Assembly (NCBI RefSeq): GCF_000170915.1
Contig: NZ_ABCT01000010.1
Coordinates: forward strand, 1-64,000
Reading direction: 5' to 3'
DNA from: Limnobacter sp. MED105
GTDB lineage: Bacteria; Pseudomonadota; Gammaproteobacteria; Burkholderiales; Burkholderiaceae_B
Length of the DNA: 64,000 nt
The stretch's first letter is position 1. Each line of letters starts with the position of its first letter. The position numbers and the translations under genes were made by a program. The notes under the pieces are model-generated. The model ran no database searches and had not been told where the DNA came from. It saw only the letters and a program-made list of their open reading frames with translations. Of this stretch, positions 1 to 64,000 are shown one piece after another.

Positions 1-1
1 A

Positions 2-271
2 GCGGCCAAGCTGGTTGAAGAACAAGTATCTGAGAACAACAAAAAATTCGTTGAGCTGTTCGAATCAGCCAGCAAGAATGCACCTGCCGGTTCAGAAAGT
101 GCTGTTGCACTGATGAAATCAGCGATTACTGCAGCAAATACTGCTTACGACAGCGTAAGCAAGGCCACAAAACAAGCTGTTGAAATGGCGGAAGCCAATG
201 TGGAAGCCGCAACCAAGGCAACCATCAAAGCCACCAACACAGCCACTACCAAGGCCCGCAAAGCAGCTTAA
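2..271 (+). CDS. Phasin family protein, 3' end only
   Basis: The window opens inside this gene; 89 residues and a TAA stop are visible. The visible part is alanine- and lysine-rich, amphipathic and helical, with no hydrophobic segment. It ends in an Ala/Thr/Lys-rich tail (AATKATIKATNTATTKARKAA), the usual look of the C-terminal half of phasins, which coat polyhydroxyalkanoate granules. A rho-independent terminator follows directly. The thiolase at 46.8 kb could feed the same polymer, but no PHA synthase is in the window. Family assignment rests on composition and tail style. Confidence 0.75.
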   Translation, partial: AAKLVEEQVSENNKKFVELFESASKNAPAGSESAVALMKSAITAANTAYDSVSKATKQAVEMAEANVEAATKATIKATNTATTKARKAA

Positions 272-323
272 GCCTGTTTTGCCTGTAACGATGTCTCCTC
301 GTTCCTCCTGGAACGAATTCTCA

Positions 324-357
324 AAGCCTGCCCTTAACTGTGGCAGGCTTTTTTTTA
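324..357 (+). terminator. Rho-independent terminator of the phasin gene
   Basis: Stem AAGCCTGCC / GGCAGGCTT (324-332 and 342-350) with a 9-nt loop, followed by a T run to about 356. It lies between the phasin stop and the convergent CinA-like gene. The T run is on the plus strand, so it serves mainly the phasin transcript. Confidence 0.85.
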
Positions 358-367
358 TCTTAAATAC

Positions 368-1150
368 CTAAACCAGCAACTCGACTTTGCACTGCATGGT
401 TTCAAGAATTTTCAGCAATTCGACAAAGGCCTGCGACACCACTTCTTTCTTGTCCGCCCCTCCCCGCGCTTTCACGCCCAATTCGATGTGCCGTGCCATT
501 TTGTTGTCACCCACACTGGGCAAGCTGTATAGCCTGCAATCCGGGTACGCCGCTTCAAGCTGCTCCATGACCGGTGTGATACGCGCTTCGGGCGTGTTGA
601 ACAGCAACAGGGCTTTCTTGTATTCAAGCTCCTGATGATGAAACTGTGGATAAAGCGTATCCAGCACCCACTCGATCATGGGCCAGGCCATGACAGGAAA
701 ACCTGGCACAAAGTGGTGCTGCCCCACGGTAAAGCCGGCAATCCGATTGTAGGGGTTAGGTATCAGGCTTGCACCCGCCGGGAAATCGGCCATGCGCAGG
801 CGAAACTCATCCAGGGGCTGTCCGCTCTCTTCACAACGCTGGCGAATCAAGTCCACAGCACCTTCATGGCGCACAATGGGCAAACCCAAAGCCTGGGCGG
901 CCGCCTGACGGGTGTGATCATCTGGCGTGCCGCCAATGCCCCCGCAACTCAATACGATGTGATCACTGGCGAATGAACGCCTTAAGGTGTCCGTCAAAAA
1001 CTCTCTGTCATCGCCCACCATTTGAACCCAGGACAAATGTAGGCCGCGCGCTGTTAAACGTTCTATAACCGCTGGGATGTGCTTGTCTTGCCGCAAGCCT
1101 GACAAAATTTCGTCGCCCACCACAATCAAGCCTATTTTGGGTACTGCCAT
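368..1150 (-). CDS. CinA/MoaB-type molybdopterin-binding domain protein
   Basis: A 260-residue protein containing only the N-terminal, MoaB/Mog-like half of CinA (competence/damage-inducible protein A). The segment SCGGIGGTPDDHT at residues 68-80 is the family's substrate-binding loop, and GDEILSG near residue 12 is the other conserved motif. The C-terminal nicotinamide-nucleotide amidase domain of full CinA is absent, so this is the short stand-alone version common in proteobacteria. Its substrate is uncertain: a pterin or an ADP-ribose/NAD-like compound. It is the last gene of the hrpA / membrane protein / CinA-like run, 18 nt after its neighbour. Confidence 0.88.
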   Translation of the reverse strand: MAVPKIGLIVVGDEILSGLRQDKHIPAVIERLTARGLHLSWVQMVGDDREFLTDTLRRSFASDHIVLSCGGIGGTPDDHTRQAAAQALGLPIVRHEGAVDLIRQRCEESGQPLDEFRLRMADFPAGASLIPNPYNRIAGFTVGQHHFVPGFPVMAWPMIEWVLDTLYPQFHHQELEYKKALLLFNTPEARITPVMEQLEAAYPDCRLYSLPSVGDNKMARHIELGVKARGGADKKEVVSQAFVELLKILETMQCKVELLV

Positions 1151-1168
1151 TTTTTTGCTCTTTTCTGT

Positions 1169-1933
1169 TTAGTTGGATTCAATCACCGGCATGTCGATCG
1201 TTTTGTCGTTTCGTACCTGCACCAAAGAGCCCATGTAATGGCGGGTGAAGGCCAAAGCCGACATCACAGGCATGATCAGCAATATTGGCGGTATGAAACT
1301 TAAAAAGGCACACACCAGACCAATCAGCCAGGCCGAGGTACTGTCGCGCTTTTTGATTTCTTTCATTTCCAGTTTGGTGGCGTGCCCAGCGAGAGAATCG
1401 AACCGCATCACAGCCATCAACAAATAAGCGGTCAGCAAAATAGGCAACACGAATGCCATGCCGGGGATCAGCCACAGAGGCAATGTGACAACCCATGCAA
1501 TCAGGAAGATCACAACCGCTTTCAAAGTGACCCAAAGGCTCATGACCATGCCGGAATCACCCTTTTTTTCGATGCCCTGGAATTCACGTTCTGTGAGGTA
1601 GTTGACCACGGGTGGCGTGACGTACAAACCTGCCAACAGCACTGCAGAGGTTGCAACAATGGGCCACAACAAGCCAAACACGGCCAATGGGACCAAAATG
1701 AACTTCAGCCAGCCCATGAATGCAGCATCTGTGGCCAAGGCCTCAGCAGAAAAATCAAAGCCCAAATACCCCAAGGCCCAGGTGGCTGCACTGACCAAGG
1801 GATCAATTGACAACCAGATAATCACCAGCCAAAACACAGATGCAATCGCCACAGACACCAAAGTCAACATCAGCATTTTCGGGCGAAATGAATCAACCAG
1901 CGCGTTAAACAGAATGGACATTGCGTTGTTCAT
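1169..1933 (-). CDS. EI24-domain (CysZ-like) integral membrane protein
   Basis: About 254 residues from the ATG at 1933, which has a strong ribosome site (AGGGAAGG) 5-6 nt upstream; a longer in-frame start would run into hrpA. Hydrophobic stretches fall near residues 25-45, 75-115, 145-185 and 215-240, giving four or more membrane segments, with the VTPPVVNYLTEREF signature of EI24-family proteins. Relatives include the sulfate permease CysZ, but many family members have no known substrate, so sulfate transport is only a possibility here. It starts 11 nt after hrpA and is probably co-transcribed with it. Confidence 0.82.
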   Translation of the reverse strand: MNNAMSILFNALVDSFRPKMLMLTLVSVAIASVFWLVIIWLSIDPLVSAATWALGYLGFDFSAEALATDAAFMGWLKFILVPLAVFGLLWPIVATSAVLLAGLYVTPPVVNYLTEREFQGIEKKGDSGMVMSLWVTLKAVVIFLIAWVVTLPLWLIPGMAFVLPILLTAYLLMAVMRFDSLAGHATKLEMKEIKKRDSTSAWLIGLVCAFLSFIPPILLIMPVMSALAFTRHYMGSLVQVRNDKTIDMPVIESN

Positions 1934-1944
1934 AAACCTTCCCT

Positions 1945-4900
1945 TTATTGTTGTCGCCTTGCCATGGTTTCCCATGCTTTTTGCAAACGCTTGACAGACA
2001 CTGGCATTGGCGTACGAAGTTCTTGGGCAAACAGCGAGACCCGCAGTTCCTGGAGTTGCCAGGCAAACTGGCTCAGGCTTTCATCTTCCTGACCCTTCAA
2101 TTGTGAACTGGCACGGACCCAGTGTAATTGAAGATCCATGACATCTTTCATCAACTGCTTATCTCGATCAATTGAATTGCGCACTCGCTCAAGGCGAATT
2201 TGTGCAGCCTTCAAGTAGCGGGGGTAATGGGCCAGCTGCTCCCAGGGCTTTTTAAGCAAGAAGCCTTTCGGCAGCAACCAGTTCAACTGGTTTTGAATGT
2301 CGGCAACGCACTCGGGAAATGATTTTGACAATGCCTGAAGTTTTTTGCTGAGCGCACTGTATTCATTCAACACAGTCAACAGAACTTTTCCGATTTCCTG
2401 GGCAATCAGGTTCATCCTGCTTCGCGCTTCCTGCGCCTTGGTGTTGAACTCATCTTGCGTAGTGGGCAAGCCTGTAGCAAGCGCACTTCGCATCAAGGTT
2501 AGCTTGATCCACTGCTGCTGAAGTTCTTCCGATGAACCCAAAGGCATGTACAACATGGCCACTTTCTGAAAATCAATCAAGTTCTTGGTCAGGTACTTCA
2601 AAGGCTCTTTCAAGGCAATGTTGAACAAGCGCAGTACACCGTCAAGATGCACTTTGCGGGCAAGCGCTTCTTCATCGAATACTTCGACAATGCAATGGTC
2701 CCCCATGTCTTTAAGGGCTGGATAACCGAAAAACGTTTGGCCTCCACGCTTGATCTCGAGCATATCGGGCAAGCTACCAAAGCTCCAGTCGGTGATCGGC
2801 TGATCGTTGAACGCACTGGAGCTGGCTGAATTGGATGGCTTTGTTGTAGAAGCTTGTGAAGCGCCGCCAACAGTGGCCCCCACCTGGGCACGCACCTGCT
2901 CCACCACATCGGAGCTTTTAAAACTTTCTTGTGCTTTGCGGCCCCATTCAGCCCTCAGGGCCGACAAGCTGCGTTGCATATCAAGCTGACGCCCGTGCTC
3001 GTCCACCAATTTGAAGTTCATGAAATGGTGTGGCGGTAAGGTTTCGATCCGGAAGTCGCTCAAGAGTGGCCGGGCCGGCGTTTCACTGGCCACAAAATCG
3101 CGAAGGCGTTCCAGAAGCGGCTTTTCATAAAGCGTTGAATCAAAATGCGCTTGGGCAAACTTTTCCGCAAATTGCGGTACTGGTACACAGTGACGGCGAA
3201 GCTTCTGCGGCAAACTTTTCAATAACAGAAGGGCTTTCTCTTTCAGCATTCCGGGCACTAGCCATTCTGTACGACCCACATTCACTTGATTCAGCAGCAT
3301 CAGGGGAATAGTCAAGGTGACGCCATCGCGGGGGCTACCGGGTTCAAAGTGATAACTCAGGTCAAAGGCCAAGCCTCCCATTTCAAGCTTCTTGGGATAA
3401 AACTCGGTGGTAATGTCACCGGCCTTCTTGCTGAGCAGGTCTTGCTTGTTCAGGTACAGCGCAGCAAGGTCTTCTTTGCTGGCTTGTTTGGCCCAGTTTT
3501 CCAGGGTTTGCTGGTTGTAAACTCCTGCAGGCAGTTTGTCATCGTAGAACTGGGCAATCAGCGCCTCATCTACCAAAATATCCTGGCGGCGGGCCTTGTG
3601 CTCCAGCTTTTCAAGGTCTTCAACCAGCTTGCGGTTGTGTACATAAAAAGGCACATTCGTTTTTACTTGCCCAGGCACCAATCCTTCATGAATCATCAAC
3701 CTGCGCGCATCGGCCTGGTTGAACCTGGCCAGGCTCACACGGCGCTGAGAGTAAATCGGCAAACCATAAATGGTGCCTGTTTCCAGGGCGACCGCTTGGC
3801 CAGATCCCTTCTCCCAATGCGGATTGTTGTGGTTGCGTTTGACAAGGTGTGCACCCACCTTCTCGATCCAGTCCGGTTGAATTTTGGCCACACTGCGGGC
3901 ATACAACCTGGTGGTTTCAACCAGTTCAGCAGCCATGATCCACTTGCCGCCTTTCTTGAACAGGTTCGATCCCGGATGAATTGAAAACTTAATGCTTCGT
4001 GCCCCCAGGTAAACCGGATCCGTTTCGTGCTTCAAACCGATGTTGCCCAACAAACCAGCCATCAGGGCCATATGAATTTGATCGTATTCCGCCGCCTTGG
4101 TATTCAAAACCCACTTTTGATCTTTCACCATGGCGGTAAGCTGCTGGTGAACTTCGCCCCACTCGCGCAGGCGGTTGGCAGACAAATATTTGCGTTGTAG
4201 CGTGTTCTTAATTTCTCTATTCGTTAAATTTTGTTCTTTTAAATTAAAGTAATACTTCCATAACTTAAGAAACGACATGAAATCGGACTCTGTGTCGTCG
4301 AACTGCTGCTGAGCGTTGTCTGCAGCTTCTTGCGCGTCAATTGGGCGATCACGCGGATCCTGAATCGACAAGGCCGCAGCCAACACCAGCAATTCATTCA
4401 GGCAGCCCCGCTGACTGGCTTCAAACAGCATTCGGGCAATTCTGGGGTCCAGTGGCAACTTGGCCAGCGCACGGCCTATTTTGGTCAATTGCCCGGCATC
4501 GTCCAAGGCATTCAACTCGCTGAGCAGTTGATAACCGTCGGCGATTGCGCGCCCCATTGGGCGTTGAAGGAAAGGAAAATCCTCCACCTCGGTTAAATGC
4601 AGGCTTTTCATCCGCAAAATGACAGACGCCAACGAAGAACGAAGGATCTCAGGATCGGTGTAATCGGTGCGACCCGCAAAATCTGCTTCTGCATACAAGC
4701 GAATACAGACACCATTGGCCACTCGACCACAACGCCCCGCCCGCTGATTGGCCGACGCCTTTGAAATTCGCTCTACCTGCAACATTTCAACTTTGTTGCG
4801 GTAGCTGTAGCGTTTCACTCGAGCCACGCCTGAATCAATTACATAGCGAATGCCGGGAACGGTTAGGGAAGTTTCCGCGACGTTGGTGGACAACACAATC

Positions 4901-5814
4901 CGCCGCCGGCCACTGGGCTTGAAAATGCGCTCTTGCTCTTGTGCGGTCAGTCTTGCAAACAGGGGCAAAACTTCCAGCGTTTGCCGCACGTTCTTGCCCA
5001 GAAAATTTGCCATGTCGCGAATTTCACGCTCACCAGGCAGGAACATCAATATGTCGCCTTGTCCCTCACGGCAAAGTTCTTCTACAGCATCGAGTGTGGC
5101 TGCCTGAAAAGCATCTTCATCCACTTCATCGGCCGGGTTAACCGGTGCATTTTTTCGGCGACTGGTGTCGAAATCGTTGGGGTCTTTGTAACGAACTTCG
5201 ACCGGATAAAGGCGGCCAGACACTTCGATCACCGGAGCGGGCTTGCCCTGGGCATTTTCAAAATGTTTGGAGAAACGCTCGGCGTCGATGGTGGCGGAAG
5301 TCACAATCAACTTCAAATCGGGCCGCTTGGTGAGCACCTCTTTGAGATAGCCCAACAAAAAATCAATATTCAGGCTACGCTCGTGCGCTTCGTCAATAAT
5401 GATGGTGTCGTACTTCTTGAACAGCGGATCGGTCTGGCTTTCAGCCAGCAAAATACCGTCGGTGACCAATTTCACTGCGGTGTTGGCATTGGATTGATCT
5501 TGAAACCGGATTTTAAAACCCACCCATTGCCCAAGTTCGGAATTCAATTCCTGCGCAATCCGCTTGGCCGTGGCGGTCGCTGCCAGGCGACGGGGCTGCG
5601 TATGAACAATGCTTTGGCCTTTCAGCCCTCGCCCCAGTTCCAGGCACATTTTCGGCAACTGCGTGGTTTTACCGGAACCAGTTTCGCCGCACACAATGAC
5701 CACCTGGTTCGAGGCAATCAGCGCCTTGATTTCTTCACGACGCTGGGAAACCGGCAGCTCTTCGGGGTATCGAATCTCGGGTAGGGACTGGAGGGTTTGT
5801 TCTTTTGACAACAC
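1945..5814 (-). CDS. hrpA: ATP-dependent RNA helicase HrpA
   Basis: 1289 residues, the normal size for HrpA, a DEAH-box helicase linked in E. coli to mRNA processing and rescue of stalled ribosomes. Walker A is GETGSGKTT at residues 43-51, the DEAH box at 141-144, the SAT motif is in LIVTSATIDAERF, and the QRAGRCGR helicase motif VI is near residue 360. Helicase-associated, OB-fold and the long HrpA-specific C-terminal domains (DUF3418 type) follow. The start is a GTG (GTG TTG TCA). It is divergent from argA across about 150 bp and heads a three-gene minus-strand unit. Confidence 0.96.
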   Translation of the reverse strand: MLSKEQTLQSLPEIRYPEELPVSQRREEIKALIASNQVVIVCGETGSGKTTQLPKMCLELGRGLKGQSIVHTQPRRLAATATAKRIAQELNSELGQWVGFKIRFQDQSNANTAVKLVTDGILLAESQTDPLFKKYDTIIIDEAHERSLNIDFLLGYLKEVLTKRPDLKLIVTSATIDAERFSKHFENAQGKPAPVIEVSGRLYPVEVRYKDPNDFDTSRRKNAPVNPADEVDEDAFQAATLDAVEELCREGQGDILMFLPGEREIRDMANFLGKNVRQTLEVLPLFARLTAQEQERIFKPSGRRRIVLSTNVAETSLTVPGIRYVIDSGVARVKRYSYRNKVEMLQVERISKASANQRAGRCGRVANGVCIRLYAEADFAGRTDYTDPEILRSSLASVILRMKSLHLTEVEDFPFLQRPMGRAIADGYQLLSELNALDDAGQLTKIGRALAKLPLDPRIARMLFEASQRGCLNELLVLAAALSIQDPRDRPIDAQEAADNAQQQFDDTESDFMSFLKLWKYYFNLKEQNLTNREIKNTLQRKYLSANRLREWGEVHQQLTAMVKDQKWVLNTKAAEYDQIHMALMAGLLGNIGLKHETDPVYLGARSIKFSIHPGSNLFKKGGKWIMAAELVETTRLYARSVAKIQPDWIEKVGAHLVKRNHNNPHWEKGSGQAVALETGTIYGLPIYSQRRVSLARFNQADARRLMIHEGLVPGQVKTNVPFYVHNRKLVEDLEKLEHKARRQDILVDEALIAQFYDDKLPAGVYNQQTLENWAKQASKEDLAALYLNKQDLLSKKAGDITTEFYPKKLEMGGLAFDLSYHFEPGSPRDGVTLTIPLMLLNQVNVGRTEWLVPGMLKEKALLLLKSLPQKLRRHCVPVPQFAEKFAQAHFDSTLYEKPLLERLRDFVASETPARPLLSDFRIETLPPHHFMNFKLVDEHGRQLDMQRSLSALRAEWGRKAQESFKSSDVVEQVRAQVGATVGGASQASTTKPSNSASSSAFNDQPITDWSFGSLPDMLEIKRGGQTFFGYPALKDMGDHCIVEVFDEEALARKVHLDGVLRLFNIALKEPLKYLTKNLIDFQKVAMLYMPLGSSEELQQQWIKLTLMRSALATGLPTTQDEFNTKAQEARSRMNLIAQEIGKVLLTVLNEYSALSKKLQALSKSFPECVADIQNQLNWLLPKGFLLKKPWEQLAHYPRYLKAAQIRLERVRNSIDRDKQLMKDVMDLQLHWVRASSQLKGQEDESLSQFAWQLQELRVSLFAQELRTPMPVSVKRLQKAWETMARRQQ

Positions 5815-5871
5815 AAATGACCAATATTGGGTTCAAATTCCGATCAAATCGGGGAAATACAGTGCGAAGGC

Positions 5872-5899
5872 TGGACTACGCACAATCGGAAATTATAAT
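5872..5899 (+). promoter_or_regulatory. Candidate sigma-70 promoter for argA
   Basis: A perfect -10 hexamer TATAAT at 5894-5899 is preceded by TGGACT at 5872-5877 (4 of 6 to TTGACA) with a 16-nt spacer, inside the 150-bp hrpA/argA divergent gap. A small palindrome CCGAT-caa-ATCGG lies just upstream (5840-5852). Confidence 0.45.
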
Positions 5900-5964
5900 C
5901 AATCGAACGAGCGGCCGCGGCTGCCCACAGTGTATTCCCTTTTTTCAGGACAGCCCCAAAGCCA

Positions 5965-7305
5965 ATGAGTAACGCCCCCAGCAACGACGACCTTTCCATG
6001 AACAGCCAAACCTTTGTTCAATGGCTGAGAACTGTTGCGCCTTACATTCATGCCTTTCGAGGTAAAACTTTCGTGGTGGCTGTTGATGGTGAGTTGGCCC
6101 ATCAAGGCTATCTGAATTCATTGGCTCAGGATTTGTCGCTGTTGCACGCCATGGGCATGCGCATTGTCTTGGTGTGTGGCTCTCGCCCACAGGTTGAAGA
6201 ACAACTGGCCTTGCGCAATATTCAACCTGCCTTTCACAAGGGCTGGCGAATTACCGACAAAGGTGCACTTGAATGCGCGAAAGAAGCCGCTGGTGAATTG
6301 CGGCTGGACATCGAGGCTGCTTTTTCACAGGGTTTGCCCAACACACCCATGGCGCATTCATCCATGCGCGTTATTTCGGGCAACTTCATCACGGCTCGCC
6401 CCATGGGCATTCTGGATGGCGTGGATTTACAGCACACCGGTCTGGTTCGAAAAATTGATGTCACCGCCATTCAGATGAGCTTGAACAGCAGTGCAATAGT
6501 GTTGCTGTCGACCATCGGCTTCTCGCCCACGGGCGAGGCATTCAACCTGAGCATGGAAGACGTTGCAACCAGCACTGCGCGCGCGATCAAGGCTGACAAG
6601 CTGATTTTCGTAAGCCAGATCGAAGGCATATTTGACAAAAGCGGCAAGCTACTGGAAGAGCTTGAGCTGGATCGGGCGCGTGAAATCATGCTTCAGCATG
6701 ACCTGCCAGAACTAACCAAAGACTATCTTGAATGCTGCATTCTGGCAGTGCAAGGTGGCGTGGGACGCGCGCACATTGTGCCGCTGAACCTGGACGGCGG
6801 TGTGATGCTGGAATTGTTCTCGCACGACGGCGTAGGCACCATGGTTTCAGAAGAAAACCTGGAAAGTTTGCGCCAGGCGACACTGGATGATTCGGGCGGT
6901 ATCAAAACCCTGATTGAACCCCTCGAAATGGCTGGCGTATTGGTGCGCCGTGGTCGTGACCGTATTGAACGCGACATCGATCACTTTATTGTGCTGGAAC
7001 ACGATGGTATTTTGTGGGGCTGTGCTGCCATGTACCCTTACCAAGCGGAGGGTTTGGCTGAACTGGCTTGCCTCGTGGTGCATCCCTCTTGGCAAGGCAC
7101 GGGTGATGGCGAGCGTTTGCTCAAGAAAATTGAACACGATGCACGCAAACAAGGCTTGAAACAGTTGTTTGTGCTGACCACGCAAACGTCGCATTTCTTC
7201 TTGAAACGTGGTTTTGTGGTGGGCGACATTGACAAACTCCCCATTGAGCGCAAGCGCCTTTACGACTGGAATAGAAAGTCGCAAATCATGATTAAAACGT
7301 TGTGA
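5965..7305 (+). CDS. argA: Amino-acid N-acetyltransferase (N-acetylglutamate synthase)
   Basis: 446 residues with the classical ArgA layout: an amino-acid-kinase-like domain (about 25-290) followed by a GNAT acetyltransferase domain (about 300-446). Conserved blocks include ISGNFITARPMG, GEAFNLS, the hinge LIEPLEMAGVLVRR and the C-terminal FFLKRGF. It makes N-acetylglutamate from glutamate and acetyl-CoA, the first step of arginine synthesis, and is normally inhibited by arginine through the kinase-like domain. A second in-frame ATG lies at 5998; neither has a strong ribosome site, so the start is uncertain by 11 residues. Confidence 0.95.
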   Translation: MSNAPSNDDLSMNSQTFVQWLRTVAPYIHAFRGKTFVVAVDGELAHQGYLNSLAQDLSLLHAMGMRIVLVCGSRPQVEEQLALRNIQPAFHKGWRITDKGALECAKEAAGELRLDIEAAFSQGLPNTPMAHSSMRVISGNFITARPMGILDGVDLQHTGLVRKIDVTAIQMSLNSSAIVLLSTIGFSPTGEAFNLSMEDVATSTARAIKADKLIFVSQIEGIFDKSGKLLEELELDRAREIMLQHDLPELTKDYLECCILAVQGGVGRAHIVPLNLDGGVMLELFSHDGVGTMVSEENLESLRQATLDDSGGIKTLIEPLEMAGVLVRRGRDRIERDIDHFIVLEHDGILWGCAAMYPYQAEGLAELACLVVHPSWQGTGDGERLLKKIEHDARKQGLKQLFVLTTQTSHFFLKRGFVVGDIDKLPIERKRLYDWNRKSQIMIKTL

Positions 7306-7327
7306 TCAGGCGAACAAGGCGTGCAAC

Positions 7328-8536
7328 ATGAGTACCTTCAAACACAAGCCACCGGCACACGGTCCAAGCACTGAAATCATTCACTCCAAGCCGGTCAGTC
7401 ACGATGGCTTCGCTGCATTGCCTGTGCCCGTATACCGGGGTTCCAGCACGTTTTTTGAGAACACCGCAGCACAACGCGCAACCGTCAACCCTATCGGGCT
7501 GGACTACAGCTATGGCTTGCACGGCAACCCCACGCAGTACACGCTTGCCAAGAAACTGGCCGAAATAGAAGGCGCCACACATGCGCTGGTGTGCCCTTCC
7601 GGGCTGACCGGCATTGCACTGGTGGCCCAAGCCTGCCTGAAAAGCGGTGACCACTGGCTGATTCCTGAAAATGTATACGGCCCGGTACAAGCTCTGGCCA
7701 GAAACCTGTATGCAGACTATGGCGTGGAGTTTTCCGAGTACGACCCCTGCAACGCAGCCAGTGTGAAGGCAGGCTTGCGCACCAACACCACCCTGGTATG
7801 GACAGAAGCGCCTGGCTCGCTGACCTTCGAAGTGCCCGATTTGCAAGCCATTGTTGCACTGGCGAAACCCCATGGAGCACGAACAGGTATCGACAACACA
7901 TGGGCCGCTGGAATTGCCTACAAACCTTTCGAACACGGTTTTGACTTCAGTGTGCAGGCCTTGACCAAATACCAGTGTGGCCACGCCGATGTATTGATGG
8001 GTGCCGTGTTGAGTAACAACACGAAAGCTTTTGCAGATTTGGAACGGAAAAACCGGATATTGGGCCTTGGCGTTTCACCTGCCGATTGCGACCTGGTGTT
8101 GCGGGGGCTACTCACCCTGCACCTACGTTACAGGCAACAGGCCAAAAACGGTTTGCAAGTGGCCACTGCCTTAAAGGCACACCCGGCAGTTGCGAGGGTG
8201 CTTCACCCTGAGTTTCCGGAGTGCCCAGGCCATACGTTCTACAAACGAGATTTCAATGGATTTGCCAGTATTTTCTCGGTGGTATTGAAATCGGAGTACA
8301 CCGATGAACAAGCCTGCGCCATCATCGACCGGCTCCGATTATTCAAGATTGCCTATTCATGGGGTGGACCAGAAAGTTTGGGCTTGGTGGTGAACGTACC
8401 CGACAGCCGCAGACGCCACTTGACAGATTCTATGGGAACTTGTGGGCCGATTCTTCGACTGGCGATTGGCCTTGAAGAACCGGCTGATTTGATTGCCGAT
8501 TTAATGCAAGCACTTGGTGGTGAAAACCGAGAGTAA
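7328..8536 (+). CDS. metC: Cystathionine beta-lyase
   Basis: 402 residues of the Cys/Met-metabolism PLP enzyme family. The PLP lysine is K214 in QALTKYQCGH, the arrangement that distinguishes MetC-type lyases from MetB synthases. SGLTGIAL (91-98) is the phosphate-binding region, and the C-terminal SWGGPESL and LRLAIGLEEPADL match family ends. It cleaves cystathionine to homocysteine, pyruvate and ammonia, feeding the methionine synthase encoded at 44-47 kb. The ATG lies 22 nt after argA, with AAGG 8 nt upstream, so the two may share a transcript. Confidence 0.93.
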   Translation: MSTFKHKPPAHGPSTEIIHSKPVSHDGFAALPVPVYRGSSTFFENTAAQRATVNPIGLDYSYGLHGNPTQYTLAKKLAEIEGATHALVCPSGLTGIALVAQACLKSGDHWLIPENVYGPVQALARNLYADYGVEFSEYDPCNAASVKAGLRTNTTLVWTEAPGSLTFEVPDLQAIVALAKPHGARTGIDNTWAAGIAYKPFEHGFDFSVQALTKYQCGHADVLMGAVLSNNTKAFADLERKNRILGLGVSPADCDLVLRGLLTLHLRYRQQAKNGLQVATALKAHPAVARVLHPEFPECPGHTFYKRDFNGFASIFSVVLKSEYTDEQACAIIDRLRLFKIAYSWGGPESLGLVVNVPDSRRRHLTDSMGTCGPILRLAIGLEEPADLIADLMQALGGENRE

Positions 8537-8588
8537 CTGAAGTTCGATGAACGACGCGCTGCGGCCAGCAACGCGCCCTTGAAAACTT

Positions 8589-10844
8589 TTATACCTTCAC
8601 ACAATCCACAAAGTAACTCACATTGCCCTGCTCATCTTCAATCTCGACCAAGCCGTGGATGTCGGTTTCAAAGCCAGGGAACTGCTTGTTGAAATCGCGG
8701 GCAAAGCGAAGGTAATCCACGATCGTGGCGTTGAAAATTTCGCCTGGAATTAGCAATGGAATGCCCGGTGGATAAGGTGTCAGCAAGGCTGAGGTAATTC
8801 GACCTTCTAACTCATCAATTGCCACACGCTCAATTTCTCGGTGCGCCACTTTGGCATAAGCATCGGCTGGCACCATTGCAGGTTGCATGTCGCTCAAATA
8901 CATTTCTGTGGTCAAACGCGCCACATCTTTCTTGCGATACATGTCGTGAATGGTGTTGCACAAGTCACGCAGCCCCACACGCTCATAGCGTGGGTGTGCT
9001 TGGCAAAACTCGGGGATTACGCGCCACAAAGGCTGATTTTTGTCGTAGTCGTCTTTGAACTGCTGAAGCGCAGTCACCAAGGTGTTCCAGCGGCCCTTGG
9101 TAATGCCGATAGTGAACATGATGAAGAACGAATACAAACCTGTTTTTTCAACAATTACACCGTGCTCTGCCAGGTATTTGGTCACAATTGAAGCCGGAAT
9201 GCCGGCATCAGAAAACTGACCATTCACGTCCAGACCGGGGTTAACAATCGTCGCCTTGATCGGGTCGAGCATGTTAAAGCCATTGGCCATCTTACCAAAG
9301 CCGTGCCAAGTGTCCGTGGTATGGATCAACCAGTCGTCCCGTGGGCTCATGCCCTCTTCGCTCAGCACATCGGGGCCCCAAACCTTGAACCACCAGTCGT
9401 CACCAAACTCTTCAGAAACCTTGCGCATGGCGCGGCGGAAGTCGAGTGCTTCCATGATGCTTTCCTCAACCAGGGCGGTACCGCCTGGGGGTTCCATCAT
9501 GGCTGCGGCCACATCGCAACTCGCAATAATCGCGTACTGCGGGCTGGTGGAGGTGTGCATCAAATAGGCTTCGTTGAAAATATGGCGATCAAGTTTGCGG
9601 TTCTCACTTTCCTGCACCAAAATTTGAGACGCCTGCGACAAACCTGCCAGCATTTTGTGGGTAGATTGCGTGGCAAACACCAAAGAATCTTTGGTGCGCG
9701 GGCGATCGCGGCCAATCGCATGCATGTCTTTGTACATGGGATGGAAGCTTGCATGCGGCAGCCAGGCTTCGTCGAAGTGCAAAGTATCGATTTCAGAACC
9801 CAACACTTCCTTGATCATTTCCACGTTGTACAAAACACCATCGTAGGTGCTTTGCGTGATCGTCAAAATGCGGGGCTTCTTGTTCTTGGCTTTGCTGGCA
9901 AACGGGTGATTCGCAATTTTCTTGGCGATGCTTTCTGGCTTGAATTCATCGAGCGGAATCGGGCCAATAATACCCAAGTGATTGCGCGTAGGTGTCAAAA
10001 ACACGGGGATCGCACCAGTCATGGTGATTGAATGCAAAATTGACTTGTGGCAATTGCGGTCCACCACCACGATGTCGCCTGGGGCCACGTTGGCATGCCA
10101 CACCATTTTGTTGGAGGTCGAGGTGCCATTGGTCACAAAGAAACAATGGTCTGCATTAAAAATACGCGCCGCGTTGCGCTCGGAGGCCGCAACCGGGCCT
10201 GTGTGGTCGAGCAACTGACCCAACTCGTCCACGGCATTGCACACATCAGCACGCAACATATTCTCACCAAAAAACTGGTGAAACATTTGCCCAACCGGAC
10301 TTTTCAGAAACGCCACGCCGCCTGAGTGGCCTGGGCAATGCCAAGAGTAAGAACCGTCTTGCGCGTAATGTACCAAGGCGCGGAAAAACGGAGGGGCCAG
10401 TGAATCCAGGTAACTTTTCGCTTCACGAATAATATGCCGGGCAACAAATTCAGGGGTGTCTTCGAACATGTGAATAAAGCCGTGCAATTCCTTCAAAATG
10501 GCATTGGGAATATGACGGGATGTCCGGGTTTCACCGTACAGGTAAATTGGAATGTCTGCGTTTTTGAAGCGAATTTCCTGTACAAAGTTGTTCAAATTCT
10601 GTAGCGCATCTTCAATTTCCTTCTTGCTGCCCAAGCCGAATTCCTCATCGTCAATGGACAAAATAAAGGCACTGGCGCGGCTTTGCTGCTGTGCGAACTG
10701 GGAAAGATCGTGATAACTCGTAACTCCCAATACCTCTACGCCCTCTTTCTCGATAGCGTCTGCCAAGGCGCGAATGCCGAGACCAGATGCGTTCTCGGAG
10801 CGGAAATCTTCGTCAATAATGACAATGGGAAAACGAAATTTCAT
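8589..10844 (-). CDS. Arginine/lysine/ornithine decarboxylase, large PLP type
   Basis: 751 residues, the size of the fold-type I basic amino-acid decarboxylases (AdiA, LdcI, SpeF). It has an N-terminal response-regulator-like wing domain (1-130), a PLP domain with the Schiff-base lysine K397 in STHKMLAGL, the VDRNCHKSI block (262-270) and FDEAW (357-361), and a C-terminal domain. It removes CO2 from arginine, lysine or ornithine, giving polyamine precursors or acid resistance. Burkholderiales copies next to dcd are usually annotated arginine decarboxylase, but sequence alone does not fix the substrate. The start has AGGAAG 5 nt upstream. It is convergent with metC. Confidence 0.92.
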   Translation of the reverse strand: MKFRFPIVIIDEDFRSENASGLGIRALADAIEKEGVEVLGVTSYHDLSQFAQQQSRASAFILSIDDEEFGLGSKKEIEDALQNLNNFVQEIRFKNADIPIYLYGETRTSRHIPNAILKELHGFIHMFEDTPEFVARHIIREAKSYLDSLAPPFFRALVHYAQDGSYSWHCPGHSGGVAFLKSPVGQMFHQFFGENMLRADVCNAVDELGQLLDHTGPVAASERNAARIFNADHCFFVTNGTSTSNKMVWHANVAPGDIVVVDRNCHKSILHSITMTGAIPVFLTPTRNHLGIIGPIPLDEFKPESIAKKIANHPFASKAKNKKPRILTITQSTYDGVLYNVEMIKEVLGSEIDTLHFDEAWLPHASFHPMYKDMHAIGRDRPRTKDSLVFATQSTHKMLAGLSQASQILVQESENRKLDRHIFNEAYLMHTSTSPQYAIIASCDVAAAMMEPPGGTALVEESIMEALDFRRAMRKVSEEFGDDWWFKVWGPDVLSEEGMSPRDDWLIHTTDTWHGFGKMANGFNMLDPIKATIVNPGLDVNGQFSDAGIPASIVTKYLAEHGVIVEKTGLYSFFIMFTIGITKGRWNTLVTALQQFKDDYDKNQPLWRVIPEFCQAHPRYERVGLRDLCNTIHDMYRKKDVARLTTEMYLSDMQPAMVPADAYAKVAHREIERVAIDELEGRITSALLTPYPPGIPLLIPGEIFNATIVDYLRFARDFNKQFPGFETDIHGLVEIEDEQGNVSYFVDCVKV

Positions 10845-10960
10845 TGATCTTCCTGTGATCGGGGTTCAACACAAAACAAGGCTGCATTATCCACTACGCA
10901 GCCCCCTGTTCCAAGCCCTATTGTCACGCATTTATCCCTCCATGTAGTGACTTCACAGAA

Positions 10961-12154
10961 ATGTCATCTTGCACGGGTTCAATAGGCGACTTTCCTGCTC
11001 ACTTGGCCCCCATGCAGATCGGCTCCACCTCAGCCCTTAACCGCCACTTCATGCAGCCTCTAGCGCCATGCCAACCGGCCCGCGGCTTGACCAAAAGGCT
11101 GGACAACTACATGAATAACTACGACATGGGCTTTGAACGCATTGCCAAGCTGCGTGCCAAGGTTTTGGGCGGCACCGGTGATGCGCATATGTATGACCGC
11201 GCTTTGGTGGTTCCTGAGCAATATCGAAGTCGAGGGCTTCGAGCGTTAATTCACCTGGCCAAACACACCGAAGAAATGGCGGAGGGTATCGCCGACATAT
11301 CTGGTTTGGCCGAACGTTTGACGAGAAATCTGATTTCGTCAGGCGAAAAATCAGACATGGCTCTGGTGATTGCCTCGGCTGTTGGGAGGGTAATCTCGGG
11401 TCAACTGAATTTGGGAGGTATGGCAGTTCACAAAGTGGCCGGTGCTGCACTTTATGGCATTTCATCAATTTTGAGTCTTGTGGCCTTGGGTTTGATCAAA
11501 TCAGGCCACGCAGCGCGACGAACCCAGAATGAAGTATCTCTTGCACGAACACGCTCAAATTTTGATTCGAGCGCCTACCTGATCATGGCCAGGAAACTAC
11601 TGGCAGGCAAAGAGAGGCTTCTTACCAAGGTACTGGACAAAGCAGGTGAGCCCGGAAGTCGACGCAACGATACTATTTGCCGCTGGGTTAAACACATGTC
11701 CAGGCACCAAAGCTCGGTGCCACAACATTTGGTGTCGAAACGGCAAGGGAACTGCAACTATATTTGGCAAAACCTTCACCAGTATGGCCCGGTTACACGG
11801 TCGCTGATGCATATGGCGTACGGCACATTTCAGGGCATCAACAAATTGCTCGTGTCTTATGACAAGCACATTGGAACCGCCATCGGCAATTATTTGTTAA
11901 ATAAAAAGCTGGGTAATGTGCTGGGTTGTCGCCTGGGGATGACTGCTTCCGTCGGCGCGGCAGCTGCAATTTCAGTGCCCATGTCGCCGTTTCTGATCGG
12001 GATTTCTACCGTAGGTGCCATGGCCTGTGGTGCTGCCTTGCTGGCCTTGATATTGGCCAAGTTGAATGTTCAGCTAACTCATGACTGGAAAGGGAACATT
12101 CAACCACCCTTAAAAAATCAGGTTTTTGGCAAAGTCACGCCAACTTGCCCTTGA
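10961..12154 (+). CDS. Unrecognised protein with two glycine/alanine-rich hydrophobic regions
   Basis: 397 residues, no family recognised. There is no signal peptide. Two hydrophobic blocks stand out: about 130-172 ([14 protein letters not shown] onward, with small-residue spacing) and about 320-372 ([14 protein letters not shown] onward), separated by a basic, Arg/Lys/His-rich region. This is a two-helical-hairpin layout such as membrane-inserting effectors or translocators have. It sits on the plus strand between minus-strand genes, and its last 37 nt overlap the 3' end of dcd. The start is uncertain: 10961 lacks a clear ribosome site, and ATGs at 11012, 11051 and 11111 are alternatives. 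No function is assigned. Confidence 0.65.
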
Positions 12155-12684
12155 TACTTGCCACCACGATCCCGATACGATGTTTCACATACCTCGTCGC
12201 TCTCAAAGAAAAGTACCTGGGCACAGCCTTCACCCGCATAAATTTTGGCTGGCAATGGCGTGGTATTCGAAAACTCTAGCGTTACATAACCTTCCCACTC
12301 AGGCTCAAACGGAGTGACGTTGACAATGATGCCACATCGCGCATAGGTACTTTTTCCAAGGCAAATGGTGAGCACATTGCGGGGAATGCGGAAGTATTCA
12401 ACGGTGCGAGCCAAGGCAAAAGAGTTCGGCGGAATAATGCAAACATCGCCTTTGAAATCCACAAAACTTTTCTCATCGAAGTTTTTGGGGTCAACAATGG
12501 TGCTGTTGATGTTGGTGAAAATTTTGAACTCGTTTGCGCAACGGATATCGTAACCATAGCTGGACGTGCCATACGAAACGATTCTTTTGTCGCCTGCGTA
12601 ACGAACCTGGCCGGGCTCAAAGGGTTCGATCATCCCCGTGCTCTCAGCCATTCTGCGAATCCACTTGTCCGATTTAATGCTCAT
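12118..12684 (-). CDS. dcd: dCTP deaminase
   Basis: 188 residues from the ATG at 12684, the family's normal length; an in-frame GTG two codons upstream is less likely. Conserved blocks [32 protein letters not shown] and EGCAQVLFF identify Dcd, with the active-site glutamate in TLEFSN. It deaminates dCTP to dUTP to supply thymidylate synthesis. dcd lies near apbC and a basic amino-acid decarboxylase in many Burkholderiales; here foreign-looking genes are interleaved. Its 3' end overlaps the convergent 397-residue gene by 37 nt. Confidence 0.95.
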
Positions 12685-12738
12685 GCTCACTTTACTTTAA
12701 TGAAGTTCAATACGCGAAATGTTACATGAGACAAGTGA

Positions 12739-13239
12739 TTACTGATTCATCCCATCGAGAATCTCGGTTAATTCCTGCATCACTGAATTGGCCAGAGCAT
12801 CAAAAAACACCTGAATCAAGTTTGCCATTTGGGCACCAGTTACACCTTGGAGGGGTAATTGCATCAGGAACTCAAGATTCTCCGTTTCCATGTTGATGCC
12901 CACCTGATACTGAAAATCAAGCACATGGACCATGGCATGTGCTTCGGCCAAAAAATGCAGGCATATTTCAGCCGAGCTAGGCTCATTCATGTTGTACAGG
13001 GGAAATGCCATTACCACCCATCTCGCGTTCTGTGACTCACCCGCGCGAAATGATAGTTCGAACTGCTCTTTCTTGGCCATGATCATACCCAAGCCATCGA
13101 ACCAACGCATACCAGCCAGACCAATAGCCTCGTGCAACAGGCTTGCCTCTGCTGCCGAGAAACCAGATTCCATACGCGTGGTCGAAGGCGCCTTGGGAGA
13201 GGCCCCCGCAGGAGAGCGAGGTGTGTGATTTTTATTCAT
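12739..13239 (-). CDS. Unrecognised 166-residue protein, possibly chaperone-like
   Basis: No family recognised. After a Pro/Ser-rich N-terminus (1-25) the protein has an alpha-beta pattern: a helix about 28-42, beta-rich segments with WVVMAFPLY (about 73-81), LHFLAEAHAMVHVLDFQ, then LEFLMQLPLQGV and a long acidic C-terminal helix. This length, acidic character and order resemble small CesT/Tir-type secretion chaperones, but the similarity is only of pattern. It lies upstream of dcd on the same strand, one gene from the effector-like orphan at 11-12 kb. The start codon has no visible ribosome site; ATG at 13173 is an alternative. Confidence 0.6.
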   Translation of the reverse strand: MNKNHTPRSPAGASPKAPSTTRMESGFSAAEASLLHEAIGLAGMRWFDGLGMIMAKKEQFELSFRAGESQNARWVVMAFPLYNMNEPSSAEICLHFLAEAHAMVHVLDFQYQVGINMETENLEFLMQLPLQGVTGAQMANLIQVFFDALANSVMQELTEILDGMNQ

Positions 13240-13313
13240 GAATTAAAGCGACTCAGTCAACTGAACATGTATTGAGTAGACGAGATACGAAGAAGGTTCC
13301 GCGTCGGTTTGCT

Positions 13314-14318
13314 TCACACCAGCAGATTATGGCGGGAGACTTCTTGCGAAATGGCCGTCAGCATGCCACCAGATTCTGCGAGATGACCGGTGTTGGGTAA
13401 TTCAATCAAAGTCGAACGCAACACAATTTCAGACAAGAGTCTTGAACCTCCAGGCGGGCATACCCGGTCGTTCAGGCCCTGAATGATTGACAAAGGCCAT
13501 TCTGCCTGCGTGATGTTAGACAGAAGGGAATTCAGATCCTGAGGACACAAAAAACAATCGTGTCTTAGAAAATGAGCTTGCAAGCGGTATTTGCGCACCA
13601 ACGCAAGCTCTTGAACATCGCTTAAAAACGGTCTTTTGCTGTCAAACCCCCCTGCTTTTCCCGTCAGCAAGGCAGTTTCCAGTTTGCTCCAGGCGAGCGC
13701 TAACTCAAGCAAGTGTTCGGGTGTCGCCACCTCGAAGCATTCACAAACAAAGTCAGTCCGGGCACCCGGCCCGAAGTGTTCTGCAAAATAATCTGGAGCA
13801 ATACGCTCGAGAGACTCAAAAAATGCATCGACGCGTGGACGCATAGGCAAAAAGGGAGCACGCAAGACGACGCTGGCCACTTGCGCTGGGCGATAAGCTG
13901 CAATAGCCAAGGCCAAAGTACCACCCCAAGAACCACCCAAAATATGAAACTTAGGGATGTTCAGTCGATCAGCGACTTCTAGCGCGTCGTCAACGAATCT
14001 CTGCAGGTCGATCACGCTGAGATCCAGGTCTTCACTCAAGCCACTGTTACGTTGATCAAAACCGAACCAAGGCAAACCTGCATATCGGATTGGTGCCACA
14101 TGAGAGGCGCCCAGGCTTCCACCAGGGCCCCCGTGAAGTACCAACCAAGGAAGTTGTCGTACGCTGTCAGCAAGTGGTTGTGCCAAACCCTGCTCAGCCC
14201 ACACGGCGAGATTTCCGCCGGAATCCAGAATGTGCTGCGGAGCCGACCATACGCCAGTCAACCCCGCTTTTGGCGCGGGACTGGCTATTTTGTGAAAGGT
14301 CAGTTCGTCTTTAGGCAC
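13314..14318 (-). CDS. Prolyl aminopeptidase-like alpha/beta hydrolase (S33)
   Basis: 334 residues from a GTG start. LHGGPGG (61-67) is the oxyanion-hole motif of proline iminopeptidases, FDQRNSGLS (88-95) corresponds to their FDQRGxGxS block, and GGSWGGT (128-134) carries the nucleophile S130; the likely acid and base are the Asp in LNDRVCPPGG and the His in PNTGHLAESGG. It would release N-terminal proline or similar residues from peptides. The motifs are clear, but substrate specificity within S33 is broad. It lies 33 nt after apbC. Confidence 0.85.
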   Translation of the reverse strand: MPKDELTFHKIASPAPKAGLTGVWSAPQHILDSGGNLAVWAEQGLAQPLADSVRQLPWLVLHGGPGGSLGASHVAPIRYAGLPWFGFDQRNSGLSEDLDLSVIDLQRFVDDALEVADRLNIPKFHILGGSWGGTLALAIAAYRPAQVASVVLRAPFLPMRPRVDAFFESLERIAPDYFAEHFGPGARTDFVCECFEVATPEHLLELALAWSKLETALLTGKAGGFDSKRPFLSDVQELALVRKYRLQAHFLRHDCFLCPQDLNSLLSNITQAEWPLSIIQGLNDRVCPPGGSRLLSEIVLRSTLIELPNTGHLAESGGMLTAISQEVSRHNLLV

Positions 14319-14351
14319 ATCAAGCCCCCAAGGCGCCTTGGAAACAACCGT

Positions 14352-15443
14352 TTAGGTGTTTTGCACCACAATTGACGGAAACTTCAAGGACATGTCTTTG
14401 GATTGCTCCGCAATGCGAATTGCCACTTTGCGCGCAATTTCCTTGTAGGTTTTCGCCAAATCGCCGTCCGGATCAGCCACCACCGTCGGTTTACCAGAAT
14501 CGGCCTGCATGCGAATCCGCATGTCCAATGGCAAACCGCCCAAATAGTGGATATTGTAGTCTTTGGCCATTTTCTGGCCACCACCATCACCAAAAATATG
14601 TTCTTTGTGACCGCAGTTGGTGCACACGTGAATGGCCATGTTTTCAACCAAACCCAGAATAGGCACACCCACCTTTTCGAACATTTTCAGCCCTTTACGG
14701 GCATCAAGCAGAGCGATGTCTTGCGGCGTAGTCACGATGACTGCGCCAGTCACTGGTACCTTCTGCGACAGTGTCAGCTGGATATCACCAGTACCGGGTG
14801 GCATGTCCACAATCAGATAATCGAGGTCTTTCCAATTTGTTTGCTTCAACAATTGTTCAAGCGCGCTGGTCACCATCGGGCCGCGCCACACCATAGGAGT
14901 GTCTTCATCGATCAGGAAACCGATCGACATGGCCTGAACGCCGTGCCCTTCCATGGGATCGATAATTTGCCCGTCGTCAGATTGGGGACGTCCGGTAATT
15001 CCCAACATCGTGGGTTGTGACGGACCATAAATATCGGCGTCCAGCATACCCACACGAGCACCCTCAGCGACCAACGCCAAAGCGAGGTTCACTGCGGTAG
15101 TACTTTTACCCACACCACCCTTGCCAGAGGCAACGGCAATAATGTTCTTCACGTTGGGCATCGGCTTCAAGCCGCGCTGCACTGCATGCGTTTGAATCTT
15201 GATGGTTGCGTTTACGCTGACGTTTTCAACGCCGGGAACCTGCGCGCGCACGGCAGCAATGGCCGCTTTTCGCAAACCGTCCAACTGGCTTTTGCCCGGG
15301 TAGCTTAGTTCCAATTCAAAACTGACATCGCCGCCGTCTACTTGAATGTTCTTGATCAGTTTGGCGCTGATGAAGTCTTTGTTCAAATTGGGGTCAATGA
15401 CACTACGCAATGCCTCGCGTACGGTGTCGGTACTCACTGACAT
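14352..15443 (-). CDS. apbC: Mrp/ApbC-type iron-sulfur cluster carrier ATPase
   Basis: 363 residues from the ATG at 15443, which has GAGGAG 7 nt upstream; the GTG at 15449 is too close to that site. An N-terminal MIP18/DUF59-like domain (about 1-90) precedes a P-loop ATPase domain with the deviant Walker [11 protein letters not shown] (about 107-116), [11 protein letters not shown] and DMPPGTGD. The CTNCG motif near residue 280 holds the two cysteines that bridge a 4Fe-4S cluster in the dimer. It transfers Fe-S clusters to apoproteins. The rubredoxin gene is divergent upstream across about 250 bp. Confidence 0.95.
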
Positions 15444-15692
15444 ACACACTCTCCTCGAATCTTGTCTGGTATGGTCTTTCTCTGTATAGGCGTGAGTCTA
15501 GCCTGTTTTTCACGCAGCAGGCTTACACCCTATGGAAAGCCTTGCGTTCTAATGATTGTCGTTTACCCTAAAGCTATTAAATTTTACACTGCAATCGTCA
15601 ATTTCTATGACTTGAGGGTCACTCCAACTTTTTCCAGACACAACTTGATAGGATTGCGGCACAAAAATTCAAATGTTGCTGGAGATCTTGAA

Positions 15693-15857
15693 ATGAAAAC
15701 TTATGTATGTATCGTGTGTGGCTTGATCTATGACGAAGCTGCGGGAATGCCCTCTGAAGGCATACCAGCGGGTACCCTTTGGGCTGATGTGCCTGCAGAC
15801 TGGCTTTGCCCAGACTGTGGTGTGGCCAAAAGCGACTTCGAAATGGTCGAGGTGTAA
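15693..15857 (+). CDS. Rubredoxin
   Basis: 54 residues, typical of small single-domain rubredoxins. The four iron ligands are in CIVCG (C6, C9) and CPDCG (C39, C42); the aromatic core residues (Y4, W31, W38) and the acidic surface are present. It is a one-electron Fe(Cys)4 carrier, for instance in alkane hydroxylation or oxidative-stress defence; no partner reductase or hydroxylase is adjacent. The ATG at 15693 has GGAG 9 nt upstream. An upstream in-frame extension is out of family and was not used. Confidence 0.96.
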
Positions 15858-15870
15858 GCATTACCGGGCA

Positions 15871-16881
15871 CTACCATTTGGCGTAATGGTCCTCGCACCA
15901 ACCCGTCAAACCATTCAATGAGTAAGTGGCACCTGTCTCTTCCAATGTGACGGTGCCCCTGAACTCACCAAAACACTGGTTAAACCGACTGGCCAACACC
16001 AACAGGTTTCTGTGATCATCAATGCTGCCTTTGGGTGTGAATTGCAAGTCGACAGCGCCACACTGCGAATACACACGCCAAGGCGCGTGAACATTGTCCC
16101 GATCATAGTCAAAAAGTACCAGTGGCAAATTGTGCAACTGACCGTTTACCCAAAGCACATTCTCGTGGGCACTCGTTTCATTCACTCCACGCGCCACGTT
16201 TAATGAAAGCAAGGGCTGCCCAAGTTCAGTACGGCCGCTGGCACATGCCCAATTCCAGAAGGTTTCCCGCCGTAAAAACCCAGCGGTCCAATCATGGTAG
16301 CAACCGTCTTTCTCAGGATTGATCAGGTAATCCACACCATTCAAATGCACATGGCCGCTAACTGCCCCGCCGCTGCTTTTCTGGGCATACGCGAAACCTG
16401 TGTTTGCAACGGGCGTGTTCAAAGCAAGGGTTTCAGATTCGCGACAATCAATGGATACCTGGCCGTGAAATGAATCACCAAACCTGAAGTTCAGCGAACG
16501 AGATGTTTCCGTACGCACTGCCAACACCTGATGATTTTTTTTGAATGGATGTGTCCAGGTACTTTGGCCAATCGGCTTGTAGTCGCTGTAAAAACCGAAA
16601 TCCAATGGCAAATCAAATTGAATTCGATGCAAACCCTGTGCGGTGTGCAGGTAGGCGAAAGTTGAATTTAGCAGCCCTAAGCGAACCATGCCGCAGCCAA
16701 AAGTAAACCCTTCGCCCAGTACGCCATAGAAATCAAAGTGCTTGAACAGAAAACGACGTTGCCAGGCCATGCGTTTTGCACCCATGGCATTGCGTGCGTC
16801 ATAGTGCTGCCAATTAATACGACTGGGCAAGGAAGACAATCGTCCCCAAGACGGCACGCCATTGGCGTTGATCAGATCCAT
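15871..16881 (-). CDS. DUF2804 family protein
   Basis: About 336 residues, matching DUF2804 by its opening LINANGVPSWGRL, the FDFYGVLGEGFTFGCG block, and late motifs such as YHDWTAGFLRRETFWNWACASG. These proteins look like a two-lobed beta-sandwich related to lipocalin/hydroxysteroid-binding folds; no biochemical function is established. There is no signal peptide. The conserved N-terminus begins immediately at the ATG, so 16881 is the likely start, yet it lies only 4 nt beyond a 14-bp terminator stem and has no ribosome site. Confidence 0.85.
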   Translation of the reverse strand: MDLINANGVPSWGRLSSLPSRINWQHYDARNAMGAKRMAWQRRFLFKHFDFYGVLGEGFTFGCGMVRLGLLNSTFAYLHTAQGLHRIQFDLPLDFGFYSDYKPIGQSTWTHPFKKNHQVLAVRTETSRSLNFRFGDSFHGQVSIDCRESETLALNTPVANTGFAYAQKSSGGAVSGHVHLNGVDYLINPEKDGCYHDWTAGFLRRETFWNWACASGRTELGQPLLSLNVARGVNETSAHENVLWVNGQLHNLPLVLFDYDRDNVHAPWRVYSQCGAVDLQFTPKGSIDDHRNLLVLASRFNQCFGEFRGTVTLEETGATYSLNGLTGWCEDHYAKW

Positions 16882-16916
16882 AAACAAAATCGGGCAAGTT
16901 AGACTTGCCCGATTTT
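16882..16916 (-). terminator. Terminator of the repeat-protein gene, abutting the DUF2804 start
   Basis: A perfect 14-bp inverted repeat (16886-16899 / 16903-16916, loop of 3) with core CGGGCAAGT / ACTTGCCCG. Read on the minus strand it ends ATTTTGTTT and then directly the ATG of the next gene. It should stop transcription from the repeat-protein gene 50 bp upstream. Confidence 0.85.
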
Positions 16917-16966
16917 GTCACGTTTTGCCCCCCGCTAGAAAGGCGAATTCACTGTAAAGCTTTTGC

Positions 16967-18067
16967 TTAAACTGGCAAACCACCACCGATTGCGTCAGTA
17001 ATGATGGCTGGGTCCAGCATGCTGGTAATCGGCGCCAAAGGCGAATCGGCAGCCATTCCCAGCAAAGGATCAAGCGCTGCATCCAGTGGCGTACCGGTTG
17101 TGCCACCCGTAGAACCGCCGCCAGCACCGCCCGCGGCATCGGCCAATGGGCCGAGCACTGCGTCCAAAGGTGTTCCGGTTGGGCCGTCTGTTTCACCACC
17201 GCCAGCACCACCTGCGGCATCGGCCAATGGGCCGAGCACTGCATCCAGAGGTGTTCCGGTTGGGCCGTCTGTTTCACCACCGCCAGCACCACCTGCGGCA
17301 TCGGCCAATGGGCCGAGCACTGCGTCCAAAGGTGTTCCGGTTGGGCCGTCTGTTTCACCACCGCCAGCACCACCTGCGGCATCACCCAACATGCCCAGTG
17401 CATCAGCCAAAGGTTCAGTTACAGCCACAAGAGGAGTTCCTGCCAAAGCGTCCAAAACTGGATCCAGCACAGCATCAAGAGGCGTCCCTGTTGTACCGCC
17501 GGTGTCGCCACCGCCGTCGTCACCACCACCATCGCCATCATCGTCGTTGTCGTCCACAGTACCACCACCCGTGGAACTGGTCGGGCCAGAACCTTCGTCA
17601 TCACTGGAGGAAGCCAACAAGCCCAGGCCGACAGCACCGGCGCCAACGGCGGCCGCTGTGCCACCCATTGAACCGCCGGCGAGCAAACCACCGCCGAACA
17701 AACCAAACATGCCGCCCTCAGCACCAGCTTGATCAACACCCTGCAATTCAACCATTTCGGCAAAATCGGGGTCGAGGTTTGCAATGGTCACGCCGTCGTC
17801 CGACAAGGCTTCGAAAACCAACGCGGTCTGACCATTTTTCAATGTGGTGTCCGCAATAACGCTTCCGGTTGGAGCAACCAGCAAATTGCCAATGGGCTCA
17901 CCATAACTGTTCGACAAAATAATGGATGCTCGTCCAGAATCGCTGGCAGTGATTACATCGCCAGCCATGATGGAGTCACCAGCGGCCAGGGAACGGGTTT
18001 CGCCGTCACGCATGATGCTGACTGGGCCTTCCAACTCATTGACTGAACCAATTACCTGTGTGGACAT
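16967..18067 (-). CDS. FecR/retention-module-like protein with glycine-rich 27-residue repeats
   Basis: 366 residues. Residues 1-105 form a beta-rich domain (IGSVNELEGPVSIMRDG, SLAAGDSIMAGDVITASDSGRASI) like FecR-type domains or the N-terminal retention module of LapA/BapA-type type I-secreted adhesins. Next come a glycine/alanine hydrophobic stretch (about 118-155), an Asp/Gly tract (about 160-190) and 27-residue repeats with the core TGTPLDAVLGPLADAAGGAG. There is no signal peptide and no visible C-terminal RTX signal. It could be a reduced adhesin, a surface or matrix protein, or a cell-envelope organiser. Ribosome site GGAGG 5 nt before the ATG; own terminator downstream. Confidence 0.75.
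   Translation of the reverse strand: MSTQVIGSVNELEGPVSIMRDGETRSLAAGDSIMAGDVITASDSGRASIILSNSYGEPIGNLLVAPTGSVIADTTLKNGQTALVFEALSDDGVTIANLDPDFAEMVELQGVDQAGAEGGMFGLFGGGLLAGGSMGGTAAAVGAGAVGLGLLASSSDDEGSGPTSSTGGGTVDDNDDDGDGGGDDGGGDTGGTTGTPLDAVLDPVLDALAGTPLVAVTEPLADALGMLGDAAGGAGGGETDGPTGTPLDAVLGPLADAAGGAGGGETDGPTGTPLDAVLGPLADAAGGAGGGETDGPTGTPLDAVLGPLADAAGGAGGGSTGGTTGTPLDAALDPLLGMAADSPLAPITSMLDPAIITDAIGGGLPV
17091..17395 (-). repeat. 81-bp tandem repeats inside the repeat-protein gene
   Basis: The landmark GTTCCGG recurs at 17172, 17253 and 17334, exactly 81 bp apart, with a diverged copy (GTACCGG) at 17091. The central copies are nearly identical, differing mainly at silent positions, so there are about 3.7 units. 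The period is 27 codons and keeps the reading frame, so unit gain or loss would change protein length without breaking it. Confidence 0.93.
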
Positions 18068-18155
18068 GTCGCCTCCAAAATCTATAAGTGTTTGTGTTGT
18101 CGAGTTTGTAAGTAATACTCTGACAACCCAAATGCGGATTCAAAACTGGTTTGAT

Positions 18156-19427
18156 TTAAATCAGAATCAATAAAACCGCAGCCAAAACTGCACCCCACAC
18201 GGCTCCAATCAAGGGCATCATCCATTCATATCGGGAAAATACCGGGCGCAAGGCCTTCTCAAACTCCATCGCGGGCAACCCCGACAAGCGTTCGACAATA
18301 ACTTCCTCAATTCTCAAGGCATCGTTGAGGTACACACGCGCTGCCATCAAATGTGCTTCCAGTTTGCTGGCGAAAATTTTTGCAGCGTCGCGCTTGATGG
18401 CCACCCATTGCTCTGCGCCCAAGATAGTCACCAACAAAGGCTTGATCCCGCTGGACTCCAGATCCATGACACGTTGAACATGGTAATCAATTAACGATGA
18501 CAAATTCTTGGCATTGGGCCCCCTGCACAGTGCCAGAACAATATTCTCAGTGGTCAACACCTCACGTGCGGCAGTTTGCGCAAACAGTTCAGAGATGTGT
18601 TTTTGATCCCGGAAAAAGAAACCTGTGAATTTGCCCAAACGAATAGTGCCGTGATCTGGATGAAAAAACAGGCTTTCCAGCGCCAGCTCGTTGGCCAGCG
18701 CACCGAGTACCACACCCACCACGATCAACCAGTACCATTGAATGTCAAACAGTGAAATTCCAGCCAGCAACACACCAACGACCAAACCTGCGACCAATGA
18801 AAAACGAATGAGGTAAGCCATGGGGTCTTTACCTGCACTTTTGAACAAATCTACGACCAAGAATGGTTTGCTGGTGACCACATCCAATACCAGTGTTTTA
18901 AGGCTAAGGTAGTAGGCGGGCTTCTTTTGTAGATCCAGAATAATCTGCTTGGCCACTTCCGGCACAATGCCGCGAATTCTGAAAATAATTGAATTCTGTA
19001 AAAAGCTCGGCAGGCTTTCCCACAATGTCGGCTTGTGTTTGAGCATCACCTCGCGGCAGGCCAGGTCTGCCGTTTCCTGCATGGGTGGAGTCAGGCGATC
19101 CGACAAACCTTGAGCAGGAATGCGCTTGATCATTTCATCCAGGGGCAGTAGCTTGTGAGTCATCAAACGCACAGCTATTTCGGCCATCACCGATTTTTGA
19201 TGGGGCACCAAACCCTGCCAACCCAAGCCCTCAAGGCCCAACTGATGTAAACCGAGTTTTCTGAACAGGGGAATGCGCCAACCCTTAAATTCTTTGGGAT
19301 TGAACATCAGCCAAAGCGCGGCGGCCTGAAAAAACCATGCCAGAAAGAGTCCTGTGGCTGCCATGGCCAAGAAAACAGCCCAAGCAGGAAGCCCCAAATG
19401 TAGGAAGGAAAAATCCAAAACGATCAT
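18156..19427 (-). CDS. DUF445 family membrane protein (paralogue A)
   Basis: 423 residues. Membrane segments near residues 10-40 and 215-260 and a C-terminal one (about 400-423) frame a large helical cytoplasmic or periplasmic part. The signature near the N-terminus, ALWLMFNPKEF and GWQGLVPHQKSVMA, and the LWESLPSFLQ block identify DUF445 (YheB/YjiN-like). No function is established. It is paralogous to the gene at 19605, from which it diverges across 177 bp. The preference for this start rests on the first membrane helix beginning near residue 13. Confidence 0.85.
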   Translation of the reverse strand: MIVLDFSFLHLGLPAWAVFLAMAATGLFLAWFFQAAALWLMFNPKEFKGWRIPLFRKLGLHQLGLEGLGWQGLVPHQKSVMAEIAVRLMTHKLLPLDEMIKRIPAQGLSDRLTPPMQETADLACREVMLKHKPTLWESLPSFLQNSIIFRIRGIVPEVAKQIILDLQKKPAYYLSLKTLVLDVVTSKPFLVVDLFKSAGKDPMAYLIRFSLVAGLVVGVLLAGISLFDIQWYWLIVVGVVLGALANELALESLFFHPDHGTIRLGKFTGFFFRDQKHISELFAQTAAREVLTTENIVLALCRGPNAKNLSSLIDYHVQRVMDLESSGIKPLLVTILGAEQWVAIKRDAAKIFASKLEAHLMAARVYLNDALRIEEVIVERLSGLPAMEFEKALRPVFSRYEWMMPLIGAVWGAVLAAVLLILI

Positions 19428-19479
19428 CCTGAAGTAATTATTAAAATAATTGATCTAATTTCCACCCCCTGACGGGCAG

Positions 19480-19566
19480 CTATAGATCGTTATACTGGCG
19501 AACGAGACAAGACAGATTAGAAAAAGCCGTCCAAAAAATAGATCGACGACTATATATCTTTATACT
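19480..19566. promoter_or_regulatory. Paired 17-bp direct repeats between divergent DUF445 genes
   Basis: CTATAGATCGTTATACT (19480-19496) and CTATATATCTTTATACT (19550-19566) match at 15 of 17 positions and start 70 bp apart. Both end in a -10-like TATACT. They may be a duplicated operator or a duplicated promoter element; no regulator is identified. Confidence 0.5.
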
Positions 19567-19604
19567 TTACCAACAAAAAATAAGATTCTAAGGGGACGCC
19601 TTTC

Positions 19605-20846
19605 ATGGATTGGGCAACTATTTACGCTGATGTTCAGCAAAACTACCTCTTTTACCTCTCAATCCCTGTAGTTGCCGCAATCCTTGGTTATGTCACCAAG
19701 ATTGCAGCGGTCAAAATGATGTTCTACCCCATGAAGTTTGTGGGTATTCCTCCCTTCTTCGGCTGGCAAGGCATTGTGCCGCGCAATGCACTTCGTATGG
19801 CGTCCATTGCTGTTGACACCATCACCACCAAACTCGTGTCGGTCAACGAGGTGGTTTCCAAACTGGATTCTGAACGCTTGGGCAAGGAACTGGAAGGTCC
19901 TGCGATGGAGGTGATCGAGACCATCATTCGCGAAGTGATGTCCAAGCACCAGCCTCGGCTTTGGGAGAGCCTGCCCAACTTTGCACAGAAAAAACTGATT
20001 GATCGGGTCAAGAAAGATGTGCCTGGTGTGATTGCCAGTGTGATGGAAGACATCAAGGGCAACATCGATGAAATTCTGGATTTGAAGGCTTTGGTGATTC
20101 GTATCCTGATGAAGGACAAGCACCTGCTGAACCGGATTTTTCAAGAAGTGGGCCGTGAAGAGTTCAAGTTTTTCGGCGTGTCTGGCCTCTACTTCGGTTT
20201 CATGATCGGTGTGGTGCAAATGGTTCTGTGGGTGCTGCTGAAAGAGCCATGGATTTTGCCTGTATTCGGTTTTCTGGTTGGCTTTATTTCAGACTGGATC
20301 GCATTGAATATTTTGTTCGAACCCAAAAAGCCGATTCCCTTTGGCTCATACACCATTCAGGGCTTGTTCCTGAAACGCCAACAGAAGGTGGCGGCTGACT
20401 ACGCAAAAATTATTGCACGCGATATTTTGACTCCACAAACCATTATCGGTGAAATGGTGGCCGGCCCTCTTTCTGAGCGTGTTCAGAAAATGGTGGATGA
20501 ACGTGTTCGAGAAATGGTGGACAGCAAGGCCAGCATTGTGAAACCTTTCGTGGTGATGGCTGTGGGTGCAGAATCATTTCAGCGCATGAAACAAGATACC
20601 TCTGAAATGTTGATGGCACGCTTGGCCGATGTGATCATGCATGCTGAAACTTATGTTCAAACTTCGCTGGACATTGAAAACGTGGTGGGCAAGAAAATGC
20701 AGGCCATGACACCGTTGGAATTTGAAGGCTTGCTGCGCCCCGTATTCAAGCAAGAGGAATGGATTTTGATCATGACCGGCGCTATTTTGGGCGGCTTGGT
20801 GGGCGAAGGCCAGCTGATGGTGATGATTAAGCTGGGCATTATTTAA
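19605..20846 (+). CDS. DUF445 family membrane protein (paralogue B)
   Basis: 413 residues, same layout as the divergent neighbour: N-terminal membrane helix (about 15-35), the signature VKMMFYPMKF and FFGWQGIVPRNALRMA, the LWESLPNFAQ block, a central pair of helices (about 195-235) and a C-terminal helix (about 388-410). The two proteins align over their whole length but are clearly divergent, so the duplication is old. AAGGGGA lies about 10 nt before the ATG. A bidirectional terminator follows. Function unknown. Confidence 0.88.
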   Translation: MDWATIYADVQQNYLFYLSIPVVAAILGYVTKIAAVKMMFYPMKFVGIPPFFGWQGIVPRNALRMASIAVDTITTKLVSVNEVVSKLDSERLGKELEGPAMEVIETIIREVMSKHQPRLWESLPNFAQKKLIDRVKKDVPGVIASVMEDIKGNIDEILDLKALVIRILMKDKHLLNRIFQEVGREEFKFFGVSGLYFGFMIGVVQMVLWVLLKEPWILPVFGFLVGFISDWIALNILFEPKKPIPFGSYTIQGLFLKRQQKVAADYAKIIARDILTPQTIIGEMVAGPLSERVQKMVDERVREMVDSKASIVKPFVVMAVGAESFQRMKQDTSEMLMARLADVIMHAETYVQTSLDIENVVGKKMQAMTPLEFEGLLRPVFKQEEWILIMTGAILGGLVGEGQLMVMIKLGII

Positions 20847-20865
20847 TCACAGCTTCAACAGACAC

Positions 20866-20892
20866 AAAAAACCCGGCAACGCCGGGTTTTTT
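20866..20892. terminator. Bidirectional rho-independent terminator
   Basis: AAAAAACCCGGC (20866-20877) and GCCGGGTTTTTT (20881-20892) form a GC stem flanked by A and T runs, so it terminates both the plus-strand DUF445 gene and the convergent hydrolase gene. Confidence 0.93.
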
Positions 20893-20911
20893 AATTAATC
20901 TCGCACTTCAT

Positions 20912-21856
20912 TTATATCTGTACCCTGGCTTTTGCGAGGCCGGGGTTCTCACGGCCGGTTTCAGCAAACTCCACAAATTCCGACACGCAATTGGCCACCC
21001 ACTCTGAATGACTTTGTACAACCCAGTGCTGCGCATCAATGTCTCTGCGCCACACATTGTGGGCATAGGGGTAACAGGACTCAACCAGCGCCGTAGTCAC
21101 AAATTTGTCTTTGGTAGGCACCAGCAATTGCACAGGCACCTCGGTTTGACGCAAGCGCGGGTTACTGATGCGAGGGAGCATGTTGGCACGGTACAAGTTA
21201 ATGCCGTTCACGCCATCTTTGCGCTGTGTTGGGTTGGCATCGTGTTCTACGCCCTCCATTTTTTTCACAATGCCCGGCCACGCTTTGTCCAGGCCCATTT
21301 TCCAGGCGGCCGGTGCCAAAAAAGGCAATTGAAAAGCATACACGTACCAGGAATGCATCAACTGTCCCATCACGTTGCCCAAGGCTTTGCGATTGTTGGC
21401 AGCAAAGCTGTTGCGCATCCACATGCCAATGTGGTCAAGACATGGGCCTGAAATGCTGGTGTAGCTGGCAATGCGTGATTTAAGACGATGGTCAGTCACG
21501 CTTTCCCAAGTTTGAATGGAGCCCCAATCATGTGCAACCAAATGAACCGGTTGGGTGGGACACACAGCCCGCATGACAGCCTGCAAGTCTTCGGAAAGTT
21601 TGCCCAGAGAATAGTCCCACATCCAGCCGGGCTCGGTTGACTTGCCACAGCCGCGCACGTCGTAGGTGACCACATGAAAATGATGCTTCAGAATATCGAC
21701 AACCGGATCCCACACGCTGCTCGAGTCGGGGTAACCGTGCACGAGAATGATGGTGGGGTTATGCGGTTCACCATGGCTGGTGACCGCCAGTTCCACGTCG
21801 CTTGAATGTACAACCATTTGGCTCATCTGCCGCTGCTTTTCATTTGTCTCTGTCAT
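20912..21856 (-). CDS. Alpha/beta hydrolase, epoxide hydrolase/dehalogenase-like
   Basis: About 314 residues from the ATG at 21856; an upstream in-frame ATG would add 21 basic residues unlike the family. LVHGYPDSS is the oxyanion-hole HGxP motif, VAHDWGSIQTW the nucleophile elbow with an aspartate nucleophile as in epoxide hydrolases and haloalkane dehalogenases, and AQHWVVQSHSEWVA carries the catalytic histidine. The sequence resembles the hydrolase half of EphD-type proteins. The substrate cannot be named. It faces away from fpr. Confidence 0.83.
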   Translation of the reverse strand: MTETNEKQRQMSQMVVHSSDVELAVTSHGEPHNPTIILVHGYPDSSSVWDPVVDILKHHFHVVTYDVRGCGKSTEPGWMWDYSLGKLSEDLQAVMRAVCPTQPVHLVAHDWGSIQTWESVTDHRLKSRIASYTSISGPCLDHIGMWMRNSFAANNRKALGNVMGQLMHSWYVYAFQLPFLAPAAWKMGLDKAWPGIVKKMEGVEHDANPTQRKDGVNGINLYRANMLPRISNPRLRQTEVPVQLLVPTKDKFVTTALVESCYPYAHNVWRRDIDAQHWVVQSHSEWVANCVSEFVEFAETGRENPGLAKARVQI

Positions 21857-22062
21857 GGGTTTTTTGCCCTTATTAGATGTTGTTGTGGTGTACCTTCGAC
21901 TCCACTTTATAACCCCCATTGAAGCCGTATTCTTTCCAACGGGTTAGAGTGGCAACTCCAAATAAGCAAATAACTAAAAAATAGAATGACTTACAGCGTT
22001 TTTTGATGCAGTGCGTTATTATTGGGCCGTTTGAAAAACTTACGAGAATTAAAGCCGCAACC

Positions 22063-22839
22063 ATGTCAAACCTGATTCAAGAACAAGTCACTGAAGTCCA
22101 TCACTGGAACGACACGCTCTTTAGCTTCAAAACCACGCGAAGCCCTGGGCTGCGTTTCCACAACGGCCACTTTGTGATGATTGGCCTGGAAGTTGAAGGG
22201 AAGCCTTTGCTGCGCGCATACAGCATCGCCAGCGCAAACTACGAGGAACATCTCGAGTTTTTCAGCATCAAAGTGCCCGATGGCAAACTGACATCCCGCC
22301 TGCAGCACTTGAAGGTGGGTGATTCCGTACTGGTGGGTAAAAAGCCCACCGGCACGCTGATTCTTGATGATTTGAAGCCGGGCAAAAATCTGTTCATGTT
22401 CGGCACCGGCACTGGGTTGGCCCCATTCATGAGCCTGATCAAAGATCCCGACGTCTATGAGCGCTTTGAGAAAGTGATTCTGGTTCACGGTGTTCGCTAT
22501 GTGAACGAGTTGGCGTACAGCGAATTCATTACTGAGGAATTGCCCAACAATGAGTTTTTTGGCGACATGGTGCGCGAAAAACTGATTTACTACCCCACCG
22601 TAACCCGTGAAGAGTTCAAGAACGTAGGGCGTATTACGACGCTAATGGAAAATGGGGAACTTTGTAAGGATGTTGGCCTGCCACCCCTGAATCCTGAAAC
22701 CGACCGCGCCATGATCTGCGGAAGCCCCAGTATGCTGGCAGATATTCGCGGTATTCTGGATGCCAAGGGTTTTGTAGTGTCGCCCGGCGTGGGTGAGCCC
22801 GGCGATTACGTATTCGAACGTGCATTCGTGGAAAAGTGA
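22063..22839 (+). CDS. fpr: Ferredoxin-NADP+ reductase
   Basis: 258 residues from the ATG at 22063, the size of bacterial subclass I FPR; earlier in-frame ATGs extend beyond the family start. RAYSIAS (about 51-57) binds FAD, GTGTGLAPFMSL binds NADP(H), and the CGSPSML block and the C-terminal aromatic-poor FVEK end are typical. It moves electrons between NADPH and ferredoxin or flavodoxin, often under oxidative stress. No SoxR-type site is evident upstream. A strong terminator follows. Confidence 0.95.
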   Translation: MSNLIQEQVTEVHHWNDTLFSFKTTRSPGLRFHNGHFVMIGLEVEGKPLLRAYSIASANYEEHLEFFSIKVPDGKLTSRLQHLKVGDSVLVGKKPTGTLILDDLKPGKNLFMFGTGTGLAPFMSLIKDPDVYERFEKVILVHGVRYVNELAYSEFITEELPNNEFFGDMVREKLIYYPTVTREEFKNVGRITTLMENGELCKDVGLPPLNPETDRAMICGSPSMLADIRGILDAKGFVVSPGVGEPGDYVFERAFVEK

Positions 22840-22853
22840 TCCGAGATATCCAT

Positions 22854-22895
22854 AAAAAACCGGCGTCAGGATTAATCCTCAACGCCGGTTTTTTT
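22854..22895 (+). terminator. Rho-independent terminator after fpr
   Basis: CCGGCGT (22860-22866) pairs with ACGCCGG (22882-22888), flanked by six As and seven Ts. The loop itself contains the palindrome AGGATTAATCCT. The A/T flanks suggest it also serves the convergent gene at 22912. Confidence 0.92.
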
Positions 22896-22911
22896 ATCAA
22901 CGTCTATCAAC

Positions 22912-23319
22912 TCAATTATTTGCCAGTCGTTTTTCCGCCTCCAGTTCCTCCAGCAACGACTTTGCGTGGCGCATGCTATCCATGGCTGCCGGGAAGCCGC
23001 AATACACACTGGCGTGAATAATCAACTCACGCAGCTCATTCGGTGTCACGCCATTGTTGATTGCACCGCGCATGTGCAATTTCAATTCATTGGGACGATT
23101 CAAGGCAATCAACATGGACACAGTTGCAATGCTGCGAATTTTGGGCTCAAGCCCTTCTCGTGGCCACACCGTGCCCCAAGCATGCGCTGTGACTATGTCT
23201 TGAAGCGGTGCCGCAAAATCGTCGGGATTTGATACAGCCTTGGCCACGTAGTCCGCACCCAGTACTTTGGTGCGCATGGCTTTGCCTGTGTCGTAATTGG
23301 CTGGTTTGTTATTTGCCAT
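22912..23319 (-). CDS. Carboxymuconolactone decarboxylase family protein
   Basis: About 135 residues from the ATG at 23319 (GGGGGAG ahead of it). The pattern RSIATVSMLIALNRPNEL followed by ELRELIIHASVYCGFPAAM is the CMD signature, with the conserved His and Tyr. It could be a gamma-carboxymuconolactone decarboxylase or an AhpD-like or unassigned CMD protein; the AhpD CxxC motif is missing, so peroxidase support is unlikely. Its start overlaps the stop of the upstream SRPBCC gene by 11 nt, suggesting translational coupling. Confidence 0.88.
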   Translation of the reverse strand: MANNKPANYDTGKAMRTKVLGADYVAKAVSNPDDFAAPLQDIVTAHAWGTVWPREGLEPKIRSIATVSMLIALNRPNELKLHMRGAINNGVTPNELRELIIHASVYCGFPAAMDSMRHAKSLLEELEAEKRLANN

Positions 23320-23770
23320 ACTTCTCCCCCAGTTTTTCAATAAATCGATCAACCAGGCCGTCAAACATGGTTTTAATAAAACCAGGTGTAGCTGCTTTCA
23401 ATAACATGGGCACCTTGATGTCCCGCAGCTGTCCGTTGATTTCAATTTCAATGTCGACTTGCTTGCCATTCGGCTTGAATTGAAACGCCCCGGAAAGACT
23501 TGCATTGCCCACGCCCTCTTTGGCTTTGAAGCTCAAACGTCCGTTGGCTTTGTCCACTTCATAAGTGGCTGCGTAGTGAACTGCATGCGAGACGCCCATG
23601 GCGCCGATGGGCTTGAGTTTCCACTCAAAAGTATTTGGACCGAGCTTGTTCAGGCTTTCCAATTTTGGGAAAATTGAGATCAACGGCTCAATGGCTTCCA
23701 GGTCGGCCAAAACGGCATCGTAATTCAAGGCCACAGAGGCTGTTTTATCCAGTGAAAGTTTGCTATCCAT
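23309..23770 (-). CDS. SRPBCC-fold (polyketide cyclase/CoxG-like) protein
   Basis: 153 residues with the START/SRPBCC pattern: an N-terminal strand and alpha segment, a run of beta strands (FEWKLKPIG, YEVDKANGRLSFKAKEG, GAFQFKPNGKQVDIEIEI) and a long C-terminal helix (TPGFIKTMFDGLVDRFIEKLGEKYGK region). Such proteins bind hydrophobic ligands; no ligand can be named. It is 11 nt overlapped with, and probably coupled to, the CMD protein. GAGG lies upstream of the ATG. Confidence 0.75.
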   Translation of the reverse strand: MDSKLSLDKTASVALNYDAVLADLEAIEPLISIFPKLESLNKLGPNTFEWKLKPIGAMGVSHAVHYAATYEVDKANGRLSFKAKEGVGNASLSGAFQFKPNGKQVDIEIEINGQLRDIKVPMLLKAATPGFIKTMFDGLVDRFIEKLGEKYGK

Positions 23771-23851
23771 GTCAAATTCTCCTCAGTTTTAAGGCCGTGC
23801 ACCGTATGCTGGAGTACACTGCCGGAATAATAATTTGGTTAAATAATACTC

Positions 23852-24151
23852 ATGAGTAACATACCAGCAGATCCACTGTTGCGGATTAAAAAACTATCAG
23901 ATTCACTCGAAAATAACGAATTTGAAAACACCAGTGCTCTAATTTTTGCGTTCCGCCAAGAGAAAGACCTTTTACGCGATTTACCTGCGGTGTTCGAAGG
24001 CGCACTGGAAAGCATCCTTGAGCGCCTGGAGAGCACCGCCATGTTTGGCGGGGAAAGTTGCTCATTCAGTCAAAGTGACTTGCTAGCCGCACTCACCATC
24101 TGGCTGGAAAAAGCAAAGTCTTATCTAGAGAAACAACTGGGCATTGTTTAA
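23852..24151 (+). CDS. Small hypothetical helical protein
   Basis: 99 residues, no family recognised. Mostly helical and acidic ([20 protein letters not shown], then [11 protein letters not shown]), with no membrane segment. Its stop codon overlaps the stop of the convergent histidine kinase in the palindrome TTTAAA. The reading frame is supported by its position and composition only. Confidence 0.6.
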
Positions 24152-25491
24152 ACGAAGCCCGGTTTTTCAGGTAATTCTGAAACCGTTTTCTGAGCAATCT
24201 CTTCTATCAGTTTGTCCAGCTTCTCAAAAGAAACGGGTTTGGTCATGTGCAAGTTCATCCCCGCTTGCGACGACATGGTGATACTTTTGTCGTCCGACAA
24301 TCCCGACAGGGCACAAATAAAACTGTGTTTCGAAGCGGCGCTCTCGGACCCCCGAATCACTTTCGTGGCCTCATGCCCATCGAGATCCGGCATATCAATA
24401 TCCATCAACACCAGGTCAAAACACTGTTTCTCGCACAATTCCACTGCCGGCAAACCGCCAGTGGCTTGCACCACCTGATGCCCTCTTTTGCTCAAATAAC
24501 GGTCTAGCAACTTGATATTCATGGGGTGATCGTCTACCACCAGAATACTCAACGCCTTGGAGGGCGATTCGACTGATTTACCCGACTTGGCCGGGCTCAA
24601 AGCGGAGGCCAGTGGCAAATTCAAACTGACTGTAAACACCGAGCCAACCCCCAACTCGGAACTGACATCGATACGCCCACCCATTAATTCCACAAGCCCT
24701 TTGCAAATAGCCAAGCCCAAACCTGTACCACCATATTGGCGATTGATCTCTCGACTGGCCTGGCTAAACCGTTGAAACAGTTTTTGCAAGGCTGGCTGGC
24801 TGATCCCGATTCCGCTGTCAACCACTTCAATAAACACCTCGATTCGCCCTTGCGCGGGTTGCGAGGTCATTAAACGCATTTTTACGTAACCGATGTCAGT
24901 GAACTTCAAAGCATTGGATACCAAATTTTGCACAACCTGTCGCAGCCTGTTGGCATCGCCATGCACAAAGCATGGGCCTTCAGTCTCATTGACCAGCGAA
25001 AATTCCAGGTTCTTTTTGAGAGCCAAATTGCGGTTCAGTGAATACACCTGACGCACCATGGCATCGAGATCAAATGGCGACGGGTCCAATTTCAAACCAT
25101 TGGCCTGAATTCGGGAATACTCCAGCACATCACTCAAAATTAAATGCAGGCTGGTCGCAGAACTGGAAATATTGCGCACATCGCCACGTAACTCTGGATC
25201 ATCCAGCTGTTCCTCAAGCAACTTCGAAAAACCGATAATGGCATTCAACGGAGTGCGTAATTCATGACTGATCGTGGCCAAAAATTCGGACTTGGCTCGA
25301 TCAGCGCTTTCGGCCTGTTCTTTGGCCAGCACCAAATCGCTGACATCGAGGCAAACCGCATACATGCTGACTCCCGGCGCTTTTGCTTCGCGCTGAAGGG
25401 TCAACTGAAAATATTGTGGCTCTACCCCGCTACGCCGCGTGGTTGAAAAAACCAGCGACTCCCGATTTGGAAAAGCCTCTGGGCGCGACAA
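24148..25491 (-). CDS. Hybrid sensor histidine kinase, 3' part (HisKA-HATPase-REC) of a frameshifted gene
   Basis: This open frame carries the end of a PAS domain, the H box [21 protein letters not shown] (phosphorylated His), the ATP-binding N box (NALKFTD), G1 (VDSGIGIS) and G2 (GGTGLGLAI), and a receiver with VVDDHPMN and the phospho-acceptor in [11 protein letters not shown]. The listed 5' boundary is a TTG without a ribosome site. The PAS reading continues upstream in the same frame to about 25580, so the true gene is almost certainly 24148-26078 (643 residues if one base is restored). It would phosphorylate an unlinked regulator or phosphotransfer protein. Confidence 0.85.
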
Positions 25492-25571
25492 TACAGTACG
25501 TATCGCAGCGTGATACTTTGAATCAATGTGCTTGAGAACAAGAGTCCAATCGGCAATGAATTCAGCCCGGG

Positions 25572-26078
25572 TCAGTGAGAAAAACGTTCAATCGAATTGT
25601 CAACATTCTCGACCCGCACGCGCCCCTGCTCGGTCACGCTGAACTCGACTACAAAACCGTTCAGGCAGTTCTCGACACTGAGAAGGCGGCGTTTTTCTTC
25701 TTCAAAACCCGCCAACAACATACGCTGCTGCTGATTCAACCTGTGTACCGTGTTGACCAGTGTTTCGAAAAAGTCATTGCCTGCCAGATAGTCGGGGGTC
25801 GCTTCCTGACCGCCCAGGCTCAACAAACTTTCCTTCAGCTGAAAACTCATCCATGCGCGGGTCAATACACTGCCCGCGACATAGGACACCGCCACAACGA
25901 CAATCAACAGCAGAAGCTGACCAAACCAGGCCAAGTCGCCCAATTGCGTCCAAAATACAATTGAACCGACAACACCGACTGCAAACAACAAACACAGCAA
26001 TGGGTTCTTGCGCCATGAATCGTCAACGACTTTTGAGACGATCTTGCTCAGAGATGCGGCGCTCGCCGAGGTTGCTTT
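25572..26078 (-). CDS. Hybrid sensor histidine kinase, 5' part (membrane and PAS N-terminus) of the frameshifted gene
   Basis: From a TTG at 26078 with GAAGGCGA as ribosome site, 26 nt after the dienelactone hydrolase stop. The longer open frame upstream lies within that enzyme and is spurious. Two membrane helices ([17 protein letters not shown] and [19 protein letters not shown]) form a sensor hairpin with almost no periplasmic loop, followed by a linker helix ([25 protein letters not shown] region) and the start of a PAS domain ending at a premature TGA (IERFSH stop). Adding one T to the T5 run gives [12 protein letters not shown] and joins the downstream kinase. Confidence 0.75.
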
Positions 26079-26103
26079 CAAAAAGATCGCCTTCAAAATT
26101 GGC

Positions 26104-26808
26104 TCAGGCCGAGATAGTTCGGGACAAAAACTCCAGCGATCGCCCCCTGGCCAATGCTGCCGCTTTTTGTTGATACATTGGACGTCCCCAACAATTAAAG
26201 CCGTGATCCACATTCGGATAGGTGTGAATTTCCACGCCGTGATTGGAATCAAATGCCGCTTTAATTTGGGAAACAGCTTCCATTGGGATGAAGCCATCTT
26301 TCTCGGCAAAGTGCATCAACATTGGAATTTTCGCCTGTGGTGCGCGATCAAGTGCAGTGTGAATACCACCACCGTAATAGCAAATGCTTGCGTCCACAGC
26401 ACCTGGTGTAGTGCCTACCAGATAAGACAACATGCCACCCATACAAAAACCCAGGCTCGCTACTTTGCCAATGACTTCAGGCCGCGCCTTCAATGCATTG
26501 GCAGCGGCACACAAATCCTCAACCGCCTTGGGGAAGTCCATACCCTGCATCAAACCAAATCCTTTTTTGAAACCGGCGTCGTCGTAGCCAATATCTACAC
26601 CTGCTTCCTGGCGCCAGAATACGTCGGGAGCAAGCACCACAAAGCCATCGCTGGCGTACTGGTCTGCTACTTCACGAATATGCTGATTTACGCCAAAAAT
26701 TTCTTGAATCAACAAAATACCCGGGCCTTTGCCTGTGGGAGGAAGGGACAGATACGCACCGAACTGGCCGCCGTCTTTGGCATTGATCGAGATTCTTTGA
26801 GACTGCAT
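26104..26808 (-). CDS. Dienelactone hydrolase family protein
   Basis: 234 residues from the ATG at 26808, which has GAGGAG 5 nt upstream. IQEIFGVNQHIREVAD is the conserved dienelactone hydrolase block, GFCMGGML the nucleophile elbow with a cysteine nucleophile, and EKDGFIP and DHGFNCW carry the Asp and His of the triad. Classic members open dienelactones to maleylacetate in chlorocatechol breakdown, but most chromosomal copies are of unknown substrate. Its promoter region faces the LexA-box gene. Confidence 0.92.
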   Translation of the reverse strand: MQSQRISINAKDGGQFGAYLSLPPTGKGPGILLIQEIFGVNQHIREVADQYASDGFVVLAPDVFWRQEAGVDIGYDDAGFKKGFGLMQGMDFPKAVEDLCAAANALKARPEVIGKVASLGFCMGGMLSYLVGTTPGAVDASICYYGGGIHTALDRAPQAKIPMLMHFAEKDGFIPMEAVSQIKAAFDSNHGVEIHTYPNVDHGFNCWGRPMYQQKAAALARGRSLEFLSRTISA

Positions 26809-26913
26809 AAAGCTCCTCTCTGTGTGGACGAAACAAGTGAGCTTGGATTGTAACAGCCTGATATTGTTCGGGCGCACTTTACAAGACTACAAAAAACCAC
26901 AGAAAAGAAAAAA

Positions 26914-26933
26914 TACTGTACACAGTTACAGTG
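26914..26933 (+). promoter_or_regulatory. Candidate LexA (SOS) operator
   Basis: TACTGTACACAGTTACAGTG contains CTGT-N8-ACAG, the LexA half-site spacing used in beta- and gammaproteobacteria. It overlaps a possible -35 (TGTACA, 26918-26923), 17 nt upstream of TACAGT at 26941-26946, and lies 55 bp before the ATG of the small membrane protein. A LexA repressor there would block that promoter. Confidence 0.65.
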
Positions 26934-26988
26934 TTTATTGTACAGTTGTTTCCAGGGCGATATAAAAACAGTGAAAGGAGTTTTCAAG

Positions 26989-27258
26989 ATGAGCATCAAG
27001 CGATTTACTGTGTTTTTTGTGCTGTGGGTATTGGGCTGTGCCTTTGTTTTGGAGCCTGCATTTATTGCACCCTTGTTTGAAACCAGCAGCACGCTAGAGC
27101 TGGCTTTTGCCGGAAACCCCGGACAATTGGGTGGTTTGGAATTGAACACAAACAACAGCACTGCGGTAGAATCACTGGATCATTTCAGAGTACTTTGTTT
27201 GCTCTACTTCGGCTTGCCTGTTGCTGTTTACCTCGCAACACAGTGGAAGGAACTCTAA
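26989..27258 (+). CDS. Small two-helix membrane protein, candidate SOS-induced
   Basis: 89 residues from the ATG at 26989, with AAAGGAG 8 nt upstream. Hydrophobic helices lie at about 6-27 (FTVFFVLWVLGCAFVLEPAF) and 67-83 (VLCLLYFGLPVAVYLA), joined by a polar loop rich in Asn, Gly and Ser. No family recognised. The operator upstream suggests DNA-damage induction. Small inner-membrane proteins of this sort in other bacteria inhibit division or act as toxins in the SOS response, but that role is inference. It is followed 17 nt later by a lipoprotein gene that may be co-transcribed. Confidence 0.7.
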   Translation: MSIKRFTVFFVLWVLGCAFVLEPAFIAPLFETSSTLELAFAGNPGQLGGLELNTNNSTAVESLDHFRVLCLLYFGLPVAVYLATQWKEL

Positions 27259-27275
27259 TTCATCCGTGTTGAATC

Positions 27276-28340
27276 ATGAAGTATGTCGTAGCTGGTTTGT
27301 TTAGTGTCATTGCAGGTTTTTTAATACAGGGTTGTGCCGCATCGAATCCATATTTCGACTCAAGCAAACCCCACCATCGACCTGATGGCTTTGTGAACTC
27401 GGATGGCACGATTGTTTCAAAACCAATGTCGGATCTGCTTCGTTGGTACCGAGAACGATTCGGCAAAGACCTGCCACCACCTCCCGGCGAATTCATCGCC
27501 AGTTATGCCGATTTCCCCCTGAAGGCCTTCGACAAAAGCCAACTTTCCAAATACTCGGAAACCACAGCCACTTGGCTAGGACACGCCACTGTAATGGTTC
27601 GTGCAAATGGTTTTACGATGTTGACCGACCCCCACTTTTCGATTCGCGCATTTCCAGTGCAATGGGCTGGACCTTCCCGAAAGGTTCAATCGCCAAGCCG
27701 TGTTGAAAACCTTCCAAAAATCGATGTTGTGGTGATTAGCCACAGCCACTATGACCACCTGGATCACAACACAGTGGTCAAACTGGCCAAACAACAACCT
27801 GATACTCTTTTTCTTGTACCACTTGGCCTTGAGTCACTGCTGAAAAGCTGGGGTGTTGAAAACGTCAAGGAAATGGACTGGTGGGAAACTCACACCATCG
27901 GGGAGAACCAGATTACTTTCGTACCGGCATATCACTGGTCAGCGCGTACGCTGACAGATAGAAATAAATCGCTGTGGGGAGGCTGGACGATGAAAAACCC
28001 CAAGCTGAACTTCTATTTCTCTGGCGATACCGGCTACAGCAAAGACTTCGAAGAAATTGGAAAACGTTTGGGTCCATTCGACTTCAGCGCAATTGCAGTC
28101 GGTGCCTACGAGCCTCGGTGGTTTATGAAAGCACAACACATTAACCCGGATGAGGCCGTGCAAATTCACAAAGATGTTCGTTCATCCAAGTCCATGGGTA
28201 TCCACTGGGGTACTTTTGAACTGACCGATGAACCTCTCGATCAACCCATTGGCGATTTGAAACTTGCCTTGGAAAAACACAGTGTGCAACCCAGCGACTT
28301 TGAGCTACTGGGCCACGGCGACACGATTAATTTACGTTGA
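27276..28340 (+). CDS. Metallo-beta-lactamase-fold lipoprotein, NAPE-PLD/UlaG-like
   Basis: 354 residues. A lipoprotein signal (LIQGC, acylated Cys at residue 19) precedes the hydrolase domain. ATWLGHATVMV and the zinc motif HSHYDHLD (H-x-H-x-D-H), FSGDTGYS and the late MGIHWGTFEL supply the metal ligands of the NAPE-PLD-like subgroup. The likely substrates are phosphodiesters such as N-acyl-phosphatidylethanolamine or related lipids, with the enzyme anchored to an envelope membrane. It lies downstream of the small membrane protein and may share its promoter. Confidence 0.9.
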   Translation: MKYVVAGLFSVIAGFLIQGCAASNPYFDSSKPHHRPDGFVNSDGTIVSKPMSDLLRWYRERFGKDLPPPPGEFIASYADFPLKAFDKSQLSKYSETTATWLGHATVMVRANGFTMLTDPHFSIRAFPVQWAGPSRKVQSPSRVENLPKIDVVVISHSHYDHLDHNTVVKLAKQQPDTLFLVPLGLESLLKSWGVENVKEMDWWETHTIGENQITFVPAYHWSARTLTDRNKSLWGGWTMKNPKLNFYFSGDTGYSKDFEEIGKRLGPFDFSAIAVGAYEPRWFMKAQHINPDEAVQIHKDVRSSKSMGIHWGTFELTDEPLDQPIGDLKLALEKHSVQPSDFELLGHGDTINLR

Positions 28341-28381
28341 AAGTTGAAGAAATTGTAAATGACTTAGATTGTCTGTCTAGG

Positions 28382-28795
28382 TCAAATCAATTTGTTGAAC
28401 TGGGGCATACAGTGACGAACCAAGGTCATTGTGAGCAGATCATTCAGCTGGTCGTCGGTGGCTTTGTCGGACAAAAAGTGAAGGCCCGCAAAAGAGGCCC
28501 AATTTGTCTCCGACACCCTGAAGGGAGTGTCCTGAATAACCAGAATTTGTGAGCCCGCGGCATACATGTCCAGCAAAGTGCTTTGAATCAAAGCACTTGA
28601 ACGCTGGAAGCTGGCGCGCACAACCACCAGACCCACATTCAGATTCTCGGCAGCCAACGCCAGCTCCTTGCCAGTTTGACGCGGCAACACTTCATGCTGC
28701 CCCCATACTTTTTGAGCGAACGCACAAATTTTGTCCAACAACTGTTTGTTGGGCTCCAGTACCACCACACCGATCGAGTCTTGCGCTGTTGACAT
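28382..28795 (-). CDS. Hypothetical protein, receiver-like fold without phospho-acceptor
   Basis: 137 residues. The alternation VVVLEPN / helix / LVVVRASF / LLDMYAAGSQILVIQDTPF / GLHFLSDKAT resembles a CheY-like receiver, but the acidic pocket and the aspartate at the end of strand 3 are replaced (VVVRAS). It may be a pseudo-receiver or an unrelated Rossmann-like protein. No DNA-binding or catalytic motif is visible. The 226 bp between it and the ABC1 kinase hold no gene that I can see. Confidence 0.6.
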   Translation of the reverse strand: MSTAQDSIGVVVLEPNKQLLDKICAFAQKVWGQHEVLPRQTGKELALAAENLNVGLVVVRASFQRSSALIQSTLLDMYAAGSQILVIQDTPFRVSETNWASFAGLHFLSDKATDDQLNDLLTMTLVRHCMPQFNKLI

Positions 28796-29022
28796 CTTGT
28801 TCGCCTTTTTGTCTAGGACAACTTGAACTATTTGACCACAAGCCTATGGGCAGAGCAATGCAAATTACTCTATATGCTCAATAAAGATAATTAATATGCA
28901 GTGCGATAACCATTAACGCACATTTAGAGCGCGCTAAGGTACAAAGGTTCCTGCTGCTTTGGCGTCAAAGCAGAGTTTTAATTGATAATTTCGGACAAAG
29001 GAAAATCGAGTTGTTTCTAGAA

Positions 29023-30450
29023 CTAACTCAAACCCAAATAAGGCTTAAGTAACTCATGCAGGCGCAGCTCAGCCCGCAAGGTTTTCAGGGTGACGAGTAC
29101 GCCACCAATGCGACGATGCAGAAATATAATTTCCTGCGGAGGTATCTTGAAATGCTTGGACATCATTTTCAATGCTGCAGTTTGACCAACCCTCGCCGGC
29201 AAATCTGTGTCTCCAAACCTATAGGCACCACCGGGGGTGTAAAGCCGATCAGGCACCATGGGGTCAAATGGTTTTCGAAACGGTTCAACAATCAGTTCCG
29301 TCAAGTCGCCAAATCCCTCCAGAAATGATTGTGGGGTGCTGGCGTCCATCAAACCAATCTCCAAGACGCCCTGGGCAACCTCGCGCCTGTCCGCCTGAAG
29401 TGATCCCCGAACGATGCGTCCGTAGCTTTCCACAAAAGATTTGTCGAAAGGACGGGTTGCCCCGAAATCGAGCGTCACGATTTGGTCGTTTTCACCCTGA
29501 GAATCGATGCGGACCCGGTAGTTTCCAAAATGAGGATCGGTCTGAACCAGATTCCAGTCGAAAAACTCGGTCACAAACAACTCTGCAAAACTGTTGGCCA
29601 AGGCATTTCGGCGGCTTTGCGACAAGGCCTGCACTTCTTTGGAAGACACAGAATATCCAGGTTCATAACGTGTTGTCAGCACGCGTTGGGCGCAAAACTC
29701 CGGGTAAACCTTGGGCACTATAAACCGTGAGTTGTTTGCCAACCGGTCGTGAAAAGTTTCCGTGAACTCACGCTCCTGCAGATAATCGCATTCACGAACG
29801 AGCATGTCGCGTAGTTCATTGAATACATCGGTCAAATCAAGTGCCTTGGGTGCCAGTCGAGTCGCGGAAATTAACCGGGACAAAGTACGTATATCGGTGT
29901 CGATGGCATTGGCCACGCCGGGGTACTGAATCTTGACCACAACCTGTTCACCGGTCGCTTTGATGGTGGCCAGGTGCGCTTGCCCCAAAGATGCAGCAGC
30001 AATGGGTTTTCGCTGAATATCGAGCTTTGCAATGGTCTTTTCGCCCAACGCATCAATCAACTGTGGCTCAACAAATGACCAGCTGACTGCCGGCGTGTTG
30101 TCCTGAAGTGTGGCCAGCACTTCCACAGCCTCCTCGGGTAGAAAATATTGCCCATACAACGACAACATTTGCCCCGCCTTCATCACGCTGCCTTTCAAAC
30201 GACCCAATTCATCGGCCAGTTCTTTGGCTTGAGCGCGGTAGAAGTTTCGGTTGGCCTCGTCTTTGGAATCACCACGACGAAAGAAATTTCGCACGGTGTG
30301 GCTGGCAATTTTGGCACCCGCACCCACGCCCATGCGTGTCAAGGCAACGTTGCGTTCGAATGCACCGGTTTTGATGCGATCCATGGTGCTGCCATCGGCA
30401 TCAGCTTTGGCATTGGCTTCTACGTTGTCGGATTTGTCCTGCTCAGCCAT
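29023..30450 (-). CDS. ABC1/UbiB-like atypical kinase
   Basis: 475 residues. The family's own KxGQ motif appears as MKAGQMLS (about 92-99), followed by AAASLGQAH (the alanine-rich nucleotide loop), VVKIQYPGV (ATP lysine), the catalytic TDPHFGNY and the metal-binding LDFGATR. Relatives include UbiB and COQ8, ATPases that support ubiquinone synthesis. The acidic Asn/Asp/Ala tail at the N-terminus and absence of other ubi genes make a general ABC1 assignment safer than UbiB. Confidence 0.92.
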   Translation of the reverse strand: MAEQDKSDNVEANAKADADGSTMDRIKTGAFERNVALTRMGVGAGAKIASHTVRNFFRRGDSKDEANRNFYRAQAKELADELGRLKGSVMKAGQMLSLYGQYFLPEEAVEVLATLQDNTPAVSWSFVEPQLIDALGEKTIAKLDIQRKPIAAASLGQAHLATIKATGEQVVVKIQYPGVANAIDTDIRTLSRLISATRLAPKALDLTDVFNELRDMLVRECDYLQEREFTETFHDRLANNSRFIVPKVYPEFCAQRVLTTRYEPGYSVSSKEVQALSQSRRNALANSFAELFVTEFFDWNLVQTDPHFGNYRVRIDSQGENDQIVTLDFGATRPFDKSFVESYGRIVRGSLQADRREVAQGVLEIGLMDASTPQSFLEGFGDLTELIVEPFRKPFDPMVPDRLYTPGGAYRFGDTDLPARVGQTAALKMMSKHFKIPPQEIIFLHRRIGGVLVTLKTLRAELRLHELLKPYLGLS

Positions 30451-30559
30451 GCTGCGAAAGGTCCTTGCGAATACAAAGTGAGTTGGGCGACATTGTAGTG
30501 GCTGGTCGCCCGGTACTGATGAAAAAGCACTCTAAATCGCGGTGCAATTTCACGCAAAG

Positions 30560-31885
30560 TTAGCGCATCAATTTACGCAGTGCGGCGGGCGTAAAGTCTC
30601 CTGGCTTCACAGGCACATTGAACTCTGTGGCTGGTTCTTCATTCTGGAATGCACTGAATACGGATTTACGTGCATTCAAATCATGCTGCACTTCACCAGA
30701 GGTGTACAAGCCCGGTGCATCGTACGCCTGCATCAAATAGAGCATTTTGACGCGCCACAGTTCACCTTTGGTGTCGTATTGATCCATCAGGGCAACGTAC
30801 CAGCTGTCTTCATCAACATACATGGTGCGCTTGGAGTAGATATGCTCTGCGCCCTGCTTCAAGGTGCCTTCGATCACCCAAACCCGGTGCAGCTCAAATC
30901 GGGTTAATTCTGGTTTCACGAAAGCATCGTTGATCATGTTGTCGTACTTCAGGCTTTTGTCACTGAGCTTGTAGTTGTTGTAAGGAATGTACATTTCACG
31001 CTTGCCCAGCAACTTCCACTCAAAACGTTCGGGCGAACCGTTAAATCCGTAAATGTCGTCCACTGTGCGCAAGGCATCGGTATTTCCGGCCGGGGCAGCG
31101 TGCACAAGTTCAGGCGCGCGCAATACTCGCCGCTGGCCAGAATTCACGATCCATGCGTTGCGGGTGTCTTCTTTGAAATTCAGGGTGTCAAGCACCAGCA
31201 GGGCTTCACCCGATTGTGCTGAAGGCTTTGTAGACTCGCCAATCAACGCGAACAACAAGGTACTGCCTGCTTTGCCGATGGATGGCGCCCAAGCAATGGT
31301 TTGGCTGCTGGCAAATGTAATCGGCTTGCTGCCATTGCCTGCCACAAAGCCCGCGGTGTGCGACCTTAACGTTTGTGCCGGGCGCCGAAGCAAAGTATTC
31401 CAGACTGCTTCAAGCCCGTTTTTGGGCTGAGGAAAAGGCACGCTGGTAGATTGCACACCCTCAATCGCCAAACCACCATGCGCCAACTTGGCTTTGCCAG
31501 ATTCCGTGCTGATGCTCGTCATCATTTCTGAAGAAAAAGCAGCAGTGCGATGCGTTTTATAAACGGGAATACTGTAGTTTGCATAACGTTTGATCAAGGC
31601 GATTTGCCCCGCAGGCAAAAATTTTTCATGCTGGGCCAAATTACTTTGATTCACCACAAACAAGGGTTTTTCACCTGCAAATGGATCGACGTAGCCCTTC
31701 TTGGGATCAAACCCAGCAGGCGCTTTGGTAAGCCCGCCTGTCCATTCCGGAATAGTACCGGCCGCATTGCCCGCTATTTCAGCACCCAAGGCGTTTACTG
31801 AACCTGTCTGAGCCATTGCTACCGTGCCGCTGAGCGCAAAGCACACTGCCGAGGCCAACACGCCTCGCAATAATTCAAATCGCAT
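30560..31885 (-). CDS. DUF1329 exported protein
   Basis: 441 residues with a signal peptide (cleavage after VAMAQ, about residue 26). Conserved DUF1329 blocks include AGTIPEWTGGL, YVDPFAGEKPLFVV, the YANYSIPVYKTHRTA region and DEDSWYVALMDQYD. The fold is LolA/LolB-like, suggesting envelope lipid or lipoprotein handling; related genes are often beside RND transporters or alkane/aromatic degradation genes, though not here. It follows the LCM-family methyltransferase by 39 nt. Confidence 0.9.
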   Translation of the reverse strand: MRFELLRGVLASAVCFALSGTVAMAQTGSVNALGAEIAGNAAGTIPEWTGGLTKAPAGFDPKKGYVDPFAGEKPLFVVNQSNLAQHEKFLPAGQIALIKRYANYSIPVYKTHRTAAFSSEMMTSISTESGKAKLAHGGLAIEGVQSTSVPFPQPKNGLEAVWNTLLRRPAQTLRSHTAGFVAGNGSKPITFASSQTIAWAPSIGKAGSTLLFALIGESTKPSAQSGEALLVLDTLNFKEDTRNAWIVNSGQRRVLRAPELVHAAPAGNTDALRTVDDIYGFNGSPERFEWKLLGKREMYIPYNNYKLSDKSLKYDNMINDAFVKPELTRFELHRVWVIEGTLKQGAEHIYSKRTMYVDEDSWYVALMDQYDTKGELWRVKMLYLMQAYDAPGLYTSGEVQHDLNARKSVFSAFQNEEPATEFNVPVKPGDFTPAALRKLMR

Positions 31886-31924
31886 TTTGTCTCCTGCTGG
31901 TGGTTCTGATTTTTTGTTGTGCGT

Positions 31925-32797
31925 CTACTTTACCGCACTGGCAGGGCGCGCAAACAAGATGCGACAAAAGTCTGCACCTTTGCCTGAACACGCAGGTATT
32001 TGCTGAGCAAAGTCGCTGGGCTTGAGTACCTGGCAGGCCATACCCAAATTTTCCATACTCAATTGCAAATGACCGGCTGTCTCAAAATGAAGATGCACTT
32101 TGCCACGAACGAAGATGCCAAGCCCGGCAACAAAAGCCTGCGCGAGGGGATCTGAATTTTGGGCTTGCAAGTGAATATCGGAAAGATAGGCCCCTTGCGG
32201 GAACTGAGCCAAAGTTGAAGAGATTCGGGCCCACAGGTTCAACACGGAATCTTTGTCAAAATAATTCAACAATCCTTCTGTCACCACAACCAAACCTTGG
32301 CTGGTATCCAACTGCATGGCCAAACCATCCAGGCTGTGTGCGCCCTGCTCTGCAAAAGCATCGACTACTTTGACGTGATGATTGGGGCACGCACGCAGCC
32401 GGGTAGCCAGTAACTTTCTCTTTTGGGCAACCATGCCTGGCAAGTCGGCTTCAATATAAGTAATTTTGTCGCCGTAACGCTCAACGAAACGACTGCCGCG
32501 GGGCGACAAACCCGCTGCAATCTCAATGATTTGAGTGGCTTTGCCCGATTCAATCAATTCAGTCAGATGGTGGTCGATGAGATCATGCCGGGCCAGCAAA
32601 AAATCCTCCAGTGTCGGCCCACCGAAGCTTCTGGACACAAACATGGAAGGTGCCAGCGCCATGTGAAGCGCACTGGCCGGCATGGATTTAAGTTCGGGAA
32701 TGGATCGACCAGTAGATTGCCAAACCTGCCCCGTGTACAAGGCCGTGGGACTTATACGGGCTGCAGAAAGCCACTGCGAGGCAAGTTTTTTAACCAT
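31925..32797 (-). CDS. LCM/TcmP-family S-adenosylmethionine methyltransferase
   Basis: 290 residues. The SAM site is QIIEIAAGLSPRGSRF, with YIEADLPGM and VVTEGLLNYF characteristic of the leucine carboxyl methyltransferase-like family. The substrate is unknown. It is at the end of the compact psd-led operon, 8 nt after the DUF2237 gene. Confidence 0.85.
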   Translation of the reverse strand: MVKKLASQWLSAARISPTALYTGQVWQSTGRSIPELKSMPASALHMALAPSMFVSRSFGGPTLEDFLLARHDLIDHHLTELIESGKATQIIEIAAGLSPRGSRFVERYGDKITYIEADLPGMVAQKRKLLATRLRACPNHHVKVVDAFAEQGAHSLDGLAMQLDTSQGLVVVTEGLLNYFDKDSVLNLWARISSTLAQFPQGAYLSDIHLQAQNSDPLAQAFVAGLGIFVRGKVHLHFETAGHLQLSMENLGMACQVLKPSDFAQQIPACSGKGADFCRILFARPASAVK

Positions 32798-32805
32798 AAG
32801 ATCCT

Positions 32806-33186
32806 TTACACGATTGAATGTTCAAGCAAGGTTTCCAGGGGCACAATTTCCAACGCAGTTTGATTGGTGCCCTCCAGATACACTGGTGGAGCAACACCCG
32901 CTTCATAGGCCTCCAGCCAGCGGCTGGCACATACGCACCAACGGTCTCCAGGCTTCAGCCCGGCGAAACGATACTGGGGCATGGGGCTGATAAGATCGTT
33001 GCCCATGCGCAATTGGAACTCCAGAAATTCCTGAGTGACCTTTGCACACACGACGTGACGACCCAAATCGTTGGGGCCAGTGCTGCAGCAGCCATCTCGC
33101 ATAAAACCGGTAAGGGGCGCATAGGAACAGGCGAGCAAGGGGCCGCCAAGCACGTTTTTATCTTGTTTCACAGTGACTTTCGACAT
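32806..33186 (-). CDS. DUF2237 family protein
   Basis: 126 residues. The opening NVLGGPLLACSYAPLTGFMRDGCC and later GLKPGDRWCVCASRW are the signature of DUF2237; four conserved cysteines (two in GCC and two in WCVC) suggest a metal or redox site. No function is established. The short spacing (3 nt from the thioesterase, 8 nt to the methyltransferase) makes co-expression likely. Confidence 0.93.
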   Translation of the reverse strand: MSKVTVKQDKNVLGGPLLACSYAPLTGFMRDGCCSTGPNDLGRHVVCAKVTQEFLEFQLRMGNDLISPMPQYRFAGLKPGDRWCVCASRWLEAYEAGVAPPVYLEGTNQTALEIVPLETLLEHSIV

Positions 33187-33189
33187 GAG

Positions 33190-33639
33190 TTATTTTGAAC
33201 CGGGAACAGGCACAACAGCCATGGTGAGTCGGGAAATACAACTGAGTTTTCCGCCGTCATCATGTAACTCAATACTCCAGACTTGAGAACTTTTGCCGGC
33301 ATGCCACAATTTGGCAGTGCCTGTTACTTTGCCGCTTCTAACGCCACGCAAATGGTTGGCGTTGACCTCTTGCCCAACACAATAAAATTTGCTGTTGTCG
33401 ACCATCAAATTGGCCGCGATGCTGCCCAGGGTTTCAGCCAGCACCACATTTGCCCCGCCGTGAACCAGCCCAAATGGCTGAAATGTACGACTATCGGCTG
33501 GCATGGTACCGCGAATATAGTCAGGCCCTACTTCGGTGATTTCAATGCCCATGGCCTCACAGGCTGTGTTTTTACACATGGCATTCATGTTTTCCAGATC
33601 GGGCGTGGAAAACCAAATGGGTTGTTGATCTTTTTGCAT
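33190..33639 (-). CDS. PaaI-type hotdog thioesterase
   Basis: 149 residues of hotdog fold: GLVHGGANVVLAETLGS is the central helix motif with the acidic catalytic residue in AETLGS, and EVNANHLRGVRSGKVTGTA is the following strand pair. It hydrolyses acyl-CoA, often aromatic or hydroxybenzoyl-CoA, or acts as a general housekeeping thioesterase (YbdB/PaaI type). Fourth gene from the other end of the psd operon. Confidence 0.9.
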   Translation of the reverse strand: MQKDQQPIWFSTPDLENMNAMCKNTACEAMGIEITEVGPDYIRGTMPADSRTFQPFGLVHGGANVVLAETLGSIAANLMVDNSKFYCVGQEVNANHLRGVRSGKVTGTAKLWHAGKSSQVWSIELHDDGGKLSCISRLTMAVVPVPGSK

Positions 33640-33690
33640 GGCTGCGAAGTCTCTTTAAGTTTAATTTGTGTCCTATTTTAGGCATGCAAT

Positions 33691-34434
33691 TTAAACTTTT
33701 GGAGTGGCCTCGATTAGTTTGGCCACTGTATTGGACAAATTCAGGGCAGTTTCTTCTTTCAATCGATGGCAATTGGCATACAAATCAGCCTCGATGGAGA
33801 AAAAACCAGCACCCACATGGGCCAGCGCGATCACATTGCCGCTGGCACAAGGCGCCAAGGCCATGGCATGACCGTCGAATGCGTCCAGCAGGCGTTGTTT
33901 ACTTTGAGTGGAATCTTTCTGATTGCTTAACAGATTCGCCACAAAATACCCCTGCTCGCTCAACAAGGCTTTGCAGTTCAAGTAAAACGCAGTTGAATTC
34001 AAGGGGCCAACTTTGGCTTTGCCATCGAAACCATCCACCATGATCAAATCAAATTGACGGTCAGTTTTGCTCACTGCACTGGCCATGTAGTCGGCACCGC
34101 AATTCACTTCAACCTGAAAGTTCGGGGATAAGGGCGGCAGCTTGAAATGCATTTGTGCAGCCGCAACCACTGCGTGTGATATTTCCACCACGGTAATTTT
34201 GCAACCGGGCCTGTGCTTGTGTAAAAACTTGGGCAGTGCACCCACCCCCAAACCCACGAACAGGGCATTGCGCGGCCAGTTTGCTTCGGGGTTCAAGAGT
34301 AACGGGGCCATCATTTCACGGGTGTATTCAAGCTCGAGCGCATACGGCCTTGCGATTCGCATGGCCCCTTGCACCCAGTCACTGCCAAAATGAAGTTGGC
34401 GAACGCCCTTTTCTTCGCTGATCAATATGTCCAT
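33691..34434 (-). CDS. Spermidine synthase-like methyltransferase-fold protein
   Basis: About 247 residues from ATG 34434 (an in-frame TTG lies 3 codons upstream). The SAM-type loop LFVGLGVGALPKF, VVEISHAVVAAA and LIMVDGFDGK match the spermidine synthase fold. The protein lacks the full N-terminal beta-domain of SpeE, and the GGGEG loop is changed to GLGVGA, so polyamine transfer is unproven. It lies 20 nt after psd. Confidence 0.8.
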   Translation of the reverse strand: MDILISEEKGVRQLHFGSDWVQGAMRIARPYALELEYTREMMAPLLLNPEANWPRNALFVGLGVGALPKFLHKHRPGCKITVVEISHAVVAAAQMHFKLPPLSPNFQVEVNCGADYMASAVSKTDRQFDLIMVDGFDGKAKVGPLNSTAFYLNCKALLSEQGYFVANLLSNQKDSTQSKQRLLDAFDGHAMALAPCASGNVIALAHVGAGFFSIEADLYANCHRLKEETALNLSNTVAKLIEATPKV

Positions 34435-34454
34435 AGGGCGCAAGAATAACCGAA

Positions 34455-35255
34455 TTATTCGAACAGGGCTTGCCCCATGAACACGCGGCTTCCTTCAGCC
34501 AGGCCCTGAGCCAGATTCCAGTGTGGTGGCACCAACAATACAATGGTTGAACCGTGCTCAAACCACCCCAGTTCTTCACCTTTGTGAATGGGTGTGTGGG
34601 TACGCACACGTTGAGGCCCGCGGTCATTTTGATTGAATACACGGCCAGTACAGTGCAAACGAATGCCAGCCACTAATATTGCCGCCACCGGCACAATTGC
34701 GAAAGGCTCGCCTTGTGCGGTTTTACCGCTTAACACCGCCCGTTCATTTTTACAGAACAGCTTCTCTACCCGCTTCAGTGCCACTGGGTTCACATTCCAT
34801 GTGTCCCCGTGAATGTAATCCACTTGCTCCACCACCCCATCCAGTGGCGAATGCATTCGGTGATACATGCTGGCCGTAATCCGAATGGTGAGGTATCGAT
34901 GACCATGGAATTTCATGGCCAATACAGGGTCTACCAGTAGCTCTTCTATGGCGTAAGGGAAGCCTTTTACTTGGAGGAGACTGCCGTTCTCAACCAAGCC
35001 ATGGGCACCCAGAATTCCATCGCAGGGGCAGGTGCCAAGGGCATTCGTCGCCACTGGCCGCACACCCGGCTTGAGTGCGCGAGTGAAGCAATCGTGAATG
35101 GAGTTGAATTGCTGCTTTTGCGCTTCGTGCAAGCTTAAATCTGCAAAATGGCGCCACAACCACAAGGCTGGTTGTGCAAACCACGGGTGTTTGATTTTGC
35201 TGACCTTGCCCATCAACCAGGAGCTGAACAAGCGGGGAATTCGATTGGTCAACAT
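34455..35255 (-). CDS. psd: Phosphatidylserine decarboxylase
   Basis: 266 residues from the ATG at 35255, which matches the family's usual N-terminus (LTNRIPRLFSSWLMGK). The longer open frame to 35456 would run across the divergent aminotransferase start. PCDGILGAHG, FHGHRYLTIRI, MYHRMHSPLDG and ANI-type sequences are family blocks; the C-terminal GST of FEHGSTIVLLV is the self-cleavage site that creates the pyruvoyl cofactor. It makes phosphatidylethanolamine from phosphatidylserine in the inner membrane. It heads the five-gene operon down to 31925. Confidence 0.9.
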   Translation of the reverse strand: MLTNRIPRLFSSWLMGKVSKIKHPWFAQPALWLWRHFADLSLHEAQKQQFNSIHDCFTRALKPGVRPVATNALGTCPCDGILGAHGLVENGSLLQVKGFPYAIEELLVDPVLAMKFHGHRYLTIRITASMYHRMHSPLDGVVEQVDYIHGDTWNVNPVALKRVEKLFCKNERAVLSGKTAQGEPFAIVPVAAILVAGIRLHCTGRVFNQNDRGPQRVRTHTPIHKGEELGWFEHGSTIVLLVPPHWNLAQGLAEGSRVFMGQALFE

Positions 35256-35383
35256 GAAGTTGGCACTTTCCTGCAACTGAATGCGGGACGCTTGAAGCGC
35301 AGAAGTTGCCTGTGTATTTTTTTGCAATTTAATCAGCCTGTCACCGAGATGGCGTACAACCATACCTGTTGTATTTGACAGAA

Positions 35384-37063
35384 ATGTGTATGAACCTTGA
35401 CAGCCTGACTTTACTGATTGGCGCCAGCGCCAGCGCATACCTTGTATTGAAAGCACACCGCCGGCTTCAATTGTCGCGCGCGAAACACCCCGGACTCAGT
35501 GGGCATGTGCGCATGGCCAAGCGTGTGTCGAAGCTGATACCGCATTACAGCCTGGAAGCAGATTCATTTTTCAATTGTGACGGTGCCGATGATTTGCTCG
35601 TCGAGAAACGTCGCAAGGGCTTTCAAAGCTTGTCACAAGATTTGCTGAGACGGGCCCCGCAAGGCAAACGTTTGCTGGAACAAGCAATCAGCAGTATTTC
35701 TGACGCGCAATTTACGCACAAGTACCGTGTGCCCTTTCAATTCAGAAACATGGTCAATGAGAACCTTTTGCCGGCGCTGTTTCTCAGTAAATCGGAAGGG
35801 GTTCATCTGTGGGATATCGACGGCAATGAGTACATTGATGTGACTGGTGCCTACGGTACAAACCTGTTGGGCTACGACACCTACAAAAGCTTTATACGGC
35901 AGGCGGCTGTTGACATGGACCAGCTTGGCCCGGTGCTTGGCCCCTACCACCCAGTGGTGCTGGACAACACACGCCGAATTCTGGCATTGGCTGGTCAGGA
36001 CGAAATTTCATATCACATGAGTGGTACGGAAGCCGTGATGCAGGCCGTGCGCCTTGCGCAATACCACACTGGCCGCCAACGCATTGTGCGTTTTGCCGGC
36101 GCCTATCATGGTTGGTGGGGCGATGTTCAGCCTGGAATTGGCAACCCTGTTAGCGCGAACAGAACATTGACATTGCAGGAGATGAGCCAACGCACATTGC
36201 ATGTGCTGGCCAGCCGAAAGGACATTGCCTGCGTACTGGTGAATCCGCTGCAAGCCTTGCACCCCAACACCAATGCGCCGGGCGATTCAGCCCTGATCAG
36301 CAGTGGTCGCAAAGCGAGTTATGACAAAGAGGCTTATACCCAATGGTTGAAGCAACTTCGACAGGTGTGCACAGAAAATGGAATCGTGTTGATTCTTGAT
36401 GAAGTGTTTTTGGGTTTCCGCTTGGCCAAAGGTGGCGCACAGGATTATTTTGGTGTGCGTGCTGACATGGTGACCTATGGCAAAACACTGGGCGGAGGCT
36501 TGCCCGTGGGTGTGTTGTGCGGCAAGGCCGAGTTAATGAAGCGCTATCGCAACAACAAGCCAGCAGACATCTGCTTTGCACGGGGCACATTCAATTCGCA
36601 CCCCTATGTGATGCAAACCATGAACCTGTTTTTGAAGCACATCGACAGCGTTGAAATAGAACGGATGTATCAGAATGTGGACACCACCTGGAATACACGA
36701 CGTGCTGCATTGAACAAACGACTGACGGAGCTGGAATTGCCAGTTGAAGTACAAAACATGACTTCAATATTCACGATTTTGTACAACACGCCGTCGCGCT
36801 TTAACTGGATGTTTCAGTTTTACCTGTTGCAAGCTGGCGTGATGCTGAGTTGGGTAGGTTCGGGGCGAATGATTTTCAGCCACAACTACACCGATGCAGA
36901 CTTTGATGTGTTTTGTGACCGCTTTATTCAAGCAGCCCGTTACATGCAGGCCGACGGATGGTGGGACACCAGCGAGGCCTGCAACAGCAACAAGAAGATT
37001 CAGCGGCGTGTACTTAAAGAAACCTGGCGTGCCTTGACATCGTCCATGGGATCAATCAACTGA
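35384..37063 (+). CDS. Class III (glutamate-1-semialdehyde-like) aminotransferase with N-terminal membrane segment
   Basis: 559 residues from ATG 35384 (another ATG lies 2 codons on). An N-terminal hydrophobic stretch (LTLLIGASASAYLVLKA) is unusual for this family and could anchor it. The PLP enzyme part has GAYHGWWGD, LILDEVFLGFR and the Schiff-base lysine in VTYGKTLGGGLPVG. It resembles glutamate-1-semialdehyde 2,1-aminomutase relatives but is about 130 residues longer, so a secondary-metabolite or lipid-linked amine role is as likely. Its last 64 nt overlap the convergent gene at 37000. Confidence 0.85.
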   Translation: MCMNLDSLTLLIGASASAYLVLKAHRRLQLSRAKHPGLSGHVRMAKRVSKLIPHYSLEADSFFNCDGADDLLVEKRRKGFQSLSQDLLRRAPQGKRLLEQAISSISDAQFTHKYRVPFQFRNMVNENLLPALFLSKSEGVHLWDIDGNEYIDVTGAYGTNLLGYDTYKSFIRQAAVDMDQLGPVLGPYHPVVLDNTRRILALAGQDEISYHMSGTEAVMQAVRLAQYHTGRQRIVRFAGAYHGWWGDVQPGIGNPVSANRTLTLQEMSQRTLHVLASRKDIACVLVNPLQALHPNTNAPGDSALISSGRKASYDKEAYTQWLKQLRQVCTENGIVLILDEVFLGFRLAKGGAQDYFGVRADMVTYGKTLGGGLPVGVLCGKAELMKRYRNNKPADICFARGTFNSHPYVMQTMNLFLKHIDSVEIERMYQNVDTTWNTRRAALNKRLTELELPVEVQNMTSIFTILYNTPSRFNWMFQFYLLQAGVMLSWVGSGRMIFSHNYTDADFDVFCDRFIQAARYMQADGWWDTSEACNSNKKIQRRVLKETWRALTSSMGSIN

Positions 37064-37632
37064 CCTTTGAGCAGATAGAACGGCGACTTGTAATAAATCT
37101 TCACGTCATGGAATGGGTCGGTGATAATTTTCAGGGCCCAAACCAAACCTGTTTCGATGTCACGAATGAAGAACAGGTGAATGGTTCTAAACACCAAACC
37201 ACCCAAGCCCAGCCACAACCACGATTCACCCACACTGCGCACAAAGCTGGTCATGTCTGCACCAGTGGGAGACAATCCGAAGGTAGACGGGCTAAACCAG
37301 ATCAAAATCGGCAAGGCACCCCAAATGCTCAGCAAGATAACTTTGCGGCGCAGGTTGTAGCCCACTTTGATGTCTTCTTTGTGATCGTGCGTGGCATCGT
37401 TCACATAGTCGTAGGTTTTGGGCTCGAAAAAGAAATGACCGATTTGGCGACTTGTCATGGCCACCAACCATGCCACCAAGGCTGCGGATACTGGATCGAT
37501 AAACAACAATACGTAGCCAAACAGGAAAGACAGCGCGCTGAGCAAGTGCAGGCTTTGATTGATACGGCTGTGGTGATAATAGCGGTGGTCGTCCCAGCGC
37601 TGTTCGTGCAAAGTCTCGAAGATTTTTTTCAT
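37000..37632 (-). CDS. Membrane protein, Mpo1/DUF962-like
   Basis: 210 residues with helices near 28-48, 52-68, 100-120 and 138-158. The N-terminal WDDHRYYHHSRINQSLHLLSA and RQIGHFFFEP histidine pattern resembles Mpo1-like (DUF962) proteins, iron-dependent dioxygenase-like membrane proteins of fatty-acid metabolism. The match is by pattern only. Its 3' end overlaps the aminotransferase 3' end by 64 nt. Confidence 0.65.
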   Translation of the reverse strand: MKKIFETLHEQRWDDHRYYHHSRINQSLHLLSALSFLFGYVLLFIDPVSAALVAWLVAMTSRQIGHFFFEPKTYDYVNDATHDHKEDIKVGYNLRRKVILLSIWGALPILIWFSPSTFGLSPTGADMTSFVRSVGESWLWLGLGGLVFRTIHLFFIRDIETGLVWALKIITDPFHDVKIYYKSPFYLLKGQLIDPMDDVKARQVSLSTRR

Positions 37633-37737
37633 TTAGGCGATACAAGGAAGTGTTGAAAAAGTACTAACTTCCCTTTATGCCAGTGTGATGTTGCGGTTTT
37701 GTGTCGAATCATCGCAAGGCTGCCACAATCAGCCCGA

Positions 37738-37779
37738 TTACTGGCTCAACCAGCGCAGTTACTGGCCCAACCAGCGCGA
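37738..37779. repeat. Tandem 21-bp direct repeat
   Basis: TTACTGGCTCAACCAGCGCAG (37738-37758) is followed at once by TTACTGGCCCAACCAGCGCGA (37759-37779), 18 of 21 identical. If translated in the plus frame it gives YWLNQRS/YWPNQRE. Confidence 0.85.
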
Positions 37780-38120
37780 ATCCCAATCATTCGCCAGAAA
37801 ACCTGTTGACCCCTTATTGAAATTCACCCTGACTCACCTCGCTCGGCAAAAAAGCGGGCCGAGTCTCGGTGCCGGCCATTGGCCGACCGTGGCGGATGAA
37901 TTCAAACGGGCAGGTTTTCTTGAAGGCGAAGCGATTGGGACATCGCTGCTGATTGAGCGTGAACATCACAGGTGACCAATTGCACACTAGCGCGCTGATT
38001 GGCCGGAGTGTGTTCGCTAACGTCGGTGAATTAGCCAACTCGGCAGTGGGTTAGCCTGTTCCGAACATAGAGAAAACCGCCCCATTTGAATTCGTTCGCT
38101 GCGTTCGGCTGCAAGCCGAC

Positions 38121-38154
38121 ACAGACCTCGGCCATGTTTTTTGCCGAGGTCTGT
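38121..38154. repeat. Perfect 12-bp inverted repeat
   Basis: ACAGACCTCGGC (38121-38132) and GCCGAGGTCTGT (38143-38154) flank the 10-nt loop catgtttttt. A smaller hairpin TCGGCT-gca-AGCCGA sits just before it (38105-38119). No T run follows on either strand, so it is not a standard terminator. Confidence 0.85.
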
Positions 38155-38245
38155 GAGCAAGAATTAATTCAAAAAGGGACTAAGCGGTTTTCAGTGAGGA
38201 AGCAGGTAACCCCGACGAGTTGGCGATGAATTGGCAACCGTCGAT

Positions 38246-39409
38246 TTATCGACCGAGCTCGCCTCTCGCAATCACTTCCTTCATGATTTCCGACGTGCCC
38301 GCATAAATGGTTTGCACCCGTGCATCAGTGAAGAATCGCGAAATTGGATATTCCTCGGTGTAGCCATAGCCGCCAAACAGCTGCAAGCATTCGTGCGTCA
38401 ATTTCACCTGCAACTCAGTGGACATCAATTTCAAAATAGAGGCTTCTTCAGTGGTCATGGCACCCAATTTGAACCGCGCTTCACACTGCTTCAAGTACGC
38501 TTTGGTCAGTTCAAGTTGCGCGCGCAGTTCCGCCATTTTGAATCGGGTATTTTGAAACTGGGCAATGGTGCTGCCAAACGCTTTGCGCTGGGTCACATAG
38601 TCCGCAGTAATGGCCATGGCACCTTCACAGGCACCCACCGCTTGCGAACCCAAGCCCAGACGCTCGCGTGGCAATTCCTGCATCAAGTAAATGAAGCCCT
38701 TGTTTTCTTCGCCCAGCAAGGCGTTGGCAGGCACGCGCAAGTTGTCGAAAAACAGCTCCGCCGTGTCGTTGGAATGTTGGCCCATTTTCTTGATGCCCTT
38801 GCCTTTCTTGAAGCCAGGCAAGCTGCTGTCCACCAAAAACAGGCTAATACCCTTAGCACCTTTGCTGGTGTCGGTTTTTGCGGCCAATACGATCAGGCCA
38901 CAATGCAAACCGTTGGTGATAAAGGTTTTCGAGCCGTTGATCACCCACTCGTCGCCATCGCGAACAGCATTGGTTCGCATGCCAGCCAAGTCGCTGCCAG
39001 CGCCGGGTTCAGTCATGCCGATTGAACCGACGATTTCGCCTGTGACCATGCGGGGCAACCACTGCGCCTTCTGCTCAGCCGTACCCAGGTTGTTGATGTA
39101 AGGCATCACAATGTTGGCGTGCACGTTCAGCGCCGTGCTCAGTGAATGCAAATTCAAACGGCAGGTTTCTTCAAGAATCATCAGGGCTACTTCGAATGGT
39201 GCACCGGCTGCGCCAAATTCTTCGGGCATGTCAGGGCCCAACATGCCGGCGGCACCCAGCATCAGCCAGGTTTCCTTGGGCATCCAGCCCTCTTTCTCCC
39301 ACTGGTCGTAATGCGGAATCACTTCTTTTTCAAGACAGCGCAACAACATGTCCCGAAACAAGGTGATGTCTTCATTTTCAGCCATTTTGAATTGGTCTGC
39401 TGTACCCAT
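38246..39409 (-). CDS. Acyl-CoA dehydrogenase, long-chain (ACADL-like)
   Basis: 387 residues. GMTEPGAGSDLAGM and the QRKAFG, FGGYGYTEEYP and YAGTSEIMKE blocks are typical FAD-binding regions. The usual catalytic Glu before GTSEI is Ala here, while the ELPRERLGLG segment (Glu249) matches the alternative base position of long-chain and isovaleryl-CoA dehydrogenases. It oxidises acyl-CoA to enoyl-CoA, giving electrons to ETF. GGAAT ribosome site; 28 bp downstream of the SDR gene, likely one operon. Confidence 0.93.
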   Translation of the reverse strand: MGTADQFKMAENEDITLFRDMLLRCLEKEVIPHYDQWEKEGWMPKETWLMLGAAGMLGPDMPEEFGAAGAPFEVALMILEETCRLNLHSLSTALNVHANIVMPYINNLGTAEQKAQWLPRMVTGEIVGSIGMTEPGAGSDLAGMRTNAVRDGDEWVINGSKTFITNGLHCGLIVLAAKTDTSKGAKGISLFLVDSSLPGFKKGKGIKKMGQHSNDTAELFFDNLRVPANALLGEENKGFIYLMQELPRERLGLGSQAVGACEGAMAITADYVTQRKAFGSTIAQFQNTRFKMAELRAQLELTKAYLKQCEARFKLGAMTTEEASILKLMSTELQVKLTHECLQLFGGYGYTEEYPISRFFTDARVQTIYAGTSEIMKEVIARGELGR

Positions 39410-39436
39410 GATGATTCCTTTTTTCAGATGCTTCTA

Positions 39437-40207
39437 TTACTTCGCCTGCATGCGGATGCTGCCATCAATGCGGATGGTTTCACCGTTCAGGTAATTGTTT
39501 TCTACAATGCTGACGCACAGGCGGCCGTATTCGGCAGGCGCGCCAAAACGCTTGGGATTTTGAACCATGGCAATCAGCGGTTGACGGTATTCTTCGGAAA
39601 CGCCCTGCATCATCGGTGTATCGAAAATGCCTGGGGCAATCGTCATGACACGAATGCCGTAACGACCCAAATCGCGGGCCATGGGCAAGGTCATGCCAAC
39701 CACACCACCCTTGCTGGCTGAGTAGGCCGCTTGGCCGGTTTGGCCGTCAAATGCAGCAACAGACGCCGTGTTGATAATGACGCCGCGCTGGCCGTCTTCA
39801 TCGGGTGCGTTCTTGGCCATGGCTTCAGCGGCCAGGCTTGCAATGTTGAAGGTACCAATCAGGTTGATGTTGATGGTTTTTGCGAAAGCTTCCAAAGGCA
39901 GTGCCTTGCTGTCGCGGTCCAGCGTTTTACCAGCGGTGCCCACGCCTGCACAATTCACTGCGATGTGAATGGCGCCAAACGCAGCCATGGTTGCATCAAT
40001 ACCCGCACGGGCTGAACCCGCATCGGCCACGTTCACTTTCTGAAAAATCACTTTGCCGGGGTGTGCGGCTTGCGCGGCCTTACCCGCCTCTTCGTTCATG
40101 TCGAACACGGCCACTTTCGCACCGGCAGCCACGAATTGTTCGACTGTTGACAAACCCAAGCCAGACGCACCACCGGTTACCACTGCCACCAAGTTATTCA
40201 GATTCAT
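39437..40207 (-). CDS. SDR-family 3-hydroxyacyl-CoA dehydrogenase type 2-like
   Basis: 256 residues from ATG 40207 (GGAGA upstream). TGGASGLG (nucleotide loop), NCAGVG, the Ser of NTASVAAF and YSASKGG (catalytic Tyr and Lys) are the SDR motifs. The LGLSTVEQF start and TIAPGIFDTPMMQGV loop match HSD17B10/type 2 3-hydroxyacyl-CoA dehydrogenases. With the adjacent acyl-CoA dehydrogenase it suggests a fatty- or branched-acid beta-oxidation unit; no enoyl-CoA hydratase is adjacent. Confidence 0.92.
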   Translation of the reverse strand: MNLNNLVAVVTGGASGLGLSTVEQFVAAGAKVAVFDMNEEAGKAAQAAHPGKVIFQKVNVADAGSARAGIDATMAAFGAIHIAVNCAGVGTAGKTLDRDSKALPLEAFAKTININLIGTFNIASLAAEAMAKNAPDEDGQRGVIINTASVAAFDGQTGQAAYSASKGGVVGMTLPMARDLGRYGIRVMTIAPGIFDTPMMQGVSEEYRQPLIAMVQNPKRFGAPAEYGRLCVSIVENNYLNGETIRIDGSIRMQAK

Positions 40208-40336
40208 TGAAAAGTCTCCAAAACTGCTGTTTTTATGAAATAAATACTCCATTACCCGGAAGGTTAACGCAGAAAAGACCTGCACGGTGGAGGATGAATT
40301 CGAACGAACGTTCGTTTTTAATCTTTGATAAGAATT

Positions 40337-41233
40337 TCAACGCCCTTTCTTTAAATCTACATTTAAATAACGCCAGAAATCGGCAGCCACCGGCGAAGGT
40401 CTCTTGCCGTTGGGCCGCACTGTGTACCAGTTCGCGTGAATGGGAAAACTTTGCACATTCAATATTTGAAGGCCATCGGTCGCCGAACCAGCATTTAAAG
40501 CGTGTTCTGACAAAACTGCCAAACCCATACCGCCTTGCACAGCCTGTTTTATGGCCTCATTGCTACCCAGTTCGAGCCGCACCGTGGGCTCGAAACCCAG
40601 GCTTTCAAAATGAGAATCGCACGCCAGACGAGTACCTGAACCCCTTTCCCGCAAAATAAACGGGTAGCGCGCCAATTCGGTGTGCTTGATACGCTTGCGC
40701 TGGGTTAAGGGGTGCTCAGCGGGTGCAACCACCTGCAAAGAATTGGTCATGAAAGCCCGGGCCTCTACGTCAAGATTTGCAGGTGGTTTAGACATGATGT
40801 AGAGATCATCCAGATTGTGCTCAAGCCTCTGAATAACGCCATTGCGGTTCAACACCTCCAGGGCAATTTCCACCTCTGGGTACTTTGCACAAAAGTCGCC
40901 CAGCAAGCGCGGCACAAAGTACTCAGCCGTGCTCACTACAGCCACGGTGAGCTTGCCGCGCCTGAAGCCTTTGATGTCATCAATACGCTGCTGAAAGCCT
41001 TCAAGTTCAGCCAGCATGGCGCGCGCTGTTGTTTCCAGCTCAAGGCCGGCGGGTGTCAGGTAGACCGCTTTGCCGATGACCTCGTACAAAGGCAAACCCA
41101 CCGATTCGGCCAGCTCCTTCATTTGCATGGACACCGTGGGTTGGGTGACATGAAAATGCCGCGCAACCGCTGTAATGCTTTTGAGGCGGGCAAGCGCGGT
41201 GAACAGGTGAAGTTGCCGAAGAGTCAGGTTCAT
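40337..41233 (-). CDS. LysR-family regulator, CbbR-like
   Basis: 298 residues. The N-terminal winged helix-turn-helix has LRQLHLFTALARLKSITAVA and HVTQPTVSMQMKEL, as in CbbR (RuBisCO-operon regulators). The effector domain follows with the FRRGKLTVAVVSTAEYFVPRLL opening. It is divergent from the bicarbonate transporter across 114 bp, which argues that it controls it. CbbR-type proteins sense metabolites of carbon fixation; no RuBisCO gene is in this window. Confidence 0.88.
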   Translation of the reverse strand: MNLTLRQLHLFTALARLKSITAVARHFHVTQPTVSMQMKELAESVGLPLYEVIGKAVYLTPAGLELETTARAMLAELEGFQQRIDDIKGFRRGKLTVAVVSTAEYFVPRLLGDFCAKYPEVEIALEVLNRNGVIQRLEHNLDDLYIMSKPPANLDVEARAFMTNSLQVVAPAEHPLTQRKRIKHTELARYPFILRERGSGTRLACDSHFESLGFEPTVRLELGSNEAIKQAVQGGMGLAVLSEHALNAGSATDGLQILNVQSFPIHANWYTVRPNGKRPSPVAADFWRYLNVDLKKGR

Positions 41234-41347
41234 GATTTATACATCGCCAATTACATAACCTTTTAATGATGATATTTTCTTTTTTTCTGATTTTACATGA
41301 TTGTTCATTGTGCATAGCATGGGGGCACTTTCAATATTCCGCGCATC

Positions 41348-42310
41348 ATGAACAACTTCACCGACCCCGCCATTCTGTTCTTCCTTCTGGGTATTTTCAG
41401 CGGACTGGTCAAGTCCAATCTTGAAATCCCAGCACAGGTCAGTCGATTCCTTTCCCTGTACCTGCTGATGGCCCTTGGCCTGAAAGGCGGCTTTGCGCTG
41501 CATGAATCGGGGTTCAATACGCAAGTGCTTGGAGGTTTGGGCAGTGCTGTTGTTCTAGCCGTGTTGGTGCCCTTGATCAGCTACCCGATTTTGAAACGTT
41601 GCGTTTCTGCTTTCGACGCCGCCGCGATTGCAGCCACCTATGGCTCGGTCAGCGCAGTTACTTTTATTACCGCTGTGCAGTTTCTGGAAAAATCTGACAT
41701 TGCCTACGGTGGTCACATGGCTGCTGCTATGGCTTTGATGGAATCGCCCGCCATTATTCTGGCAGTGCTGTTTGCCAACATGGCGCGCAAACAGGGCCAA
41801 GGTGTCAATGCAAACGCGGTGCCCGGAAAGGGCTTTGCACATTTACTGCAAGAATCGTTCACCGAAGGTGCACAACTGTTATTGTTGGGTGCCATGCTGA
41901 TTGGCTACATGAGTGGCGCCGAGGGCAAACAGGCCATGCAACCCTTCACTGGCGACTTGTTCAAAGGCATGCTGGCTTTCTTCCTGCTCGACATGGGTTT
42001 GACCACAGCCAAACACCTTCCAAAATTAAAATCGGTCTCGCGCTGGATGATTGCTTACGCAGTGATCGCACCCATTGCACACGCCACCCTGGCCTGGCTT
42101 TTGGCTAAGGCCACAGGCGCCAGTGTGGGCGACACGGCTTTGCTGATGGTGCTGGCCGCCAGTGCTTCTTATATTGCTGTTCCTGCGGTGGTGCGCTATG
42201 CCATACCGGAGGCGAATCCCAGCTTGTATGTCGGACTTTCCTTGGGCATTACATTTCCGCTGAATATTTTGGTGGGCATACCTGTGTATGTTCAGTTGGC
42301 GGGCTGGTAA
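41348..42310 (+). CDS. Sodium-dependent bicarbonate transporter, SbtA family
   Basis: 320 residues and about ten membrane segments from near the N-terminus (AILFFLLGIFSGLVKS) to the end (LNILVGIPVYVQL). ATYGSVSAVTFITA and EANPSLYVGLSLGITFPLN are family blocks. SbtA imports bicarbonate with sodium for carbon-concentrating mechanisms; heterotrophic relatives may serve anaplerotic or pH roles. Its proximity to a CbbR-like regulator is the main functional clue. The upstream gap has no obvious ribosome site (an ATG at 41348 is used). Confidence 0.9.
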   Translation: MNNFTDPAILFFLLGIFSGLVKSNLEIPAQVSRFLSLYLLMALGLKGGFALHESGFNTQVLGGLGSAVVLAVLVPLISYPILKRCVSAFDAAAIAATYGSVSAVTFITAVQFLEKSDIAYGGHMAAAMALMESPAIILAVLFANMARKQGQGVNANAVPGKGFAHLLQESFTEGAQLLLLGAMLIGYMSGAEGKQAMQPFTGDLFKGMLAFFLLDMGLTTAKHLPKLKSVSRWMIAYAVIAPIAHATLAWLLAKATGASVGDTALLMVLAASASYIAVPAVVRYAIPEANPSLYVGLSLGITFPLNILVGIPVYVQLAGW

Positions 42311-42403
42311 GCGGGCTAATCACAATGAGTGAATAGAAATCACTGAATTTGAACTCCCATGGTCGCTGGCTTACGCTTTTGCTCTTGATTTCATGGAGCC
42401 AAC

Positions 42404-42901
42404 ATGCCAACCAAAGCCATTTGTCATTATTTTCATCGAGATATCATCATTCCCACGCTCAAAACAATGAATATGGGAGGCGAAAATATCTCTGAACTAT
42501 TACTTGGAACAGCATTGGTTGAAAGCCGATTAACCTGGCGAAAACAGATGGGAAATGGACCGGCCCGCGGCTTGTATCAAATGGAAATGGCAACGCATGA
42601 CGACATTTGGAACAATTATCTCAGCTATCGTAAACCTCTTGCCGACAAGGTGTTGCAATTCAAAACAAGCCACAAAGCCAACTCGGAAGAGGAACTTATT
42701 AACAACGATCTGTATGCAACAGCCATGGCACGCATACATTACGCCCGAGTGAAAGAAGCAATCCCTGCCACGGGAGACATTGTAGGCATGGCCAATTACT
42801 GGAAAAAATACTACAACACGATTTTAGGCAAAGGATTCCCCGACAAATATGTTGAGGTGTGGAATCAAACGGTGGGGGAGCTGGTTTGTGATGTTAAATA
42901 A
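42404..42901 (+). CDS. Lysozyme-like (phage-type) protein
   Basis: 165 residues. LLGTALVESRLTWRKQ (candidate catalytic Glu40) followed by GPARGLYQMEMATHDDIW is the lysozyme/soluble transglycosylase pattern found in phage lytic enzymes and some bacteriocins. It has no signal peptide. Base composition is more A/T-rich than its neighbours. GGAG lies about 6 nt before the ATG. Its stop overlaps the next gene by 11 nt. It may be a horizontally acquired peptidoglycan-degrading enzyme. Confidence 0.65.
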   Translation: MPTKAICHYFHRDIIIPTLKTMNMGGENISELLLGTALVESRLTWRKQMGNGPARGLYQMEMATHDDIWNNYLSYRKPLADKVLQFKTSHKANSEEELINNDLYATAMARIHYARVKEAIPATGDIVGMANYWKKYYNTILGKGFPDKYVEVWNQTVGELVCDVK

Positions 42902-43334
42902 ATTCGTAGCTCTCACAATATTAGGTAGCACACAGATACCTTCACTTTCGGCCGAGCAAATTCAGTTTATCGAGGGCCCTACAATTTATATTTCTGAAAC
43001 GAACGGCCTGAAGGTCAATCAAGATGCCCACACCACTTTTGAGTCTTTTGTCAGAAACTGGTCGCAGTTTGAAATACTGATCGATAAAAACCTTTTTCCA
43101 ATCAAAGCACCCAATTGCAAACAAACAATTCAGCTCCGGTTCAAAGGCATCGAACCAATAAAAAACGAAACTAACCAAGTTCAAAAATCTCGATGGGAAT
43201 TACTGGAGCGTCTAAGAACAAACAATATTGAAGACACAACTCCAGTGTTCCTAAAGATTGACACTAGGCACTACATCAACAGGTCGGCCAACGGAAAATA
43301 TACCCTTGAATATTGCAACGTATTTGTGGAATAA
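42891..43334 (+). CDS. Small exported protein, unknown family
   Basis: 147 residues from the ATG at 42891 (GGGGGAG 10 nt upstream). A signal peptide is likely (cleavage after PSLSA, residue 22). The mature part is A/T-rich in coding, contains two cysteines (C75 and near the end) and shows beta-strand alternation. No family recognised. It overlaps the lysozyme-like gene by 11 nt, so the two are coupled; a periplasmic partner or inhibitor is one possible role. Confidence 0.65.
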   Translation: MLNKFVALTILGSTQIPSLSAEQIQFIEGPTIYISETNGLKVNQDAHTTFESFVRNWSQFEILIDKNLFPIKAPNCKQTIQLRFKGIEPIKNETNQVQKSRWELLERLRTNNIEDTTPVFLKIDTRHYINRSANGKYTLEYCNVFVE

Positions 43335-43339
43335 GTTTT

Positions 43340-44272
43340 CTAGTCATCACCCAACAACTCAATTCCATCGAGTTCACGGGCGCACACTTCACGCATCACC
43401 GCCACAAAATCAGCGGTGTAGTGCTTACCGGCAATCGCTTTGGGCAAAGCTGCATACAAGGTCGACATCAAACCCTTTCTACCCAAACGCACTTGGGCCA
43501 CATAACCGCGGTCCACGTAGCCTTTCACCGCCCAAGCTGGCAAAGCGGACAGCCCGCGTTTGCTGGCCACAAGTTGAAGTAGCGCCACGGTCAGTTCACT
43601 GCTGCGGCGTTTCACCTGCACACCCGCGGGCATCAAAAAATGCTTGATCACGTCCAGCATGTCGTCGGGTACCGGGTAGGTTAACAAGGTTTCACCTGCA
43701 AAATCGGATGGCTTCAAATACGCACGCTTGGCCAGTTTTGAATCCACAGGCACAAGGCCAACCATTTCAAACCGGAATAGCGGGAAGGAAACAATGCCCT
43801 CTTCCTCGCAAAGCTCGGACACAATTGCCAGTTCCGCATCGCCCTTGTGCAGCAGCCCCACCGGGTCGGCATGAAAACCGGAAACAATGTCCAGTTCAAC
43901 TTCTGGCCACCGGTTACGGTACACGTCCATTGATGGCATCAGCCAGTCAAAGCAGGTGTGGCATTCAACGGCCACACGCAGCGGACCGCCTGCGCCCTGC
44001 TTCATTTGTAGAATATCCAGTTCGGCCTGGTCAACCTGCCCCAGCACCTGGCCTGCAAGCTGCAATAGTCGTTGCCCAACAACACTGAATCGGCTTTGGC
44101 CACCTTGCTTGTACACCAGTTCTTCGCCGAACCAGTCTTCAAGCGCCTTGATTTGATGTGACACCGCGCTTTGAGTAATGCACAGCACATCGGCCGCGCG
44201 GCTCAGGCTTCCTGTTTGCTCAATGGCTTGTAGTGTGCGCAGGTGGCGCAGTTCAAGAATGGTTTTTGCCAT
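43340..44272 (-). CDS. metR: MetR, LysR-type activator of methionine synthase
   Basis: 310 residues. LRHLRTLQAIEQTGSLSRAADVL and TQSAVSHQIKALE are the DNA-binding domain; the effector domain opens with LRVAVECHTCFDWLMPSMD, close to MetR proteins, with homocysteine as coinducer in the family. It is divergent from metE, its classic target. A MetR-type site overlaps its own start codon, implying autoregulation. Confidence 0.93.
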   Translation of the reverse strand: MAKTILELRHLRTLQAIEQTGSLSRAADVLCITQSAVSHQIKALEDWFGEELVYKQGGQSRFSVVGQRLLQLAGQVLGQVDQAELDILQMKQGAGGPLRVAVECHTCFDWLMPSMDVYRNRWPEVELDIVSGFHADPVGLLHKGDAELAIVSELCEEEGIVSFPLFRFEMVGLVPVDSKLAKRAYLKPSDFAGETLLTYPVPDDMLDVIKHFLMPAGVQVKRRSSELTVALLQLVASKRGLSALPAWAVKGYVDRGYVAQVRLGRKGLMSTLYAALPKAIAGKHYTADFVAVMREVCARELDGIELLGDD

Positions 44273-44284
44273 GAATACAATTCA
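44272..44284. promoter_or_regulatory. MetR-type operator between metR and metE
   Basis: TGAATACAATTCA is TGAA-N5-TTCA, the MetR consensus spacing. It includes part of the metR start codon. A second inverted repeat, ATTATTC-gttt-GAATAAT (44299-44316), lies 16 bp on and may be part of the control region. Confidence 0.7.
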
Positions 44285-44368
44285 CTATTTTCGATAATAT
44301 TATTCGTTTGAATAATACCCTGTTTATACCGATCATGATGTTTTAATTAATAGACAAGAAGAAACACC

Positions 44369-46717
44369 ATGATTAAGACGCACACCCTTGGATTTCCCAG
44401 AATCGGTGAAAACCGTGAATTGAAGTTTGCGCTGGAAAGCCACTGGCGCGGAGAAACCACTGAGGAAGAATTGCGCGCAACCGCGCACGAATTGCGCCTG
44501 AAACACTGGCAAGCACAAATTGATTCCGGGCTTGATTTCATCACTGTAGGCGACTTTGCTTTTTACGATCAAATGGCAGACCACATTCAATTGCTGGGTT
44601 GCGAGCCCGCACGGTTTGAGTTCAAGGCTGAACAATCGAAGCTGCAACGCTACTTCACCATGGTTCGTGGAAAATCAACCGAGAACCACAGCTGCGCCCA
44701 TGTTCACGAAACCTGGGCACTGGAAATGACCAAATGGTTCGACACCAACTACCACTACATGGTGCCAGAGTTCACTTCAAGCACGGTGTTCAAAGCGCAT
44801 ACAGCAAGCCTTGTAGAGCAAATTGAACAAGCCAAAACCTTGAATCATCCCATCAAGGTCAGTCTGATCGGTCCACTCACTTTTCTGTATCAGGGCAAAA
44901 GCAAACAGACTGGTTTTGAGCAGTTCGATCTACTTGAAAAACTGCTGCCTGTGTACGGACAAATTCTGGCTGAACTTAAAGCACATGGAATTGAATGGGT
45001 GCAACTGGATGAACCTGTATTGGGACTAGATTTGCCTGGCAATTACCTGGCGGCCTTCGAGCGCAGCTACCTGCAACTGAAAAGCAGCAGCATAAAAATT
45101 TTGCTGGCCACTTACTTTTCAACCACGCAGGGGCACACCAGCCCTGTGTGCAAACTGCCTGTGGATGGTTTGCACATTGACTGCGTGCGTGCCGAAGAAG
45201 ACTTGCCCTTGGTACTGGACTGGCTACCCAATTACAAGGTGCTGTCCTTGGGTTTGATCGACGGACGCAATATTTGGAAAACTGACCTGGAAGCCGCACT
45301 CAACAAAATAAGCAAAACTTTTGATGCTGGCAAAGGTGAGGTATGGCTCGCACCCAGTTGTTCGCTGTTGCATGTGCCCTACCGGTTCAACAACGACACC
45401 ACCGTGAATCCGCAGGTATTGCCCTGGCTGGCCGGCGCGATTGAAAAGCTCGAAGAACTTGAACTTCTGAAGCAGGCCGCCAAAACACAACTACAAGGCA
45501 AAACACTGACAGGTGCTTTGGCCACTTTGTGGAATGAGCACCAAACCACAGTAAAACAGCGCACGCAAAGCCCGCTGTTGAACAATGCAGAAGTCAAGGC
45601 CCGCCTTGCAGCACTGGCCCCAACAGCTGACCAACGTGGCAGCGAATTTGCCATTCGCCAGCAAGTGCAGCGCGAGCGTTTTAAGCTGCCTGCCTTCCCG
45701 ACCACCACAATAGGTTCGTTTCCACAAACCAAAAATATTCGTAACTTGCGCGCACGGTTCAAGAAAAACGAAATTGACGAAACCACCTATTGGCAGCACA
45801 TTAGCCAGGAAATTCGCCAAGCGATCGAGTTTCAAGAACGGATTGGGTTGGACGTACTCGTACATGGTGAAGCCGAGCGCAATGACATGGTGGAATATTT
45901 TGGTGAGCAATTGGAAGGCTTTACCTTCTCTGCCAATGGATGGGTACAAAGTTATGGTTCACGTTGCGTGAAGCCACCCATACTGTTTGGCGACGTGGCC
46001 CGCCAAAAAACCATGACAGTGGATGTTGCCCGCTTTGCCCAAAGCCTGAGTGAAAAACCCGTGAAAGGCATGCTGACTGGCCCTGTCACTATTTTGCAAT
46101 GGAGCTTCGTGCGTAACGACCAAGCTCGTGCGACCACAGCGCTTCAAATTGCCCTGGCCATTCGTGATGAAGTGGCCGACCTTGAACAAGCCGGCATTGG
46201 CATGATTCAAATTGACGAACCCGCCTACCGCGAGGGCTTGCCTTTGCGCAAAGCGCGTTGGGATGATTACCTGCAATGGGCCAGCAAGGCATTCCGCATT
46301 TCGGCAAGCCCCGTGCGAGATGACACGCAAATTCACACGCACATGTGTTATTCCGAATTCAACGACATTCTGCCCGCCATTGCAGCCATGGATGCCGATG
46401 TAATTACCATCGAGACCAGCCGCTCCGACATGGAATTGCTGCGCGGCTTTGGCGAATTCCATTATCCCAATGAAATTGGCCCGGGTGTGTATGACATCCA
46501 TTCACCCCGCGTGCCAGGCCAGGATGAAATTGTTCGCCTTATTCGCAAAGCGGCACAAGTTATTCCCCCCGAAAACCTGTGGGTGAACCCCGACTGTGGC
46601 CTTAAAACCCGAGGCTGGGAGGAAACAGAGGCTGCTTTGGCTATGATGGTTAAGGCGACTCAAGTGTTGCGGGATGAACTTCACGCTGAAAACAGGTCTG
46701 AAAAAACTGCAGCATAA
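44369..46717 (+). CDS. metE: Cobalamin-independent methionine synthase
   Basis: 782 residues with the two-barrel MetE structure. The N-terminal barrel includes LGFPRIGENRELK; the C-terminal barrel holds the zinc ligands in HTHMCYSEF (His, Cys) and NPDCGLKTR (Cys). It transfers a methyl group from 5-methyltetrahydropteroyl-tri-glutamate to homocysteine, taking the product of the MetC lyase at 7-8.5 kb. Divergent from metR and with a MetR site in the gap. Confidence 0.97.
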   Translation: MIKTHTLGFPRIGENRELKFALESHWRGETTEEELRATAHELRLKHWQAQIDSGLDFITVGDFAFYDQMADHIQLLGCEPARFEFKAEQSKLQRYFTMVRGKSTENHSCAHVHETWALEMTKWFDTNYHYMVPEFTSSTVFKAHTASLVEQIEQAKTLNHPIKVSLIGPLTFLYQGKSKQTGFEQFDLLEKLLPVYGQILAELKAHGIEWVQLDEPVLGLDLPGNYLAAFERSYLQLKSSSIKILLATYFSTTQGHTSPVCKLPVDGLHIDCVRAEEDLPLVLDWLPNYKVLSLGLIDGRNIWKTDLEAALNKISKTFDAGKGEVWLAPSCSLLHVPYRFNNDTTVNPQVLPWLAGAIEKLEELELLKQAAKTQLQGKTLTGALATLWNEHQTTVKQRTQSPLLNNAEVKARLAALAPTADQRGSEFAIRQQVQRERFKLPAFPTTTIGSFPQTKNIRNLRARFKKNEIDETTYWQHISQEIRQAIEFQERIGLDVLVHGEAERNDMVEYFGEQLEGFTFSANGWVQSYGSRCVKPPILFGDVARQKTMTVDVARFAQSLSEKPVKGMLTGPVTILQWSFVRNDQARATTALQIALAIRDEVADLEQAGIGMIQIDEPAYREGLPLRKARWDDYLQWASKAFRISASPVRDDTQIHTHMCYSEFNDILPAIAAMDADVITIETSRSDMELLRGFGEFHYPNEIGPGVYDIHSPRVPGQDEIVRLIRKAAQVIPPENLWVNPDCGLKTRGWEETEAALAMMVKATQVLRDELHAENRSEKTAA

Positions 46718-46750
46718 TTGCTGAGCTGGGGTGTAAAACCCCCGTGGGCA

Positions 46751-46784
46751 CGGGAAAATAGGCGCAATAACACCTATTTTCCCG
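46751..46784 (+). repeat. 12-bp inverted repeat before the thiolase gene
   Basis: CGGGAAAATAGG (46751-46762) and CCTATTTTCCCG (46773-46784) form a perfect stem with a 10-nt loop. Its right arm abuts GGAGA, the ribosome site of the thiolase gene. It could be a weak metE terminator or influence thiolase translation. Confidence 0.6.
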
Positions 46785-46797
46785 GAGACCCCACACC

Positions 46798-47991
46798 ATG
46801 AACCACGACCCCATCGTGATCGTATCCGCCGCTCGCACTCCAATGGGCGGTTTTCAGGGCAGCATGTCTGGCTTTACGGCCAGTGAACTGGGTGCTCACG
46901 CCATTCAACAGGCCGTGTTGCGCGCCGGGCACCCCACCCTCTCAGAAAAAGTCGATGAAGTCATCATGGGTTGTGTGTTACCAGCAGGCCAAGGGCAAGC
47001 ACCCGCCCGCCAAGCTGCGCTCACTGCCGGTTTGCCATTGAGCAGCGCCTGCACCACCATCAATAAAATGTGCGGTTCCGGCATGAAAGCCATCATGATG
47101 GCGCACGACAGCTTGTTGGCTGGCAGCACCGAGGTGGCAGTGGCTGGCGGCATGGAAAGCATGAGCAACGCACCCTACCTGCTGCCCAAAGCACGCGGCG
47201 GCATGCGCATGGGGCATGGGCAAGTGATGGATCACATGTTTCTCGATGGCCTGGAGGATGCTTACGACAAAGGCAGGCTGATGGGCACCTTCGCAGAAGA
47301 ATGCGCGGACCAGTACAGTTTCACCCGACAAGCACAAGATGAATTCGCCATTCGCTCACTGGCTCGCGCCAAACAAGCCACTGAAGACGGCAGCTTTCAA
47401 TGGGAAATTGCCCCCATTGAAGTGGCCAGCCGCAAAGGCACTGAACTGATCAGCACTGATGAGCAGCCTTTGAAAGCCGACCCAGCCAAAGTACCTACCT
47501 TGAAACCTGCCTTCCGCCGTGAAGGCGGCACAGTGACGGCAGCCAACAGCTCATCTATTTCGGATGGCGCTGCCGCTGTGGTCATGATGAAACAAAGCCA
47601 TGCGGAAAAACTTGGAATCAAGCCCCTTGCGCGCATACTGGGGCACAGCACCCATGCGCAAAAACCCAGCTTGTTTACCACAGCACCCGTTGGTGCGTTA
47701 CAGGGGCTGTTTGCAAAAACTGGCCTGACTGCTGCACAAGTTGATTTGTTTGAAATCAATGAAGCGTTTGCGGTGGTGACGATGGCGGCCATGGTTGACC
47801 TGAACCTGCCTGCTGACAAAGTAAACATTCACGGTGGGGCTTGTGCCCTGGGTCACCCTATCGGAGCCAGCGGCGCCCGAATTGTATGTACTTTGATTGG
47901 CGCATTGAAAAAGACAAATGGAAAAATCGGCGTGGCCAGCTTGTGCATTGGCGGCGGTGAGGCCACAGCGCTGGCCATCGAACTGATGTAA
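46798..47991 (+). CDS. Acetyl-CoA acetyltransferase (thiolase)
   Basis: 397 residues. INKMCGSGMKA holds the acylated Cys (about 91), NIHGGACALGHPIGASGARI the active-site His, and CIGGGEA the second Cys. It condenses two acetyl-CoA to acetoacetyl-CoA, or runs backward in ketone/beta-oxidation breakdown. PhaA-type enzymes of PHA synthesis are of this kind, and the phasin at the window's start hints that such polymers are made. GGAGA upstream of the ATG. Confidence 0.94.
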   Translation: MNHDPIVIVSAARTPMGGFQGSMSGFTASELGAHAIQQAVLRAGHPTLSEKVDEVIMGCVLPAGQGQAPARQAALTAGLPLSSACTTINKMCGSGMKAIMMAHDSLLAGSTEVAVAGGMESMSNAPYLLPKARGGMRMGHGQVMDHMFLDGLEDAYDKGRLMGTFAEECADQYSFTRQAQDEFAIRSLARAKQATEDGSFQWEIAPIEVASRKGTELISTDEQPLKADPAKVPTLKPAFRREGGTVTAANSSSISDGAAAVVMMKQSHAEKLGIKPLARILGHSTHAQKPSLFTTAPVGALQGLFAKTGLTAAQVDLFEINEAFAVVTMAAMVDLNLPADKVNIHGGACALGHPIGASGARIVCTLIGALKKTNGKIGVASLCIGGGEATALAIELM

Positions 47992-48015
47992 CAAAAAATA
48001 TCGCGAGACGAAAAT

Positions 48016-49776
48016 ATGGAAAGTGTTGTTTACTTTTTACTGGCTGCTGCCCTGGCGGTGCCCCTGTTCAAGAAATTGGGCCTGGGCGCAATTTTGGGTT
48101 ATCTGGCGGCCGGTGTAGTCATTGGCCCGCAGGTGTTAGGGCTGATCGATGACCCGGAAAAGGTACTGCACTTCTCTGAAATTGGCGTCATCTTGCTGTT
48201 GTTTGTGATTGGCCTTGAACTGGAACCCGCAAAGCTGTGGGCCATGCGAGCCCAAGTGCTGTTGCTGGGTTCTGGTCAGTTGCTGATCACTGCGGGCGTT
48301 ATTTACGGCGTACTGGCCTTCATGTTCGAGATGAACAGCAACGCGGCCTTGGTCATTGCCTTGGCCTTGGGGCTTTCATCCACAGCGTTTGCCATCCAAT
48401 TAATGGCTGACAAAGGTATTTTGGGCAATGAAGACGGCAGGCGCGGTTTTTCCATGTTGCTGTTCCAAGACCTGGCAGTGGTTCCAATTCTATTTGCCGT
48501 GCAGGCCTTGGCCCCCATTGAGCCGGATACCGATCCCGGCCAGTGGTGGCTGGCACCCGCCGCCATTCTTGGCTTGATTGTGTTTGCGCGTTTCCTGATC
48601 AACCCAGCGCTACACTTTCTATCGCGCTATGGCGGGCGGGAAATCATGACCGTAGTGGCCCTGCTGATCGTGTTGGGCGCTGCCGTGGTCATGGAACATG
48701 CCAACCTGTCCATGGGCTTGGGTGCATTCATGGCAGGCATGATGTTGGCCAACTCATCCTTTCGCCATCAACTTGAAGCCGACGTAGAACCCTTCAAAGG
48801 CCTGAGCCTGGGTCTGTTCTTCATCTCGATCGGCATGACACTGAATTTCGGTTTGCTGATCGACTCTCCACTCACCGTGATGTTTGGCACCTTGGGGCTC
48901 ATGGCATTGAAAGCACTGGTCATTATTGGCTTGGTGATGCTGGCAGGCGTGCCCTTTCCGCGCGGGCTGATGCTGGGCCTGATGCTGTGCCAAGGCGGTG
49001 AATTCGGTTTCGTGATCATGGCCCAAGCCATGGACCTTCGTTTGTTGGGTGAAGGAACGGCAGGCATGGTCAATTTGATGATCGGTATTTCAATGGCCCT
49101 GACCGCACCTGCGGTGTTGTGGTTTGAAAAATTCACCGACAAACAGATTGCGAAAACTCCCGAGAATATTGAGAAGTTTGACACCAGTGAATCAGAAGCG
49201 CTCATTCTTGGCTTCGGGCGATTTGGTCAGGTCACTGGCCGTATTCTTGCAGCCAATCAAATCCGTTTTACGGCGCTCGATAAAAACGCAGAGCACATTG
49301 AGTTCGTGAAAAAGTTTGGCAATCAGGTGTATTACGGCGATGCCTCTCGAGCCGAGGTTCTGGAGGCCGCGGGTATTTCAAAAGTGCGTACCGTGATCGT
49401 TGCGATTGATGACCCAAAAATGTCGCAAGCCATTGTCGAGTTCATTGTTCATCACTACCCGAAAATCACCATCATCGCCCGTGCGCACAATCGAAACGAT
49501 TACCTTGCATTGAAAGCTGCAGGTGCACATTCCGTGGTGCGTGAACTTTTCGCGGGCGCGCTGGAGGCAGCCACCGAAGCACTCCACGCGCTGGGCTACA
49601 GCGACGGTCAGGCTATGCAAAAAGCGGAAACATTCAAGCAGCACGATGAAAGCCTGCTGAACAAGCAGGCCAAGGTGCTGGGTGATAGCGAGAAAGTCAT
49701 TGAAATAGGTCGACAGGGGCGCGAGGAACTCGAGGCCATCTTCCAGCAAGATCAACGGGCAGCCAACAGAAGCTAA
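48016..49776 (+). CDS. CPA2-family cation/proton antiporter with RCK domain (Kef-like)
   Basis: 586 residues: 12-13 hydrophobic helices (about 1-380) with FVIGLELEP, LFFISIGM and LMLCQGGEFGFV blocks, then a KTN/RCK nucleotide-binding domain with GFGRFGQVTGRIL (about 394-406), and a short helical tail. It exports potassium or sodium in exchange for protons, with NAD(H)-type or glutathione-adduct control as in KefB/KefC. The next gene is a mechanosensitive channel one nucleotide later, so both likely protect against osmotic or electrophile stress. Confidence 0.93.
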   Translation: MESVVYFLLAAALAVPLFKKLGLGAILGYLAAGVVIGPQVLGLIDDPEKVLHFSEIGVILLLFVIGLELEPAKLWAMRAQVLLLGSGQLLITAGVIYGVLAFMFEMNSNAALVIALALGLSSTAFAIQLMADKGILGNEDGRRGFSMLLFQDLAVVPILFAVQALAPIEPDTDPGQWWLAPAAILGLIVFARFLINPALHFLSRYGGREIMTVVALLIVLGAAVVMEHANLSMGLGAFMAGMMLANSSFRHQLEADVEPFKGLSLGLFFISIGMTLNFGLLIDSPLTVMFGTLGLMALKALVIIGLVMLAGVPFPRGLMLGLMLCQGGEFGFVIMAQAMDLRLLGEGTAGMVNLMIGISMALTAPAVLWFEKFTDKQIAKTPENIEKFDTSESEALILGFGRFGQVTGRILAANQIRFTALDKNAEHIEFVKKFGNQVYYGDASRAEVLEAAGISKVRTVIVAIDDPKMSQAIVEFIVHHYPKITIIARAHNRNDYLALKAAGAHSVVRELFAGALEAATEALHALGYSDGQAMQKAETFKQHDESLLNKQAKVLGDSEKVIEIGRQGREELEAIFQQDQRAANRS

Positions 49777-49777
49777 G

Positions 49778-50677
49778 ATGGAAATTCTTCAATTTTTCAA
49801 AGACCTCGAACCCACGGTTGAACAGGTTTTCAATTTTCTGGAAGGCCGGCTTGGCAAGCTAATCCTGTCCATCGCGATTCTAATGCTGGCCACCACCATC
49901 AACCGCTTGATGCATTGGAGGCTATTGCGGGAAACAAAGCTCACACCGCCGCAAACGGGCAATGTGCGGGCCACTTGGGTTAGGCGCAAGAACATTGTCT
50001 GGGTCACCGGTCTTTTGTTGGTACTCGCATTGTGGTCTGGCCAAATTACAGGTTTTCTGATTTCTCTGGCTGCCATTGGTGGTGCCCTATTGATTGTGAG
50101 CAAGGAATTTATTCTTTGCCTGTGGGGTGCCTTGGTTATTTCCTTGAACAAAAGCCTGAAGATCGGCAGCACCATTGAAGTTGGCCAATTCACGGGGCAA
50201 CTGGTAAATACAGGCTTTGTAACCTTCGAATTGGCGGAAATTGGCCCATCGAAAAAACAAACGGGTCGCCTGCTTTCTTTGCCCAACAGCCTAGTATTTA
50301 CGCAGGCCATGAAAAACCTCTCGGTGTATGGCTCATACGGCATACATCTGATCGACTTTAACTTCGACAAGTCCGTGAAAATTCAGGCTGCCGAAACACT
50401 TGCGCTTAAACTGGCCAATGAGGCGGGCAAGCACTGGATAGAAGAAGCCGAACGTCATTTCTCGGCTGTAGAACGCGACAACTTTGTGGATTTACCCAAA
50501 GCAAGACCCGAGGTATTTTGGGCGAGCATCGACGAAAAATGCTTGCGCATGACCTTGAGGTTTGCTTGCCCGCTCAACAAGCGGGGGCAACTCGAAAAAT
50601 CAATCGTGAAACGATTCTGGGTAGAGTACGGCGAGTTGAGCACTGTTCAAGCAGAACCTGATTCCAAGACAGATTGA
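49778..50677 (+). CDS. Mechanosensitive ion channel, MscS family
   Basis: 299 residues with three N-terminal helices (about 27-45, 67-85, 90-130) and the MscS pore-lining region GFLISLAAIGGALLIVSKEF, followed by the beta domain with GSTIEVGQFTGQLVNTGF and LLSLPNSLVFTQAMKN. MscS channels release solutes on hypo-osmotic shock. It begins 1 nt after the antiporter stop. Its last 31 nt overlap the 3' end of the convergent phosphodiesterase gene. Confidence 0.92.
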   Translation: MEILQFFKDLEPTVEQVFNFLEGRLGKLILSIAILMLATTINRLMHWRLLRETKLTPPQTGNVRATWVRRKNIVWVTGLLLVLALWSGQITGFLISLAAIGGALLIVSKEFILCLWGALVISLNKSLKIGSTIEVGQFTGQLVNTGFVTFELAEIGPSKKQTGRLLSLPNSLVFTQAMKNLSVYGSYGIHLIDFNFDKSVKIQAAETLALKLANEAGKHWIEEAERHFSAVERDNFVDLPKARPEVFWASIDEKCLRMTLRFACPLNKRGQLEKSIVKRFWVEYGELSTVQAEPDSKTD

Positions 50678-53544
50678 ACCAGACGTGCCCGGTTTTGGTC
50701 GGGCATCAACTCAAGGGCGCTGCCCAAGCCCAGAAAACGCTCGCATTCTACTGCCGGCGACACCAGGTAACCTTGAACATAGTCGACACCAAGTTCTTTA
50801 ACTTCTCTCAGCGTGTGCAAATCCTCTACCCACTCGGCCACACATTTGCAACCCAGGTCATGGGCCAAGCCAACAATTGCGGTAACCACCGCATGGCTTT
50901 CTGTGCTGTGGCAAATGTTCTTCACAATCGATCCATCAATCTTGATCACATCAGCGTGTAGGTCCATCGCGTATCTGAAATTGCTGTACCCCGCGCCGAA
51001 GTCATCCAGTGCAATCCGCACGCCCAGACCTCTCACCTGTTCAATGAAATTTTGAACTGCCTGAAGATTGATCACCGAACCGACCTCTGTAATTTCCAGA
51101 CACAATTTCGAGGCATGTTGCTGATGCGCCCGAATCAAGGCCAGTGTGTCCTGAAGAAAAATTTCATCATTCAATGAACCAGGCGATACATTGATACTCA
51201 ACACGCTCAACTTGTCCAACTGTTGGGCGTGTTTCGCAAGAAAATCGAGTGTATGGCTCAACACCCAGTTGTCCAAAAATGCGGTGTGCCCACCTCGTTC
51301 GCAAGCTTCAATCAAAAAGCCTGCTGACCCCAGCTTGCCATTTTCGTCTTTGATGCGTAACAAGGCCTCGGCATACAAAGGACCGTTGCACTCATTCAAG
51401 GCCAGTATGGGCTGCCACGCGAGGGTTAGGCCAGTGGGCAGTTTTTGATCGTCAAGCCGGCGAATGGTCCGGGATTGATCAAGCAGACTGCGAGTCTGAT
51501 TTTGTTCAAAAACCACGCGCTCTACCTTGCTGTTGCGCTTGGCCTTGAGCTTGGACTCTCGCATTGACATCTCAACCGTTTCCATGACATCGAGCACATT
51601 GTCAACCAAGCCCTGAAACACCAGTGTGGCCAGTACGGTGGTTTGAATACATCGACCATCAAACTGAAAAGGCACGGAATCAAGCCGATGTAAAAATGCA
51701 TTGAAGGCTTCTTCTGCCCGCTCAGTGTCGTTCGGGTGGATCATGATTGCGAACTGGTCAATATGCAGGCGTGATATCTCGCCATGCGTACTCATATGTC
51801 GATACAACTCGGTATGAAAGGCTTGCAGTAACTGGTCCGAAACGGCAAGACCGTATGCGCTGATCAATCGGGAGAACTGCTGAATCTCCACACAGAAGAA
51901 GGTGAAGCTGGCGGTGCGCCTGTTCAGTTTGTTGTGAATGATATTTTGCAGTCCTCGCCGATTCAGGGCACCAGTCAATTCATCATGCGTGGCTTGATAT
52001 TGCAACGCCAATTCTCGGTCTTTTCTCGCAGTGAAGTCTGCAACAACCCCAACCAATTCCCGATGGTCGCGACTCACCACCAATTCATACCAACGTGTTT
52101 GCCCCTCAGCGCTCACAACAGGCAATTCACGCCGAGACGATTTCCCTGGTTGTTCCAGTAAATTAAACAAAGCAGCAAGGCGCTGTGATTGAAGAAAGTC
52201 GAGGGTTGGTGTTCCTTCGCGGTTCAGAAAAAGATTGGTGAACTGCTTGTTAAAGTGGATCAGTTCACCATGGCGAGTACAAGTGAACATGGCTGAAGGT
52301 GCGATATCAAAAATACTCTCCAGACGCTCGTGAGCCTGTTTGATTTCCTGCGCAGCCTGTTGCTGCTGCCATTGCGTTTTCCTTAGAAACTCGGCCAAGG
52401 CAACGGCAGTCATCACACTGGCCAGCACAGTGACTGAAGCACTGTTGAAGTACTGCAGCAAGAAACGCTGATCAAACCAGGCTGACAACACTTCAGCCAC
52501 GGCACCGGTCAGGGAAATCAACATTGCTGCAAGATAGTAAATGGCCACTCGGTCCCGTTTCTCCAGAAAATTCTGGATGACCACCCACGCCACAGCAGAA
52601 GCCGCCACCAAACTTATCGGCCAAAACAGTTCGAGAAAAGTACGGTATGGTGAAAACAGTGCCAAGACAGTCAGCAGAACACTGGCGCATTGCAAGGCAC
52701 GCAAAACCCCCAGCCACGATTCTCGTCGAATGTTTTCGAACAGGTGCCACACAATCAGTACTGTCGAGGTGAAGTACATGGCCAGGGCCAACATGCGGGC
52801 TCGCATGAGCGGGTCTGATTTCAGATCGAAACCAAAAATTGAATGATCCCACCCCTCCGACAGGGCCACCAATCGAAGACTGGCGAACAACCAAAAGCCG
52901 TAACTGACAAACAGGGCACTGCGGGTCATGAACGCCGCCACCGCCACCATGCCGATCATGAGATAAAGAACGCCCTCAAGAAAACTTTGTCGGCGCTCTG
53001 AAATCAAAATGGCTTTGTTAAGGTCTGCTGATGTCTGCAAGCCGATTTCCAGGCTGGCAGGCCCGATAAACTTGAACTGGCAAAGCACGCCCTGCAAACT
53101 GACTGAATTGTCCAGATTCGCAGACACCACACGCCCCTGGTTGGTGTTCAGCTGTACTTCTTGCAGTGAACCGTTTTCGTAGTCAAGCCAGCAGGTGGAC
53201 TGTACCAAATGCCTTGATCGAAAAAATATTTGCTCGTACTGGCTTGCCATGCTGGTTTGCAAATCTGCGTAAATCCAGAATGGACTCTCCTTCAGGTGGG
53301 TACGCAACACGGGCTGCTCGGGTTCACTTTTTAGTTGATCGACCACCCGGAACAAACTGCCTTCTACCTCTTCCTCGGCAAGACTTGAAAATACCAACGG
53401 CACTTCATGGGGGCTATTCTCATTGAGCACCGACAAATTGACAAAAGACACCAGCAGAAAAAAACTCAGCAAAACCACCGACAGAACAGGTACCCAAGGC
53501 GTTCTCTGGAATGACGCTGCGACAGCAATAGGCATGGATATCAT
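50647..53544 (-). CDS. Membrane c-di-GMP phosphodiesterase (7TM-DISM, PAS, degenerate GGDEF, EAL)
   Basis: 965 residues. An N-terminal membrane helix, an extracellular sensor region (about 45-180) and seven helices (about 185-395) resemble 7TMR-DISM receptors. A PAS domain (about 410-520) precedes a GGDEF domain whose signature is degenerate (RLHIDQFAIM where GGDEF is expected), so cyclase activity is unlikely. The EAL domain keeps AEALLR, SINVSP, LEITE, DDFGAGYSNF, KIDGS, the Glu of CVAEWVED and VQGY, so c-di-GMP hydrolysis is expected. Coupled by ATGA to the FeeM-like gene upstream. Confidence 0.92.
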   Translation of the reverse strand: MISMPIAVAASFQRTPWVPVLSVVLLSFFLLVSFVNLSVLNENSPHEVPLVFSSLAEEEVEGSLFRVVDQLKSEPEQPVLRTHLKESPFWIYADLQTSMASQYEQIFFRSRHLVQSTCWLDYENGSLQEVQLNTNQGRVVSANLDNSVSLQGVLCQFKFIGPASLEIGLQTSADLNKAILISERRQSFLEGVLYLMIGMVAVAAFMTRSALFVSYGFWLFASLRLVALSEGWDHSIFGFDLKSDPLMRARMLALAMYFTSTVLIVWHLFENIRRESWLGVLRALQCASVLLTVLALFSPYRTFLELFWPISLVAASAVAWVVIQNFLEKRDRVAIYYLAAMLISLTGAVAEVLSAWFDQRFLLQYFNSASVTVLASVMTAVALAEFLRKTQWQQQQAAQEIKQAHERLESIFDIAPSAMFTCTRHGELIHFNKQFTNLFLNREGTPTLDFLQSQRLAALFNLLEQPGKSSRRELPVVSAEGQTRWYELVVSRDHRELVGVVADFTARKDRELALQYQATHDELTGALNRRGLQNIIHNKLNRRTASFTFFCVEIQQFSRLISAYGLAVSDQLLQAFHTELYRHMSTHGEISRLHIDQFAIMIHPNDTERAEEAFNAFLHRLDSVPFQFDGRCIQTTVLATLVFQGLVDNVLDVMETVEMSMRESKLKAKRNSKVERVVFEQNQTRSLLDQSRTIRRLDDQKLPTGLTLAWQPILALNECNGPLYAEALLRIKDENGKLGSAGFLIEACERGGHTAFLDNWVLSHTLDFLAKHAQQLDKLSVLSINVSPGSLNDEIFLQDTLALIRAHQQHASKLCLEITEVGSVINLQAVQNFIEQVRGLGVRIALDDFGAGYSNFRYAMDLHADVIKIDGSIVKNICHSTESHAVVTAIVGLAHDLGCKCVAEWVEDLHTLREVKELGVDYVQGYLVSPAVECERFLGLGSALELMPDQNRARLVQSVLESGSA

Positions 53545-54254
53545 CCAATGGAGCGCAATTGACTTTGCGTTTCCAGTTGCAAGGTACGCATCTGAATGTT
53601 CTGTAACAAATCAGGATGTGAACTTGAGAAATAAATAGAGTGAAGTGGATTTGCACTGAGCAACCATCGTGCCTCGATTTGAAATACATCAAACCAGAGA
53701 ATTCGATGAGGAATCATGCCGATGTGTTTCATCTCTACAAATTCATCAGGTTGCAACACATCATCAAGTTCAAACCGGCGGTATTGCCTGTCAACGGGGT
53801 AGCGCACGCAGAGAAAACATCGATCCACCAGGTTTGCCCTGCTGTACCAGTATGCCGCCTTGATCAGCATCAACCGCAGCGCCAATCCGTTGGAACGTGC
53901 AGGTATGGCCAGTCTGGATACTTCAGCAATTCGCCCGGCTCTCAAGGCCTTGGGCAAAGCATACGATTCTTCAAGACGAAGCTGCTGTTGATTGGCAATT
54001 TGAATACGCACAGTACCAATGCAACTTCCGTCCAGCTTTGAGAAAGCCAACAGCACAGCAGAGTCGGGATGTCGATCATCGCCATCCGGTACGGCCAACT
54101 TTTCGCCGAGCAACGGCAAGTGTTTTCCATACGCTAGTTGTCGGGCTTTGGCAGCCAGTTCCAGTTCGCGCTCAGTTGTCGCAATCGCGATCCAGAATGG
54201 CAACAGTTGCGAGCTTGAATCGAACAGAAAGTTGACTGCTGAAAGAGTGGCCAT
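53541..54254 (-). CDS. FeeM/AHL-synthase-like N-acyltransferase
   Basis: 237 residues of GNAT fold similar to FeeM-type N-acyl amino acid synthases, acyl-homoserine-lactone synthases and exosortase-linked acyltransferases: ELELAAKARQLAYGKHLP, LLAFSKLDGSCIGTVRIQ, AEVSRLAIP and IKAAYWYSRAN. It would join an acyl-ACP or acyl-CoA to an amino-acid-like acceptor, making a lipid signal or envelope lipid. GGAG lies 5 nt before the ATG. The stop overlaps the phosphodiesterase start by 4 nt (ATGA), tying the acyl product to c-di-GMP turnover. Confidence 0.75.
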   Translation of the reverse strand: MATLSAVNFLFDSSSQLLPFWIAIATTERELELAAKARQLAYGKHLPLLGEKLAVPDGDDRHPDSAVLLAFSKLDGSCIGTVRIQIANQQQLRLEESYALPKALRAGRIAEVSRLAIPARSNGLALRLMLIKAAYWYSRANLVDRCFLCVRYPVDRQYRRFELDDVLQPDEFVEMKHIGMIPHRILWFDVFQIEARWLLSANPLHSIYFSSSHPDLLQNIQMRTLQLETQSQLRSIG

Positions 54255-54446
54255 GGTGTTCTCCGAAGTATGGATTCACCTTAAATATTCCACATCCAAT
54301 TTGCGTCCCCCCGATCGGGTTAAAGCTCCGGTCACTCCCTATCACCCTTAGGGCCTATGAATAATCAGTATTCGGAATATCAATACAAGGTTTATTGAGT
54401 GTGAGAGAATCTTGAAAAACACAATAAATTCAGGAGATAGCGCAGA

Positions 54447-55670
54447 ATGAAAAAGAAAGAATTCGACTTGATCGTCTTCGGGGCGACCAGCTTTGTTGGT
54501 CAAATTTTGGTGCAATATTTGTGGAAACGCCATGGATTGAATGGCGAGATCAAATGGGCTATTGCCGGGCGTGATGCCGACAAGCTGGCCGTGCTGAAAA
54601 ATCGCTTGGGTGAGCAGGCCCGGGAACTCCCCACCATTTTGGCCAACGCCAGCAAAGAAGCCGATTTGCAAAACCTGTGTTCAAAAACCAAAGTGGTGGT
54701 TTCAACGGTGGGGCCTTACGCCCTGTATGGTTCGGGCCTTGTGAAAGTATGTGCTGAAACCGGCACCGACTACTGCGACCTGACCGGCGAAGTGCAATGG
54801 ATTGCACGGATGATTGAAGCCTATGAGGACACCGCCAAGCAAAGTGGTGCACGTATTGTGCATTGCTGTGGATTCGACTCCATACCCTCTGATCTTGGCG
54901 TTCTGTTTTTACAAAAAGCCGCCAGTGTTCAGTACGGTGAACCTTGCCAACAAATCCGCATGCGGGTTAGAAAATTGAAAGGCGAATTTTCAGGCGGCAC
55001 CGTGGCCAGCATGATCAACGTGACGCGCGAGGTTGCAGCAGACCGCTCGCTGGCCAAGAAATTGGCCAACCCGTATTTGATATCCCCTGCCCGCCTGGCC
55101 GCTCGCCAACCCAATGTCAGTTTCGCAGAATTCGACCCAGTGGCTAAAAGCTGGCTAGCCCCATTTGTCATGGCCGGTATCAACACCCGTGTAGTGCATC
55201 GAAGCAATGCCCTGCAAAACTACGGATACGGAAAAGAATTCAAGTACGACGAAGCCATGATGACCGGCAACGGATTCAAAGGTCGAATGACTGCGATGGG
55301 ATTGGCCAGCGGTATGGCCGGGTTTTTGATTGGTGCTGCACTGCCGCCCACACGCTGGGCCCTTGAAAAATTCGTGGTACCCAAACCAGGCGAAGGCCCT
55401 AGTGAAACGTCTCAACAGCGCGGCTCTTATGATTTGCGCTTTTATGGCACCACTAGCAAAGGCAATACTCTGACGGCCAAAGTAACTGGCGATATGGATC
55501 CGGGTTATGGTTCAACCGGGAAAATGCTGGGAGAGGCTGCAGTGTGCCTGGCTTTGGACATTCAAAAACACGCTGGCGGATTCTGGACCCCTGCTTCCCT
55601 CATGGGTGAGCAGTTAATAAGCCGCTTGCAACAGCACGCGGGGCTTGCTTTCGAGTTGTTACAGGACTAA
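54447..55670 (+). CDS. Saccharopine dehydrogenase-like / trans-acting enoyl reductase family protein
   Basis: 407 residues. FDLIVFGATSFVGQIL (Rossmann loop), VVVSTVGPYALYGSGLV, YCDLTGEVQW and CCGFDSIPSDLGVLF are the family's blocks. Actinobacterial members act as trans-acting enoyl reductases in lipid synthesis; in proteobacteria the substrate is unknown. GGAG lies about 12 nt before the ATG. It ends 5 nt before the convergent gene. Confidence 0.9.
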   Translation: MKKKEFDLIVFGATSFVGQILVQYLWKRHGLNGEIKWAIAGRDADKLAVLKNRLGEQARELPTILANASKEADLQNLCSKTKVVVSTVGPYALYGSGLVKVCAETGTDYCDLTGEVQWIARMIEAYEDTAKQSGARIVHCCGFDSIPSDLGVLFLQKAASVQYGEPCQQIRMRVRKLKGEFSGGTVASMINVTREVAADRSLAKKLANPYLISPARLAARQPNVSFAEFDPVAKSWLAPFVMAGINTRVVHRSNALQNYGYGKEFKYDEAMMTGNGFKGRMTAMGLASGMAGFLIGAALPPTRWALEKFVVPKPGEGPSETSQQRGSYDLRFYGTTSKGNTLTAKVTGDMDPGYGSTGKMLGEAAVCLALDIQKHAGGFWTPASLMGEQLISRLQQHAGLAFELLQD

Positions 55671-55675
55671 CGCAA

Positions 55676-56725
55676 TCACCGCGCTTCAAACCGGGCCAGC
55701 AAACGTCCAAGCTGGTCATACAATTCCATACGCTGACCCAGAATATTCCAGCTTTTAACCTGGGTCAGCGTTTCAATCAGTTCAGCGTCCACATTGCCAG
55801 GGCTTAAGCAGGCCATCCGTGTGGCAGCCACCATGTTCAACTGAACAAAACGCCCATCCATTGAATACGAACCAAGTAACTGGTTACAACCCCCAGAGCC
55901 GCTTAAACGGCTGTTATCGGTATGCAACATCAGACCTGGAGCACGCCCTGTCTCCGGCAACACCACCGGCTTGCCTTTCAGTTGAACCAAGGTCCAGAAC
56001 TGATCTTTCAAACTTGCAGAGTACAGACGTGGAGCACAATCGCCCTTTGCAATGTTCTCAAACCGAAGGGGGTGCAAACTCGGCGTGCTGTTCTGCCCTT
56101 CCATGGGCGGCGCTGGCTTGATATGCGCATAAACCGTTGCAAGCAGGGCTTGCCCAGGTTCAGCGCGAAGTCGCAGATACGCATTCTCCAGCTTTGCATT
56201 GTCACCCATGGTCACTACCGGCAAGTCCAAGCCACTTGCACATTCTGTAAAACGGCCGGAATCTGCAAAATAGCGATAAAGCCCATTGAGTGGAAACAAC
56301 TTCAAGTCCAGCGTTTCCGCTGAGGGGGTGCGGTTCAGGCTGTAATTGAGTATTGAGAAAATGCTGCGCGCTTCCAGATCCAGCATTTCAAGTGAATCAG
56401 CGGACTTCACCCGGAAATAACGCTGCTCAGAATTTTGCCCCTGCATGACAACGATATTGCCGTAATGCGACATCACCCAACGCCCTAGATCGTTGGCTTG
56501 ATTGGGCGAAGCCTGCCCCTCATAAAGCTGGCGGGAAAAGAAAGTACCATCAGCTTGCAAGGTAATACTGGTTTGAATGCCCTCACAACTGGCGCAAGGC
56601 AAAGTGCCAGAAAATGTGGCAGGTAACTGGGGCAATGGAACTGGCACAGCCTCGGTGGCATTGACAGATTCGGGATGCCAAAAAACAAAAGCCATCAATG
56701 CTCCCACACAGAGTTTCTCGAACAT
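55676..56725 (-). CDS. Exported NlpE-N and META domain protein
   Basis: 349 residues with a signal peptide (cleavage near VNATEA, residue 24). The first domain has GTLPCASCEGIQTSITL, the CxxC motif of NlpE-type proteins that report on envelope and copper stress; the second domain (about 245-349) contains SGSGGCNQLLGSYSM, the META/HslJ signature. It is probably periplasmic rather than lipid-anchored, since no lipobox is evident. Envelope stress sensing is a reasonable but unproven role. Confidence 0.85.
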   Translation of the reverse strand: MFEKLCVGALMAFVFWHPESVNATEAVPVPLPQLPATFSGTLPCASCEGIQTSITLQADGTFFSRQLYEGQASPNQANDLGRWVMSHYGNIVVMQGQNSEQRYFRVKSADSLEMLDLEARSIFSILNYSLNRTPSAETLDLKLFPLNGLYRYFADSGRFTECASGLDLPVVTMGDNAKLENAYLRLRAEPGQALLATVYAHIKPAPPMEGQNSTPSLHPLRFENIAKGDCAPRLYSASLKDQFWTLVQLKGKPVVLPETGRAPGLMLHTDNSRLSGSGGCNQLLGSYSMDGRFVQLNMVAATRMACLSPGNVDAELIETLTQVKSWNILGQRMELYDQLGRLLARFEAR

Positions 56726-56819
56726 GGGAATCTACTCCAGCAAATTTGTTGATTTTTAATTATTACATCCAAACTTTTCTACTCAAAGTACAAGCTTCAT
56801 CTCTTGAGGAGTTTGTTGC

Positions 56820-57827
56820 ATGCATTCTGAAACCCGGGTTTTTTGGTCGCTCTGCATTGTTCTGCCGTTTGTTTTTGGATGCACAGGTGGAGAGCCCACA
56901 ACATTGCCAGCAGCACGCACGAACCCATCATCATTCGAACAGAACAGCCCTTGCTTTAACAACGCATGCGCCAGTTTGCAGGAATTATTGACAGTCCCAG
57001 ATGCGGAGAACATGATTTTTTCAGCTGACGGTCGCCTGTTTGTGTCTGGCGGACAGTCTGTTATTGAAGTGCTGAAAAACGGCGATGATTTCGCAGCGCA
57101 AACTATTTCAAGCGGCGTATGCAATTTCACTGGTTTGGCGATCGCCAGAAATACCCTTTATGCCAATTGCGGGGACGGCACGCTTTGGGCGGGCGCATTG
57201 AACCAAACGCCAGTCACAATATCGCCTGTCTTCAACTATGAAGGCATGGCATTGGCCAACGGATTAACCAGCAGTGCGGACGGCCAAACTTTGTATGCCG
57301 TGGATGGGCCCATTGCGACCAGTTCTCTGCCTTCGCCAAAAATTGTGAAGCTAAAAATTGCAGCCAGCAACCCACTTCAAATTGAAAACCAAACCACCTG
57401 GCTAGACCTGGCAGGTCGCTTTCCAAACGGCATTCAACGCAGGGGTAATCTGCTTTACTTCACCGATTCAGAAATTCCAAACCTGGGCCGTTTGAATGTG
57501 GTGCCCATTCAAAACGACGGATCTGCAGGGATGCCTTTGGTTTTGGCTACGCTGCAAAGTCTTCCTGACGATTTCTCAATTCTCCCCGATGGTTTTGCTG
57601 TCACTTACTTTTTAACGGGACAAGTCATCAAACTCAACTTTCTCGGCGAGCAAACAGATGGCTTCAACCCACTCACCTTTTCAACAGGCACCTCACAGGT
57701 TATGCAAGGCAGGCCACCACTTTTCTCCAGTACCGATTTGCTGGTGACCGAGAAAGGAATTTTGGGCGAGCAAAGCAGCCCGATCGGTAACAAACTGACG
57801 TTGGTGCGAAAGACAAATATCAACTAA
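56820..57827 (+). CDS. Lipoprotein with SMP-30/gluconolactonase-like beta-propeller
   Basis: 335 residues. A lipobox (FVFGC, Cys at residue 21) and then repeated strands of a six-bladed propeller: ENMIFSADGRLFVSGG, TGLAIARNTLYANCGDG, NGLTSSADGQTLYAVDG, PNGIQRRGNLLYFTDSE and ILPDGFAVTYFL. Lactonase activity is possible, but the metal-site residues were not checked by structure. The upstream gene is divergent. Confidence 0.7.
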   Translation: MHSETRVFWSLCIVLPFVFGCTGGEPTTLPAARTNPSSFEQNSPCFNNACASLQELLTVPDAENMIFSADGRLFVSGGQSVIEVLKNGDDFAAQTISSGVCNFTGLAIARNTLYANCGDGTLWAGALNQTPVTISPVFNYEGMALANGLTSSADGQTLYAVDGPIATSSLPSPKIVKLKIAASNPLQIENQTTWLDLAGRFPNGIQRRGNLLYFTDSEIPNLGRLNVVPIQNDGSAGMPLVLATLQSLPDDFSILPDGFAVTYFLTGQVIKLNFLGEQTDGFNPLTFSTGTSQVMQGRPPLFSSTDLLVTEKGILGEQSSPIGNKLTLVRKTNIN

Positions 57828-57865
57828 GTACCGCACCACCATAGAACTGCAAAAAGCACTTGTAT

Positions 57866-57880
57866 TGATAATCATTATCA
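57866..57880 (+). promoter_or_regulatory. Fur box (7-1-7)
   Basis: TGATAATCATTATCA is a perfect 7-1-7 inverted repeat, the minimal Fur operator. It overlaps a -35-like TTGATA (57865-57870). The ATG of the first small protein lies 40 bp downstream. Confidence 0.88.
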
Positions 57881-57920
57881 TTTACGATGAATTCTCATTT
57901 GAATAAATCGGGAGTTCTTC

Positions 57921-58181
57921 ATGCAGCAGGAAAACTGTACAGCTCAACTGGGTCAATGGCTGGCAGGCAGCGAAAACGGTTCAGTCTATTATTGCCAGGA
58001 AACCGAGGTAGTATCGCTCTGCCTTCACTACATGACCATGCGTTTTGAAGCCACCGCCTTTCGGGATTTGCTGGGCATGATGGGCTTTGCACAAGCCGAA
58101 ATTCAACGGATCAAACAAGCTTTGGAGCACCCCACCTTGCAAAGCCAAAACCGCCGGCATGCAGGTGGTGCGCTTCATTGA
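57921..58181 (+). CDS. Small protein under a Fur box, unknown family
   Basis: 86 residues; GGGAG lies 7 nt before the ATG. It has three cysteines (C6, C25, C34), an N-terminal beta-like half (SVYYCQETEVVSLCLHYMTM) and a C-terminal helix (FRDLLGMMGFAQAEIQRI). No known iron motif. The operator upstream suggests iron-starvation induction. Function unknown. Confidence 0.75.
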   Translation: MQQENCTAQLGQWLAGSENGSVYYCQETEVVSLCLHYMTMRFEATAFRDLLGMMGFAQAEIQRIKQALEHPTLQSQNRRHAGGALH

Positions 58182-58201
58182 TTCATGAAGGAAATTGCCC
58201 C

Positions 58202-58447
58202 ATGAAAGTCGAAGCCTACATGAATAAATCGATGGACACTTTGCTGATTGAAAACGACGCACTTTGCCGGCAACTGGCCAAACTGCAAGAGCGCGCCAGT
58301 GAGTTGATTCAAAAACGATCGGCCGAAGTGGAACAATTAAGCACGGTGGTGGAGTACCTGAGTGCAGAACTACATGACCGTGAAGCGATGATTCTTTTTT
58401 TGCGGGCAAAGCTTCAGGAGTTCAGGAAAATCACTGAACTCCAGTAA
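58202..58447 (+). CDS. Small coiled-coil protein, downstream of the Fur-box gene
   Basis: 81 residues from ATG 58202 (AAGGA 9 nt upstream); an in-frame TTG at 58178 was not used. Almost all of it is a heptad-patterned helix (LIENDALCRQLAKLQERASELIQK onward). It starts 20 nt after the first small protein and is probably in the same transcript. No family recognised; a partner or scaffold role is a guess. Confidence 0.7.
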   Translation: MKVEAYMNKSMDTLLIENDALCRQLAKLQERASELIQKRSAEVEQLSTVVEYLSAELHDREAMILFLRAKLQEFRKITELQ

Positions 58448-58458
58448 ATCAACCCTGA

Positions 58459-59121
58459 TCAATTGGTTTGAAGGTAACCAAAATCAAACTTGTGCGTGTC
58501 ATCGTCAACACGCACAGTCACAGTGATGTCTTGCGCGCTGCTGGCCGATAGCTTTTTGGCCACGATAATTTCACCTTGTGTTTGCTCACCAGGTCGCACT
58601 ACTTTCGGCTTTAAGCTGTACTTCTGAATTCGATCAAAGTCTGCAAAGGCCTGTTGCACATCAAGCCTGTCATTGAAATCGGTTTGAAACAAAAAGCCAC
58701 TTCCGTGAAAACCTCGATAAAACTGAGGGTGATAAAACGGGCTGTAGAAAATTGGCGCCCTGAAACCGTAGTAAGAAAGCCGATTCTGAACATCTTGAAT
58801 TTGTGCTTCATAACTAACCACAGTGGCTGGTTGACCATTGAATGTCACGGTGATGTTCTCTGTCGAAAACTCGACGGGAAACTTGCCTTTATTCACGAAT
58901 GTCACGTTGAACCGCGGGTTATCGAATTGACGCATCGAGTTGTACACGGAACCAACCTGTACGGTGTGTTTTTTACTTGAGCTCAAAGACTCAAAACCCT
59001 GGTTTTGAACGGGCACCTGATTCTCGGCAACCACGGGCCGAACGCTGTACATGGAAGCACATGCACTCAAAAGCAAGGAAGCCCCTAGAACCACACCTGT
59101 TGACACGCTGAACATACGCAT
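58459..59121 (-). CDS. Putative lipoprotein, unknown function
   Basis: About 220 residues from the ATG at 59121 (AAAGGTGA ahead of it). The lipobox is LSAC (acylated Cys near residue 21). The mature part has a beta-sandwich-like segment (FNVTFVNKGKFPVEFSTENI, then TVTFNGQPATV) and a Tyr/Phe/His-rich region (YYGFRAPIFYSPFYHPQFY). No family recognised with certainty. Convergent with the Fur-box small genes. Confidence 0.75.
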   Translation of the reverse strand: MRMFSVSTGVVLGASLLLSACASMYSVRPVVAENQVPVQNQGFESLSSSKKHTVQVGSVYNSMRQFDNPRFNVTFVNKGKFPVEFSTENITVTFNGQPATVVSYEAQIQDVQNRLSYYGFRAPIFYSPFYHPQFYRGFHGSGFLFQTDFNDRLDVQQAFADFDRIQKYSLKPKVVRPGEQTQGEIIVAKKLSASSAQDITVTVRVDDDTHKFDFGYLQTN

Positions 59122-59236
59122 TTGAATCACCTTTTGCTGCTGGAGTTACTGCAAGAACCACTGCCTGATAAGGCCTGTTCATTTTATCCATATTGCATAG
59201 ACCGTGATAGACATTCTTGGTTCACAGCTTGCGAGC

Positions 59237-59252
59237 TGGCACAGTTTCTGCA
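59237..59252 (+). promoter_or_regulatory. Sigma-54 promoter of the nitrate transporter
   Basis: TGGCACAGTTTCTGCA matches the -24/-12 consensus (TGGCAC, GC of -12) with correct GG-to-GC spacing of 12; deviations are only at less conserved positions. Transcription would begin near 59263. This fits NtrC-type nitrogen control of nitrate use. The surrounding 330-bp gap (59122-59451) also contains the leader terminator. Confidence 0.75.
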
Positions 59253-59369
59253 TTGCAACATGCATACACGCAGTTTTGGAGACCAAAGCCGGAAATCGAG
59301 ACTGTGTGGGAGGGCCAGGTGCACCTTTTGAGTGCGCGAGGTTTTCATTTGCAGCAAAAACGGGCAAAG

Positions 59370-59428
59370 GCGCTCACCATTTGAATGAATCCAGAGGTTC
59401 GTTCAGAAGGTGAGCGCTTTTTATTTTG
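59370..59428 (+). terminator. Leader terminator (attenuator) before the nitrate transporter
   Basis: A long hairpin: GCGCTCACC / GGTGAGCGC (59370-59378 and 59409-59417), a 4x4 internal loop, then GAATGAATC / GGTTCGTTC (59383-59391 and 59396-59404) with loop CAGA, and a T run from 59418. It ends about 30 bp before the ATG, so most transcripts from the sigma-54 promoter would stop unless an antiterminator acts. Confidence 0.88.
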
Positions 59429-59451
59429 ATTTCAAAAAAGAGCCATTCGTT

Positions 59452-60921
59452 ATGAACGACCATGCCAAACTGAATCTGTTTTCTTTTGCGGGAAAAATGA
59501 AAATCCTGCACATGAGCTGGATCGCATTTTTCATTACTTTCTTTGTGTGGTTCAACCATGCCCCCATGCTGGGTGCGATCGCAGAATCACTGAGCTTAAG
59601 CAAGGAACAGGTCAAAACATTGTTAATTTTGAACGTGGCGCTGACCATTCCGGCACGAATACTGATCGGCATGTTGACTGACAAATTTGGTCCCCGCCTT
59701 GTATACGCGGTACTGCTGTTTGTCTCGGCCATTCCCTGCTTCATGTTCGCGTTCTCAACCGACTTTGCGCAGGCCGCCATCTCCCGCTTTTTATTGGGCT
59801 TTATCGGTGCAGGGTTCGTGATTGGCATTCGCATGGTCAGTGAATGGTTTCCTGCGCACCAGTTGGGTACGGCTGAAGGCATTTACGGCGGTTGGGGTAA
59901 CTTCGGCTCGGCAGGCGCTGCCATGTTGCTACCTACCCTCGCGCTAATGTTTGGCGGTCCCGATGGCTGGCGCTATTCAATTGCGCTGACCGGCCTGATC
60001 TGCCTGGTGTTCAGTTTCGTGTGGTATTTCAATGTCAGCGATACACCGAAAGGCTCTACCTACTTCAAGCCCAAGAAAAGCGGTGGCATGGAAGTGACCA
60101 GCGTCAGCGACTTCTATTTCATGCTGTTGATGAAGTTGCCCATGTACGCAGCACTGGCCTTGTTAACCTGGAAGTTGTCGCCAGAAGGTGTCAGCATGTT
60201 GAGCAGCGCTGCCGCCAATTCCATTTACGGCTTTCTGTTACTGATACTTGTGTACGACTGCTATGGTGCCTACAAGGTGAACAGTGATATTTTCAAAGTC
60301 CCGGTCCCTGAATTGCACCGCTACAAATTCAAACAAGTGGCAGTGTTGAATGTGTTGTACTTTGCAACCTTTGGTTCTGAATTGGCCGTGGTATCGATGC
60401 TGCCACTGTTTTACTCTGAAACATTTTCGCTGAGCCCGGTGTATGCCGGCCTTGTAGCCTCGATGTACGCTTTCATGAACTTGATGTCGCGGCCCGGTGG
60501 CGGCTGGATCAGCGACAAGTTCGGTCGCAAACGCACCTTGCTTATTCTCACCGCCGGCCTTGCCGTGGGTTACGCATTGATGGGCTTGACTGAATCAAGC
60601 TGGCCCCTGTGGCTGGCCGTAATCACCACCATGGCCTGTTCATTTTTCGTGCAGGCTGGTGAAGGTGCCGTGTTTGCAGCCGTACCATTGATCAAGCGGC
60701 GCCTGACTGGTCAAATTGCGGGCATGACTGGCGCTTACGGCAATGTAGGTGCAGTGGTTTACCTCACGGTGTTGTCGTTTGTCAGCTATCAGGCTTTCTT
60801 CTTCGTGATTGCTTTAACTGCTGTGGTGGGTTTTATTACACTGCTGTTCATGGAAGAACCACAAGGCCACATGGCTGAGGTAAAAGCAGACGGTACGGTT
60901 GAACTGATCCGCGTGGGGTGA
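59452..60921 (+). CDS. Nitrate/nitrite transporter, MFS (NarK/NasA type)
   Basis: 489 residues, 12 helices. The nitrate signatures are [16 protein letters not shown] (about 135-150) and [15 protein letters not shown] in the second half; [17 protein letters not shown] is another conserved helix. The start at 59452 skips earlier in-frame residues that fall in the terminator. It imports nitrate for assimilation (NasA) by similarity of context: the next gene is a PA1782-like kinase/phosphatase, as in Pseudomonas nas clusters. No nitrate reductase is in the window. Confidence 0.92.
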
Positions 60922-60932
60922 ATAAAAGCAAT

Positions 60933-62651
60933 ATGAGCAGCACACTGCAAGTTCGTTTTGGGGGTTATTCCATCGCAGGGCAAAAGCCTGTGAATCAGGA
61001 TGCCTTTGCCGCCTGGTGTGGGCAAGCCGAATCGAACTTGCTCAAAGGCGCCGCGGCCGCCATTGCAGATGGGGTTAGCAGTTGCGCGGATTCTCATGTG
61101 GCCAGCCAAACTGCAGTGACCAGTTTTCTAGAGGACTATTCTTCCACGCCCTACACCTGGAGCGTTCACAAATCAGCTCGGCAAATTATTTCTGGCTTGA
61201 ACGCCTGGATTTATCAGCAAAACACCAACCGTGCCAGCCACAACGACAGCCTGTTGACCACGTTCAGCGCGGTGGTGTTGAAGTCCATCACGTTACACTG
61301 TTTTCATGTGGGCGATTCACGGGTTTATCACGTGCGTGGCGATGCAATAGAGCGCCTCACCCAAGACCATGTGCGTACCGAGCGCGGGCAGGAATACTTG
61401 TCGCGCGCACTGGGCGCAGACCGGCATCTGGAACTGGACTACAGCACCCATGAATTGCAGGTGGGTGACTTGGTGGTGCTAAGTACCGATGGGGTTCACG
61501 GCGTGCTGAAGCGCCCGGAAATACTTGGCTTGATTGCGGAACATGGCACGAGCGATTTGGAACGACTTGCCCAAAACTTGGTGCAAGCGGCCTTGAGTGC
61601 TGGCAGCGACGACAACCTGACTGTGTTGTTGATGGCCATCGACGCCCTGCCCCATGAAACGCTGGACGAAGTACACCGAAAGTTGACGCAATTGCCCATA
61701 CCGCCAGTGCTTCAGGTGGGCAATAAAATAGATGGCTATGAAGTACTTGAGATTATTTTCAGCGGAACCCGCAGCCACATGTACCGCGTGCGCGACATGG
61801 AAACCGGCGAACAATTCACGCTGAAAGCCCCTTCCTTGAACTTCGCTGAAGATGCCATGTACTTGAGCGGATTTGTTCGCGAAGAATGGGTGGGGCAAAG
61901 CGTTCAACATGTGAACGTGATGCGCACGCATGTACCGAAACGGCCCAAGCAGTTTCTGTATTACCTGGGCGAGTACATCGAAGGCATCAACTTGCGTGAA
62001 TGGATGTACGACAACCCCAAGCCCGGTATGGATGCGGTGCGGCGCATTGTAAAGCAAGTGGTGGCAGGGCTGCGGGCCTTTCAGCGCGCCGACATGGTGC
62101 ACCAGGACATCAAACCCGAAAACATCATGATTGATTCACAAGGGTGCGTGAAAATTCTGGACTTCGGCACAGTGTTGATTGCGGGTGCCGATGAACTGAT
62201 TTCACCCTTGGACAAATCGGTGCCACAAGGCAGTGTGAATTATGTGGCTCCCGAATACCTGATGGGTGAAGTGGGTACTTTCAAATCCGATTTGTTTTCA
62301 CTGGCCGTGGTGGTCTATGAAATGCTGACGGGCCACTTGCCGTTTGCAGAGAAAACCGTGAAGCAAGTTGAACTGAAAAGCTACAGCGATTTGCGCTACA
62401 TTCCCGCCAACCACCCGCGTCGTGATTTGCCCCTGTGGGTGGAAGCCTGCCTTCGCAAAGCGCTTCAACCCAACCCGCGTTACCGCTATGATGCGCTGAG
62501 CGAATTTCTGCAAGACCTGACTGTACCCAACACCAAGCTGGAAGCCAGCTTGGCCAGGCAGCCTTTGATTGAAAAAAACCCGGTTGTAATTTGGCAGGTA
62601 CTGGCTTTGGTTTTGCTGGTGCTGAACCTGATTCAAATTGTGCTTAATTAA
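60933..62651 (+). CDS. PP2C phosphatase / Ser-Thr kinase fusion with C-terminal membrane anchor
   Basis: About 572 residues from ATG 60933; an in-frame GTG at 60918 overlaps the transporter stop. Residues 1-240 form a PP2C phosphatase (NQDAFAAW, IADGVSSC, GDSRVYHV, LSTDGVHGV, GSDDNLTV metal sites). Residues about 260-550 form a kinase (FTLKAPS lysine, MVHQDIKPENI, ILDFGTV, VAPEYLMGE). A last hydrophobic helix (IWQVLALVLLVLNLIQIVL) anchors it. Homologues sit between nasA and nirB in Pseudomonas (PA1782). The substrate is unknown; regulation of nitrate assimilation is likely from context. Confidence 0.92.
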   Translation: MSSTLQVRFGGYSIAGQKPVNQDAFAAWCGQAESNLLKGAAAAIADGVSSCADSHVASQTAVTSFLEDYSSTPYTWSVHKSARQIISGLNAWIYQQNTNRASHNDSLLTTFSAVVLKSITLHCFHVGDSRVYHVRGDAIERLTQDHVRTERGQEYLSRALGADRHLELDYSTHELQVGDLVVLSTDGVHGVLKRPEILGLIAEHGTSDLERLAQNLVQAALSAGSDDNLTVLLMAIDALPHETLDEVHRKLTQLPIPPVLQVGNKIDGYEVLEIIFSGTRSHMYRVRDMETGEQFTLKAPSLNFAEDAMYLSGFVREEWVGQSVQHVNVMRTHVPKRPKQFLYYLGEYIEGINLREWMYDNPKPGMDAVRRIVKQVVAGLRAFQRADMVHQDIKPENIMIDSQGCVKILDFGTVLIAGADELISPLDKSVPQGSVNYVAPEYLMGEVGTFKSDLFSLAVVVYEMLTGHLPFAEKTVKQVELKSYSDLRYIPANHPRRDLPLWVEACLRKALQPNPRYRYDALSEFLQDLTVPNTKLEASLARQPLIEKNPVVIWQVLALVLLVLNLIQIVLN

Positions 62652-62696
62652 TTTGCCGACTAATTTGCCAACTAACTTGCCAACTAACGCGCCAAC
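62649..62696. repeat. 12-bp tandem repeats between convergent genes
   Basis: Four 12-bp units: TAATTTGCCGAC, TAATTTGCCAAC, TAACTTGCCAAC, TAACGCGCCAAC. They span the end of the kinase gene and the stop of the phosphatase gene. On the minus strand each unit contributes an in-frame TAG or TAA, so copies have repeatedly extended the gap. Confidence 0.88.
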
Positions 62697-64000
62697 ACCT
62701 GCGCAGGCACCGGGGCCAAAGGCGCTGCCCGTGAACTGCTGCTGGCTTGAACAGGCATGCCGTGCAAGGTGACTGAATCGACCTGGTTTTTGAAACGCGG
62801 TGTGGGCAAACGGGTGGGCTCATCGTTTGCAAAACTCACCATTTGCACACCCAGTACATCGGGTGCATTGTCTTGCAGCTTGTTTTGCCACCAGCATTCA
62901 AATACGGCTTTGTCTTGCTCCAACTGCACAATACCGTAGCCATGTTCCACCCATTCCATGAATTGAACATGCTTGTTGCCCAGCATGGTGGCGGTTTCAA
63001 TGGCGCGGCTAGCGGCCACATGAACAGCAAATGGACTACCGGGCAAGGCGTTGGCTACAATTTCATCCGCCCCACCCCGTCCCATTGAAGAGGGTGCAAA
63101 TTCGACTGCGGCTGAAGCTGCGCGCAAGTTAATACCAGGCAAATTGGCCGTTGCAGCCCGCTGAAAACCGGCCGCAATATTTTCTGGAGAGGTTCCCTGC
63201 CTCAAAGTGGGCACGGGTGGTGCCACTTGATACTGATTCAGCAATGCGGTTTGATCGTCCTCAACTACATCAGAAATCCAGTTGCCATGCATGTCTCCGG
63301 AGACAAACACAGTGCCATTCACGGGGGGCATTGCTCCACCGCCGCGCAATTGCGAAATCAACAAATTCCGTTCGGTGTTGTAATCGTTCCAGCGCACAGG
63401 CAATGGCACCACTGGCGAGCCCACCACATTGGGCACCACCCAAGGCGCAATCCAGGTTTGGTTGTTCAGCACTTTCCACACCACTCCGTCGGCCTCGTCT
63501 TGGCGCAGTTGTGAAAGCAGCCAGTCAAATTGAGGTTTTCCAAACAAGGTGGGTGCGCCTTCTGGCAAATGGGAAGCATCGGCCTGCAAACCATAACCTG
63601 GCAAATAACTTTGCGTGTCCAAGGCACGAATACTGGCCAGCGGGCCGTAGTTCAAACTGCGGTACACCAGTAAAGGATCAACTGGTGCGGGGTATTCAGT
63701 GTCAGGATAAAAAATGAATTCGCCACTGCCATCGGCTTTGACCGGGCGGGACGGGGTCCATTCCCAAAAGGCGCGTGTGGTGTCTAGCAAGGTACAAGTG
63801 GACTCAACACCCTCGGGCAAGGTGGTGGGCAATTCATTGCCAAAGCCTGGGTCGATGTCGTGGTTGTCCCAGGTAATAAACCAAGGGTGTTGCTGGTGCG
63901 CGGCCATCAAGTTTGGATCTGAACGAAACAGCGCATAGCGCCTTCTACATTCGTCGATGTTCAACCAGTCGCGATAATCCACATACGCGGTGTCTTCAAT
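62684..64000 (-). CDS. PhoD-type alkaline phosphatase, 5' end cut by the window
   Basis: 438 visible residues, open at the window edge; the codons above 63982 (IEDTAY) continue in frame. FITWDNHDIDPGFGNELP and VFVSGDMHGNWISDV hold metal ligands of PhoD (Asp, His), in a metallophosphoesterase core. An N-terminal PhoD-specific domain should lie beyond 64000. The enzyme releases phosphate from phosphomono- and diesters, usually exported by Tat. It is convergent with the kinase fusion. Confidence 0.88.
   Translation of the reverse strand: MEDTAYVDYRDWLNIDECRRRYALFRSDPNLMAAHQQHPWFITWDNHDIDPGFGNELPTTLPEGVESTCTLLDTTRAFWEWTPSRPVKADGSGEFIFYPDTEYPAPVDPLLVYRSLNYGPLASIRALDTQSYLPGYGLQADASHLPEGAPTLFGKPQFDWLLSQLRQDEADGVVWKVLNNQTWIAPWVVPNVVGSPVVPLPVRWNDYNTERNLLISQLRGGGAMPPVNGTVFVSGDMHGNWISDVVEDDQTALLNQYQVAPPVPTLRQGTSPENIAAGFQRAATANLPGINLRAASAAVEFAPSSMGRGGADEIVANALPGSPFAVHVAASRAIETATMLGNKHVQFMEWVEHGYGIVQLEQDKAVFECWWQNKLQDNAPDVLGVQMVSFANDEPTRLPTPRFKNQVDSVTLHGMPVQASSSSRAAPLAPVPAQVLAR

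What the first reader, a model, noticed from the sequence alone, without database searches (positions are those of the whole stretch)
26914..27258. LexA-type operator in front of an unknown small membrane protein
CTGT-N8-ACAG lies 55 bp before a gene for an 89-residue two-helix protein of no recognised family, overlapping a possible -35. LexA regulons often contain small membrane division inhibitors or toxins. If real, this is a new SOS effector. The adjacent metallo-hydrolase lipoprotein, 17 nt downstream, may be carried along.
Basis: partly seen in the sequence, partly recalled or inferred. Interest (0 to 1): 0.72.

Follow-up and report, generated by a model that had tools for sequence, protein, structure and literature searches.

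The report
Conserved LexA-type operator, envelope operon
In Limnobacter bacteria, a DNA-damage-type control site sits nearly unchanged in front of two genes, one for an unknown small membrane protein and one for an enzyme resembling the human lipid-cutting enzyme NAPE-PLD, which suggests but does not prove that DNA damage switches on an envelope response.

Summary
The box is real. CTGT-N8-ACAG (26916-26931) is unremarkable by count in the window, but all 14 Limnobacter loci that carry the 89-aa gene keep it, while the flanks have diverged (23 of 33 element columns invariant, 5 of 118 flank columns). It has the form of the genus's own boxes at recA and lexA.

Three corrections. The box lies inside a longer conserved element: a further half-site makes ACTGTACA-N16-TGTACAGT (exact in 13 of the 14), which LexA alone does not explain; and its LexA score is modest (14.8, against 15.6-25.9 for other perfect boxes scored with their own locus left out). 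The protein was found only in this genus, is under purifying selection, matches no family, and its fold model is poor. The downstream gene is a NAPE-PLD-type lipoprotein (E 2.7e-87), adjacent in all 14; one incomplete relative has it without the small gene or the box.

Most likely a LexA-controlled envelope operon (0.55); another regulator is the main rival (0.28). Damage induction is untested.

The parts
26914..26933 (+). LexA-type box TACTGTACACAGTTACAGTG (core CTGT-N8-ACAG at 26916-26931)
   Evidence: core kept in 14 of 14 orthologous loci; best score in the window with a genus LexA matrix, 14.8, next 11.8
26915..26946 (.). outer inverted repeat ACTGTACA-N16-TGTACAGT enclosing the box; its two TGTACA hexamers are 22 bp apart
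   Evidence: exact in 13 of 16 genus genomes, one mismatch in G003, none in the other 252 family genomes; repeat pairs
26989..27258 (+). gene of the 89-aa two-helix protein, found only in this genus
   Evidence: Ka/Ks 0.03-0.30 in 10 comparisons
27276..28340 (+). NAPE-PLD-type metallo-beta-lactamase-fold protein with a lipoprotein-like N-terminus, second gene of the presumed operon
   Evidence: Pfam Lactamase_B_2; PDB 4qn9 E 2.7e-87; lipobox-like cysteine in 14 of 14 N-termini, judged by eye

Best explanation
The box is a LexA operator of a two-gene envelope operon of Limnobacter. In undamaged cells LexA sits on CTGT-N8-ACAG and keeps the operon low. On DNA damage LexA is cleaved, and a two-helix inner-membrane protein is made together with a NAPE-PLD-type lipoprotein that hydrolyses N-acylated phosphatidylethanolamine or a similar lipid. 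The small protein most likely acts in the inner membrane, on the divisome or on membrane lipids, while the cell repairs its DNA. The extra half-site TGTACAGT next to the box is probably a second regulator's or a promoter contact. Shown: the site, its conservation, the adjacent gene pair, and a LexA protein in the same genomes with boxes of the same form at recA and lexA. Inferred: co-transcription, LexA binding, induction by damage, membrane topology, enzyme activity, and what the small protein does.
For: Box kept in 14 of 14 orthologous loci, 66 to 76 bases before the ATG (the G004 start moved to the ATG seen). The element is 76-100% identical to the window's, the flanks 37-84%. In the two most divergent genomes the bases inside the box have changed but CTGT, ACAG and the 8-bp spacing have not. 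The same box form stands upstream of recA (15 of 15 unbroken loci) and lexA (12 of 14; the other 2 have CTGG-N8-ACAG). In the genus search for perfect TACTGT-N8-ACAG, the present site occurs in 14 genomes, recA in 14 and lexA in 12 of 16; no other group that I could form, by identical letters, exceeded 6. LexA has a recognition helix like that of E. coli (E. coli recalled) and is followed by an ORF that looks like imuA (by eye). Best matrix score in the window. The element stays in L. humi, where the divergent dienelactone-hydrolase neighbour is missing, so it belongs with this gene pair.
Against: The interior ACACAGTT is richer in G and C than the other boxes. Matrix score 14.8 (11.0 to 18.5 in relatives, G003 lowest), below every other locus scored with itself left out (15.6-25.9); that matrix rests on 6 loci, 3 of them chosen only because they carry a perfect box. 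With an E. coli matrix from recalled boxes it scores 13.1, hardly above 12.7 for an unrelated site at 18654. Conservation extends over TGTACAGT, which scores -5.3 and -3.9 as a LexA box. No plus-strand promoter was found at the box. No expression data were available.
Confidence: 0.55

Rival explanations
1. The element is the operator of another dimeric regulator that reads ACTGTACA-N16-TGTACAGT; the CTGT-N8-ACAG inside it is incidental. The operon then answers to some envelope or lipid signal, not to DNA damage.
For: The outer repeat is exact in 13 of 16 genus genomes and stands once in each of them at this spacing. 'ACA' after CTGT is kept (14 of 14 but for one base in G003), although the other boxes here mostly have ATA or TTT there. 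It explains TGTACAGT, which LexA does not. A hybrid sensor kinase gene lies one gene upstream (24148-25491).
Against: It does not explain why the inner ACAG and its 8-bp spacing are kept when bases around them change. No DNA-binding domain was recognised in the 13 window proteins scanned, the gene pair and 11 neighbours between 20912 and 32797, the kinase included. Sites with 2 mismatches elsewhere in the genus (4 in 3 genomes) are no commoner than the reversed-pattern control. TACTGTACA also occurs in another perfect box next to a small ORF, G008:C44.
Confidence: 0.28
2. The conserved block is mainly promoter DNA: TTGTAC as a -35 with an upstream contact, giving constitutive or growth-linked expression; the box is a by-product.
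For: TTGTAC lies 17 nt before TATAAA in the window, by eye.
Against: The -10 is not conserved across the 14 loci, whereas the upstream block is. The sigma-70 scan finds no plus-strand promoter there. A -35 does not need a 32-bp inverted repeat.
Confidence: 0.1
3. A lux-type box (CTG-N10-CAG) read by an acyl-homoserine-lactone LuxR protein.
For: LexA and lux boxes share the CTG-N10-CAG frame (recalled).
Against: Autoind_bind (PF03472) was not found in any of 16 genus genomes; the control search finds it in E. coli.
Confidence: 0.01

Closest known systems
SOS-induced membrane division inhibitors: SidA (Caulobacter), YneA (Bacillus), SosA (Staphylococcus) (passages of PMC9578287)
   Same: small membrane protein behind a LexA-type box; SulA not found in this genus (0 of 16)
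   Different: two predicted helices with a loop between them; next to a lipid-hydrolase-type gene; no effect on division known
DinQ and TisB membrane toxins of E. coli (search listing and abstract starts)
   Same: small hydrophobic protein behind a LexA-type box
   Different: 89 aa with two predicted helices and invariant residues in both; no RNA family recognised in 26700-27300
NAPE-PLD, solved structure 4qn9
   Same: residues 94-350 align in one stretch; HSHYDHLD, HW, GDTGY and HWGTF stand against HNHYDHLD, HW, GDTGY and HWGTF; that these bind the metals is recalled
   Different: lipoprotein-like N-terminus; next to a small membrane gene; substrate untested

Membership tests
LexA (SOS) regulon | CTGT-N8-ACAG box upstream of the gene | tested here: met
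LexA (SOS) regulon | box conserved before orthologues | tested here: met
   14 of 14 loci
LexA (SOS) regulon | LexA in the same genome, and this box form at recA and lexA | tested here: met
LexA (SOS) regulon | matrix score in the range of other targets | tested here: inconclusive
   14.8 against 15.6-25.9 with the locus left out; 13.1 with a matrix of recalled E. coli boxes, whose own left-out scores run from 7.2 to 25.1
LexA (SOS) regulon | box overlaps a promoter | tested here: inconclusive
   no plus-strand sigma-70 site at the box; start site unmapped
LexA (SOS) regulon | induction by DNA damage through LexA cleavage | not testable with these tools
   no expression data at hand
SulA family | PF03846 match | tested here: not met
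   no Pfam family for the 89-aa protein; 0 of 16 genomes carry PF03846
NAPE-PLD family | sequence homology with the metal-binding motifs | tested here: met
   which residues bind metal is recalled
NAPE-PLD family | hydrolysis of N-acyl-phosphatidylethanolamine | not testable with these tools
   none
Lux box / quorum-sensing regulon | an acyl-homoserine-lactone LuxR protein in the genome | tested here: not met
   0 of 16

The most novel reading that the evidence does not exclude
The SOS response of Limnobacter drives an envelope lipid programme: DNA damage releases a two-gene operon whose small two-helix membrane protein halts division or guides a NAPE-PLD-type phospholipase, and a second regulator reading TGTACAGT gates it, so that one operator integrates DNA damage with a membrane signal.
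Probability: 0.2. Interest if true: 0.8.

Novelty: new member of a known kind. Interest (0 to 1): 0.5.

Why it matters
If LexA controls this operon, the SOS response reaches into membrane lipid chemistry in a genus where SulA was not found, and a group of NAPE-PLD-like bacterial proteins gains a physiological setting. The operator is short, conserved and easy to test.

Tried and rejected
Lux-type box: rejected, Autoind_bind in 0 of 16 genomes.

Box belongs to the divergent dienelactone-hydrolase gene: rejected, because the element persists in L. humi without that neighbour (one search used the opposite-strand ORF of that gene as the query).

Phage or plasmid origin: no match at E 0.01 in either collection; no PHROG or PADLOC family.

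Second LexA box at TGTACAGT: rejected by score, -5.3 and -3.9.

Structured RNA: one chance-level Rfam match in 26700-27300, E 2.4.

Relatives of the small protein outside the genus: 1 of 252 other family genomes gave E 0.004 with two stops inside (G271), taken as noise; 0 of 84 genomes outside the genus; the GTDB contig scan gave 11 loci, 7 titled Limnobacter and 4 MAG contigs titled only Gammaproteobacteria or Burkholderiales, whose contig lengths are those of genus genomes G001, G003, G008 and G013.

Fold search: not run, the model being too poor (pLDDT 60, pTM 0.32).

Relatives of the enzyme outside the genus: 54 genomes have one at E 1e-40; I looked upstream in the 14 fetched loci and could read 13 (L137 was misplaced at a contig edge). 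None of the 13 had a CTGT-N8-ACAG box upstream, and by eye none had a like small gene.

One search read six minus-strand loci unturned; one search repeats it correctly and only one search is used.

Literature, listings only: two searches on Limnobacter with LexA or SOS response gave the same two papers, each naming Limnobacter once; LexA with phospholipase gave two papers on other matters by title; NAPE-PLD with bacteria gave 64 and 420 papers, of which I saw 20 each, none on a bacterial enzyme of this kind by title; searches added nothing used except PMC9578287, of which I saw passages.

Full report
The sequence. The box CTGTACACAGTTACAG is at 26916-26931, 57 bases before the ATG of an 89-aa ORF (26989-27258); a 354-aa ORF follows after 17 nt. 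Three such boxes occur in the window against 0.85 expected. The other two, at 35366 and 36147, overlap long ORFs.

Orthologues. The 89-aa protein is encoded in 14 of 16 genus genomes; the two without it are 85% and 65% complete. Of 252 other family genomes none has a convincing match. Ka/Ks against the window is 0.03 to 0.30 in ten comparisons, some with synonymous sites near saturation; G008 was saturated and G015 and G004 were not compared. It is thus a real protein gene. It has no family in Pfam, NCBIfam, PHROGs or PADLOC; the best PDB match has E 0.2. Fifteen residues are invariant, among them W13, C17, E22, P23, D64, R67, C70, Y73, G75 and P77. The model shows two long helices but has low confidence.

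Conservation of the box. CTGT-N8-ACAG is present in 14 of 14 loci. In an alignment of 170 upstream bases, 23 of 33 element columns are invariant against 5 of 118 flank columns; G015 and G004 keep 79% and 76% of the element but 41% and 37% of the flank, and G014 keeps the whole element with 41% of the flank. The invariant letters spell TACTGTAC..A...ACAG..TTT..TGTACAG.

More than a LexA box. The box is enclosed by ACTGTACA-N16-TGTACAGT: exact in 13 of 16 genus genomes, with one mismatch in G003, and in none of the other 252 family genomes. With 2 mismatches allowed, 4 further sites appear in 3 genomes, no more than the reversed-pattern control, which rings in 6; one site with a shorter spacer is in G008. 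Seen otherwise, two TGTACA hexamers lie 22 bp apart. The TGTACAGT part scores -5.3 and -3.9 as a LexA box, so LexA alone does not account for it.

LexA of the genus. A LexA DNA-binding domain was found in 14 of 16 genomes and RecA in 16 of 16, one of them (G010) broken. recA carries CTGT-N8-ACAG in 15 of 15 unbroken loci; in G010 no box was seen in the 135 upstream bases held. lexA carries it in 12 of 14, the other two having CTGG. In the window's genome TACTGT-N8-ACAG gives 9 matches, against 4 for the reversed pattern: lexA, recA, ruvA (by eye), a DUF3717 gene, one about 85 bp from a DNA-methyltransferase-like ORF (by eye), one before a 113-aa ORF, the present site, and two inside long ORFs. 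Over 16 genomes the present site is matched in 14, recA in 14 and lexA in 12; the next groups with identical letters have 6 and 5. Loci whose box interior varies, such as the DUF3717 gene, are undercounted by this grouping.

Scores. A matrix from six loci (lexA, recA, ruvA, the DUF3717 gene and two others with perfect boxes) scores the site 14.8, with 11.0 to 18.5 in relatives; the six score 20.2 to 27.2 when included and 15.6 to 25.9 when left out; the site is the best in the window, the next being 11.8. A matrix of E. coli boxes recalled from memory gives 13.1, with 12.7 for an unrelated site in the window. The score alone would not convince; conservation does most of the work.

Neighbours. 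Eleven neighbouring proteins between 20912 and 32797 were scanned with Pfam: enzymes, DUF1329, ABC1, a weak CoxG match, a hybrid sensor kinase with a receiver, and two without a family; no DNA-binding domain. Other ORFs in that stretch were not scanned.

The partner gene. The 354-aa protein matches NAPE-PLD (PDB 4qn9) at E 2.7e-87 over residues 94-350, with the motifs recalled as metal-binding intact. All 14 N-termini carry a lipobox-like cysteine (by eye). The two genes are adjacent in 14 of 14 genomes; the gap is 17 nt in 9, 6 to 41 nt in 4, and in G004 the script chose an upstream start that overlaps by 23 nt. G010 (65% complete) has the enzyme gene without the small gene and without the box; in G002 the contig ends inside the enzyme gene. 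Matches to the enzyme occur in 70 of 268 family genomes at E 1e-40. The small gene and the box thus go together, and the enzyme is more widespread.

Mechanism. The simplest reading is a LexA-repressed operon. SulA was not found in 16 genomes, and small membrane proteins stop division in other SOS systems (SidA, YneA, SosA; passages of PMC9578287), so a division inhibitor is possible. The pairing with a lipid-hydrolase-type protein points as much to membrane lipids. Neither is shown. The rival, another regulator on the outer repeat, remains open.

Verdict. Observation confirmed; interpretation partly supported; interest moderate, because the operator is as well conserved as those of recA and lexA and the partner is unexpected, while regulation rests on sequence alone.

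Noticed in passing
L145 and L155, box at 1501 in each: An 89-aa ORF (MKLNTTVRNNIALACPEAA...) starts about 12 bp after the centre of a perfect LexA-type box in two genomes (G007, G009); the G007 one has no Pfam match: another candidate SOS gene.
   Followed up: partly
L073 1501-1820; like ORFs in L156, L172, L176: A DUF3717 gene (Pfam-tested in L073 only, the rest by eye) has a perfect TACTGT-N8-ACAG box about 55 bp before it in four genomes, so this unknown family may be SOS-linked in Limnobacter.
   Followed up: partly
L170, L171, L174, near 1267-1308: A palindrome TACTGTACTTATGAACAGTA (or its complement) lies about 40 bp from a short ORF which in L174 matches the C-terminal end of Phage_integrase; whether it is an integrase operator is unclear.
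   Followed up: partly
L127 and L128, about 1100 bases after the start of the enzyme match: In two genomes of another genus a perfect CTGT-N8-ACAG box with an A-rich interior lies just after the NAPE-PLD-like gene, perhaps before the next gene.
   Followed up: no
L091 around 4898-5001: In Limnobacter humi the dienelactone-hydrolase gene beside the operon is missing and a sensor kinase ORF comes next.
   Followed up: no
L050 and L055: The lexA boxes of two genomes (G004, G014) carry CTGG instead of CTGT, so lexA's own site is less strictly kept than the site studied here.
   Followed up: no
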